46,467 nt of DNA from a virus. The stretch lies in the IMG/VR virus record IMGVR_UViG_3300045921_000220, positions 1-46,467 of that record. One strand, given 5' to 3'. Position 1 is the stretch's first letter; each line of letters begins with the position of its first letter. The notes under the pieces are model-generated. The model did not search any database, was not told where the DNA came from, and worked only from the letters and a program-made list of their open reading frames with translations. A program made the translations under genes and the position numbers. Positions 1 to 46,467 of the stretch are shown here, in pieces.

Positions 1-4830: not shown

Positions 4831-5349
4831 TCACGCATTAGCATAATCGGGAATGGCGTCGGTTTGGGCACGCATATGCTGAATGCCCTTTTCGGTTAGA
4901 CGGTACCCCCAACGCTGTTCTGTCGGGATACCTTCAGCGTCTTCCAGATACTCAATAGCCCGGCGGATCGTATCGACATGGAGCGCCGCCATAGCTTCAA
5001 ACTTCAAAGCATCGACGGCATCTTGATTCGCTTTCAGTTGGGCTTCGGAAAATTCCGGCACACGTTCGACCATCCCTTTTTCAATCAGGGTGTCGTAGTT
5101 GATCGTGAAGATGCCGTTTTGTCGTGCAAGGAAATTCTTCCCTTGTGACAGGTGGCCCATCCAAAGGTCAGTCAGGATTCCGATTTCTCTGTAGGTGTGA
5201 TCGGCCATGTTGAACGTCCATGCTATTGTGACATTGTACCCTGCGTTCGATTGCAGAGCGGTCGTCAATTCATCTTCGACGACCCGGAGGGATTCAACGT
5301 CGCGGACTTCCCGGCGGTCGTTGCCTTCTTGGGTGATTTCAATTCGCAT
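4831..5349 (-). CDS. hypothetical protein (172 aa)
   Basis: Starts MRIEITQEGNDRREV. The C-terminal half (LKFEAMAALHVDTIRRAIEYLED... WGYRLTEKGIQ) resembles a winged-helix arrangement in which a helix precedes a wing-like YRLTEKG. This would suit a small regulator, but no family is recognised. It lies 18 nt downstream of the next gene in the same direction. Confidence 0.8.
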   Translation of the reverse strand: MRIEITQEGNDRREVRDVESLRVVEDELTTALQSNAGYNVTIAWTFNMADHTYREIGILTDLWMGHLSQGKNFLARQNGIFTINYDTLIEKGMVERVPEFSEAQLKANQDAVDALKFEAMAALHVDTIRRAIEYLEDAEGIPTEQRWGYRLTEKGIQHMRAQTDAIPDYANA

Positions 5350-5367
5350 CTTTTCAGAATGACCTCA

Positions 5368-5658
5368 TCACTGAATTTTATACGCAAGGACGGCAAGCTG
5401 ATGGTAATAACGCATCGTGTACTCCACGATCTGTTCCATCTGGTCGCGGGTCGCCAGTATACGCACCGGGATCATCCGTTCCGCATACACCTTGTCGCCG
5501 TCAAGCCACTGACCTTTGGCGACCGGCAAGATGGTCATCCCGCCGCTGATCTTGCGAACATGGGCATCCCATACCCGGTGGTACCGCAAACGAAAGGGCT
5601 TCCCTTCGTTGCTCACGGTGGGTACAAGGATTTCCCACAACTTCCTGTCGTCATTCAC
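5368..5658 (-). CDS. conserved phage hypothetical protein (96 aa)
   Basis: Starts MNDDRKLWEILVPTVSNEGK and contains RYHRVWDAHVRKISGG and RMIPVRILATRDQ, a pattern I associate with small proteins of unknown role in large myophages. A sigma70-like promoter (5665-5693) lies directly upstream with only a few nucleotides of leader. Confidence 0.8.
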   Translation of the reverse strand: MNDDRKLWEILVPTVSNEGKPFRLRYHRVWDAHVRKISGGMTILPVAKGQWLDGDKVYAERMIPVRILATRDQMEQIVEYTMRYYHQLAVLAYKIQ

Positions 5659-5664
5659 TCTACC

Positions 5665-5693
5665 ATTATGACATATGATTCAATAAACGTCAA
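5665..5693 (-). promoter_or_regulatory. sigma70-like early promoter
   Basis: TTGACG, 17-nt spacer, CATAAT. The transcript would begin about at the start codon of the 96-aa gene (5658). Confidence 0.6.
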
Positions 5694-5887
5694 TTTGGAA
5701 GACGTGAACGAATCTCTTCCAGCAACGCTTTGCGCTTTGGGAAATCCATCGCCCGGACGAACTGTTCCATGATGTTTTCCGTACACATAAAGCAAAGATC
5801 AATCGAGTCCGTGATTTCGACTGTGCGGCCCCGGCCTTCACGGAACTCTTTCCCGCACCGGTCACATTTCCAGATCGTGATCTTCAT
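5690..5887 (-). CDS. zinc-finger protein (65 aa)
   Basis: Starts MKITIWKCDRCGKEF; the CDRC and CFMC pairs about 25 residues apart form a probable treble-clef or ribbon-type zinc site, followed by a helical tail. It overlaps the 3' end of the RNase H gene by 4 nt (coupled translation). It is typical of small phage nucleic-acid or transcription modulators; the specific role is unknown. Confidence 0.75.
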   Translation of the reverse strand: MKITIWKCDRCGKEFREGRGRTVEITDSIDLCFMCTENIMEQFVRAMDFPKRKALLEEIRSRLPN

Positions 5888-6801
5888 TCGAATACCAACC
5901 TTGCGGTGGATTTGGTCGGCTGTTCCGGCGGCGGTGGTGGTGCCTGAACGTTGCCCGGCATGAAATCAGCCAAGTGTTCAACGAGATTGGACAGACGATT
6001 CGTCGCCAGATAACTGTAGATTTTGTTCGCGGCACCAATCGGCGGTTTCACGAACTCTTCGAGAATGGTTTGCTGGATGTGATCCGGGGTCCGCGTCAAA
6101 TCAACCAACTGTTCATTGCGCCGGTAGTTGCGGAGCATGCGCGAATCACAGAACGTTTCCGGCTCCTGTTCGAGCCACACCGCCAGCTTCTTTTCCGTGA
6201 CTGGCGACTGACGGCCTTCCGTCATGAAGATATCGTCCGGCGAAAGAAAATTCGGAACACCATCCGACCGGTCCCCACGCATGATGTGTTCTTTGAGGAA
6301 CAGTTGCGGGTTCGGGCACACCACGAACTCTTTGGTGTAAGGACTGAACTGCTGAACGTTCGGCCAACGCTGAAGCTGTTGGAAGTCCTTGTCGCTCGAA
6401 ATGATGACAACGTTCTCTAGCGGACTGAACCGGCGCGCCAGCGTCGAAATGATGTCGTCGGCTTCGGCACCGTCTACTTCCATCACCTTGTAAGGGAACA
6501 CTTCCGTGATTTCCCGGCGGACCATGCGGAGCACTTCAAACAGGTGTTGCCAATCGATGTTCGAGTCTTCACGATCCCGGCGGCGACCGGCTTTGTAGAA
6601 GGGGAAGACATCCCGCCGCCATGAGTTATGCGAATCCGTGCAAATGACCATGCGTCCGTGTGACTCACGGAATTGCGCATTGTACATGCGAATCGAATTC
6701 AGAGTGACGTGACGGAACAAGCCTTCGTCCAGCTTCGGCTGGCTCTTGACTTGCATCATGTAGTTGCTGATGACGACTTGGCTAAAGTCGAGTAGGATCA
6801 T
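5884..6801 (-). CDS. rnh: RNase H / 5'-3' flap exonuclease, T4 Rnh family
   Basis: Removes RNA primers and flaps from lagging-strand fragments. It is 305 residues, the same length as T4 RNase H. FEN/PIN-type acidic motifs occur in order: LLDFSQ near residue 5, CTDSHNSWRRD near 55, EVDGAEADDI near 115, SSDKDF near 140 and GDRSDGVPNFL near 175. The start at 6801 is preferred over the upstream frame (6891) because of GGAG nine bases before it. The proline-rich C-terminal tail (QAPPPPPEQP) is an added feature. It is translationally coupled to the zinc-finger gene. Confidence 0.92.
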   Translation of the reverse strand: MILLDFSQVVISNYMMQVKSQPKLDEGLFRHVTLNSIRMYNAQFRESHGRMVICTDSHNSWRRDVFPFYKAGRRRDREDSNIDWQHLFEVLRMVRREITEVFPYKVMEVDGAEADDIISTLARRFSPLENVVIISSDKDFQQLQRWPNVQQFSPYTKEFVVCPNPQLFLKEHIMRGDRSDGVPNFLSPDDIFMTEGRQSPVTEKKLAVWLEQEPETFCDSRMLRNYRRNEQLVDLTRTPDHIQQTILEEFVKPPIGAANKIYSYLATNRLSNLVEHLADFMPGNVQAPPPPPEQPTKSTARLVFE

Positions 6802-6949
6802 TTCGATTCTCCGAAAATGCCCACGGCACCCGATACCGGCGAAGGCACACGCGGCACTCATATTCCGGCCCGCCGCCCCACAATATGCCATCGTGGAAAT
6901 TCCGGCACCACCAGCGCTTGAGATTGCTAATCCATTCGCTCAATTGCAT
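6782..6949 (-). CDS. small Cys-containing protein (55 aa)
   Basis: ATG at 6949 opens MQLSEWISNLKRWWC, with HDGILWGGG and then YECRVCLRRYRVPW, a CxxC knuckle. Stop at 6782-6784, overlapping the RNase H start by 20 nt in another frame. It is short but compositionally protein-like (Trp, Cys and Arg rich). It fits the pattern of small zinc-knuckle phage proteins; function unknown. Confidence 0.6.
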   Translation of the reverse strand: MQLSEWISNLKRWWCRNFHDGILWGGGPEYECRVCLRRYRVPWAFSENRNDPTRL

Positions 6950-6980
6950 TTAGTGCCAGTTTATCAGTCGGTTTGGAGAA

Positions 6981-7289
6981 TCAAATTTGGGAAGATTTGG
7001 AAGAGCGACCAACGGGAATATGCATCACCGGAGTCGCTTCTTTGGATTTGGGGTCCAGCTTGATGACAATAATTTCCGGCGGGACATACCGAAAAGGACG
7101 ACCAAGACCAGACCAGACTTTGCCGGACGGGATACGGATCGCGATCATGCTCTCTTTCAGGCTTCGACTTTCAATCGACCAGATGTGTCCTGTCGTTTCA
7201 TTCCGCATCTGAACACCTTGAAACACGACACCAGTGGCCGTATCAATCGTGTCGCCGCCCACCAGCGTATAGATGTATCCCATTCCCAT
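6981..7289 (-). CDS. hypothetical protein (102 aa)
   Basis: Starts MGMGYIYTLVGGDTIDTATG; predicted mostly beta-strand (VVFQGVQMRNETT, IIVIKLDP). It is nine bases downstream of the RyR-domain gene in the same direction. Family not recognised. Confidence 0.75.
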   Translation of the reverse strand: MGMGYIYTLVGGDTIDTATGVVFQGVQMRNETTGHIWSIESRSLKESMIAIRIPSGKVWSGLGRPFRYVPPEIIVIKLDPKSKEATPVMHIPVGRSSKSSQI

Positions 7290-7298
7290 GTTCTTATC

Positions 7299-7643
7299 TT
7301 AGATCAAAGGATGCAGGACACGACAGAGTTCAATGAACACGACATCTTTTCCGCGTTCGAGTTCCGACAGTTCTTCATAAGGAACCATGCTTGGGTGTTG
7401 TTTGGCCGCTTCGTTCTTGACCGGCCCATACGTCCAACCCTTCGCGGCCTTGTCTTGCATCCACCAGTCGTGAGTTTCTTTCGGCGTCAACTCCGGGTTC
7501 TCCAGATGAAACCGCACACCGTCAATGAAGGTAGTCTGTTGGTCATCCGTCGCCAAATCCCACTCCGGGTACTCTTTCCCGAACTCCAAATTCAATGCGC
7601 GGATCACCGTGTAGATGTTCCGCGCGATCTGTTCAACCGTCAT
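7299..7643 (-). CDS. RyR-domain protein (114 aa)
   Basis: The C-terminal half has the ryanodine-receptor repeat signature: WWMQDKAAKGWTYG, then KNEAAKQHPSMVPYEEL, then ERGKDVVFIELCRVL. RyR domains occur in eukaryotic calcium channels and in many bacterial and phage proteins, where they are thought to bind small ligands. The N-terminal 40 residues (MTVEQIARNIYTVIRAL) are helical. It overlaps the next upstream gene by 4 nt. The ligand is unknown. Confidence 0.8.
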   Translation of the reverse strand: MTVEQIARNIYTVIRALNLEFGKEYPEWDLATDDQQTTFIDGVRFHLENPELTPKETHDWWMQDKAAKGWTYGPVKNEAAKQHPSMVPYEELSELERGKDVVFIELCRVLHPLI

Positions 7644-8299
7644 TTTCCAACCTTCGCTTTCTTGTACACAACGATGCTCTGCAAATAGTTGACCAGTGCG
7701 TCCATCTGAAACACGGTCATATTGCTGTAGGCTTCGACCAATTCTTCGTCTTCTTCAGACGCCGCCGCGTATATCTCTTCGTAAGTCTTCTGATAAGCGC
7801 GCGACAATATCGCCCGCTGTTCCAGCGTCAAAGACTCCCGCCACTTCTCCCGGCTTGGTGCTGGCAACTTCGGTTTGCGATGCAAACAGATGTCGTCAAT
7901 CACACCATCGATATGGTACCGAATCTTGGTCAATTCAGAGTCTTCGACGGGCCGGACAACACGGGGCGGTTTTGTCTTCAGGGATCGGATGTGATCGTAT
8001 AGTCGAGTGATTGTTTTCTTGTCCAATTGCACCCCTTTGGTCAAAAGCCGGGCGACAGAGCCAACACCGATACACCCTTGTTCATCGCACACACGGGCGC
8101 GATCCACAACATCCGCCGGGAACGGCTTTTCATCGGTGAACGGTAACCGAGTAATCCGGTTGTGATGGATGAGGAAGTCGATCACCCATTGCTTCTGTTG
8201 GGTGGCAGTGCTGTGTTTGCGGTACCACGACAGCGCTTCAGAGACAGTGCCGGTGAATGTGTCGCCGCGAAAGAATGGTTCGTCGCGAACCTTTTTCAT
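7640..8299 (-). CDS. hypothetical protein (219 aa)
   Basis: The start at 8299 (MKKVRDEPFFRG) is chosen over 8353 because the longer form runs into the upstream gene. The protein is helical and basic. It contains a helix-turn-helix-like region (VGSVARLLTKGVQLDKKTITRL) and repeated helical segments towards the C-terminus. A DNA-binding role is possible but no family is recognised. Confidence 0.75.
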   Translation of the reverse strand: MKKVRDEPFFRGDTFTGTVSEALSWYRKHSTATQQKQWVIDFLIHHNRITRLPFTDEKPFPADVVDRARVCDEQGCIGVGSVARLLTKGVQLDKKTITRLYDHIRSLKTKPPRVVRPVEDSELTKIRYHIDGVIDDICLHRKPKLPAPSREKWRESLTLEQRAILSRAYQKTYEEIYAAASEEDEELVEAYSNMTVFQMDALVNYLQSIVVYKKAKVGK

Positions 8300-8303
8300 G
8301 ACA

Positions 8304-8699
8304 TCACTTCGCTTTCGTGGGTGTGCCAAAATTCCGTGTGATTTCAACGTCACGGAAGAACGTTTGCGCTTCGCCCGATTCCGTAGCGGCTTGCCGCTGG
8401 ACGGTTCCGGTCATGATGAAGCAATCATTCACTTCGACGATTTCTACCATTGCGGCATAGGATACCGCAGTTTCCGGGATGATGCCAATCTTGTGATCGC
8501 GGGTTTCCACTTTCCAGTACCGCGTCGCGTTCGCTTCGATCACTTTCAACAGCTTGACATGGAATTCTGCCCGTGCGTTCAATGATCCAAGGAAATTGGC
8601 CGGATCAACGACGGGCGGAACCAGACGAAAATTTTTCACAACATGGCGCGGCGGGCGACTCCCGCGTGGTTTCGGCATGACTAGTTCCTGATCTGGCAT
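8304..8699 (-). CDS. hypothetical protein (131 aa)
   Basis: The start at 8699 (MPDQELVMPKPRG) has GGAGAG seven bases upstream and a strong sigma70-like promoter just before it (8716-8744). The body is beta-rich (EFHVKLLKVIEANATRYWKV) and could be a small OB-like fold. It is the first gene of an early minus-strand group. Function unknown. Confidence 0.75.
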   Translation of the reverse strand: MPDQELVMPKPRGSRPPRHVVKNFRLVPPVVDPANFLGSLNARAEFHVKLLKVIEANATRYWKVETRDHKIGIIPETAVSYAAMVEIVEVNDCFIMTGTVQRQAATESGEAQTFFRDVEITRNFGTPTKAK

Positions 8700-8715
8700 C
8701 GTTCTCTCCAAAGTC

Positions 8716-8744
8716 AGTATACACCATACCGACCTATATGTCAA
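8716..8744 (-). promoter_or_regulatory. sigma70-like early promoter (TTGACA-17-TATACT)
   Basis: Perfect -35 (8739-8744), 17-nt spacer beginning TATAGGTC, -10 TATACT (8716-8721). The TTGACATATAGGT string recurs at other early genes of this window. Confidence 0.75.
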
Positions 8745-9454
8745 TTCTTCACTTGCTCGAATTTCAAAATACCATCTTCGATCCAAGCAAAATGCCGCCG
8801 TTGTGTGTCCATACAAACGGACTGGTTTCCGTCCTTCTCAACCCGGCGGATCTGTCGCGCTTCCGTGTGACCGACCAATTGATCGACGCCGGGGATTACT
8901 CCCATTTCCGACCAGTCTGCCCACACAAGCCCGCCATAGGGGTTATGGAAGCTCCCACCCCGCGACCGGCCCGGCACAAGCCAAGGATGCGGCACAGCCT
9001 GACCAAGAGCATAGCGGATGTCCGCTTCTTGCTGATGCATCCAATCAACGATGTGAGTCCCTTCCGGGATTGTAGCAAGCTGAGGAACCACACCAGCATG
9101 AGTCAATAACCATGAGTCCACGAAAGTGTGGAAACGCAACCGCGCCCAATCCTTCATTGTGAACTTCGGACGAATGATGCTCTTGCGCAAATCCGAATAC
9201 CCGGAGCACCGGAAAGCCCGAATGTCGAACGCATAGTGCAGATCATGGTTGCCCCACAACAACGTCCACTTCGGGTCGTACAACTTCTTTTTGACCCATT
9301 CGGTGATCGTATGAGTGACTTCGGTCACTCCATTCCAAGAATCCCAATAGTCACCAAGGCACACAACCGCATCCGCTTGCGCGGCGCGCTCTTCGGCTTG
9401 TTGAAGATAGATGGCGTCTTCGTGAATGTCGGCAACGATTAAGGTTTTGGGCAT
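8741..9454 (-). CDS. calcineurin-like metallophosphoesterase
   Basis: Two-metal phosphoesterase of the protein-phosphatase/ApaH type. Metal-ligand motifs in order: VADIHED (residues 7-13), CLGDYWDS (near 32), WGNHDLHY (near 67), LTHAGV (near 118) and VGHTEAR (near 193). Length (237 aa) fits a lambda-phosphatase-like enzyme. The substrate is not visible; candidates are phosphoproteins, cyclic nucleotides or ApnN. It overlaps the RuvC-like gene start region by 16 nt. Confidence 0.88.
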   Translation of the reverse strand: MPKTLIVADIHEDAIYLQQAEERAAQADAVVCLGDYWDSWNGVTEVTHTITEWVKKKLYDPKWTLLWGNHDLHYAFDIRAFRCSGYSDLRKSIIRPKFTMKDWARLRFHTFVDSWLLTHAGVVPQLATIPEGTHIVDWMHQQEADIRYALGQAVPHPWLVPGRSRGGSFHNPYGGLVWADWSEMGVIPGVDQLVGHTEARQIRRVEKDGNQSVCMDTQRRHFAWIEDGILKFEQVKN

Positions 9455-10020
9455 AAAACTTGGGTCGCACCATACTGTGCGATGAAGTAGGCGTCCGCAA
9501 GGTCAGCGAAAGGACTACCCGTACCTTTCATTTTCGACCCATACACGCTCTTCAAATCCATGTTTATGCTCTTGGAAAACGACTCATACATCGCGGGCTT
9601 GTCGGCTGTCCCTTTGCCGGTTCCGTGCTTCTTCGCAACCGTGGGCGCGATGACATGAAATTTCATGCCCTTCGTCCACAGATAGTGCTTCAACAGACCG
9701 GTATTCTCACCAATGTGGAACACCTTTCCGCGCGCATTGAAGGCGTAGTCTTCCAACCACACTTCAACATCGCCGCCGGTTTCCATGTCAATCCAACCAA
9801 CAAAAGTTTGTGCAAGGAAATCGAACCGGGCTTCCTGTGAATCCGTCTCCGGGTACGGAACCGCTTCGATATTTTTCAACGGGGACTTTTTCTTCGAGTC
9901 CATCACATAGATGAACTTCGTAGACGCGAAATCGGCTGGCGCGCTCATATCGATGCAAACACCCGCCGGACAAGTCATCGAATAGTCGATGCCGACCACG
10001 TAACGCGGTTTAGTCGTCAT
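9439..10020 (-). CDS. RuvC-like Holliday-junction resolvase
   Basis: RNase H-fold nuclease. First strand with acidic residue: VVGIDYSMT (near residue 10). Second: VWLEDYAF (near 90), then helical basic region FHVIAPTVAKKHGTGKG, and final acidic DLADAYFIA. Such phage enzymes resolve or debranch recombination intermediates before packaging, the task T4 gives to gp49. The start at 10020 has GAGG upstream; an alternative ATG lies at 10029. The gene overlaps the zinc-ribbon gene. Confidence 0.8.
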   Translation of the reverse strand: MTTKPRYVVGIDYSMTCPAGVCIDMSAPADFASTKFIYVMDSKKKSPLKNIEAVPYPETDSQEARFDFLAQTFVGWIDMETGGDVEVWLEDYAFNARGKVFHIGENTGLLKHYLWTKGMKFHVIAPTVAKKHGTGKGTADKPAMYESFSKSINMDLKSVYGSKMKGTGSPFADLADAYFIAQYGATQVLCPKP

Positions 10021-10186
10021 CGTCCTCATCCGCTGGTTCTAGGTCTTCATCGTCATCATCTTCTAGGTCCAATGGCTCTCCGCAAAAAGGGCAAAATTGC
10101 GGCCCGTCAAAGGCTTCATCAAATCGAAGAACAAACGTCGATTCGCAGTATTGGCAAATGATGCTAAGTTTCCGAAAGTCACTCAT
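10010..10186 (-). CDS. zinc-ribbon protein with acidic tail (58 aa)
   Basis: Starts MSDFRKLSIICQYC; CQYC and CPFC pairs about 24 residues apart form a zinc ribbon. The last 18 residues are nearly all Asp/Glu. Acidic tails of this kind often mimic nucleic acid or contact polymerase. The longer frame starting at 10225 is rejected because the ATG at 10186 fits better. Confidence 0.7.
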   Translation of the reverse strand: MSDFRKLSIICQYCESTFVLRFDEAFDGPQFCPFCGEPLDLEDDDDEDLEPADEDDDD

Positions 10187-10231
10187 GCTGACACTGTTTA
10201 GGCGTCCGCATTTTTTGACATACAAGTGCTG

Positions 10232-10513
10232 TTATCGCTTAAGTACTTGATCTACAAGGACCCGGAAAATTTCAGTCATGCCTTCCAATTGCCGCTTGCA
10301 CCGGGAGTCAAAAGACACGTCTTGCCGATGGTAGGACACGATCTCAAATTCGACCCCGGAATGAAATCGTTCGAGGGGGAGCATGTGCGCCGCGATGCTG
10401 TGTGCCAGTTGGGTCAAACGAGTACCCGTGAACTTTTCTTCGCCAAGATATTCGTTGTCCTTGGTGCGGCTGTACGAAGCAAACTCCACGGAAATGCTGA
10501 TCGATTCTGCCAT
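10232..10513 (-). CDS. hypothetical protein (93 aa)
   Basis: Starts MAESISISVEFASYS; a beta-strand then helix pattern with no recognised family. A TAAATA box lies only 7 nt before the start codon (10521-10526), suggesting a very short leader. Confidence 0.7.
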   Translation of the reverse strand: MAESISISVEFASYSRTKDNEYLGEEKFTGTRLTQLAHSIAAHMLPLERFHSGVEFEIVSYHRQDVSFDSRCKRQLEGMTEIFRVLVDQVLKR

Positions 10514-10545
10514 CGGTTGATATTTACAGGAACCCCGTTGTTCAA

Positions 10546-10573
10546 GAAAAAGGCCGGACCCGAAGGCCCGGCC
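10546..10573 (-). terminator. Rho-independent terminator (copy 2 of 3)
   Basis: Minus-strand GGCCGGGCC-TTCG-GGTCCGGCC plus U-tract, 23 nt after the ribonucleotide reductase stop. Confidence 0.9.
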
Positions 10574-10596
10574 ACATTGACGAATTGCTCTTCAGT

Positions 10597-12462
10597 TTAG
10601 CGAATCGGGCAAGCACCCGACACACATTCTTGTGACTCCAGATCACCTTCGGCGATCTGATCGAAATCGATAGGTTTGACCCGCGAAGACAAGCGCTGGA
10701 ACTGTTCCTTGCTGATCTTCTCTTTCGGGGCTTGCTTGAAACCATGATCCGAATGACACAAGAAGCTGATGGTCTTGATGTACTGAAGATTCTCAGCCAA
10801 CCACGCCTTCAGTTCGGGAATCTCTTCCTTCTTGTAGTAGACCGTTACGGACACCGACTGATCCGCCCAATGCTGTTGGGCCATCTTGACGACATCCAAT
10901 TGCTTCCACGTGTCCCAATCTTCGTCCGCGACCGGCATGCCTTCCGGTGCTTCCACGTAGAAATCCACCACCGTTGTGTTGTTGTCGTAGGTGCCGTCAA
11001 ACCGGATCACCGGTTCCATCTGGTGCTTGGCAGCACGGAGGATCGGGATCAACGGATCGTCAGTCGCGAAACGAACACGCTGAATGATGTACCGGGAGAA
11101 CGCCGGGTGAATGCCTTCGTAACCGTGCTGGTCAAGCAACTTGCTAACCGTACCGGAAGGCTTCACCACGGTGGTGCGGATGGATTCCGGCACCTTGAGT
11201 TCCTTCGAATACCGCATGTTCTCTTCTTGGATCGCGGCATACACCTTATCCAAGGTCTTCGGATTGAACAGCGGGCTTGCCAAGCATCCAGTGATGCCCG
11301 TGCCGATGCGCATGTTCCGATGAACAACGGATTGAATCGTCGGCTGGTGGTACGTTTCCATCGCAACACGCTTGCCGTAGCGATGCATGAGCCGGGCCGC
11401 TTCGATGAATTCTCCTTCGTCTTCCAGATTCATCAACGGAATTTCCTGAAGGTTGCAGTTCTCACCAGATTCCAGCGTCGCTTCCGCACAAGGATTCACA
11501 CCTTCAGCGGTGTCGGGCTTCAATTCACCCATGCGGCCATACTTCTGGATGTTGCTGCGATTGACGATGCCGAACGGCTCTCCGTCTTCATAGGTCTTCC
11601 AGAAGGCCGGGTGAAGGTCTTCCACGTCGTCTACAACGACGCTGAAATTGGCGAATGCCCGGTACGTCGGGATGTTGCCAAGGGACCACCGCTTCGCGGC
11701 CAGATACACCTTGTCATAGGGATCGCCAAGGACGATGATCGCGGAGCGCCGGACGTTGCCAGCCACGACCATTTCGCCGGTGACACAGATGATGTCCGCC
11801 GCGTCCAAAGGACGGATGTGCTTGCCTTCACGTTCCTGAAGGATCTTGCACAGCTTTTCCACAAAGGCAATCAACGGAATCGGGCCAGACGCCACACCAC
11901 CAAAACCTTTGATCTGCTGACCGTAGCCACGAATGCAGACCGTGGAATACGAAAAGGATCTTCCAGTCACGAAAAACGATTCGAGCACACGACGGGTGAG
12001 TTCACACCAACCTTCACGGGAGTCCGGCACGATGAAGTCCGCGTCGTTCGATCCCTTGTGGACGATGGTCACATCGCGCTTCACCTTGGGCAACTTCGAA
12101 ACGAATCGATTCTCCACACTCATCCCAACACCGCCGCCAAGCATCAACATGTCTTGGGCAATGACGAAATTGTTCCAATCGGCTGTGTTGAAGTAGTAGC
12201 AGTTGTTCAGAGCACAACCACCAATTCGTTCATGCGACGGTGCGCCGGAAAACCATAGGCCACGTCCCGCCGGAATCGCTTTGCGGTTCATCATGAAATA
12301 CCGCAAACGTTCCTTCTCTTGCTCTGTCACCGGGACATGTCGGGTGTTCCCGGCAATCACACGATCAACCGTATCCTTCCATCCCTCTAAAACGCCGTTA
12401 TCACGCCGGGCATACGTTCTGCGATAAACAATTTTCGCAAGATTAGACCAGTCTTTGTTCAT
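10597..12462 (-). CDS. class II (B12-dependent) ribonucleoside-triphosphate reductase
   Basis: Reduces ribonucleotides to deoxyribonucleotides using adenosylcobalamin. The 621-residue protein matches the monomeric Lactobacillus-type NrdJ/RTPR layout: GCALNNC near residue 82 (first redox Cys), NPCAEATLESGENCNLQ near 325 (radical-site Cys and second redox Cys), VKPSGTVSKLL near 430, and a C-terminal shuttle pair ECVSGAC. The start at 12462 follows AAGGAAGGAG; the frame from 12480 is less likely. It uses host or imported B12. It stands alone between two terminators, without thioredoxin next to it. Confidence 0.93.
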   Translation of the reverse strand: MNKDWSNLAKIVYRRTYARRDNGVLEGWKDTVDRVIAGNTRHVPVTEQEKERLRYFMMNRKAIPAGRGLWFSGAPSHERIGGCALNNCYYFNTADWNNFVIAQDMLMLGGGVGMSVENRFVSKLPKVKRDVTIVHKGSNDADFIVPDSREGWCELTRRVLESFFVTGRSFSYSTVCIRGYGQQIKGFGGVASGPIPLIAFVEKLCKILQEREGKHIRPLDAADIICVTGEMVVAGNVRRSAIIVLGDPYDKVYLAAKRWSLGNIPTYRAFANFSVVVDDVEDLHPAFWKTYEDGEPFGIVNRSNIQKYGRMGELKPDTAEGVNPCAEATLESGENCNLQEIPLMNLEDEGEFIEAARLMHRYGKRVAMETYHQPTIQSVVHRNMRIGTGITGCLASPLFNPKTLDKVYAAIQEENMRYSKELKVPESIRTTVVKPSGTVSKLLDQHGYEGIHPAFSRYIIQRVRFATDDPLIPILRAAKHQMEPVIRFDGTYDNNTTVVDFYVEAPEGMPVADEDWDTWKQLDVVKMAQQHWADQSVSVTVYYKKEEIPELKAWLAENLQYIKTISFLCHSDHGFKQAPKEKISKEQFQRLSSRVKPIDFDQIAEGDLESQECVSGACPIR

Positions 12463-12494
12463 TACTCCTTCCTTCGCCACGTATTTTTGGCGAC

Positions 12495-12529
12495 AAAAAT
12501 GGCGCGTCAGGCAGCGATGCTGACGCGCC
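12495..12529 (-). terminator. Rho-independent terminator
   Basis: Perfect 10-bp hairpin GGCGCGTCAG/CTGACGCGCC followed by ATTTTTG on the minus strand, after the outer-membrane-like gene. Confidence 0.85.
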
Positions 12530-12603
12530 CGCCAATGAGATTCTGTCGGTTTGGAACAGCTAGTGAATCTTAAAAGCTGTCGGGTATTTAGAAGATCAGA
12601 CCA

Positions 12604-13100
12604 CTACCAACTCTTCGTCAATCCCGTCATTACGTTCGGATACACCGGGGCCGTAACTACTTTGTTTAGAGTCACTTGCGTCCAGATGGAATAGTTGTGT
12701 GGTAGCTTATATATCGTTCCGGCGCTGTAGCCAGAATAGAATCGCCACGCCACATCTTTTCCGCCTGTGATGCCCGTCGTACCGGCTTGCACCCATAGAT
12801 GGTGAGTTTCGGATGCACGTCGAAGTTCCGCATGACGCCCACCGCCGGGGTGTGACATCCACCGTTACCCGTGGGCCAGAAACCGGAACCACAGTTCTCA
12901 TAGGTGTAGCCGACCGTGAGTTCGTTGATGAATTTGTTGCCCTTCAACTTGTCCGGCAAGTAGCCGTATCCGATGTTGAAAGAGGATTTCGCCGCAAGGC
13001 CGGGTCTGAAGAAGCTGGACCCGGCCATGACGAACAAATCGTTTTTCGTCTGGCCGAACATCGACGCGACGAAAAGTAGTGATGTGATGAGTAAACGCAT
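12604..13100 (-). pseudogene. outer-membrane beta-barrel-like protein, frameshifted
   Basis: The N-terminal frame (from 13100, MRLLITSLLFVASMFGQ signal peptide) encodes amphipathic strands such as FINELTVGYTYENCG up to DVHPKLTIYG near 12790. The -1 frame then continues the barrel (VQAGTTGITGGKDVAW ... YSIWTQVTL) and ends in W at 12604, like an outer-membrane protein C-terminus. The shift falls at a GGG run. In the single frame the product would end with a basic non-barrel tail at 12672. It could be a sequencing indel, a decayed gene or programmed slippage. Confidence 0.65.
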
Positions 13101-13102
13101 AG

Positions 13103-13924
13103 TTAGAGGATCGGGAACTCTGTTCCCTCTTTCCAGTATAGTTTACGCATCGGCTTTCCATTCAAGAAAGCCTTCCACGCCAGAATGAACAGCGCCATGA
13201 GGTCTACCTGTGCCAGCTTTCCGCGCCGGGCACGATTGGTAATCAACCGCTGGCGAAGGTGATACACGGGATCGGTTTCCGTCAGGTTCACGCCGGTGCG
13301 CAAACGTTCGAAGAATGTTTCCGCCGAAGGTCCGCTCTGTTTGTAGAAGAGACAGAAGCACGCACCGGTGACGCTCTGCATGACCAGATCCCGGCAACCG
13401 TCCGCGATCTGCGAAGCACGTTGCATCAGTTCGAAGTTGTTCCGCACGTAATCGAGGATCTGAATCCGTGTCGGGTTCTTTCCGCCCTTCAGGTATTGCG
13501 GGCCGTAGTTCTCCATGATGTAGAGAATGCGACCAACCGACGCCACGATTGACGCATAGGGAATGTTTTCCATCTGTGCGACCTGTGACGTGGACCGGCG
13601 TAGACCATTGTCCATGTAGCGAAAAGCATCTTCCGGGACATTCCGCACGACCAACATGGGAACCGAGAATGTATCGTCAGGGATTCCCGCCAGCGCTTCC
13701 ATGCGGTGTTGTCCATTGACCAGAACACCATTCACATCGAACTGAATCGGTTCGCCGGTCAGTTTGAAATTATAGCTGAGCATGTCTGCCCGGTAGCCAC
13801 GAACAATCGTGTTGCTCATGTTCCGATTGTTGGGCTTGTTCAGCTTGAGATATTCGCGGGCCTTGGGCGGCGTGATGTTCTCCACCGCCGCTTCAAGTGT
13901 CTTTGCGGTTCCGGTTCCGTTCAT
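13103..13924 (-). CDS. ParB/NGQHR-fold protein (273 aa)
   Basis: The N-terminal half has the ParB-like core: YKADMLSY-type helix, then VNGVLVNGQHRMEAL near residue 68, followed by strand SVPMLVVRNV. The NGQHR box is the nucleotide-binding/catalytic motif of this superfamily. The C-terminal half is helical (MQSVTGACFCLFY, AQVDLMALFILAWK). It may be a DNA-binding protein or nuclease. It overlaps the ThyX stop by 4 nt, so the two are co-translated. Confidence 0.7.
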   Translation of the reverse strand: MNGTGTAKTLEAAVENITPPKAREYLKLNKPNNRNMSNTIVRGYRADMLSYNFKLTGEPIQFDVNGVLVNGQHRMEALAGIPDDTFSVPMLVVRNVPEDAFRYMDNGLRRSTSQVAQMENIPYASIVASVGRILYIMENYGPQYLKGGKNPTRIQILDYVRNNFELMQRASQIADGCRDLVMQSVTGACFCLFYKQSGPSAETFFERLRTGVNLTETDPVYHLRQRLITNRARRGKLAQVDLMALFILAWKAFLNGKPMRKLYWKEGTEFPIL

Positions 13925-15213
13925 TTTTCGTTCTCCTGTAGCAGCACGGGATTGCGCGGAGTCTCTTCCTTCTGAACGATGTCTTGCGTTCCGCGCTTAC
14001 CACCGACGACCCACGTCAAGCTATTGAGACGGGAGAACGTCAATCCGAATTGTGCCGTCAACCGCCCCGCCAAAAAGTAAATCGCGTGGCGAAGCGTCGG
14101 ATGTACCGTCAGACCAGAACGAAGCCGGATGATGTAGCGGAACTTCTCCAATGGGCCGGACACAACGAACGGGACTTTGAATCCCATCGGAATGGCGTAC
14201 ACATCGTCTTTGACGGTATGAGCTTCTTGGACCAACGCATAGGCTTCATCTTGAAGACTTTCCGGCAACTGGTCGTGATACCACCATTCAAATCCATAGT
14301 CGGTGCCGATCACCGGGAAAGTCTGATAAACGCTCCGGTGCCGGGCCAAATCGCGCCACGAAGCGAAGTCAATGGTATCAGTCCATTCAATGATGCCGCG
14401 CTGTTCTCCGTTGACAGGGCGCAACGGGATGTACTTGACATCAGACATCCAAAACTCCGACATTCCCGCACCGAACGGCCATTCGAGTGGATCGGTATTC
14501 ACGTTCCGCTGTTCACGGATTGAATTGGGGAAGGCTTCCATCGCAAGCGCGCGGATCTTGTCGATGACCACTTTGAGTTCCGGGAACTCTTCGATGTGGT
14601 CACTCAGCGCGTGCAAACGGTTGTTGAGGTAGCGAAGATCGGTCTTCCACGCCAGATTGGTGACAGCACCATTGGGCAGGAATCCCCGGAGCACATCAAA
14701 TGCCGCCGCTTTCGCGCCACGCATTTCGTTGGCGTCGTTGCGATCAATACCAAACCGGGCGATCAAGTGTTCGGTCGTCGGCTCTAACGCCTTCAGATAG
14801 AAGGCCCGCAACTTCTCTTGGTATGTCTTCCCCGCGCCCGTGCGCGCGATGAAGGGTTGATTGCTGAAGTCGATGTACCGGGTGGAGCACTCCTGACCCT
14901 TGTAAAGCTGGTAGTGCTGAATCAGCTTTGCCACCGGCATCGGTACGTTCTCCACGGCGATCACGACATCGCCAAGTTCGGCGATGGATTCGTGTCCGTA
15001 GCCGACATAGAACTTGTTCATGAAGTCGCCGGACTTGGATGTCTTCAGCAACTTCACAGCCGCGTCGATTGGCCTTGGATCGCGGGAGTAAAGAGCTTGC
15101 AACATTGCAAGGTCTTCAGCGGTCGGTTCATTTTCTGATGGGAGTAGAAACAGGACCCGGCTCAGATCACCTGTTTCGAGTGTGGCCTCTTTCTTGAGAA
15201 TGCGTAGATTCAT
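13921..15213 (-). CDS. thyX: tandem ThyX-type flavin-dependent thymidylate synthase
   Basis: Makes dTMP from dUMP with FAD and methylene-tetrahydrofolate. At 430 residues it is about twice the usual ThyX. The N-terminal half contains GHESIAELGDVVIAVENV and QECSTRYIDF (near residue 110). The C-terminal half contains DLARHRSVYQTFP (near 285), and FVVSGPLEKFRYIIRLRSG with HPTLRHAIYFL (near 365). Each half resembles one ThyX domain, so one chain may form what is normally two subunits. It lies next to RNR, as expected for a dNTP supply group. Confidence 0.82.
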   Translation of the reverse strand: MNLRILKKEATLETGDLSRVLFLLPSENEPTAEDLAMLQALYSRDPRPIDAAVKLLKTSKSGDFMNKFYVGYGHESIAELGDVVIAVENVPMPVAKLIQHYQLYKGQECSTRYIDFSNQPFIARTGAGKTYQEKLRAFYLKALEPTTEHLIARFGIDRNDANEMRGAKAAAFDVLRGFLPNGAVTNLAWKTDLRYLNNRLHALSDHIEEFPELKVVIDKIRALAMEAFPNSIREQRNVNTDPLEWPFGAGMSEFWMSDVKYIPLRPVNGEQRGIIEWTDTIDFASWRDLARHRSVYQTFPVIGTDYGFEWWYHDQLPESLQDEAYALVQEAHTVKDDVYAIPMGFKVPFVVSGPLEKFRYIIRLRSGLTVHPTLRHAIYFLAGRLTAQFGLTFSRLNSLTWVVGGKRGTQDIVQKEETPRNPVLLQENEK

Positions 15214-15400
15214 ATTTGGATTTGTGTCGGCAACGACGGGGAGTATGTGTTATCACCCGATTGTTCGCGATCCGTTCGAGCAAAGAAATAGCCTGTCCGA
15301 CCAGTGTCTTTTGCTGTTCGAGGATGGTCAGATACTCTTCGCGTTGGCGAATAGTCATCTGTGCGATCAACTCATCAGGTACTTGCACTAGATCCAACAT
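15167..15400 (-). CDS. hypothetical helical protein (77 aa)
   Basis: Starts MLDLVQVPDELIAQMT; a coiled helix (REEYLTILEQQKTL) then a basic tail (HTPRRCRHKSK). GGAG precedes the start. The 3' end overlaps the ThyX start by 47 nt in another frame. No family recognised. Confidence 0.55.
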   Translation of the reverse strand: MLDLVQVPDELIAQMTIRQREEYLTILEQQKTLVGQAISLLERIANNRVITHTPRRCRHKSKYESTHSQERGHTRNR

Positions 15401-15418
15401 ACCCTGATCTCCGGGCGG

Positions 15419-15727
15419 TTAAATTCGGGTTCCGTCTTGAATGCGATGGAACAACCACAGCGTCATCGGACGCACGCCATTGTATCCGTGCGTTTCGACC
15501 AGCCGGTCGAAGTACTCCGTGAATTTCTCTGTCGCCTCTTCGAGACTCCGGGCCTTCGTGTAAATGGTCCGCTCTTCGTACTCACTCTCCATAAGAGTGT
15601 CGTATTCTTCCACGCCGTCCATATTGTTCAGCGTCAGTTCAAATTCTTCCAGACCATCCGCGTCCAGCGCTTCAGTTCCCGGCAATTCGGTTTCGCTTGC
15701 TTCGATTTTGCTGAGTTCGTCGTTCAT
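15419..15727 (-). CDS. acidic hypothetical protein (102 aa)
   Basis: Starts MNDELSKIEASETELPG; strongly acidic N-terminal half, then a helical region (SLEEATEKFTEYFDRL). It overlaps the primase 3' end by 56 nt. Family not recognised. Confidence 0.65.
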   Translation of the reverse strand: MNDELSKIEASETELPGTEALDADGLEEFELTLNNMDGVEEYDTLMESEYEERTIYTKARSLEEATEKFTEYFDRLVETHGYNGVRPMTLWLFHRIQDGTRI

Positions 15728-16763
15728 AATCGTCTCTTCTCCATTTAGTCAGCCACATCTTAGCCGCCGTGCCGGAATAGCTGTTTTCTTCGATGATCTG
15801 GCGGATCTCTTCTGGTGTCTGCCCGTCCAAGACCATCTGATTGATGTCCTTACGTCTTGTGTTCTGTTGGCGGCGCGGCCAGATGCACACCCGGTATCCA
15901 TATCGGATTGCCGCGTCCATCTTGGCAACGATTTCCGCATTGTGTGGTTCGTCGTCATATACCACAATCGTTTTGTGCTTGGGAAGAATCTTCGGCAGAT
16001 CAGCACCCGCCATCGCCAGAGCATTCGGTAAGAACATGCTGTCGAACGGTCCTTCGAGAACATAGATTCGATCCGCGTTCAGATCAATTCGATCCAAGCC
16101 GAAAATCTTGGGTGTGTCATCATCCGCTTTGATCGTGATGTACCGCAATGCGGCATCAGGCTCTAAACTACGACCCTGAATCGCCAAGATCCGCTTTCGG
16201 TTCCGAAACGGAATGATGATGCGCGGTTCGTGAACCAACGCCGGGCCATTCGGCTTCCATTTGTCCACCACCGCTGCGAAGTCTTCGGCGTACAGCAACA
16301 CATCGAGAAACGAGTTTGGTATCTTACGGTTGACGATGTATGCCTTCGCCGGGTGATCGTCCGGGAGCGACGCCAGTGTAGGAAGGCCCGCAAAGGGGTC
16401 TACAACGACCACAGGACGACTGAAGTCCATGTCCCGGATCTCTTCCTTCCAATCCTTCTTCGGACGCCCGGCGCGGCCCTTATTGCGTTCTATGGCCGAT
16501 GCGACGATGTACTCTTTGTAAAGGGTTTCGTCAAGCTGTTGGAAGAAGCGGCCCAATGACATGGGCGGCAACTCACAATTGTGACATTTGAACAACAGCC
16601 GGTCTTCAACCCGGTAAAGATATCCGCGCGCCTTGCCCCGCTTCTTCTTGGAATCCCCACAGATCGGACAAGAGAAATTCCAGATGAAGTCCCCTTTTTG
16701 CTTGAAGTTACGGACGTAGACTGACACCCGGCCCGCAAATTGGATATCGGTCAGAAGGCTCAT
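15672..16763 (-). CDS. DNA primase, T4 gp61-like (DnaG type)
   Basis: Synthesises RNA primers with the gp41-like helicase. The N-terminal zinc ribbon uses C32, C35, C60 and C63 (CPIC, CHNC). The TOPRIM domain shows IYVLEGPFDSMF (metal-binding Glu, near residue 235) and IVVYDDEPHN (DxD-like, near 265). Length 363 aa matches gp61-type primases (about 340). The C-terminal tail is very basic. The helicase lies about 9 kb away in the same direction. Confidence 0.9.
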   Translation of the reverse strand: MSLLTDIQFAGRVSVYVRNFKQKGDFIWNFSCPICGDSKKKRGKARGYLYRVEDRLLFKCHNCELPPMSLGRFFQQLDETLYKEYIVASAIERNKGRAGRPKKDWKEEIRDMDFSRPVVVVDPFAGLPTLASLPDDHPAKAYIVNRKIPNSFLDVLLYAEDFAAVVDKWKPNGPALVHEPRIIIPFRNRKRILAIQGRSLEPDAALRYITIKADDDTPKIFGLDRIDLNADRIYVLEGPFDSMFLPNALAMAGADLPKILPKHKTIVVYDDEPHNAEIVAKMDAAIRYGYRVCIWPRRQQNTRRKDINQMVLDGQTPEEIRQIIEENSYSGTAAKMWLTKWRRDDYERRTQQNRSKRNRIAGN

Positions 16764-16796
16764 TGAAGACTCTCTTTATGATAGATACCTTCAGCT

Positions 16797-17633
16797 ATGC
16801 ACAAAATCGGTTTCATCGGCCAAGGCTGGATTGGAAAAAACTACTCAGACGACCTTGAAAGCAGAGGCTTCCCGGTCACCCGCTACGCACTCGAACCACC
16901 CTACAACGCAAATCGAGAAGCCATCAAGGAATGCGACATCGTGTTTATCGCAGTGCCGACACCCACGACATCCGAAGGATTTGACTCTTCCATCGTCGCC
17001 GCATGCCTGAAACTTCTTAGCCCCGGCACCACTGCTGTCATCAAATCCACGATGATCCCCGGCACCACCAAGGATCTTCAGGCCCGATTCCCGGATCTCT
17101 TCGTCTTTCATTCGCCTGAATTTCTGGTGGAAGCGACGGCCAAATATGACGCGGCCAACCCCATGCGGAACATCGTCGGGATTCCCGTGGACACTGAAGC
17201 CTACCGAGAGCGTGCGGAAGCGGTGCTCAGCGTGTTGCCAAAAGCACCATTCAACACGATCATGGACAGTTCCGCCGCCGAACTGGTCAAGTACGCGGGC
17301 AACTGTCTGCTCTATCTGAAAGTGATATTCACGAATGTGCTGTACGATCTCTCTCAGTCATTGACGCTGGATTGGAAACAGATCAAAGAAGCCATCGCCG
17401 CCGATCCCCGCTTGGGGGCGACGCACTTGGACCCAATGCACAAGAGCGGTCGAGGCGCGGGCGGTCACTGTTTCATCAAAGACTTCGCAGCGTTTGAGGA
17501 AATCTATCAGAAGATGGTGCCCCAAGACCAGCTTGGATTAGCGATGCTGGACGCCATCGAAAAGAAGAACATTGCGCTCCTAACCAGCACCGGCAAGGAT
17601 CTTGATCTGTTGAAAGATTGCGGTCTGATCTAA
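16797..17633 (+). CDS. UDP-glucose/GDP-mannose dehydrogenase-like protein, C-terminally truncated
   Basis: An isolated plus-strand gene. The N-terminal Rossmann domain begins IGFIGQGWIGKNY with FIAVPTPT near residue 55 and STMIPGTT near 83. The central helical dimer domain has SSAAELVKYAGNCLL near 160, and the catalytic Cys lies in GAGGHCFIKD (Cys225). Full enzymes are about 430 aa; the C-terminal nucleotide-sugar-binding domain is missing here. It may bind NAD and a smaller sugar, or be a host-derived remnant. Its end meets the convergent 17630-18316 gene with a 4-nt overlap. Confidence 0.8.
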   Translation: MHKIGFIGQGWIGKNYSDDLESRGFPVTRYALEPPYNANREAIKECDIVFIAVPTPTTSEGFDSSIVAACLKLLSPGTTAVIKSTMIPGTTKDLQARFPDLFVFHSPEFLVEATAKYDAANPMRNIVGIPVDTEAYRERAEAVLSVLPKAPFNTIMDSSAAELVKYAGNCLLYLKVIFTNVLYDLSQSLTLDWKQIKEAIAADPRLGATHLDPMHKSGRGAGGHCFIKDFAAFEEIYQKMVPQDQLGLAMLDAIEKKNIALLTSTGKDLDLLKDCGLI

Positions 17634-18316
17634 CAGAACGACGCAAACGACGGAAGAGTAGCGTGACGTAGAAACATCATTGCGCCGGTACGTTTGTCCC
17701 GGATCACAATGCTCTTGTTCGGATTGGCGACGCCATAAGCGCGGATCTTTTGACCGATCATGTCGTCGCCCACGTATCGTGCCCACCGGTGGTAGCGTAG
17801 CTTTCCAAGACGGCAGTTCGAAAACACTTCCGGCGACACGTCAAACACTTCAGCACCGGCAAATAGATCCTCTTTGAGTTGCTTGCTCTTCTTCCAATAC
17901 GCGAACCCCAATGGGGTTGCCGCGTAACCGTCACCAAGGTTGGTATTGACCTGATGGTCAATCATCTTTTTGTCCAGCAAGGATTCGAGTGCGCGCCATT
18001 TGACCTGTTCGCCGCTGATCCGTCGTTTCACCTTCCCAACGTTTGCCCCTTTCAAGAACAGGGTTTCCGTGACAAACAGATCCAGAATGTTGAGTTCGGC
18101 TGGATTCAGCTTCACGTCCTCATCCAGACCGGTCGGTTTCTTGCGCTTCATCATCGGCCAGACCGGAGTCTTCGCCGCCAATGAACTAGACCGCAATTCA
18201 TCGTCTTTGACGTTCACGCCGGGTTCGCCTTGCGGCCCGACACCGATACCGGCGATAGCACCACTACCGGCGGTGTTTCCAATTTCTTCTTTGAATTGTC
18301 GATAGGTCTTCATCAC
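17630..18316 (-). CDS. hypothetical, possible virion-associated protein (228 aa)
   Basis: Starts MMKTYRQFKEEIGNTAG followed by a Gly/Pro-rich linker. The rest is alpha/beta (AELNILDLFVTETLF, WRALESLLDKKMIDH). It is the last gene of a tightly overlapping minus-strand group beginning at 20807 that has a late-type promoter, so a structural role is inferred. Family not recognised. Confidence 0.7.
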   Translation of the reverse strand: MMKTYRQFKEEIGNTAGSGAIAGIGVGPQGEPGVNVKDDELRSSSLAAKTPVWPMMKRKKPTGLDEDVKLNPAELNILDLFVTETLFLKGANVGKVKRRISGEQVKWRALESLLDKKMIDHQVNTNLGDGYAATPLGFAYWKKSKQLKEDLFAGAEVFDVSPEVFSNCRLGKLRYHRWARYVGDDMIGQKIRAYGVANPNKSIVIRDKRTGAMMFLRHATLPSFASFC

Positions 18317-18879
18317 ACTGCCTCAATATCGTCGTGGCTGACGGCCAACTCTTGTCCGGTCGTCGTCATGACCGGAAACACTTCCACACCCATCACAAAC
18401 TGACCCTTGACCGGTTTGCGGACATTGATGATCGATCCAGCCTTGACAATCCGGGAGTCCGTATCAAGCATGTGGTTCAGGATCTTGTACCGGCCAGCCG
18501 GAAGGCCAACGGGCGCGGATTCCTTGATGACCACCGCTTCATTGGCATGCTTTGCCAGAAATGTTTTGAATCCTTCTTCCAACATCCATTTTCCCCTTCG
18601 AGTATTCACATGTTCCTTCAACAAGAAGAGCGCGGTCGCGTACCGGGCCAGCTTGGTTTTACCGAATGGCAACTTCTCCAGAATCCGCTTCAAATTGAAA
18701 ACCAGCCGATGCAAGAGCGTGTAAGCGGCTTTCTCTTCCGGCTTCCGAAGTTCCTTTTGCTTTCGCAACACATGACCACTGGCGTCGATGATCCCATACT
18801 TGAACGCATCCATTTCGTCCCATGACGTTGAAAGGATTCGAAGTACGCGATATACGATCCATGTGTCTATGATGCTCAT
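18313..18879 (-). CDS. conserved phage protein, probable late gene (188 aa)
   Basis: Starts MSIIDTWIVYRVLRIL. The N-terminal half has WDEMDAFKYGIIDASG and LHRLVFNLKRILEKLP, a pattern I associate with conserved proteins of T4-like phages. The C-terminal half (PAGRYKILNHMLD) is beta-rich. It overlaps both neighbours by 4 nt. A virion role is inferred only from the operon. Confidence 0.75.
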   Translation of the reverse strand: MSIIDTWIVYRVLRILSTSWDEMDAFKYGIIDASGHVLRKQKELRKPEEKAAYTLLHRLVFNLKRILEKLPFGKTKLARYATALFLLKEHVNTRRGKWMLEEGFKTFLAKHANEAVVIKESAPVGLPAGRYKILNHMLDTDSRIVKAGSIINVRKPVKGQFVMGVEVFPVMTTTGQELAVSHDDIEAV

Positions 18880-19283
18880 GCTGCAATTGCCCGCGTGCTG
18901 TTTCGGATGAGATTCACCAAAATCGGGTCCGGCATAATGTCGCTGGACCGAATCGTCTTCCCGTTGATTCCCGTCACCAGATCCGGCATAAAACTGATCG
19001 CGATCAAGAAAGTCTTCAGAGCCGGATACAGTTCCGGCTCCATTTTCAGAAACAAGATTCGCGTAGATGCCAGCCCGAAAACGTTGTACAGAATCGTGAT
19101 GTGATTCAGCACCAGCCGCTCTTTGATAACGCCTTTCTTGACATAGCGCTTCAAGAGTCGTTTGACATACTTGAAGCGCTCGAAGTCTTCTTCAAACTCT
19201 TTCGACCCGTGTGCCGAAGGGTTGTCATAGGCGCGTATCGCGTAGAGCAACACGTTATCATTTGTCAGGTTAGCGAAGTCCAT
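18876..19283 (-). CDS. conserved T4-like phage hypothetical protein (135 aa)
   Basis: Starts MDFANLTNDNVLLYAI; contains EFEEDFERFKYVKRLLKRY and LNHITILYNVFG, a helical pattern I recognise from many large myophages without a known function. It is part of the late-type group with overlapping stops and starts. Confidence 0.8.
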   Translation of the reverse strand: MDFANLTNDNVLLYAIRAYDNPSAHGSKEFEEDFERFKYVKRLLKRYVKKGVIKERLVLNHITILYNVFGLASTRILFLKMEPELYPALKTFLIAISFMPDLVTGINGKTIRSSDIMPDPILVNLIRNSTRAIAA

Positions 19284-19290
19284 GCGAAAC

Positions 19291-19590
19291 TTACTTGTAC
19301 CAAATCTCCACGGAATCGTCCTTCATCCCTTGCGGCCCGCGATCCAAGAAGTACCATTGGCTAACATTGTTTAGCCGCTTGAATTCACCGAACGCCTTCA
19401 TGATTGGCTTGCCCTTCGCTCCGAAATGGGTCCGCTTAGCTTCATCCTTGAACTTCTTGATGGCTGCATGGTGATCCATCTTCCGACCAAGCGGCAAAGT
19501 CGCATAGTTCGAGGGAACGCCGGGGATGTTCAGGATTACCTTCGCATCCGCTTCTTGCAACTGATCTTCCTTGAGCGGGGTGAAAGTCAT
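19291..19590 (-). CDS. hypothetical protein (99 aa)
   Basis: Starts MTFTPLKEDQLQEADAK; charged with mixed alpha/beta character. The 4-nt overlap with the upstream 406-aa gene indicates coupling. No family recognised. Confidence 0.7.
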   Translation of the reverse strand: MTFTPLKEDQLQEADAKVILNIPGVPSNYATLPLGRKMDHHAAIKKFKDEAKRTHFGAKGKPIMKAFGEFKRLNNVSQWYFLDRGPQGMKDDSVEIWYK

Positions 19591-20807
19591 GTGCGGTTTT
19601 CCTTGGCGATGCGACTTGCATAACCATTGGCACCCCTCAAGGTCGGCTTGGTGATCCGGGGAATGCTTCCGACGATGACATCATACATGCCCTTTTTCCG
19701 CGTCGAAGGCTTCACAGTGATGCTGTTCGCCGCTTCCGCGATCTTCCGGCCCTTGGCAACGAAAGATTCGAAGCTCACGGCGTCAAAGATAGTCTCACCG
19801 TCTTGAGTCGGTTGGAAGTCAGAGTCGAACGGATACTCATCGGTCGTCGCATCTGACGTTCCGGTCGTCACATCCTCTTCGATATCCGTGGTGTCCAGTT
19901 CCATTTCATCGTCAGCGTCCGGGTCCAACTGAATCCCATCTTCCGCCGGGACCAATTGCATGTTCACTACAAACTCACCATTGGACTGTGTGTAGGTGAT
20001 CTTGAGGAAGATGCCGCCGGGGATCTTCTCTGAAATACCGTCGTTGTCTGCCCACGATCCATCAAGGTTTCGCCCCAAACGGCCACCAAAATGAGACACC
20101 GGCACAAGGACAACACCCGTATCACCACCCAAATCCAACCCACGTAGCGGGAAAGACAGGCCAACCGCACTCAGCTTAGAAAACGCCTGTTGGACAGGAT
20201 AGTACGGATTGATGAAGGTCTTCTTGGTCAGAGACGCAAGGAAACCATTCAGCATGGTCAACACTTCCGGGTCATCGATTTGGGACGGGTTGACATCGAC
20301 ATCATCGACGGCGTAGACACCGGCCACAGGATCATTTTGAGGAAGACCGAAACCGGTCCACTCACGCAACGTTTTTGACATCTTCTTCTCTCCCTGTCGG
20401 AAATGTGCCACCACCAACTTCGGATCAGGCGTGTGGAAGTTCGGCTTCCGCATGACTGTCTTTGCCACGATTTCCACTTCTTTGCCGTTATGCTTCAGAA
20501 CGAACGGCACGTTCACATTTGTCAGTTTGTCCGACAACACTGCTTCCCATTCGCGGGCGCTGATGCCGGTCAATTTCTTGCCGTGTTGACGGAATGTCTC
20601 CAGAAAAATTCGGGCCAGTTCACAGAGCGTGATCTGTTTTCCGTTCCGGGCATCGTTCACACGGTCCAAGAAATGCCGCGTGAATGCAATATCTATCCCC
20701 AACTTGTTCCATACTTGGTCCAAATGCCGTTCCAGAGCATTCAAATCAGATTGCGTAACGACATGGTTGGGGTCACACGTCGGGGCTTCGTAGATTGTCC
20801 GTTTCAC
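19587..20807 (-). CDS. large hypothetical protein, first gene of late-type group (406 aa)
   Basis: The start is GTG at 20807 with a TAAATA box (20813-20818) 5 nt upstream. The N-terminal 110 residues hold FTRHFLDRVNDARNGK and LCELARIFLETFRQ, a module I have seen fused to other phage proteins. A middle region carries many loops (VNPSQIDDPEVL), then an acidic linker (DPDADDEMELDTTDIEED) and a basic C-terminus. It is probably virion-associated, but no definite assignment is possible. Confidence 0.7.
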   Translation of the reverse strand: MKRTIYEAPTCDPNHVVTQSDLNALERHLDQVWNKLGIDIAFTRHFLDRVNDARNGKQITLCELARIFLETFRQHGKKLTGISAREWEAVLSDKLTNVNVPFVLKHNGKEVEIVAKTVMRKPNFHTPDPKLVVAHFRQGEKKMSKTLREWTGFGLPQNDPVAGVYAVDDVDVNPSQIDDPEVLTMLNGFLASLTKKTFINPYYPVQQAFSKLSAVGLSFPLRGLDLGGDTGVVLVPVSHFGGRLGRNLDGSWADNDGISEKIPGGIFLKITYTQSNGEFVVNMQLVPAEDGIQLDPDADDEMELDTTDIEEDVTTGTSDATTDEYPFDSDFQPTQDGETIFDAVSFESFVAKGRKIAEAANSITVKPSTRKKGMYDVIVGSIPRITKPTLRGANGYASRIAKENRT

Positions 20808-20812
20808 ACCGA

Positions 20813-20818
20813 TATTTA
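20813..20818 (-). promoter_or_regulatory. late-promoter-like TAAATA box
   Basis: GTAAATAT on the minus strand directly before the GTG start of the 406-aa gene. With T4 spacing the transcript would start at about the start codon. Confidence 0.45.
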
Positions 20819-20845
20819 CTCTTCGTGAAACGAGACTGTTGAAAA

Positions 20846-20873
20846 GAAAAAGGCCGGACCCGAAGGCCCGGCC
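20846..20873 (-). terminator. Rho-independent terminator (copy 3 of 3)
   Basis: The same hairpin and U-tract as at 917 and 10546, 21 nt after the Ig-like gene stop. Confidence 0.9.
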
Positions 20874-20894
20874 TGAAGAGGGAGAAAATTACCC

Positions 20895-23156
20895 TTAGTT
20901 GACGGTCTTTGTCACGATGAAGTTCGGCTGCAAGAAGGTCAACGTTGCGTTGTTGCCAACCACGTCCTTGACCGTTCCAGTCGTGTTCAGGTCGATCACC
21001 GCACCCGTCGTCACGTTGCCCGCCGTTGCGCTGTCGCCACCCACGATGGTGTACTGGAAGACCAACGCATTGGTTCCAGAACCCGAAACGTAGTTCGCCT
21101 GACGGGTGTTGCCACCGATGGTCACAGCGATGCGCGGCGTGTTGGTCACAACAACAGCTTCGTTGAAGGTCGCCGTCAGTGTCAACACGTTGCCAGTGAC
21201 AAATGCATTGGACGTGTCGCCGCTGATTGTAACAACCGGGGAAGCCGGTGCCACACCGTCAACCCGCTTCGCCGAATTGTCCGGCAAGTTGAAGTTGAGG
21301 TTCGTGATCGGGTTACCAGCCGCATCTACAATGGTTCCACCGTTCAACTGCATCGGCGAAATCAGAGCGAACGTTCCCGGCAAGTTGGCATTGTCGTTCG
21401 ACGCAACCGTGTAGGTGAACGTCAAAGTCGTGGTGCCAGTGCCCGAAACGTAGGTCGCATACTTGGTCGTGAAGTTCACATCCATAGCAATGCGCGGGGT
21501 GCCCGTAACCGTCACGGCTTCGCTGAAGGTCGCCGTCAGTGTCAATGTATCGCCCAACTTGTAGTTCGGACCACCGGACGGGCCGGTCACCGTGCTGATC
21601 GTCGGAGCAACGTTGTCAATCACAACGCCAGCCATCGACGGCGGGGTGAACGTTACAACAGCAACGTTATCCGCCAAGTCCTTAATCGTTCCACCGTTCA
21701 AATCGATGGGAGAAGTCAGGACGATCTGACCACTGGTAGCCGCATCCGATGCCTGAACCGTGTAGGAGAAGGTTAGGATGTTGGAAGCGACGCTGGAGAA
21801 CATCGCATAGCGCTGAACTCCATTGATCGTAAACGGAATGCGCGGCGAACCAACCACGGCGATGTTGCCGACGTAGGTTGCCGTGAACTCGAACACATCA
21901 CCGGTATTGTAGTTGCCAGCACCCTGAACGAATGCAACAGTCGGGGCGGCGGGGGCCGTATTGTTGATAACGACGCTCGAAACGGTGGGCGGGGTGAAGG
22001 TCAACGTGGCGTTGGTGCCATAGATGTCCTTGATCGTTCCACCATTCAACGTCAACGGGCTAGACACTGTGAACTGACCAGCCGTCGCATTGTCACCGGA
22101 CACGACAGCATACTGGAAGACCAATGCCTTCGAGCCAGATCCGCTCACATAGGTGGCGTTCTTTGCGTTGCCATTGACCGAAAGAGTCATGCGTGGCGAA
22201 CCAGTCACGACCACATCCTTGTTGAAATTCACAGTGAAGCTGAGAACACTGGTCTTCGCCAAACTGTGCGGGCCGTTGCCGGAATTGAAAGTCACGCTCG
22301 AAATGGTCGGAGCGGCGGTCGAATTCAACGTCACGTTCGCCAAGTTGGTCGGGATGGTGAAGTCCGGCGTACCGGTCGAGTTACCAGCCAAGTCCTTGAT
22401 CGTACCGCCGTTCAAATCGATGGTCGCATTGCCCGTCGTGTTCACCACGTCGAACGTACCGGCGTCAACCGAATCAGCCGACTGGACAACGTAACGGAAA
22501 GTCAATGCGCTGGTGCCGGAACCAGAAGCATAGTTGGCAAATGCTTGTGCGCCGTCCAGATCCAATTCAACGCGCGGCGTACCGGTCACTTCTACCGGCT
22601 CACTGAAATTGACGACCACATCAAGGTTATCGCCAGTCACAAAATTGAGCGGAGTGATGTCGGCTGAATCGTTAGCAGTCGGCAAGGTGGTGTCTACCGT
22701 CATACCAGCCGTATTCGGCGGGGTGAAGGTCAACGTCGCAGCGGTATCCGTCGCATCTTTGATCGTACCGCCGTTCAAGGCAATCGGGCTAGCAATCGAA
22801 ATCGCACCCGAATCAACGTTCTGGATGGCGTAGCTGAAAACCAAGCTCGAAGTGCCGGTGCCCGACGTGTAAGTCGCAAACAGGCCGCTGTTCGCACCAA
22901 TCGTCAACGGAATACGCGGCGTACCCGTGACCACGACAACTTCGTTAAACTTGACACGGAACGAAAGCGTCGTCGTCCGGCCATACTTCGTGATGTTGCC
23001 GATGCGCGAAACCTTTACGACAGCGGGGCCAGCGTTCTTGACGTTCAGACCGCGAATTGCAACGATCAACTCACCAGTGGCAGGATCAACCCATCCACGG
23101 TCAGTTGCGATTGCATCAGGTACCCAATTGGGTGGTTGTGTAAGTGTCCAAGACAT
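20895..23156 (-). CDS. Ig-like repeat surface protein (753 aa)
   Basis: Contains six tandem Ig/cadherin-like repeats of about 110-120 residues. Each has a core such as LTLTATFSEAVTVTGTPRI followed by YVSGTGTTTLTFTYTV and LNGGTIKDLAGN. These repeats occur in adhesins and phage decoration or tail-fibre proteins. A short N-terminal region (about 45 aa, WTLTQPPNWVPDA) may attach it to the virion. GGAGG precedes the start, and a CTAAATAG late box lies at 23182-23187. No signal peptide is present, which fits a virion rather than a secreted protein. Confidence 0.85.
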   Translation of the reverse strand: MSWTLTQPPNWVPDAIATDRGWVDPATGELIVAIRGLNVKNAGPAVVKVSRIGNITKYGRTTTLSFRVKFNEVVVVTGTPRIPLTIGANSGLFATYTSGTGTSSLVFSYAIQNVDSGAISIASPIALNGGTIKDATDTAATLTFTPPNTAGMTVDTTLPTANDSADITPLNFVTGDNLDVVVNFSEPVEVTGTPRVELDLDGAQAFANYASGSGTSALTFRYVVQSADSVDAGTFDVVNTTGNATIDLNGGTIKDLAGNSTGTPDFTIPTNLANVTLNSTAAPTISSVTFNSGNGPHSLAKTSVLSFTVNFNKDVVVTGSPRMTLSVNGNAKNATYVSGSGSKALVFQYAVVSGDNATAGQFTVSSPLTLNGGTIKDIYGTNATLTFTPPTVSSVVINNTAPAAPTVAFVQGAGNYNTGDVFEFTATYVGNIAVVGSPRIPFTINGVQRYAMFSSVASNILTFSYTVQASDAATSGQIVLTSPIDLNGGTIKDLADNVAVVTFTPPSMAGVVIDNVAPTISTVTGPSGGPNYKLGDTLTLTATFSEAVTVTGTPRIAMDVNFTTKYATYVSGTGTTTLTFTYTVASNDNANLPGTFALISPMQLNGGTIVDAAGNPITNLNFNLPDNSAKRVDGVAPASPVVTISGDTSNAFVTGNVLTLTATFNEAVVVTNTPRIAVTIGGNTRQANYVSGSGTNALVFQYTIVGGDSATAGNVTTGAVIDLNTTGTVKDVVGNNATLTFLQPNFIVTKTVN

Positions 23157-23181
23157 GTCTCTTTGAGGAAACCTCCAATGC

Positions 23182-23187
23182 TATTTA
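23182..23187 (-). promoter_or_regulatory. late-promoter-like TAAATA box
   Basis: CTAAATAG on the minus strand, about 25 nt before the Ig-like gene start and followed by a GGAGG Shine-Dalgarno site. It has the best spacing of the late-type boxes in this window. Confidence 0.5.
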
Positions 23188-23261
23188 GAGGCACCGGGTT
23201 TTAGAGGGGTAGGGGTGGGGGTGTTGAGTCGCCTATGTTCTTGCATATCAATGTCTGGCGA

Positions 23262-23267
23262 TAAATA
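23262..23267 (+). promoter_or_regulatory. late-promoter-like TAAATA box
   Basis: GATAAATA on the plus strand, 6 nt before the ATG at 23274, diverging from the Ig-like gene promoter. Confidence 0.45.
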
Positions 23268-23273
23268 AAGAAC

Positions 23274-24056
23274 ATGAACCTCATGCAAGTTGACGAAGCC
23301 GTTCTCAAGTCAATCCGCGAAGTGATCGACAACGTGCCGGTGTGTGAAGTATGCGGCGGCGACGCTGACACATGTGGCTGTGCGGAAGTGAACGAAGACT
23401 ACGAAGAAGAACTGTCAGAACCTTCCGGTGAGAAGGAAGACATCATTATCAACCCGGACATCGATCTGTTCTCAGCCGCCAAGCAACAGAAAGTCGATGA
23501 ATGGACCAACGCCGCGAAGCTGAAAGAAGCTCCACAGCATGTGTGGGTTGGAGCGCGTGAATTTGCCGACAAGAATGCCGCAAATCACTATGCAAAAAGC
23601 ATCGGCGGGATCGTGACACCGCAACCCAACCCGGACCACAAAGGATTCAAGGCCGTCGAAAAGAAGCCGCTGAGCAAGGCTGAAAAGGACGCAAAGTGGA
23701 ATGAACGCATGCCGTGGCCGTCCGACTATAACAAGGGTCGCGGTAGCCGGTCGCCGATTTCGGCTTTCTCGAACTCCTACCAGCCGAAAGGAAATGCTTT
23801 GTCTGAAGGCATCGACGCCGATGAGCACTTCAAGAAGTACGGCGACGAATACGCGGACTACAAGTATTTCTCCACATCACAGTGGGCAGCGGCACTAGGC
23901 AAGAAAGACCGGGCGCATGGCTACAAAGGCATGTATGCCTACAAGACCAAAAAGGGCAAGTGGTATCACGAACTGGTCCGCAACAACGGCGAACTAGACA
24001 CGGATACCAAATGGGCACTCACGCCGCTACAGGTTCAGAAGTTGGGCTTGCACTAA
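23274..24056 (+). CDS. hypothetical protein (260 aa)
   Basis: Starts MNLMQVDEAVLKSIRE. A CEVCGG...CGC cysteine cluster near residue 24 suggests a metal site; the acidic middle is followed by lysine-rich segments (KKPLSKAEKDAKWNE). The C-terminal region has repeated aromatic/Lys motifs (YKGMYAYKTKKGKWYH). The late-type box suggests late expression. The end overlaps the convergent Acb1-like gene by 38 bp. Confidence 0.75.
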   Translation: MNLMQVDEAVLKSIREVIDNVPVCEVCGGDADTCGCAEVNEDYEEELSEPSGEKEDIIINPDIDLFSAAKQQKVDEWTNAAKLKEAPQHVWVGAREFADKNAANHYAKSIGGIVTPQPNPDHKGFKAVEKKPLSKAEKDAKWNERMPWPSDYNKGRGSRSPISAFSNSYQPKGNALSEGIDADEHFKKYGDEYADYKYFSTSQWAAALGKKDRAHGYKGMYAYKTKKGKWYHELVRNNGELDTDTKWALTPLQVQKLGLH

Positions 24057-24486
24057 ACCACAGCGGGGTGACCGGCGCGGACTCTTCGGATAACAACCGA
24101 ATCGGAAACGTCGGTGGTTTCACTTCAGACAATTCAAACTCAAGGGGCACGGAGTAGGACACACTCACGTGCCCCACGTATTTTGGATACTTCAATCCCA
24201 CACCCATCTGTACCGCCCGATCCCACGCCCGCTTCAGCATCGGAGAATCAAACGCGATAACCAGCGCTTCCTTCAAGAAAGTCAACCGGTATTCCTTCGG
24301 GCGGATCAGCACCGGAACCGGGTCTGGCCGGTAGGACGGAATCTCTTCCGTCGCAGTGATGACGGAACAATGCAATTGATCCGGCGGAATCGTGTTCGGA
24401 ATCGCATTCTCATCAAACCATTGTTGAAGGTGTGCCGCCGATTTCGGATCGACCAAGCGGCGTGTATAGAAAGCTGTAACTTGCAC
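24019..24486 (-). CDS. acb1: Acb1-like anti-CBASS 2H phosphoesterase (155 aa)
   Basis: Resembles T4 gp57B (Acb1), which degrades the cyclic nucleotide signals of CBASS immunity. The N-terminus (FYTRRLVDPKSA) aligns by eye with the gp57B start. The two HxS catalytic motifs are LHCSVI (near residue 39) and GHVSVSY (near 105), about 65 residues apart as in Acb1. Length matches (about 150 aa). It is in the early direction, with a terminator-like hairpin upstream. Confidence 0.8.
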   Translation of the reverse strand: MQVTAFYTRRLVDPKSAAHLQQWFDENAIPNTIPPDQLHCSVITATEEIPSYRPDPVPVLIRPKEYRLTFLKEALVIAFDSPMLKRAWDRAVQMGVGLKYPKYVGHVSVSYSVPLEFELSEVKPPTFPIRLLSEESAPVTPLWFSASPTSEPVAA

Positions 24487-24499
24487 TAAAGATATCCTA

Positions 24500-24535
24500 A
24501 CAAAGAGAAAGCGCCCGACATTTCTGTCGAGCGCC
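24500..24535 (-). terminator. Rho-independent terminator
   Basis: GGGCGCTCGACA-GAAA-TGTCGGGCGC hairpin (24511-24535) then TTTCTCTTTG on the minus strand, between the 102-aa gene and the Acb1-like gene. Confidence 0.8.
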
Positions 24536-24558
24536 CTTTGGAACTCCTGATGTTTTGC

Positions 24559-24867
24559 CTAACCCAAGTAGTCCCAAAACTCTTTGGCAGTCATATAGAC
24601 GGCAAGTGTTTCGACTGTTTCATCGCCGTCAATTTCCGCCAATTTCTCATCCCGGATCATACCGATGGAATCACGAAGCTCTCCGATAGATTCGCCCGGC
24701 GACGCAGCGGTGATGTACACATCGATCCTATTCAGAGTATCCAGCCGCGCCAACATGAACCGGCCAAACGCCGTCTTGCCGGTCGTCTCTCCGACATACT
24801 TGGTCGCCTGTTCCTTAAGCAGATCCATGATTGCCCGCAAGTCGGACAGTAGTTTGGGAGTAATCAT
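24559..24867 (-). CDS. hypothetical helical protein (102 aa)
   Basis: Starts MITPKLLSDLRAIMDLL with AAAGGA upstream. It is mostly helical (RFMLARLDTLNRIDVYI, RDSIGMIRDEKLAEI). No family recognised; it is the last gene before a terminator. Confidence 0.7.
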   Translation of the reverse strand: MITPKLLSDLRAIMDLLKEQATKYVGETTGKTAFGRFMLARLDTLNRIDVYITAASPGESIGELRDSIGMIRDEKLAEIDGDETVETLAVYMTAKEFWDYLG

Positions 24868-24882
24868 TCCCGTTCCTTTCGT

Positions 24883-25455
24883 CTATAGATAGTGAGCGTA
24901 GCTACCCACGATGTACTTGTTGTTGCTGATCGGTTTCTGTCCCACATGCGGGTATAACCACAGCGGCGGGAACATCAAAAGACTTCCCGCGCGCGGGCGC
25001 ACCTGAATGTTCATATCCGGGAAATACGTCTCCCCACCCTTCTCCACGTCGTTGAGATACCAGAAAAATGCCAAGAACCGCCGCGCACTGGCATAGTCCG
25101 CCACATCCACATGCAGCGCAAAATGGTCGCCGCGTTCCGGCGCATACTTTTTCATGCGGAAGGCTTCAAAGCCGTATTGCGCCGGAAAGATCGCATGCTT
25201 GATGTCTGACTGGTACTTCGCCAGAGCGACTTGCCCGATCTTTGTTAGTGCGTCGTGATGATTTTTCAGATCGTCCTGACGGCTGATGTTCAGTTCGGTA
25301 CAGCGCCGGATCTCATCTTTGTGTTCTCCGTGCTCTGTGTTGAGTGCCCCTTCGATCACTGCCGGATGGTCGTCAAACTTGACGATCAAATCCTGACAGA
25401 GATTCAGGGGAAGGACATTGTGATAGACGCGAATGTAATCGCTGGTGAAACTCAT
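24883..25455 (-). CDS. 2-oxoglutarate-Fe(II) oxygenase (P4H-like)
   Basis: A double-stranded beta-helix oxygenase. Metal ligands: HVDVAD (near residue 114) and the distal His in YPHVG (near 172). The cosubstrate-binding basic residue follows in NNKYIVGSY. The FFWYLND and GGETYFPD signatures are those of prolyl-4-hydroxylase-type enzymes frequent in T4-like phages. The substrate is unknown. It is 10 nt after the helicase stop. Confidence 0.88.
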   Translation of the reverse strand: MSFTSDYIRVYHNVLPLNLCQDLIVKFDDHPAVIEGALNTEHGEHKDEIRRCTELNISRQDDLKNHHDALTKIGQVALAKYQSDIKHAIFPAQYGFEAFRMKKYAPERGDHFALHVDVADYASARRFLAFFWYLNDVEKGGETYFPDMNIQVRPRAGSLLMFPPLWLYPHVGQKPISNNKYIVGSYAHYL

Positions 25456-25465
25456 AGTGTGCCCT

Positions 25466-26941
25466 CTACCATTTCATATCATCCTTGCCGCCCGTCAATT
25501 TGGAAATGATCTGCATTCCGCGTGTGAACCGGGCTTGAAATTTTTGCTCAGAATCCGTTTCGGCATCTTCGGGATTCATGCGCAAGGTCGCCTTCTTTTG
25601 CTCATACTTGGCGATGGATACGTCACTGTTATGGATGTCGGCTTGCGCTTCGTCTTCCGCTTCAAAGAGCATCATCCGGGCCTTGTCCACGCCGATGATG
25701 AACGGATTGCCAAGGGTACCGTAGCGATTCTTCAAAACCTTGACCTTCAGTTTCTTCATCGTCTTGTACTCTTCGGTTTCGATCAGAGCGAAGAAGAAAT
25801 CCGCCGTGAACGGAAGGCCGAACGATTCGGACGTATCAGTCAGATCCACATCCACATCGTTGAAGCCACCCCGGTTCACCTGAGTCGCGGAGAAAATCGG
25901 CACGTCGAATTCCACGGCCAGTCCGCGAACCTCTTCCGCAATAGCCTTGACGTAGCTATACGACGATTCAATGCTCTTATAGCGCTGACTGGCACAGATG
26001 TTCAGATAGTCAACCATGATGACATCCGGCTTGAACTTTTGCTTCAACAGCAACTCATTCAACAGCGCGCGGAAATGACCCACATGGGCCGATGATGTCG
26101 GAAATTCCCGAATGACCAGATGACTCTTGTACTGTTCTTGCATCTTGGCAAGTTCAGCAAGGTAATCGTCTTTTGACATCTCCCGCAAATCTTCACGGGT
26201 CATCCGCAACAGGTTTTCGTCGATACGTTCACCAACTGCCTTCTCCGAAAGTTCCAGCGTGATGTACAAGACGTTTTTGCCCATCTTCAGGCAATGCGCG
26301 GCATGGTGGCAGAGGAACAGCGACTTACCGACACCGGTGCCCGCCATGACGATGTTGAGTGTCTTGGACGGCACACCACCATCCGTCACTCGATTGAAGT
26401 TTCCGATATTGAAAGGCAGCTTAGCTTCTTTCAGGTGGTAGCTGTCATACCGATCAGCCGCTTCATCGAAGTAACGGTGACCGATTTTATTGTCGAAACT
26501 GATAGCCAGCGCTTCGGATAGCATGCCGGGAATCTTGCCACGATCATGCCCGGCTTTGTCTTCCAGAATCTCCACCGCCTTGAGAACAGCATTCGCGATG
26601 GCCTGATCCTTACACCATTTTTCAGTGGTGTCCAGCATCCATTTCAGTTGGACAGGTTCCGCCTTCGGAATCTCGTTTTCCAATTCGCCAACGACTTCCA
26701 TGCAATCGGCGAACTCTTTCCCATCCATCCCGCGCTGACTGAAATTCAGGCGAATGACTTCCGTGGAAGGGGAATGGTTGTACTCTTGAATGTGTTTCGA
26801 CGCGGTTTCATATACCAACCGTTCGGCCTTGTCGTCGAAGTAGTCGGGTCGAAGAAACGGAGTCACTTTCCGCATAAACTCTTCATTTCTAAAGAGTTCA
26901 CGCAAAATGAGTGGTTCCACACGTGTAGGGCTAATGCTCAT
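25466..26941 (-). CDS. replicative DNA helicase, DnaB/T4 gp41-like
   Basis: Hexameric 5'-3' helicase. A helical N-terminal domain (about 1-170) precedes a RecA-like domain with Walker A GTGVGKS (201-207), and a Walker B region ending IMVDYLN near 310. The arginine-finger/H4 region is near FSATQVNRGG. Length 491 aa fits gp41. It partners the gp61-like primase. It overlaps none of its neighbours but lies in the minus-strand replication cluster. Confidence 0.93.
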   Translation of the reverse strand: MSISPTRVEPLILRELFRNEEFMRKVTPFLRPDYFDDKAERLVYETASKHIQEYNHSPSTEVIRLNFSQRGMDGKEFADCMEVVGELENEIPKAEPVQLKWMLDTTEKWCKDQAIANAVLKAVEILEDKAGHDRGKIPGMLSEALAISFDNKIGHRYFDEAADRYDSYHLKEAKLPFNIGNFNRVTDGGVPSKTLNIVMAGTGVGKSLFLCHHAAHCLKMGKNVLYITLELSEKAVGERIDENLLRMTREDLREMSKDDYLAELAKMQEQYKSHLVIREFPTSSAHVGHFRALLNELLLKQKFKPDVIMVDYLNICASQRYKSIESSYSYVKAIAEEVRGLAVEFDVPIFSATQVNRGGFNDVDVDLTDTSESFGLPFTADFFFALIETEEYKTMKKLKVKVLKNRYGTLGNPFIIGVDKARMMLFEAEDEAQADIHNSDVSIAKYEQKKATLRMNPEDAETDSEQKFQARFTRGMQIISKLTGGKDDMKW

Positions 26942-26977
26942 TGGCCTCTTCTATGGGATGTTTTTGCCGGTGGCTTC

Positions 26978-27349
26978 TTAGTGATCGATCCGCTCAAACG
27001 GAGGAAGCCCGGCGGCGGCGACACGCATTTGTTCCTGATCGTATCGCCGCTGTAGCTTATCGTTTGCCATCGAAAGACATTCGTCCATCGTGATTCCGAA
27101 TAGCGTGCAAACGCCATTCATCACTGTCAGGATATCGCCTACTTCACCCTTCACATTTTCGATATTGCCCGTCGCCACGTCAGGACGGTATTTCCGTCCG
27201 AAGTAGGATCGAATGGCCCCGGACAATTCACCGCTCTCTTCCAAAAGAAGACCCATCAAACGGGCCAACGAATCTTTGTCGAAGGTACGGTCGGGGAAAC
27301 TTTTCTTGGAAATTTCAATAGCCCGATCAATTGTCTCTTGGCGAATCAT
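26978..27349 (-). CDS. MazG-like nucleotide pyrophosphohydrolase (123 aa)
   Basis: Starts MIRQETIDRAIEIS. Contains the LLEESGEL (ExxE) and GEVGDILTVMNGV (ExxD) metal motifs of the all-alpha NTP pyrophosphohydrolase superfamily. It hydrolyses NTPs to NMPs; MazG-type enzymes have also been linked to (p)ppGpp control in phages. The start at 27349 shares ATGA with the stop of the adjacent DUF550-type gene, indicating coupled translation. The longer frame from 27508 is rejected. Confidence 0.82.
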   Translation of the reverse strand: MIRQETIDRAIEISKKSFPDRTFDKDSLARLMGLLLEESGELSGAIRSYFGRKYRPDVATGNIENVKGEVGDILTVMNGVCTLFGITMDECLSMANDKLQRRYDQEQMRVAAAGLPPFERIDH

Positions 27350-27648
27350 GTGCGAATGTGCTCCGATGGTTCGTCTTCCGATGTGGGCGGCGCATATCGG
27401 CGACTCATATTTTTCGCTTGCTTGGCGATCAGGTCCCGCATCAGGGTTTCCGGGGTTCCACCATGTCGCCAGTAGCCATCCATAGCAAGAATCATCACAT
27501 CGATCCATTCGGACAAGTCGCGCGGATTCTCCCGCACTTCATTGATCTCTTTTTCGATGTGCTTGGTGATCCCGCCCGTGCGCTGGCCGGGACCAAATGT
27601 TGCTTCAGACCAGACTTGTTGCCGTTCCAGATATTCTTCGAGGGTCAT
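27346..27648 (-). CDS. dATP/dGTP pyrophosphohydrolase-like (DUF550/MazZ type)
   Basis: Contains FGPGQRTGGITKHIEKEINE and LSEWIDVMILAMDG, matching the DUF550 family to which MazZ of 2-aminoadenine phages belongs. Predicted to hydrolyse dATP or dGTP to the monophosphate. No PurZ- or DatZ-like gene is seen in this window. Two different pyrophosphohydrolases are thus adjacent and coupled. Confidence 0.78.
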   Translation of the reverse strand: MTLEEYLERQQVWSEATFGPGQRTGGITKHIEKEINEVRENPRDLSEWIDVMILAMDGYWRHGGTPETLMRDLIAKQAKNMSRRYAPPTSEDEPSEHIRT

Positions 27649-28043
27649 TCAACTACTTCTCCATGCGGACGCGCGTCCCCGATTTCGTACTGGACTTCGA
27701 CGGTTCCATCATCATGCGTGATTGTTTCGCCCGGCTCTAGCACATTTGCCATCGTGCGTTCGTACAGGTTGAGAATGATCCGGCCAACATGTAGCTGGAA
27801 GGTCTGGTCTTTCTCCAATTCATCCGATGGGCCGGTAGGTGATTCGAGGATGTCGTATTCGAAATCCATCTTCATCTCTTCGGTCCCTTCAACACCCGTC
27901 AAATGGAAGGTCTTTGGTGCAATCACGGTTCCGGCAAATGGTGCTTGCCGGAACCGGATGCAGTAGTTACCCGCCGCCATTGAAGGATGTTCGACGACTT
28001 CGTAAGCGTCGTCGTAATTCTCAAAGGCGCGGTCGTTACTCAT
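27645..28043 (-). CDS. hypothetical beta-rich protein (132 aa)
   Basis: The start at 28043 (MSNDRAFENYDDAY) is preferred over 28076, which lies inside the UvsX gene. Contains strands such as GNYCIRFRQAPFAG and LHVGRIILNLYERT. It overlaps UvsX by 8 nt and the DUF550-type gene by 4 nt, so it is part of one translational unit. No family recognised. Confidence 0.7.
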   Translation of the reverse strand: MSNDRAFENYDDAYEVVEHPSMAAGNYCIRFRQAPFAGTVIAPKTFHLTGVEGTEEMKMDFEYDILESPTGPSDELEKDQTFQLHVGRIILNLYERTMANVLEPGETITHDDGTVEVQYEIGDARPHGEVVE

Positions 28044-29259
28044 TTTCAGGTGCTTCCTCTTCTTCTTCACCCACAACCGCTTCGATTTCCACTTCGTCCG
28101 GCCTTGCCAGCCGACCCTTGAAAGTGAACTCCGCGATACAGGCTTCTTCCAGTTTAGCCATCACTTCATCGGTGAAATACTGTTCGGGATTTGTGTTGAT
28201 GGCGCTGACAAAACCCTTGGCACCAGTCGGGAAATGCACATAGTTGCCTTCCTTCTTCAAAATGCCGTGCTTCAGACCAAACTCCACCAAACCGAAATAC
28301 GGCAACAGTCCGCGCCGGTGATCCAGATAGACTTCGATCTCCTTGCCGTCGCGCGTGAACCGGCCCTTCTTCAGTTTCACCTTGACGATGTTGGCGACCA
28401 CATCCTTAGCCTTCTTTTCAGCCGCTCCACCCACCGCATCCTTCGCAGTGAATTCCTTGGTCGCTACGTCCTTGTGACCTTCTTTCAGCCGCCGGTTGTC
28501 CAGTTCGATCACCACCGAAGCGGCGTAGACCAGACCATCGCCGCCCGCCATGTTCTTCGTCGGCACGTATGCGCCCGGCACGTCGTAGGTGTGGTTCGTG
28601 AACAGGAAAGGCACTTGAGCCTGACGCAAGGGATAGGTCAGGATGCGCATAGCGCCGCGCAAGAGTTGTGCGCGGGTCATGTCACGGGCCTGTTTGCCTT
28701 CCAAGGCGTCCGTGACTTCCTTAGTCGTCGAAAGCATGCCAGCGGAGTCGAGCACGACGAAACAGGGCACAGCGTTGTCTTCCTTGCGATAGGCCGCGAT
28801 GAAGTTGGAAAGCTGATGCTTGAGTTCTTCGACAGTGTTCAGCGGAACGATGATACAGCGTTCCGTGTCGATGTCCCACTCTTCGAGCATTTCCTTGTAG
28901 ACCGCGCCTTCCGTTTCGACATACAGGACGTAGCCGTCCGGGTTCTTGTCGAGGAAGCGCTTGACTGCTGTCAATGCGAAATAGGTCTTGCCGGTGGACG
29001 GCGCGCCCGCCAGCGCGGTGATGTGGTTGCCGGGGAAGCCACCACGCATCGAACCGCTGATGAGTGCGTTCAAGAGATAGCATCCGGTATCAATGAACCC
29101 ATTGGTCAACCCGGAGTGATGTTCAGCACTTGCCGGGGCAGCAAGCGGGTTCTTCATGATTTCGCCTAGCTTGGAAAACAGCCCGGCGGCTTTCTTCGCC
29201 TTGGCTTTCTTGTCGGCTTTGCGTTGCTCGTTTTCTTCAGTTCCTTTCTTCTTTGCCAT
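28036..29259 (-). CDS. uvsX: UvsX-like RecA recombinase
   Basis: Strand-exchange protein for recombination-dependent replication. The lysine-rich N-terminus is followed by Walker A GAPSTGKT (85-92), a Walker B-like region FVVLDSAGML near 170, and an L2-like loop region before residue 215 (FTNHTYDVPG). The acidic C-terminal tail (VGEEEEEAPENE) is typical. GGAG precedes the start. 407 aa is close to T4 UvsX (391). Confidence 0.9.
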   Translation of the reverse strand: MAKKKGTEENEQRKADKKAKAKKAAGLFSKLGEIMKNPLAAPASAEHHSGLTNGFIDTGCYLLNALISGSMRGGFPGNHITALAGAPSTGKTYFALTAVKRFLDKNPDGYVLYVETEGAVYKEMLEEWDIDTERCIIVPLNTVEELKHQLSNFIAAYRKEDNAVPCFVVLDSAGMLSTTKEVTDALEGKQARDMTRAQLLRGAMRILTYPLRQAQVPFLFTNHTYDVPGAYVPTKNMAGGDGLVYAASVVIELDNRRLKEGHKDVATKEFTAKDAVGGAAEKKAKDVVANIVKVKLKKGRFTRDGKEIEVYLDHRRGLLPYFGLVEFGLKHGILKKEGNYVHFPTGAKGFVSAINTNPEQYFTDEVMAKLEEACIAEFTFKGRLARPDEVEIEAVVGEEEEEAPENE

Positions 29260-29358
29260 GTGATTTGTCTCCTAGTGTAGCCTTGAATCGGCTGATCGGA
29301 ATTCGGAATCATTTAGCATCCGAACCCTCAAAAATCAGCGGGTCGCTATATAACCGCC

Positions 29359-31947
29359 CTACGAAAAAAGGTCAGCTATATTGGCTTTTTTGACCAATTT
29401 CCATTCCGCCGCGTCCGCGATCCGGGACATGGGTTCAAGGAAATTCTTCTCATACAAGGCTTCCCGATCCACATACTTGTCCAGCCCGAATTCGGGCGGG
29501 AGATTACCAACGAACCCAATCACATTCTGATCCGTGGGATTGGGCATCTTGAGATAGGCCAACTTGATCTTGTCCCCTTCGAGGATCGGCGGGTAGATGG
29601 ATTCCAGTCCCTTTTCCTGAATCAAGTGGTTGTGCCACAGTGCCGCGCGGACATGTTGCGGACAACCGTGGGCCGTCACTGAGCGCGGGTCCATGTACTT
29701 CTCTTTGAATTCTTTCACGCCTTTGGGCTTTGCAATATCCTCAATCGGCAATGACATGAACTCCTGATAGTACTTCTGAACGTACTCATACAGTTCCTCT
29801 TGCGTCCCATGCATGATGTACTCACAGCACTTCATCATCGCGATCCGGCACGTCTTCGGCGTGTCCGACCGCTTCATTTCCAGTCCGGTGTACTTCAGCT
29901 TGGGCTTGTCGTACCGAATGCCTTCCTTGTCCCAAATGGACAGCACATAGCGCTTCTTCTTCGTCCAGATGCCCTTCTCCGCGATGACTTCCCTCTTCAT
30001 GGCAAGGTAGTTGCCGTTTCCGTGGATGAACACGTCGCGGATCTCCGCGAAGATCCGGTCAATCTCCGGTTCGATGATCTTCTTGCAAACCTTGTCAATG
30101 TAGTCAACGATCTTCTTCGGGTCCTTCTCATTCGGAAGATACTTTTGGACCATCGGTTCAAGGTTGATGTAATTCGAGTCCGTGTCCGCCGCGATGACAT
30201 AGTTGAAATCCACCGTCCCGAAACTCTTGTTCAGGAAGCGATTCAACGACTGCTCCACGTACTGAATCACGAACTGACCGGTGACCGTGATGGCTTCCGC
30301 GTTCTCCGTGTCATAGAACCGGAAAAACTCGTTTCCCACACATCCATAGAGACTGTTGTTCAGGACCTTCGTCATCTTCTGTTTCAAGTCGAACTCACTC
30401 TTCGTGTAGTCCAGTTCGGTGTAGCGCCGCTTCAACTCCGGGTCGTCCGGCGTCTCTTTCAGCTTGCGCTTGATCTCTTCGAGTTCCTTTTCCGACGATT
30501 CGGCGATCTTGCGGAATTCCTTACGGGCCGCAAGCAACTCAATAATCATCGTGGTGAAAATGGAGTTCTTGCCCTTGTCATAGGTCGCCCCGTTCGATCC
30601 CATCGAAATGTTCAATCCTTCGAACAATGACCAATCCGGCGGGCCTTGCAACATGCGATGCGCGTTCATGCTGTCCACGATTTTCCGTTGCGCGGGTTCC
30701 CACATGTCCCGGTCAATCTTGGTTTCGACACCGATGTTCAATGCCGCGATCAACGACGGGTACAGGGAGTTCACGTCGAAGCTGACCACCCACTTGTACA
30801 GCTTGGGCACCGGCTCTTTGACGAAGGCCCCTTCGTACTGTGTATCCTTGTCGTCCACTTCCCGGAAGGGCACCACAATGTTCCTGTCGCGAAGGTGGTT
30901 GTAGATGGCAGCATCCCATGTACGGACTTGGCTCATCACGTCTTCCATGTTGACCTTCGAGCGATAGGCGACCAGCATTTGCAGATCGATGATGCGCTTC
31001 TTCGCTTCCAGCCGATCCACCAAGCGAACGTCATGCACGTTGTATTCGATGAACTTCTGGTGGTTCTTCTGGTACATCTGCCACAGGTTGCGGTATTCGG
31101 AGTAGTCGAGTTTGCGTTCGCCCAACTCAATTTCCGCCACGTAGTCCAGCCGGTAGGATTCCAGCGGTTCCAGCACATTCTTCCGATACAGTTCCCGGTA
31201 GTCAAGGTTGTTCACACCGGCGATGGAATAGCTGATGTACTCCGAATCAAACCGGCGCAACGTGATCTGACGGATCTGACCGAAAGGCGACAGCTTGGCG
31301 GCGCGTTTCTTATCGAGTCGCTTGGTGATCCGGTTTACCAGATAAGGGATATCGTAGCCGGTGATGTTCCAGCCGGTCATGCCGTCCGGGTAGGTTTCAA
31401 TCCACGCGGCCAAGAACTGTTCGAGCAAGTCGCCTTCGTCATCACATTGAATGTAATTGATCTCTTCGGTCGGCATGAATTCTTTCACACCAAACACCCG
31501 GAACTTGTTCTCATTGGACAGCTTCAACACGATAGCCGTCACTTCTTCCGGTGTATCCACGGTGTTCAGAGCCGACAGGAATCCATTCTTTGCCCCGACT
31601 TCGATATCGACGTTGGCGATGACGATCTGTTTTGGATCGTATTCAACATGACCGGGATAGTTTTCGGCGATGTGAACATACTGATACATGTCGTTGCCGT
31701 ACAACGTGTATCCATCAACGCCCGTTGACTCCTGAATGTGTCGCCGGGCGGCACTCATGGAGTCAAAATGAAGAGGGACGACGCCGCGACCTTCCAGCGT
31801 GGTCAGTTCGTAAGGTTCGCCGGGCGGGGCGGGTGTATAGAGCGTTGGCTTGTGGTTGACTCGAAAATTCTTTCGCTCTCCATCCCTCACTTCCCGCACC
31901 AAAATTTCGTCGCGATGCCGTCCGACCCATGTATAGAAAGGTTGCAC
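29359..31947 (-). CDS. family-B DNA polymerase, T4 gp43-like
   Basis: Replicative polymerase with proofreading. Exonuclease motifs: VDIEVG near residue 113, GWNITGYDIPYL near 194, YNVHDVRLVDR near 300. Polymerase motifs: SFDVNSLYPSL (A, near 392), KVLNNSLYG (B, near 528) and AADTDSNYI (C, near 585; most family-B enzymes have Tyr-Gly or Ile before DTDS). 862 residues is close to gp43 (898). Start is GTG. The last residues (ADLFS) resemble a clamp-binding tail. Confidence 0.95.
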   Translation of the reverse strand: MQPFYTWVGRHRDEILVREVRDGERKNFRVNHKPTLYTPAPPGEPYELTTLEGRGVVPLHFDSMSAARRHIQESTGVDGYTLYGNDMYQYVHIAENYPGHVEYDPKQIVIANVDIEVGAKNGFLSALNTVDTPEEVTAIVLKLSNENKFRVFGVKEFMPTEEINYIQCDDEGDLLEQFLAAWIETYPDGMTGWNITGYDIPYLVNRITKRLDKKRAAKLSPFGQIRQITLRRFDSEYISYSIAGVNNLDYRELYRKNVLEPLESYRLDYVAEIELGERKLDYSEYRNLWQMYQKNHQKFIEYNVHDVRLVDRLEAKKRIIDLQMLVAYRSKVNMEDVMSQVRTWDAAIYNHLRDRNIVVPFREVDDKDTQYEGAFVKEPVPKLYKWVVSFDVNSLYPSLIAALNIGVETKIDRDMWEPAQRKIVDSMNAHRMLQGPPDWSLFEGLNISMGSNGATYDKGKNSIFTTMIIELLAARKEFRKIAESSEKELEEIKRKLKETPDDPELKRRYTELDYTKSEFDLKQKMTKVLNNSLYGCVGNEFFRFYDTENAEAITVTGQFVIQYVEQSLNRFLNKSFGTVDFNYVIAADTDSNYINLEPMVQKYLPNEKDPKKIVDYIDKVCKKIIEPEIDRIFAEIRDVFIHGNGNYLAMKREVIAEKGIWTKKKRYVLSIWDKEGIRYDKPKLKYTGLEMKRSDTPKTCRIAMMKCCEYIMHGTQEELYEYVQKYYQEFMSLPIEDIAKPKGVKEFKEKYMDPRSVTAHGCPQHVRAALWHNHLIQEKGLESIYPPILEGDKIKLAYLKMPNPTDQNVIGFVGNLPPEFGLDKYVDREALYEKNFLEPMSRIADAAEWKLVKKANIADLFS

Positions 31948-31992
31948 GTTTCCAATTTACCGTGAGCCTGACCACTCATAAACTAGAAACAG

Positions 31993-32541
31993 ATGACACG
32001 AATTTACTGCGACATGGACGGAGTGCTTTGCTACTTCGATAAACGAGCATGCGACAAGTGGGGGTTCAAACCGGACGGTTCGGGATGGTACGACATTGAA
32101 GACCACCACTGGAAGATGATCGAATACGACACCGATTTTTGGGCGCACATGGAATGGCAACCCGGCGGGAAAGAACTGTGGGACGCGATCAGTTCGATGA
32201 ATCCGTGGATCTTAAGCGCCTACAACAAAGAGGTCATGCAATCCACTATCATCGGCAAACTCGAATGGGTCCGGCGGGAATTGCAAATTCCTGACTGGAA
32301 GGTCAAAGTCTGTATGCGGGAAGACAAATTCCACTTCGCCCGCAATCTGGACGGAACGCGGAACATCCTGATCGACGACAATCAAAACAACGTGCGTGAA
32401 TGGTCGCGCGCGGGCGGGGTTGCTGTCTATCACAAAAACAACCCCGAAGCGACCATTCACATCATGAATTCCATCAAAGAAGGCAAAATCTCAATGGAAT
32501 ATGCCGCTGTTTGGAGTGAGATTGGAACGCTTCCGGCCTAG
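31993..32541 (+). CDS. HAD-superfamily phosphatase (182 aa)
   Basis: Motif I DMDGVL (residues 7-12) with both catalytic Asp, motif II region WILSAYN, and motif IV ILIDDNQNNVREW near 122. It resembles the 5'-nucleotidase (NT5C/YfbR-like) branch of HAD enzymes, which could recycle nucleotides. It is one of the few plus-strand genes. A possible promoter TTTACC-17-TAAACT ends just before the start. Confidence 0.82.
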   Translation: MTRIYCDMDGVLCYFDKRACDKWGFKPDGSGWYDIEDHHWKMIEYDTDFWAHMEWQPGGKELWDAISSMNPWILSAYNKEVMQSTIIGKLEWVRRELQIPDWKVKVCMREDKFHFARNLDGTRNILIDDNQNNVREWSRAGGVAVYHKNNPEATIHIMNSIKEGKISMEYAAVWSEIGTLPA

Positions 32542-33203
32542 TCGTCGCCGGACGGCAACAGCTTGTTGGTGGACAGCGTTAGCAACGTCTGGTCGATTTT
32601 CTCCGGGCGGACCAGATCGACCAGCTTCTCCCGGAGAATGTCAATCCGCTTCGTGAACTCTTCGAGCGCCGCCCGGTTGACCTTGTTCGCCGGAATGCAT
32701 GCTGTCACATTTCCCCGTTTGTCTTTGAACTCACCCGGCCACGGTTCAATCACTTCTCCACGACCGTAGCGATATTGCTTCAGCAACAGGGTGCCGTCGA
32801 ACGCGGTGCCCTTCCACACCGTCTCATAACCGAACGACAGTCCAGTCCCCATGCCTTCATAGGGCGCGCGGTGATCGATACTGACAAGGTAGTACTCTTC
32901 CCACCCGACCTTATAGTGATCGTCCAGTTCGCCCCACATCGTCGCCCGGAGCGATTCGATGTCCGGGCCGGTGAAAGAGAACTCCGGGTTCTCACACGTC
33001 ACTTCGAACCAGACTTCCTTCGTCGCCAGCGGCGGCGTGTCCCCTTTGAACTTCTTGAGGATGTAGACCTTGATCGGAACCTTGATCGGCTTGACTTCAG
33101 GTTCCGCTTCCGGGTCGTCGCTTTGATGTGCCGGGATGCCGCTGTATTCGTACCACCATGTATCGATCAGCTTGCCGTTCGACTGGCTACGCGACTTTGC
33201 CAT
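32538..33203 (-). CDS. hypothetical protein (221 aa)
   Basis: Starts MAKSRSQSNGKLIDTWW; beta-rich middle (KVYILKKFKGDTPPL, WFEVTCENPEFSF) and helical C-terminus (LEEFTKRIDILREKL). It overlaps the convergent HAD gene by 4 nt and the small upstream gene by 17 nt. Family not recognised. Confidence 0.75.
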   Translation of the reverse strand: MAKSRSQSNGKLIDTWWYEYSGIPAHQSDDPEAEPEVKPIKVPIKVYILKKFKGDTPPLATKEVWFEVTCENPEFSFTGPDIESLRATMWGELDDHYKVGWEEYYLVSIDHRAPYEGMGTGLSFGYETVWKGTAFDGTLLLKQYRYGRGEVIEPWPGEFKDKRGNVTACIPANKVNRAALEEFTKRIDILREKLVDLVRPEKIDQTLLTLSTNKLLPSGDD

Positions 33204-33363
33204 GTTTCCTTCTCTCCCGCGCCGCGATTCTTTTCTTCAGCGACGTGATCTTTCCGTCAATGAGCGCGAACGTGGTCCGCACCCACCGGCGATCTTCCAT
33301 TGACAAGAGCCGGGACATGTCCCGCTCACAAATAGCTAACTGCTCTTCCAGCCGTTTCGCCAT
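33187..33363 (-). CDS. small basic protein (58 aa)
   Basis: ATG at 33363 overlaps the stop of the preceding gene (TAATG). It encodes MAKRLEEQLAICERDMSR followed by a helical, strongly basic C-terminus (LIDGKITSLKKRIAARERR), a likely coiled coil. It ends at 33187 within the next gene. The compact stop/start overlaps on both sides support it as real. Confidence 0.6.
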   Translation of the reverse strand: MAKRLEEQLAICERDMSRLLSMEDRRWVRTTFALIDGKITSLKKRIAARERRKHGKVA

Positions 33364-33611
33364 TACGCGGCCTTTCCCGCCAGCCGTTCATCCGCCGCCG
33401 GATACTTCCCGCGCAAATACGAAACAGCATCGCCCATGATGATGAACGACGCCGTGTGTTTATATCGGATCGCAGTGGGCGGATCATCATCACCAACGCC
33501 AATGGAATGCTCTTCCATGACTTGTACGTCTCCGACCTTGGCGAATCCGAAGCCGGGTGTATACGACGTGGTAAAGGCGACTTTGCGCCCATTGAGCCAG
33601 AATTCCTTCAT
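33363..33611 (-). CDS. hypothetical protein (82 aa)
   Basis: The start at 33611 (MKEFWLNGRKVAFTT) is chosen over 33632. Beta-rich (VGDVQVMEEHSIGVG), with an alanine-rich end. It is the first gene of a short minus-strand group after a TTGACATATAGGT element (33645-33650). Function unknown. Confidence 0.65.
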   Translation of the reverse strand: MKEFWLNGRKVAFTTSYTPGFGFAKVGDVQVMEEHSIGVGDDDPPTAIRYKHTASFIIMGDAVSYLRGKYPAADERLAGKAA

Positions 33612-33621
33612 AGAACTACCA

Positions 33622-33650
33622 TGATGACACACCCGTCACCTATATGTCAA
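33622..33650 (-). promoter_or_regulatory. sigma70-like promoter, weak -10
   Basis: TTGACATATAGGTG (the shared early-promoter string) with a poor -10 (TCATCA) at 17-nt spacing, just upstream of the 82-aa gene. Confidence 0.4.
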
Positions 33651-34120
33651 CCTTGATAACGGATGTGCTTCTTGATGTCGTCCTGATGATGGAAGAAGAA
33701 CTCAACGATGCCGGGATGGAAGTTCTTGATGTTCGCGTCCAGCCGGGCACAGAACTGAATCCATGACATCCACTCCATTCGCGTGTGTTCTTGCGCGAAC
33801 TCGAAGTCCTTTGGATGAAACGAGAATTCTTCTGGCACCAATCCAATGAAGTTGTGAAAGATGAGTTTTTCGGATTCGTAGACGTAAGAAGGGATCAGTT
33901 TGACCGGCCCTTCGTAGCCCGTCTCTTCGACCAACTCCCGGCGCGCTGATTGCTCCGGTGTCTCACCCTCATCCATACCGCCGCCGGGCAGTCCCCAAAC
34001 GTTTCCAAAGTCAGATCCCGGCGCGCGCCAAAGAAAACACATCCGCTGTGTCTTCACGCAAATGGGAAGAACGCCAGCGGCTTCATTCGGCTGTTTCGTA
34101 ATGGTGCTGAAAGACGGCAT
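33647..34120 (-). CDS. Nudix hydrolase (157 aa)
   Basis: The Nudix box starts at GGGMDEGETPEQ (near residue 45) and ends RRELVEETGY, with all catalytic Glu residues present. The preceding GNVWGLPGGG is typical of Nudix folds. The substrate is not deducible; such phage enzymes act on nucleotide sugars, ADP-ribose, ApnN or oxidised dNTPs. It starts at the stop of the 79-aa gene (TGATG overlap). Confidence 0.9.
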   Translation of the reverse strand: MPSFSTITKQPNEAAGVLPICVKTQRMCFLWRAPGSDFGNVWGLPGGGMDEGETPEQSARRELVEETGYEGPVKLIPSYVYESEKLIFHNFIGLVPEEFSFHPKDFEFAQEHTRMEWMSWIQFCARLDANIKNFHPGIVEFFFHHQDDIKKHIRYQG

Positions 34121-34359
34121 CAGTCCACGTCCGTATCATCCAGTTCAATCATCGGCGGCTGCAATTCATCCGCACAGCGCGTCAGCGCATAGGCCATGTC
34201 GCGCGCACCTTCCGGCGACAAACACAATGCCAGATTCTTTTCGGCCAAGTATACAACTACTTGATAACCGGCCCCGTCTTGGAAGTCCACCGTACCGATG
34301 TGGAATTTGAAATTCTTGAGTGTGGAATCGATTTCTTGCTCTAGGTTGTGCGACATCAC
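34120..34359 (-). CDS. hypothetical protein (79 aa)
   Basis: Starts MMSHNLEQEIDSTLKNF; a beta-hairpin (FQDGAGYQVVVYLAEK), helix (SPEGARDMAYALTRCADEL) and acidic tail. Coupled to the Nudix gene. Family not recognised. Confidence 0.7.
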   Translation of the reverse strand: MMSHNLEQEIDSTLKNFKFHIGTVDFQDGAGYQVVVYLAEKNLALCLSPEGARDMAYALTRCADELQPPMIELDDTDVD

Positions 34360-34377
34360 AAACTAGTTAGACACCAC

Positions 34378-34857
34378 TCAAGTCCATAGATCCATGCGGA
34401 TACTCATCAGTCGATTCAACATCGCTTCGTCTTCCATGTCGTAAGCGACTTCCTGTTCCGCCGTTTCGATATCAGGCCGGGCCGGGCGGGTGACGGTCCA
34501 CCATAGGTACAGTTCTTTGGCAATACGGCCACATTCAACTTGATGCGGCGGTCCATCATTCATCAGACCGGCACACCAATCCAGATAGATCAATCCGTCT
34601 TTTGCCGACCGGCGACCGGGCATATTTTCCGACCGCTGATGTTCCCATGCGCAATCGTGTTCGACGAAATCGACCAGCGCCGCGAACGACCCGTACAATA
34701 TACGTTCGCGGGCGTCATGGTAGCCGGGTTCCAGTCCGTAGCACCGAATCTCATGAAGACGACGGAGCCGGTATACGATCCATTGAAAAAACGGACGGCA
34801 CCGCTTTGGTAAGCAGTGCCGCACGAATCGAACGACATCGATGAGTTTGTTTCTCAA
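34378..34857 (-). CDS. conserved phage hypothetical protein (159 aa)
   Basis: I choose the TTG at 34857, which overlaps the stop of the 42-aa membrane gene (TTGA) and has AAGGA upstream. The alternative GTG at 35037 would add 60 residues of implausible composition read through the membrane gene in another frame. The sequence (MRNKLIDVVRFVRHCL) contains YHDARERILYGSFAALVDF and LIYLDWCAGLMND, a pattern I associate with unknown proteins of large phages. Confidence 0.65.
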   Translation of the reverse strand: MRNKLIDVVRFVRHCLPKRCRPFFQWIVYRLRRLHEIRCYGLEPGYHDARERILYGSFAALVDFVEHDCAWEHQRSENMPGRRSAKDGLIYLDWCAGLMNDGPPHQVECGRIAKELYLWWTVTRPARPDIETAEQEVAYDMEDEAMLNRLMSIRMDLWT

Positions 34858-34982
34858 CTTGATTTGTCCTTCAGTTGCATGTAGACGAAGATGGCCCCGA
34901 AGACAATCGCGGTCAGAAACAACCCTGTCATGAGAACGGTGTTGTCGATCTTCAGATGATCCACCGATGGCCCATGCCGCAT
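34854..34982 (-). CDS. single-pass membrane protein (42 aa)
   Basis: ATG at 34982 encodes a charged N-terminus (MRHGPSVDHLKIDN) and one clear transmembrane helix (VLMTGLFLTAIVFGAIFVYM), then KDKSS. Stop at 34854. It is coupled to the 159-aa gene by a TTGA overlap. A short membrane partner of the next protein is plausible. Confidence 0.6.
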   Translation of the reverse strand: MRHGPSVDHLKIDNTVLMTGLFLTAIVFGAIFVYMQLKDKSS

Positions 34983-35033
34983 CCGCACAGACCCACGACA
35001 GACCCGCAATCTCTCCGACGACGACCCGCTTGT

Positions 35034-36159
35034 TCACGCGGCTTCCCGAAGTAGCGCCGGGGTGGAACGCTTGCGGATGTCATAGATCGACGGCTTGTTC
35101 AGACTGTCGCCGTCAAGGAAGATGGGCTTGATGACGTTGCCGGGGATTTCCGCTTCGCCGATGCGCACCGTGCTGAAACTGTCGCCGTTGGCGATCAGCG
35201 CCAGCCGTCCGCGCTTCGATCCCTTGCCGCGTGCGGCCTTGAAGACATCGATCTCTTCATCGCCGATCAAAGCACGGGAGCATTTCAGAGCCATCGACAT
35301 CGTATCGCGATCCACCTTCTGAAGAAGACCGCCGCCCATGCCGAACACGATGTTGTCAGCGGACCAGCCTTCGGCCTTGAGTGCCTGAAGGATCGGTTCG
35401 ATGGTCAGTGAAGTGATGCCGTCGCCTTGCAGGACGCGGATTTGCGGCGGGAGGACCTTGTACCCCTTCGCGTTCGTTTCCATGCCGTAGCGGGCTTCCA
35501 GCGACCGGAAAATGGCAATCAGGGTCGGGATGACTTCCCCGGAGTCGGGCCGGATCACAACACGTCCGTTACGGTTCAGCACCTTGTCCTTGAGTTCCTG
35601 TCCCCAAATCTTGTCCACGGCGTTGAAGATGTCCCACGAATCGCTGACGACGCTGACGATGCCGGTGGGATACTTCTCCAGCATATTGGCGTAGGCATCG
35701 CGTTCGCCTTTCTGTCCCCACGTGGTCATCGTGCTGTGTTCCGACGCGGCCACACTGAATGCCGGGTAGTCTTCGAAGTTCGCGTCGTACCACTGGAACA
35801 GGAAGTCAATGGCTTCGAGCGTGTCGGTGCCTTTGAAATTGACCAAGTGTGCGGCCCCGCCGATCTCAGCGGTTTCGGTGGACGATGCGCCGCGCGCGCC
35901 GAAGTCGTGCAGCTTGAACCAAATCTCTTCCGGGGTTCCGGTTTCGATCAGGTACTTGAGAATGATGTCGCGACAGTAGCGGCTGAGCGACGCCACCATG
36001 ACCATCGAAAACACGGATGAGGCTGTTCCGTGGTTGACCAACTACGTCGAAACGATGCTCATGCGGGAATGGTACCCGTTAGGAATGAATCATCTTCGTT
36101 CCCGGTGGATACTGACCGAAGTGTCCTACCTTGTAGGAATCCGTCCGTCGTAAAATCAT
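35034..36159 (-). pseudogene. nampt: NAMPT (nicotinamide phosphoribosyltransferase), broken by deletion and inversion
   Basis: NAMPT makes NMN from nicotinamide. The true N-terminus is at 36159 (MILRRTDSYKVGHF...QYPPGTKMIHS) and stops at 36079-36081. About 95 residues are then missing. Next, 36000-36079 encodes TIENTDEAVPWLTNYVE and MLMREWYP on the PLUS strand, i.e. inverted. The C-terminal two thirds continues on the minus strand from VASLSRYC (35996) to 35034, with intact HDFGARG, HLVNFKGTDT, IRPDSG and FGMGGGLLQK. A downstream start at 36041 would give a 335-aa truncated product with a nonsense N-terminus. Confidence 0.85.
36000..36079 (+). other. inverted NAMPT segment (about 80 bp)
   Basis: Plus-strand frame reading TIENTDEAVPWLTN through REWYP matches the conserved NAMPT stretch (TVENTDPEC-WLTN-WYP in human). 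Its flanking gene parts lie on the minus strand. Repeats and palindromes sit at the edges: GGTACC and GGAATG on the right; ATGGT twice on the left. Confidence 0.8.
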
Positions 36160-36179
36160 GCGTGTTTCTTTCCGTCCTT

Positions 36180-37163
36180 TCAGAATGGTACGTCTTCGTC
36201 TGGTATTGCCGTGACGACAGATGCCAGCTTCCGCCGGGCTTCCGCCGCACGTTTCGCCGTCGTGTACTGTTCGTACACCATATTCCTTGCCGCCTGAAGC
36301 CTGTCCCACAAATGGCGATGTTCCGGGACAAGCGGAATCTCATCCGGGGTGGCATCCAAACTCACCCACCGCACATCCGCCAGATCATCACCGGCTTCCG
36401 GTGTGCCTTCGAACTCGAATGTGACATAAAACCCGGTACGGATCACATCCCCACTGTTGTGGTACCGCCAGTCAAGCACCCGGACCCGGCCAAGATAGTA
36501 CCAATCGTCAGGCCGGATCTTCAGGTGCATTTCTTCCATCGCTTCGCGGCTCAGATCCTCTTCATCAGATTCGCTGGTGACTTCGGTGAAACCGCCCATG
36601 AACCGCCATGCGGTTTCATTGTGTTTACGTCCTAGCAAAGTTTCATTGCCCCGGATGATCGCACCATCCACAGTCGAAATGACTTTCTTGTAGGTGTGGT
36701 TCGCGGCGTAAATCACGCCTTTGCGAAAATCGGTTGTGTTGATGACTTTCAACCGAACTTCCGGCAAGAGGCGGGTGACGTTTGGCCCGGCCAATTCCGT
36801 CGTCTGCAATACGCCACCGGCATCTTTGTACATGGCGACGATTTCCGGGGCAGCATAGATCCGCGCGGACATCAGCGGAAAGGATTCCCGGATCTTACCT
36901 TCCAGCATGGAAACCCATTTCTTCGTGCTTGCCATGTCCATGAGCGGTGCGATGAACAGTTCCGGGAAGGCTTCATGAATCATCAGGCGGCGCATGACGT
37001 AGCTCAGCGGCTCTTCTCGGTTTCCGGGCACCGGGTTGGTAGACAGCAAAAGAATGGTGAACTGGTGATTGTCTTTCACCCGGCGCACCATGCTCTTGAA
37101 CTCATCATCCATTGACGGGATTTGGAATCTCCCGATGATTACCGCGACCGATTCTGTGCTCAC
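36180..37163 (-). CDS. NMN adenylyltransferase-like/Nudix bifunctional protein
   Basis: The N-terminal nucleotidyltransferase-like domain (about 1-170) begins VAVIIGRFQIPSMDDEF. The C-terminal Nudix domain (about 175-300) has GRKHNETAWRFMGG, then GGFTEVTSESDEEDLS and REAMEEMHL. In the NadM/Nudix family the first motif is GRFQPxHxGH; here the HxGH adenylylation motif is missing, so that activity may be lost. With NAMPT it would form the phage NAD-rebuilding pair (NARP2 type). The start is GTG; an upstream TATACT box would place the transcript start at the codon. Confidence 0.82.
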   Translation of the reverse strand: MSTESVAVIIGRFQIPSMDDEFKSMVRRVKDNHQFTILLLSTNPVPGNREEPLSYVMRRLMIHEAFPELFIAPLMDMASTKKWVSMLEGKIRESFPLMSARIYAAPEIVAMYKDAGGVLQTTELAGPNVTRLLPEVRLKVINTTDFRKGVIYAANHTYKKVISTVDGAIIRGNETLLGRKHNETAWRFMGGFTEVTSESDEEDLSREAMEEMHLKIRPDDWYYLGRVRVLDWRYHNSGDVIRTGFYVTFEFEGTPEAGDDLADVRWVSLDATPDEIPLVPEHRHLWDRLQAARNMVYEQYTTAKRAAEARRKLASVVTAIPDEDVPF

Positions 37164-37169
37164 GAAATC

Positions 37170-37195
37170 AGTATACCATCCGATTCATATGTCGA
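37170..37195 (-). promoter_or_regulatory. promoter with TATACT -10 and short spacer
   Basis: TCGACA (37190-37195), 14-nt spacer and TATACT (37170-37175) before the NMN adenylyltransferase-like gene. The spacing is suboptimal, but the -10 is strong and the leader would be near zero. Confidence 0.4.
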
Positions 37196-37203
37196 AGTGC
37201 CCC

Positions 37204-38448
37204 TTAGAAGGGCACTTCCACATTCTCGAATTCCTTGGTGTTGACCGGCTTCGCGGCCTTGGACTTCGGCGCGCCCACCATCATGCGGGTCAGGACCGTT
37301 TCCTTGGCACCCTTCCATTCCTTGTGTTCGACCACCGTGCCGGTGAACATTCCCTTGGCACCGACTTCGACTTCGAGGGAGTTGGAGAAGCACTTCAGGA
37401 TGTTCCCGGCGTCATCCACGAACTTGTAGAGCGTGGAGAACTGAGTCGGGCGGACTTCCAACAGCGTCCCGGTGAAGGTCAGCCGTTCACCCTTGGTGCC
37501 GACGTAGGCGTTGCCAGCGGGCTTCGGAGCGCTTTCCCGGAGGTAGACACCCACGATGCTCACCGCCAGACCGATCTGCTGTGTCGTCAGCATTTCCGAA
37601 GTGCAGAGCACCCGGACGTTCCAGAGGTAATCATTGCTGGCATCGGCGGCGACATTCGCGCCCCACTCAATCGCGGCTTCGGCCATCGCTTCGTCCGCCG
37701 GGGTCGGAGCATACTTCATTTCGCCGTCACCGTACCACAGGATGTCCTTGACGATGCTGGCGGTCGAAGTCAGACTCCGGTCATTGTAAGCCTGACCACC
37801 CGACACGAAGCGGCCTGTGACGCGGATCACAGCGGCGGCGATCGTCAAGAGGTTCTTCAGGCTGTAGAAGAGCGGCTTGCGCATCAGCGAACCAGTGGCG
37901 ACGGGCGGGTTGGTCGCTTCGTCCATCAGGATGCCGATGTTGCCCAACATTTCGCTGTACTCCGCGATGTGGTGGGGATTCGCACCGTTGAAGAATTCCC
38001 CAAGGCACGTGCGGCCCACCTGACGCTCTTCGTTCGTGTTCTGATTGCGGACGACGTAGGTGTCTTTGCGCTGACGGTTCAGCTTGCAGTGTTCGCAGAT
38101 CGCGGCGGTCGTGCGGTATTTCTCATCGACGCTGGCAGCGGTGAAGGGCGGCGTGTAGCGGATAATGTTGCCGGTTTCGTGATCGTGGCTGATGCTGGCG
38201 ACGAAGTACCAACCGGTGACGACCGGCTCAGCACCCTTGAGTTCGACGGTCAGCATATTGTACTTGCCGGATTCGTGGGGCGTCACGCCGGTGACGTTCA
38301 GGGTGATCTCACCCATACCGAAGCGCTTGGAACGGCGCGACAGCTTGGCGATCTTCTCTTCGAGCGAAGTGAAGTTCACATCGGGAATCTGGTAGTAAGC
38401 CAGCGCAATCGCGGGCATCGTTTCTTTGACAGCGGGGGAATTCGTCAT
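37204..38448 (-). CDS. large hypothetical protein with Cys motif (414 aa)
   Basis: The start at 38448 (MTNSPAVKETMPAI) has GGAGAG upstream and the sigma70-like promoter 38469-38497. A CEHCKLNRQRKDTY ... GRTCLGEFF segment near residue 120 looks like a zinc site. The C-terminal quarter is OB-like (RLTFTGTLLEVRP, KGMFTGTVVEHKE) and the end is basic, then VEVPF. A nucleic-acid-binding role is suggested but unproven. Confidence 0.75.
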   Translation of the reverse strand: MTNSPAVKETMPAIALAYYQIPDVNFTSLEEKIAKLSRRSKRFGMGEITLNVTGVTPHESGKYNMLTVELKGAEPVVTGWYFVASISHDHETGNIIRYTPPFTAASVDEKYRTTAAICEHCKLNRQRKDTYVVRNQNTNEERQVGRTCLGEFFNGANPHHIAEYSEMLGNIGILMDEATNPPVATGSLMRKPLFYSLKNLLTIAAAVIRVTGRFVSGGQAYNDRSLTSTASIVKDILWYGDGEMKYAPTPADEAMAEAAIEWGANVAADASNDYLWNVRVLCTSEMLTTQQIGLAVSIVGVYLRESAPKPAGNAYVGTKGERLTFTGTLLEVRPTQFSTLYKFVDDAGNILKCFSNSLEVEVGAKGMFTGTVVEHKEWKGAKETVLTRMMVGAPKSKAAKPVNTKEFENVEVPF

Positions 38449-38468
38449 TGGTCGTTCTCTCCATTGAC

Positions 38469-38497
38469 AGAATAGCAAGAAGCGACCTATATGTCAA
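38469..38497 (-). promoter_or_regulatory. sigma70-like early promoter (TTGACA-17-TATTCT)
   Basis: TTGACATATAGGTC at the -35 (38492-38497) and TATTCT at the -10. The same extended string as the other early promoters, followed by GGAGAGAACGA as at 8699. Confidence 0.7.
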
Positions 38498-38820
38498 GAG
38501 AAAAGAGAAGCCAGCCCGTGATATTCTTCGGCCAACCGGATGAGCACCCAACCGTGGCAGGGCTTCGGATGACACCAGCACCCTAGCGTCTTGCCGCGTA
38601 GATCAGCCAAGGCAGCGATCAAATCCGGGCGGGATCGGATGTACCCTTCATAGGCAGCGATGGCGTCAGCACGGGTTTCTACGCGAAAGCGGGCGGTTGT
38701 ATCGGGTTTATGGGAATACGGGTTGCCCCAAATTGATGATTGGCCGGTCGTGGGACATTTCCCGCGCCCGATGTAAATGTCGTAGGGTTCCTTCCGGCAA
38801 TGGACGACCCGCCCCGGCAT
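38494..38820 (-). CDS. DUF4326-like protein (108 aa)
   Basis: Contains YIGRGKCPT, SSIWGNPYSH, then RSRPDLIAALADLRGKTLG and CWCHPKPCHGWVLIRL. This is the characteristic pattern of DUF4326 proteins found in phages and bacteria, with a CxC/CHG cysteine site. Biochemical role unknown. It shares TGATG with the upstream gene. Confidence 0.82.
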   Translation of the reverse strand: MPGRVVHCRKEPYDIYIGRGKCPTTGQSSIWGNPYSHKPDTTARFRVETRADAIAAYEGYIRSRPDLIAALADLRGKTLGCWCHPKPCHGWVLIRLAEEYHGLASLFS

Positions 38821-39311
38821 CAGTCAACAGCTACCCGTTCCACTTCCACAGTGGCATTGTTCCGCATTGCCATCGAACGAACGTGGTCGATGAACGGATC
38901 AATAGAGAACATGCCTTCCGGCGTGGAGTCACCAATGATTGTCACCCGGCAATGTTTGGATTGAATCTCCATCTGAATGACCGGCGGGCGATGCTTCTCC
39001 GCTTCGTCAATGGTCATCCAATTCCGGGACACATTCGCGCACGCGCGGGAGATTTCCCCGGAAGTGAAACCGGGTCCCCGATTGGTCAGGACAACCGTGC
39101 CGGGCACCCCGGCAATGTACTGGTTCATCGGCCATTCCGTTTCAGAGTAGCAATTGCTGTCGGCACAGATCCACACCCCGCCGAAGTGCTCACCTTCTTC
39201 CCACCGACGCTCCTTGAAAATCTGAGACAGAATTCGATCCGCCTGTTCCGGCGTTTTGAACTCATGGGTTTTCAGCGGACCACGGGGCGGAAGTTCGATG
39301 TAGAAGGCCAT
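38820..39311 (-). CDS. hypothetical protein (163 aa)
   Basis: Starts MAFYIELPPRGPLKTHEF; mixed alpha/beta with WICADSNCYSE and a C-terminal HCRVTIIGDSTPEG. No family recognised. It diverges from the 39326 gene with only 14 nt between start codons. Confidence 0.7.
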   Translation of the reverse strand: MAFYIELPPRGPLKTHEFKTPEQADRILSQIFKERRWEEGEHFGGVWICADSNCYSETEWPMNQYIAGVPGTVVLTNRGPGFTSGEISRACANVSRNWMTIDEAEKHRPPVIQMEIQSKHCRVTIIGDSTPEGMFSIDPFIDHVRSMAMRNNATVEVERVAVD

Positions 39312-39314
39312 AGC

Positions 39315-39320
39315 TAAATA
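39315..39320 (+). promoter_or_regulatory. late-promoter-like TAAATA box
   Basis: CTAAATAC 5 nt before the ATG at 39326; a leaderless or very short-leader transcript would result. Confidence 0.4.
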
Positions 39321-39325
39321 CTATC

Positions 39326-39553
39326 ATGGTGCCCGTGAAATCTTTCGCTGAATTCATCGCCGAACTGGAACTTCCGAAGCTGGAAGTCGGTGACGAATTG
39401 TTGGTGGGAAAATTCAAGAACCGCCGCGCCACGATCAAAGGGTTTTCGCGCGACGAACACGGTCAGCCCGTCGCGCATACGAACAAAGGCGATCAGAAAA
39501 TCTTCAAGCCGCGTATTGCGAAATTGATTCCGCCGTCGCCGCCGAAGAGCTAG
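39326..39553 (+). CDS. conserved small phage protein (75 aa)
   Basis: Starts MVPVKSFAEFIAEL; contains ELLVGKFKNRRATIKGFS and THNKGDQ-like KGDQKIFKPRIAKL, a motif I recognise from small unknown proteins of T4-like myophages. It has no Shine-Dalgarno site but a TAAATA box immediately upstream. The end overlaps the clamp-loader small subunit by 4 nt. Confidence 0.75.
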   Translation: MVPVKSFAEFIAELELPKLEVGDELLVGKFKNRRATIKGFSRDEHGQPVAHTNKGDQKIFKPRIAKLIPPSPPKS

Positions 39554-39969
39554 TCTTTGCTCTTGCCCCGTTTCTTCACCACACCACCTTCAAAAAACGA
39601 ATCCCGGATCAACTCCAACTGATCGTCGGTCAGAAGTTCTAGCGCTTCCCGCGCCTTCTCTTCGGAGTACTTGTAATACTCCATGACCAACTTCACATCT
39701 TCGGACGGCTTCTCAGCTTTGAGCCAAGGCGTAAACGTCTTAGTGCGCGGCTTCAGCCGGAACCGAAGGAAATCATATTGCATGAGCGCATCGATCCCTT
39801 GGACCGTATTGATTTCGTTGACATCGCCAACGCAATCCGGGAACAATGAAATCATGCGATTGATGACCCACGGGCCGGGTGCTTCCACCAACTCCCGCTG
39901 GCCGTCAATCTCTGTCGCCAGATCCTCTTTGGTTTTGAAGAGGCTATTCAGTACTTCCTTCAGTTCCAT
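39550..39969 (-). CDS. clamp loader small subunit, T4 gp62-like
   Basis: 139 residues with PGPWVINRMISLFPDC, QYDFLRFRLKPRTKTF and LVMEYYKYSEEKAREAL, the pattern of gp62. It joins the gp44-like subunit to load the gp45-like clamp. It is shorter than T4 gp62 (187 aa). The C-terminus is basic. Start overlaps the 38-aa gene. Confidence 0.82.
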   Translation of the reverse strand: MELKEVLNSLFKTKEDLATEIDGQRELVEAPGPWVINRMISLFPDCVGDVNEINTVQGIDALMQYDFLRFRLKPRTKTFTPWLKAEKPSEDVKLVMEYYKYSEEKAREALELLTDDQLELIRDSFFEGGVVKKRGKSKD

Positions 39970-40060
39970 GTTCTTCCATGTAGCGAATGAAGTGCGGGGC
40001 GAACGCGCGGATCACGTCCGCCAGCACATCGTCTGAATCGGGTTGTTGGTTCTCTTGCAT
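39944..40060 (-). CDS. small hypothetical protein (38 aa)
   Basis: ATG at 40060 with AAAGGA six bases upstream; MQENQQPDSDDVLADVIRA followed by a short helix to the stop at 39944. It fits exactly between the gp44-like stop and the gp62-like gene, overlapping the latter by 26 nt. The ribosome-binding site is better than that of many longer genes here. Confidence 0.55.
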   Translation of the reverse strand: MQENQQPDSDDVLADVIRAFAPHFIRYMEEHGTEGSTE

Positions 40061-40070
40061 GACTGTTCCT

Positions 40071-41012
40071 TTACTTGAATTGACACACCACCGCAATCTC
40101 AACTAGACAAGCCATGAGGTTGATTTCTTGATTTGCCGCCGTGATTGCCCAATGCTGATATTTTGCCAGAGCGACAATCGCATCGGGAATGGTCGAAGGT
40201 ACCAGCCTTTCATAGAGAACGTCATAGATCCGCCGGTAGATATGCTGAGTGTCGTTCTCAGCGTTCTGTGCGACCCACTGACGGACGAACGACATGTCCT
40301 TTTCTGCCAGCTTGTCAATGACCTCTTTGATCTGTGCGGTACCAACACCTTCTTCGAAGACCAAAGTACCAGACTTGCTATGGTACTGAAGCTGGTTCAG
40401 GATCTTGCGGAAATCCGGGAAGTTCCGAAGAACAATTTGTGTGACCGTTTTCGGATCATACACAATCTTCTCCAGATCCAGAATCTCTTTCGCCCGTTCG
40501 AAGAATTGCCGGGCCAGCGTTGCCTTTTCCACCTTCGGGATAGTGAAGTCAACCGGAACCAATCGGGATTCTCGAATGGCTTCTGCAATCTTGCCCTTGT
40601 TGTTGGCCGTGAAGATGAAGTTGCAGTTGACGGAGAACTCTTCGATGAACGACCGCAAAGCGTCTTGTGCGGCCTTGGTCATGCCGTCGCCTTCGTCGAA
40701 GATCACCGCCTTCGGTTTGCCGTTGAAAGCCATCGTACCGGCATATTGGCGCACCGTGTAGCGGAGCGTTTCGATGTTGCCTTGTTCGCTGGCCGGGACG
40801 AAAAGATAATCGCGGTCCATCTCTTCACACATCGCACGGGCGACGGTAGTCTTTCCGATGCCCGGACGACCAGAGAAGATCATGTTCGGCATTGAGCCGG
40901 AAGCAACGATATCCGTGAAGGTCTTCTTCATTGCTTCCGGCAAAATGCATTCCGCGATCTTAGTGGGGCGGTATTTTTCCACCCACAAGAATTGGCGGTC
41001 GTTCGTTTCCAT
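40071..41012 (-). CDS. clamp loader large subunit, T4 gp44-like AAA+ ATPase
   Basis: Walker A GRPGIGKTT (48-56), Walker B IFDEGDGM near 106, sensor 1 in FIFTANNKGKI near 135, and SRC-like RESRLVPVDF. The N-terminus FLWVEKYRPTKI is the family hallmark. 313 residues (T4 gp44: 319). Lies next to gp62- and gp45-like genes as in T4. Confidence 0.95.
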   Translation of the reverse strand: METNDRQFLWVEKYRPTKIAECILPEAMKKTFTDIVASGSMPNMIFSGRPGIGKTTVARAMCEEMDRDYLFVPASEQGNIETLRYTVRQYAGTMAFNGKPKAVIFDEGDGMTKAAQDALRSFIEEFSVNCNFIFTANNKGKIAEAIRESRLVPVDFTIPKVEKATLARQFFERAKEILDLEKIVYDPKTVTQIVLRNFPDFRKILNQLQYHSKSGTLVFEEGVGTAQIKEVIDKLAEKDMSFVRQWVAQNAENDTQHIYRRIYDVLYERLVPSTIPDAIVALAKYQHWAITAANQEINLMACLVEIAVVCQFK

Positions 41013-41021
41013 TGTGGTTGT

Positions 41022-41747
41022 TTAGTTCCCGGCGGCTTCGCCGCGCTTCTGATTGAACTTCGTGCTGGCTTCGACGCCGATCCAGTAAACCAGTTCGCCG
41101 CCGTTCGAAGCGCGATCCGTGTTGGTGAATTGCGCCAGTTGCTCAGTCACGATCACTTCGTAGTTGCCCTTGAGCAACCGGATGTTTTCGAAGCTGAACA
41201 CCGAAGTGCATTCCACGCCGTTCGGTTCGCCTTCGACGACCAATGAGAAGTCGTTGCTGTTCGGTTCCTTGCTGTTGTAGGTGACCAGCTTGATGGTCTT
41301 GCCGTTGCTGATGACCGCCCATTCGGGCTTCTTCAGCACCGCCGTCGCCTTGACCAAAACCGCCAACTGTGATTCGGTCAGCTTGAAACGAACTTCCGGG
41401 CCGGACGGCTTGATGCGCCCGGACGGAGAACGCATGAGTTCCGGCGCACTGTACATGAACCGGGTGCTCCGCGACGGGTCGGTCGCGTCGGTGATGGTCA
41501 TGTAGTTCTTCTCTTGATTGAAGTCGATGAGCGGTTCGTTGAACAGACCCAAGACATTCAGGAAGTTCAGAATGTCGTGGATCGGAACCTGATGGGGAAA
41601 CTCTTCCGTGATCGTTGCCACCGCCGCCGATGCCCCGGACTTGCTCAGTGTCTTGAGTTCCCGGCCCGGCTTGAGGATGACGCCCTTCGCAATGGCAGCA
41701 TAGTTTTCGAGAATCGCGATGGTGTCTGGTGTGAGTTTGATTGACAT
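41022..41747 (-). CDS. sliding clamp, T4 gp45-like
   Basis: The start at 41747 (MSIKLTPDTIAILENY) is preceded by GGAGAG. 241 residues with two beta-alpha-beta-type repeats; position next to gp44 and length support a processivity clamp (T4 gp45: 228). Motifs such as NFLNVLGLFNEPLIDF and YMTITDATDPSRSTRF fit the family. The longer frame from 41801 crosses a terminator hairpin and is rejected. Confidence 0.88.
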   Translation of the reverse strand: MSIKLTPDTIAILENYAAIAKGVILKPGRELKTLSKSGASAAVATITEEFPHQVPIHDILNFLNVLGLFNEPLIDFNQEKNYMTITDATDPSRSTRFMYSAPELMRSPSGRIKPSGPEVRFKLTESQLAVLVKATAVLKKPEWAVISNGKTIKLVTYNSKEPNSNDFSLVVEGEPNGVECTSVFSFENIRLLKGNYEVIVTEQLAQFTNTDRASNGGELVYWIGVEASTKFNQKRGEAAGN

Positions 41748-41754
41748 TGCTCTC

Positions 41755-41807
41755 CAAAAAGTAGAACCCCGTGATCGGTGGCTCTTAGACCAAGCTATCA
41801 CGGGGTT
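41755..41807 (-). terminator. Rho-independent terminator
   Basis: 11-bp perfect stem AACCCCGTGAT/ATCACGGGGTT with a 21-nt loop, followed by CTACTTTTT on the minus strand. It separates the CobS-like gene from the clamp gene. Confidence 0.75.
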
Positions 41808-41832
41808 TGGAGAGTGAAATTTGAAATCCGAC

Positions 41833-42990
41833 TTACCAAGTCGGAGACTGATTCGATGAGCGATCCGGCGGTACCGTCGTGCCGTTGAACATCGTGTAGT
41901 AGCCCTTCATCGCGGCGCGATCCACCGAATTGAAGCGGGCCAGAGCCATATCCACCACATCCTCTTTGTCCTCAAATACGGCATAGGCTTCGACAATGCG
42001 GCACAACCGGCGCGGGGAAATCGTGTGCGAAATGACCCCTTGGTCATAGTTCTCACGGCACTTCCCGGCCCATGCGACAAGCTGAACGATGAACTGTTCG
42101 TCCATGATGCCAGCCGCTTGCATGATCCGTTTCAGAATCGTGCGCTCATTGGCTGGCAGCGGGTAACCGTGATCGATTGTCATGGCCGCAATGCGGTCCA
42201 GAAACGCTTCGTTGACCATGTTGGTCCCGAAGTACATCCCGGTATCGTCGCCGCGCCCTTTCGTGTTTGCCGTCGCGACGCACTGGAAGCCGGGCGCGGG
42301 CGTCACGGTGCGATTGGCGCGGGTCAGATAGACCGACTTGCCTTCGAGCACCGGCTGAAGGCACATGGCCTTATCCGAAGCCAAATCGCATTCGTCCAGA
42401 AGAAGAACGCCGCCGCGTTCCATCGCCGTGATAACACGCGACTGAACAAACTCGGTTTCCCCATTACGAAGGTGAAACGTTCCCAATAGCGCCGCTTCGT
42501 CCGATTCTTTCGTAATCTGGATGCGGAAAAATTCACGCCCGGCGACGGCGCACGCCTGTTCGATGCTCATAGTCTTCGCGACGCCAGTGGGACCGGTGAT
42601 CCACATGGGCACCCATCGCTTCGACTTGAACAGCTTCACCAGTTTGAAGTAGGACCCTTCCGGGACATAAAGCGGGTCGCGGTCGGGAACAAATTCGGTA
42701 AGAGGTTGCACGGTGTCTTCATCCAGTTTACCCGGAGAAGACATCGTGTCCGGTGCTTGTAAATCCGCCGCTTGCCACAACGCTTCGGCCAGCATGAAGC
42801 GGTCCTTGGACATTTGGTTGTCCCGCGTCATGAGCCAATTCGGACGCTTGTATCCGCGACCCACTAACAGGGAAATTTGAGAAACCGTGATCGACGAAGG
42901 CAATTCGCCGTTCGTGCTGAATTCCGCCGCCACCGCCGCCAAGAACTTTTTCTGTTCGTTTGTCAGTTTGCCGGTACGTGAAGTTGTCAT
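41833..42990 (-). CDS. MoxR/CobS-like AAA+ ATPase
   Basis: Walker A GPTGVAKT (about 133-140), Walker B GGVLLLDECD near 195, and sensor FQCVATANTKGRGDD near 235. It resembles CobS, the ATPase of cobaltochelatase, and related MoxR proteins that pair with VWA partners. The adjacent upstream gene is exactly such a partner. A sigma70 promoter ends 7 nt before this start, so the mRNA may be leaderless. In T4-like phages this pair has no known job in cobalamin synthesis. Confidence 0.85.
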   Translation of the reverse strand: MTTSRTGKLTNEQKKFLAAVAAEFSTNGELPSSITVSQISLLVGRGYKRPNWLMTRDNQMSKDRFMLAEALWQAADLQAPDTMSSPGKLDEDTVQPLTEFVPDRDPLYVPEGSYFKLVKLFKSKRWVPMWITGPTGVAKTMSIEQACAVAGREFFRIQITKESDEAALLGTFHLRNGETEFVQSRVITAMERGGVLLLDECDLASDKAMCLQPVLEGKSVYLTRANRTVTPAPGFQCVATANTKGRGDDTGMYFGTNMVNEAFLDRIAAMTIDHGYPLPANERTILKRIMQAAGIMDEQFIVQLVAWAGKCRENYDQGVISHTISPRRLCRIVEAYAVFEDKEDVVDMALARFNSVDRAAMKGYYTMFNGTTVPPDRSSNQSPTW

Positions 42991-42997
42991 CAGTTCC

Positions 42998-43026
42998 ATT
43001 CTACCCTGAAATAACATACATGTCAA
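42998..43026 (-). promoter_or_regulatory. sigma70-like promoter (TTGACA-17-TAGAAT)
   Basis: TTGACATGTATGTT -35 region (43021-43026) and TAGAAT -10 (42998-43003). The predicted transcript start coincides with the CobS-like start codon. Confidence 0.65.
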
Positions 43027-45269
43027 GCAATCATCTTGATGAATTGTTGCAACATCACCCGCGACTTCCGGCGCATCTGAATCTGTGCTGTCGGGTCGCC
43101 ATTCGTGGCGGCTTGTGGCACACTCATGGCCGGATTCAGCACGAAGAAAGCATCATAGTTGGTCCCACCGACCTTCATGAATCCCTCTTTCGACAGCAAA
43201 TCATTCGCTTCCCTGTACGTCATCTTCGAGTCCTGAAGCATCCGTTGTGTAGGACCACCGACATAGAACCCGATCATTTTCGCCCGCGTCCGCTCCCGGA
43301 CGATCCGGGGCAACAGATGAAGAACTTCAATCTGATGTTCTTCCGGTTTCGGGCTATACGTCCGGCGCGTGATCTGATCTTCAAGCTGATTCGCGCATAC
43401 CGTCATGGAGCTATTTCCGTCCCCGTCTGTCAGGAAGATAGTGTGGACGAACTGAAGCCGGTTGTTCTTTTGGAATACCGGGACAATCTCACTGGCAATC
43501 AACATCGCTTCGCCCAATGGCGTGCCGTACCGAAGATTCAGATAGTCCAGCGGCGACTTGAACTCCCGCCCGTCGAACGAACTGAACATCATCAAACACA
43601 TCTGGTAGAAATGCGCTTGCGGCATACGGCTAGAGAAGATGTTGTACAGCCGCGTGGAACCTTCCACGTTCACTGAATCTTTCGCCGGGATGAAACTACT
43701 ACCCTTCGTGGAATCGCGGGTGATGAACACGTAAACTTCGAACGGAATGCCCGCCTTCCGGCAAAACAGCATCAGAGCAAGAAGCTGAACCATAACATCG
43801 AACAACGGACTTTTCATCGAAGCGGACCAGTCCACCACCAATATCAATCCATGATTCTTGTCGTCCGGTACGATTTCCGTAGTCGCGAAAATGTTGTCAT
43901 TGACGCGGTGTGACCACAACTTCGTCATATCGATATCACCAGTCGAAGCCGTGCGCGTGCGCGCGTGCTGATCGGCCCGGCGCATCATCATGAACTGCTG
44001 AACCATGTAGAGCACGTCCGGGTCAAGTGATCGCATGATCTGATCGAACCAGCTTTTCTTCGGCACATACTTCTTGATGCCCGGCGTGCTGGAATCCTTC
44101 GCCGCCGCCTTCGCACATGCCTTCGTCAGTTCGTCCAACACGATCTTGTAATCCACAACAGCGGCCACGGTCTTGACTTTCGGCAAGGTCGCATAGATAT
44201 ACGACTCTTGCGGGTCGCAGTGATCGGCAAGATGTTTGTCGAATTCGTCTTGGGTGCTTCCCTCTTCCAGCTTGTCTTGTGGCTTGGTTTGAGTGGTTTC
44301 CTTGCCGCCGTCGTCGTCATCAGCGTCAGCGTCAGAATCTTCGTCACCATCGCCTTCACTGTCGTCGCCATCATCAGTATCACCATCAGCGTCGTCATCA
44401 CCGGCATCCGAATCTTCATCGCCGTCGCCATCTTCGCCTTCGGATTCCTGTTCATCGTCCCCGTCGTCGCCTTCGTCATCACCGGCATCCGACTCTTCAT
44501 CGCCATCTTCGGATTCGTCGCCGTCTTCCGATTGTTCAGATTCCGAATCTTCGTCTTCTTCCGACTCTTCACCGTCTTCGGATTCGTCCTCTTCGGACTC
44601 TTCGCGATCCTTCTTCGACTTCGATTTGGACTTCGACTTCTGTTGCTGCTGATCGTCCTGATCCTGATCTTGGTCCTGATCCGGCTCATCTTCCGGTTGC
44701 TGTTGCTGTTTGGCGAATTCGTAGATCGCCCGGCACGCCGCGATCATTTCGTCAAACGACCGGGCCTTATTGATCGCTTGGACCAGCGGGGTTTCCTGTT
44801 CGGAAAACGAGACATCAATCGTCGCACCGGCCTTGAAATAGATGTTCACCCGGTCGATCAAGCTCATCTTGCTGATCTTGGACATATTGCCGAAGAACCC
44901 GGCCTTGACCAAAATCTTGTATCCGTCGCGGAATACTTTGCGCATGCCGGGATAGAGTTCTTTGCCCAAATTTTCGATGCGCACGTCTTCACAAATGTTG
45001 ACGTACCGGGCGGCGCGCTTCTCATTCTTCGGGTCAGCATCAATCAGACGCGAAGCCTGTACGCGATCCATCTTGGTCCACAAAGCATGAAATGCTTCGT
45101 GCCCGGCCAACAGCAAGTGAATGATTTGTTCGAGGCGGGAATAGAGCGGAAGGGTCAAGAGGCGGGTCTTGACATCGAAGTGGGCAGTCTTCGCAGTATG
45201 GCTGTAACGGATGTGCAGGTTTTCCGTTGCCAGCATCCGGGCTAGTGTTTCGTTAACTTCGATCCGCAT
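43023..45269 (-). CDS. CobT-like VWA-domain protein with acidic linker (748 aa)
   Basis: N-terminal domain (about 1-190) with GHEAFHALWTKMDR, an HExxH-like feature. Then comes a very acidic low-complexity linker (about 200-325, Asp/Glu/Ser repeats). The C-terminal VWA domain has the MIDAS motif DWSAS near residue 480. CobT has this architecture. It is presumed to bind the CobS-like ATPase ring, giving a MoxR-VWA chaperone or remodelling machine. Promoter 45277-45306 lies right at the start; GTG at 45272 is an alternative start. Confidence 0.85.
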   Translation of the reverse strand: MRIEVNETLARMLATENLHIRYSHTAKTAHFDVKTRLLTLPLYSRLEQIIHLLLAGHEAFHALWTKMDRVQASRLIDADPKNEKRAARYVNICEDVRIENLGKELYPGMRKVFRDGYKILVKAGFFGNMSKISKMSLIDRVNIYFKAGATIDVSFSEQETPLVQAINKARSFDEMIAACRAIYEFAKQQQQPEDEPDQDQDQDQDDQQQQKSKSKSKSKKDREESEEDESEDGEESEEDEDSESEQSEDGDESEDGDEESDAGDDEGDDGDDEQESEGEDGDGDEDSDAGDDDADGDTDDGDDSEGDGDEDSDADADDDDGGKETTQTKPQDKLEEGSTQDEFDKHLADHCDPQESYIYATLPKVKTVAAVVDYKIVLDELTKACAKAAAKDSSTPGIKKYVPKKSWFDQIMRSLDPDVLYMVQQFMMMRRADQHARTRTASTGDIDMTKLWSHRVNDNIFATTEIVPDDKNHGLILVVDWSASMKSPLFDVMVQLLALMLFCRKAGIPFEVYVFITRDSTKGSSFIPAKDSVNVEGSTRLYNIFSSRMPQAHFYQMCLMMFSSFDGREFKSPLDYLNLRYGTPLGEAMLIASEIVPVFQKNNRLQFVHTIFLTDGDGNSSMTVCANQLEDQITRRTYSPKPEEHQIEVLHLLPRIVRERTRAKMIGFYVGGPTQRMLQDSKMTYREANDLLSKEGFMKVGGTNYDAFFVLNPAMSVPQAATNGDPTAQIQMRRKSRVMLQQFIKMIA

Positions 45270-45276
45270 CACACCT

Positions 45277-45306
45277 AGAGTAGCATGATGCGGACCTATA
45301 TGTCAA
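45277..45306 (-). promoter_or_regulatory. sigma70-like promoter (TTGACA-18-TACTCT)
   Basis: TTGACATATAGGTC at the -35 (45301-45306), TACTCT at the -10 (45277-45282), with about 7 nt to the CobT-like start. Confidence 0.6.
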
Positions 45307-45315
45307 GTGCTGAGC

Positions 45316-45534
45316 TTAACCGGTAATCGCATGGATGCCGGACGAAACAATCGGGCGGATGCGTCCGACAGTTTTGCGCGGCGGTCGCCGCAAACGATTC
45401 AGTTGCATCCGAAGGTTCGTGATACCTTCCCGCAAGTCGGACTGTTGTTCTTGAAGGCCATGCAACGCTACCAAGACCGAATCCAAGCTCGAATCCTTTG
45501 GTGGTCTAACCTCAACCACACTGTTTCGGGCCAT
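45316..45534 (-). CDS. small coiled-coil protein (72 aa)
   Basis: Starts MARNSVVEVRPPKDSS with GGAG upstream; helical centre (LHGLQEQQSDLREG) then basic RRPPRKTVGRIR. No family recognised. Confidence 0.65.
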   Translation of the reverse strand: MARNSVVEVRPPKDSSLDSVLVALHGLQEQQSDLREGITNLRMQLNRLRRPPRKTVGRIRPIVSSGIHAITG

Positions 45535-45642
45535 ACAAACTCCATTTCTTTACGTTTCACAACGTAATGTCGCAAGTGTAAACACACGACTCTCCGTCGT
45601 ACCAGAGCCTACCAGATAACGATGAAAAAGTCAAATCCATTC

Positions 45643-46467
45643 TTACACCAGTTGGATCTGTGAGAAGTTCGCCCGTTTCACGAATTTGATCGTTCGATCA
45701 AACTTTTCGGCCAGCGCATCGGACTTGTGTGAGATAACGAACACGTGGGTTGTCTCTGCCAGTTCCGCCAACACCGTCATGAAAGCATCGATACCTGTCA
45801 CATCCAGACTGGAATCTACAACTTCATCGAGAATGAGCAAGTTCGTTGCCATACTGTTCTTCAGCCGGGAAACTTCCCTCCAACAGAACAAGATTGCCAA
45901 ATCGATGCGCAACTTTTCCCCTTCGGAGAAGGATGGATAGCTGAACTCATCCCTATGTCGCGCCTTGATCGTTTCGTTGAATGTTTCGTCTAAGCTAAAT
46001 TGTACCGGAAAATTCAGCGCGGAAAGGAACCGATTCACAACTTTGTTGATGACGGGCAGATATTGACGGATGATCGAAGTCTTTATCCCTCCATCTTTCA
46101 ACATGATAGCGGCCAAGTCTTGAAGTTGTTTGGTTTCCGCCAGATGCTTCCGCATGACCTCCAGTTCTTCTTCCCGGCGATGTAACTCTTCCAGCTTCCC
46201 TTCTTCCTTGGCGATCAGTGTGCTGTCCGTCTTCTGTATGTCAAGACTCAGCCGCCGGGATTCGATATTGAGCGTGTTTGATTCCGCCCGGCGCGCGGCG
46301 ATCTCCTGACGGATCGTCTGGATCTGTGCCCGGCACTCCGAAATTTCTTCCCGACGCTGTAAAAATGTCTTCTCCTTCTCTGTCAGCGCGGTATGACCAT
46401 CCTTCAGCTTCGCCAAAAAGGTCTTTTTGTCAGCAACCGCTTTGTCGCGAAAATCGGTTTGGATCGG
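45643..46467 (-). CDS. gp46/SbcC-like SMC ATPase, C-terminal part (gene runs off the window)
   Basis: The frame is open to the window edge (about 275 residues visible). A coiled coil (about the first 100) is followed by the C-terminal ATPase half: signature FSEGEKLR (ABC LSGGE-like), Walker B LLILDEVVDSSLD, and the H-loop VFVISHKSD. In T4, gp46 with gp47 (Mre11-like) resects DNA ends for recombination-dependent replication. The partner gene and Walker A half lie outside the window. Confidence 0.9.
   Translation of the reverse strand, partial: PIQTDFRDKAVADKKTFLAKLKDGHTALTEKEKTFLQRREEISECRAQIQTIRQEIAARRAESNTLNIESRRLSLDIQKTDSTLIAKEEGKLEELHRREEELEVMRKHLAETKQLQDLAAIMLKDGGIKTSIIRQYLPVINKVVNRFLSALNFPVQFSLDETFNETIKARHRDEFSYPSFSEGEKLRIDLAILFCWREVSRLKNSMATNLLILDEVVDSSLDVTGIDAFMTVLAELAETTHVFVISHKSDALAEKFDRTIKFVKRANFSQIQLV

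Follow-up and report, generated by a model that had tools for sequence, protein, structure and literature searches.

A phage NAMPT gene probably lost recently through a short in-place inversion coupled to a deletion

The window analyzed here (the whole 46,467-base viral record, from an uncultivated T4-like bacteriophage) contains a NAMPT gene that is interrupted by an 82-bp inverted fragment and has lost about 260 bp of its coding sequence. This is probably a recent loss-of-function allele of the local phage population, produced in one complex event for which we infer template switching. The allele amounts to a natural knockout in phage NAD+ salvage, and since a sister dataset contains the sister allele with the block unflipped, allele frequencies could be used to test what the gene is worth to the phage in the field. 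Loss of NAMPT through a short, template-switch-like rearrangement is ordinary in kind; the added interest lies in a second scar and in a second, different NAMPT loss.

Structure of the Interrupted NAMPT Gene

The intact 462-aa NAMPT of G003 (IMGVR_UViG_3300044641_007115, a 224-kb record with approximately 86% nucleotide identity to the window) served as the reference, and the NAMPT frame of G004 (3300042433_000146) is likewise open. In a tblastn search the G003 protein maps to the window in three pieces, far beyond chance, which supports the initial annotation in reading one NAMPT gene broken by an internal inversion and a deletion. The pieces, the junction between two of them and the gene upstream are:

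36082..36159, minus strand: NAMPT codons 1-26 (MILRRTDSYKVGHFGQYPPGTKMIHS), the 5' remnant (tblastn, 100% to G003 residues 1-26)
36080..36082, minus strand: CTA at junction A, a 3-bp insertion or the last bases of the ancestral codons TCC-TA(Y), with no microhomology to the inverted block
35998..36079, plus strand: inverted NAMPT block of 82 bp, codons 114-140 (TIENTDEAVPWLTNYVETMLMREWYP) (tblastn, 100%, residues 114-140 at 35998-36078; DNA comparison)
35034..35997, minus strand: NAMPT codons 143-462 and stop, the 3' remnant, in which the NAPRTase (PF04095) core is intact (tblastn, 95% to G003, 35996-35037)
36183..37163, minus strand: NMNAT-like/Nudix protein of 327 aa, the intact upstream partner (profiles detect the Nudix half only)

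The minus-strand start at 36159 had been placed correctly, since residues 1-26 run from 36159 to 36082 at full identity to G003. An in-frame TAA (36081-36079), created by the join, ends the N-terminal peptide after these 26 residues. The inversion does lie on the opposite strand as first described, but the block begins at 35998 rather than 36000 and is 82 rather than 80 bp long. The accompanying deletion, earlier put at about 95 codons, is present at a smaller size: codons 27-113 (approximately 87 codons, or 259-262 bp by comparison with G003) are missing, together with exactly 4 bp (ACAC) at the inner join, as seen by comparison with G002 (3300045902_000488). The order has thus changed from A - D - I - B to A - rc(I) - B, and the block sits no more than 4 bp from where it lay ancestrally. 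All 82 bases of the flipped block are identical, in reverse, to G002, where it has the ancestral orientation. Microhomology is 0 bp at both joins; at the inner one (GATGGTCAT/GGTGGCG) no base is in common with either continuation; the base preceding the block differs at the outer one. Automatic annotation takes an in-place inversion of this kind for a truncated gene on one strand and a spurious ORF on the other.

Relatives and the Ancestral Arrangement

A scan of viral contigs located four places that encode this NAMPT. The arrangement in G001 (3300045911_000181, 56.7 kb) is exactly that of the window, and exact searches with each junction matched G001 as the sole record besides the window. 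Over their 37,240-bp overlap the two differ by one SNP (window position 46340) and one T-run indel (window position 10216), and they are separate assemblies, since each reaches past the end of the other. At its end the window breaks off beside the SNP site at 46340, and its final 127 bases (46341-46467) are the first 127 of 3300045921_000118; this overlap points to neighboring contigs of a k=127 assembly, so that the window most likely belongs to dataset 3300045921. The independence of datasets 3300045911, 3300045921, and 3300045902 as samples is taken from their dataset numbers.

Over window positions 26067-36000 (9.9 kb), identity between G002 and the window is 99.9%. In G002 the 82-bp block stands in normal order, as do 145 bp of the stretch lost in the window, and this is therefore the ancestral state for the strain. 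The rest of the window frame is open and identical to this sister allele, in agreement with the earlier view that the damage is recent and the remaining gene intact. The NAMPT of G002 is itself truncated, in a different manner from that of the window: its first ~65 codons are gone, and at L003:4530/4531 the middle of NAMPT follows, out of frame, on the start of another strain's NMNAT gene (identity on the NMNAT side, 77-95%). Relative to G003, 986 bp are lost here, and the joined sequences may share as many as 8 bp (AAGTTTGT); no second contig with the NMNAT/NAMPT join was found, and recombination or chimera formation may lie behind it. Judged from sequence, both strain alleles seen (the window type and the G002 type) are probably non-functional, in different ways.

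Over these 9.9 kb the window and G002 show nine differences, six of them clustered within 33 bases (31527-31559) inside the DNA polymerase gene.

Mechanism of the Rearrangement

Short-range template-switch mutations follow the four-point model of Loytynoja and Goldman and were described in great-ape genomes, where the commonest types, 1-4-3-2 and 3-2-1-4, make inverted repeats (PMC7954356). The window scar resembles them in being a short, local, reverse-complemented segment between two switch points, here in the order 1-3-2-4, and differs in that ~350 bp were replaced by 82 bp and a phage gene was destroyed. The insert is the exact reverse complement of nearby ancestral sequence and replaces an ancestral interval. 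Replicative template switching during phage replication could produce this outcome if the nascent strand left its template at A, copied the opposite strand backwards across I, and returned at B. In one complex event the 82-bp fragment would thereby be set inverted into the gap, with ~260 bp missing at one end of it and 4 bp at the other. The presence nearby of a DNA polymerase gene of a family found in T4-like phages and of a UvsX-like recombinase gene suits recombination-dependent replication with strand switching.

Secondary structure may perhaps assist the switching. As a single strand the block is filled by two consecutive end-to-end hairpins (z -1.96 to -1.99), and an imperfect 9/10 inverted repeat has its outer edge exactly at the inner breakpoint, a coincidence noticed post hoc with a chance of ~1.5% per breakpoint. 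The wider ancestral stretch (146 nt) has a fold z of -0.02, so the hairpin support is limited to the block itself. A quasi-palindrome or microhomology at the switch points is common in template-switch mutations and is not required.

The initial annotation had also proposed a template switch, and this holds as the likeliest mechanism; the reason given for it, repeats and a GGTACC palindrome at the edges, does not, for these elements are not at the breakpoints and are no commoner than chance. The window contains 11 copies of GGTACC, with ~11 expected, and the copy concerned lies 3 bp inside the block. The 9-bp repeat GAATGGTAC lies away from any breakpoint.

The same real mutation might instead have arisen by double-strand breaks and end-joining, with three cuts, loss of a fragment of ~260 bp, and religation of the 82-bp fragment in reverse. 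The blunt joins fit this route as well as they fit template switching: homology is 0 bp at both, 4 bp are gone from one, and the other may have gained 3 bp (CTA). Other NAMPT-bearing phages encode ATP-dependent ligases, one of them annotated as LigD-like. Such a route needs three breaks within ~350 bp, however, and the inner breakpoint coincides with the base of a hairpin. Ku (PF02735) was not found in the window, G001, G003, G005, or G006, which speaks against Ku-based joining encoded by the phage, and the host would therefore have to supply it. End-joining is thus a possible but less probable origin and, given a real event, replicative switching is somewhat favored as the mechanism.

Natural Mutation or Artifact

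The scar is very probably a real and recent natural mutation rather than a laboratory artifact. In the typical chimera of multiple displacement amplification (MDA), a sequence is inverted and the stretch in between deleted, and 93.5% of inverted MDA joins between segments less than 10 kb apart show complementarity of 2 bp or more (PMC1855051). The window scar is alike in combining inversion with an intervening deletion, and several other window frames are shifted against G003, as might be expected of a chimera or a mis-assembly. Its joins nevertheless lack microhomology (0 bp at both) and are not private to one amplification: the identical two joins recur in 3300045911_000181 (G001), in a separate assembly that differs elsewhere, and two contigs with 37 kb in common are not expected from one de Bruijn assembly. 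As the joins recur, as no other flipped block occurs in the 46 kb of the window, and as the 82-bp block can be spanned by one short read, an in-vitro or assembly origin (MDA chimera, library chimera, or mis-assembly), which the initial annotation had left as an option, is improbable. Short in-place inversions do occur in phages, and what can set them apart from amplification chimeras is that they recur and that their joins lack microhomology.

Frame-shifting indels relative to G003 are present in three window genes, at 12795 (4 bp), 19600 (1 bp), and 5380 (1 bp), and may be real or assembly errors.

A Second Scar in the Same Lineage

A second flipped fragment inside a deletion lies outside the window, in G001. 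It measures 63 bp (G001:13993-14055, within locus L035, G001:13960-14060), is 93.7% identical to G003 in reverse, and adjoins a flipped 23-bp piece in a hairpin-forming stretch; a small gene is truncated and the next gene removed. This scar is present in three datasets, 3300045911, 3300045921 (100% over 3,985 bp), and 3300045902 (99.97% over 3,337 bp), and such events are therefore real in the lineage. If G002 and G006 represent one population, it is older than the NAMPT event.

Two in-place flips were thus found in ~98 kb of this strain. None was found in G002 versus G003 (14 kb) or in eleven pairs of isolated NAMPT-bearing phages, the most informative of which align over 28 kb at 84.7%, 26 kb at 86.4%, and 49 kb at 97.6%. 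Two flips versus zero are too few for a significant excess. A broader interpretation, which we regard as doubtful, is that the lineage repeatedly prunes accessory genes and leaves a short inverted fragment in the deletion, with NAMPT lost more than once locally, by inversion in two datasets and by another truncation in a third, under relaxed selection on NAD+ salvage where hosts lack NADase defenses.

Consequences for NAMPT Function

The intact NAMPT of G003 combines NAMPT_N (PF18127, E 2e-27) and NAPRTase (PF04095, E 6e-45) in one frame, and its residues 2-453 align with human and bacterial NAMPT chains in the PDB (e.g., 6tac, 2gvg, and 7yqo; E down to 1e-121). Compared with these structures, the window is without the equivalent of G003 residues 27-113, and the next 27 residues are on the wrong strand. 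The window ORF retains PF04095 alone, PF18127 is absent from it, and the pair that marks an intact Nampt does not occur in one frame; against NCBIfam NF006629 it scores 378 bits, under the cut-off of 405.

In human NAMPT, the TDSYK motif of the NAMPT_N domain is used for substrate binding. The largest ORF of the 3' remnant, of 335 aa, begins with a TTG (36041) that no evident ribosome-binding site precedes. Because the NAMPT_N domain is lost and this ORF has such a start, the window allele is, as far as can be read from its sequence, most probably null. With NAMPT knocked out, the phage would not be able to make NMN from nicotinamide with that gene. A search for a second NAMPT found only the one PF04095 copy in the 224-kb G003 and none in the other strain contigs searched (about half of the strain genome covered).

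Continued use of the remnant, with the 335-aa ORF or the fragments together making a working or regulatory protein, is very unlikely. The open NAPRTase core, which does not differ from the sister allele, speaks for such use, but an intact remainder is expected anyway if the event is recent, the TTG start lacks an evident ribosome-binding site, and the NAMPT_N domain with its TDSYK motif is detached. Programmed, reversible inversion of the segment (phase variation) can be practically dismissed: the 82-bp block does occur in both orientations among closely related genomes, but there are no terminal inverted repeats at its ends, both orientations were not seen within one dataset, and the flip is neither lossless nor simply reversible, because it is coupled to the loss of ~260 bp and 4 bp.

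The NAD+ Salvage Module

One form of phage NAD+ salvage is the NARP2 module, in which Nampt is paired with an NMN adenylyltransferase. The restoration of NAD+ in the face of NADase defenses is attributed to NARP2 (PMC12300627). The enzyme of NARP1, Namat, carries the signature GSX-Phi-X-Phi-X-Phi-TRD (PMC12774641). This signature is absent here; the window and G003 have a Nampt-type helix, GMGGGLLQKVDRD, which corresponds to GSGGGLLQKLTRD in the human enzyme, and by this motif and its PDB matches the G003 protein is a Nampt, not a Namat.

Directly upstream of the broken gene, the 327-aa partner has the synteny and a Nudix half, and the pair is a candidate NARP2 module. Its best NMNAT/Nudix model is PRK05379 (E 2e-5, over the Nudix part only). 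The N-terminus (GRFQIPSMDDEF) has no usual HxGH, and the NMNAT half is strongly diverged and without a profile match. Phage matches to the partner number only five; they are distant (28-33% identity), and most come from huge uncultured phages.

Similar modules of Nampt and NadM-type NMNAT/Nudix are found in Ruegeria phages DSS3P8 and V10, Phaeobacter phage MD18, and Rhizobium phages B1VFA and RHph_X66. As here, the NMNAT/Nudix gene in these phages lies immediately upstream of NAMPT, or almost so, on the same strand, and their NAMPT proteins are 44-49% identical to the one described here. Theirs are annotated as full length, whereas in the window NAMPT is interrupted and its partner has an NMNAT half too diverged to be picked up by profiles.

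In the relative G003, a PRPP-synthetase-like gene (PF14572; G003:176518-176850, locus L038), in a region outside the contigs of this strain, is possibly a supplier of substrate to NAMPT. Elsewhere in the window, 16 tRNA genes are clustered on the minus strand (47-3881).
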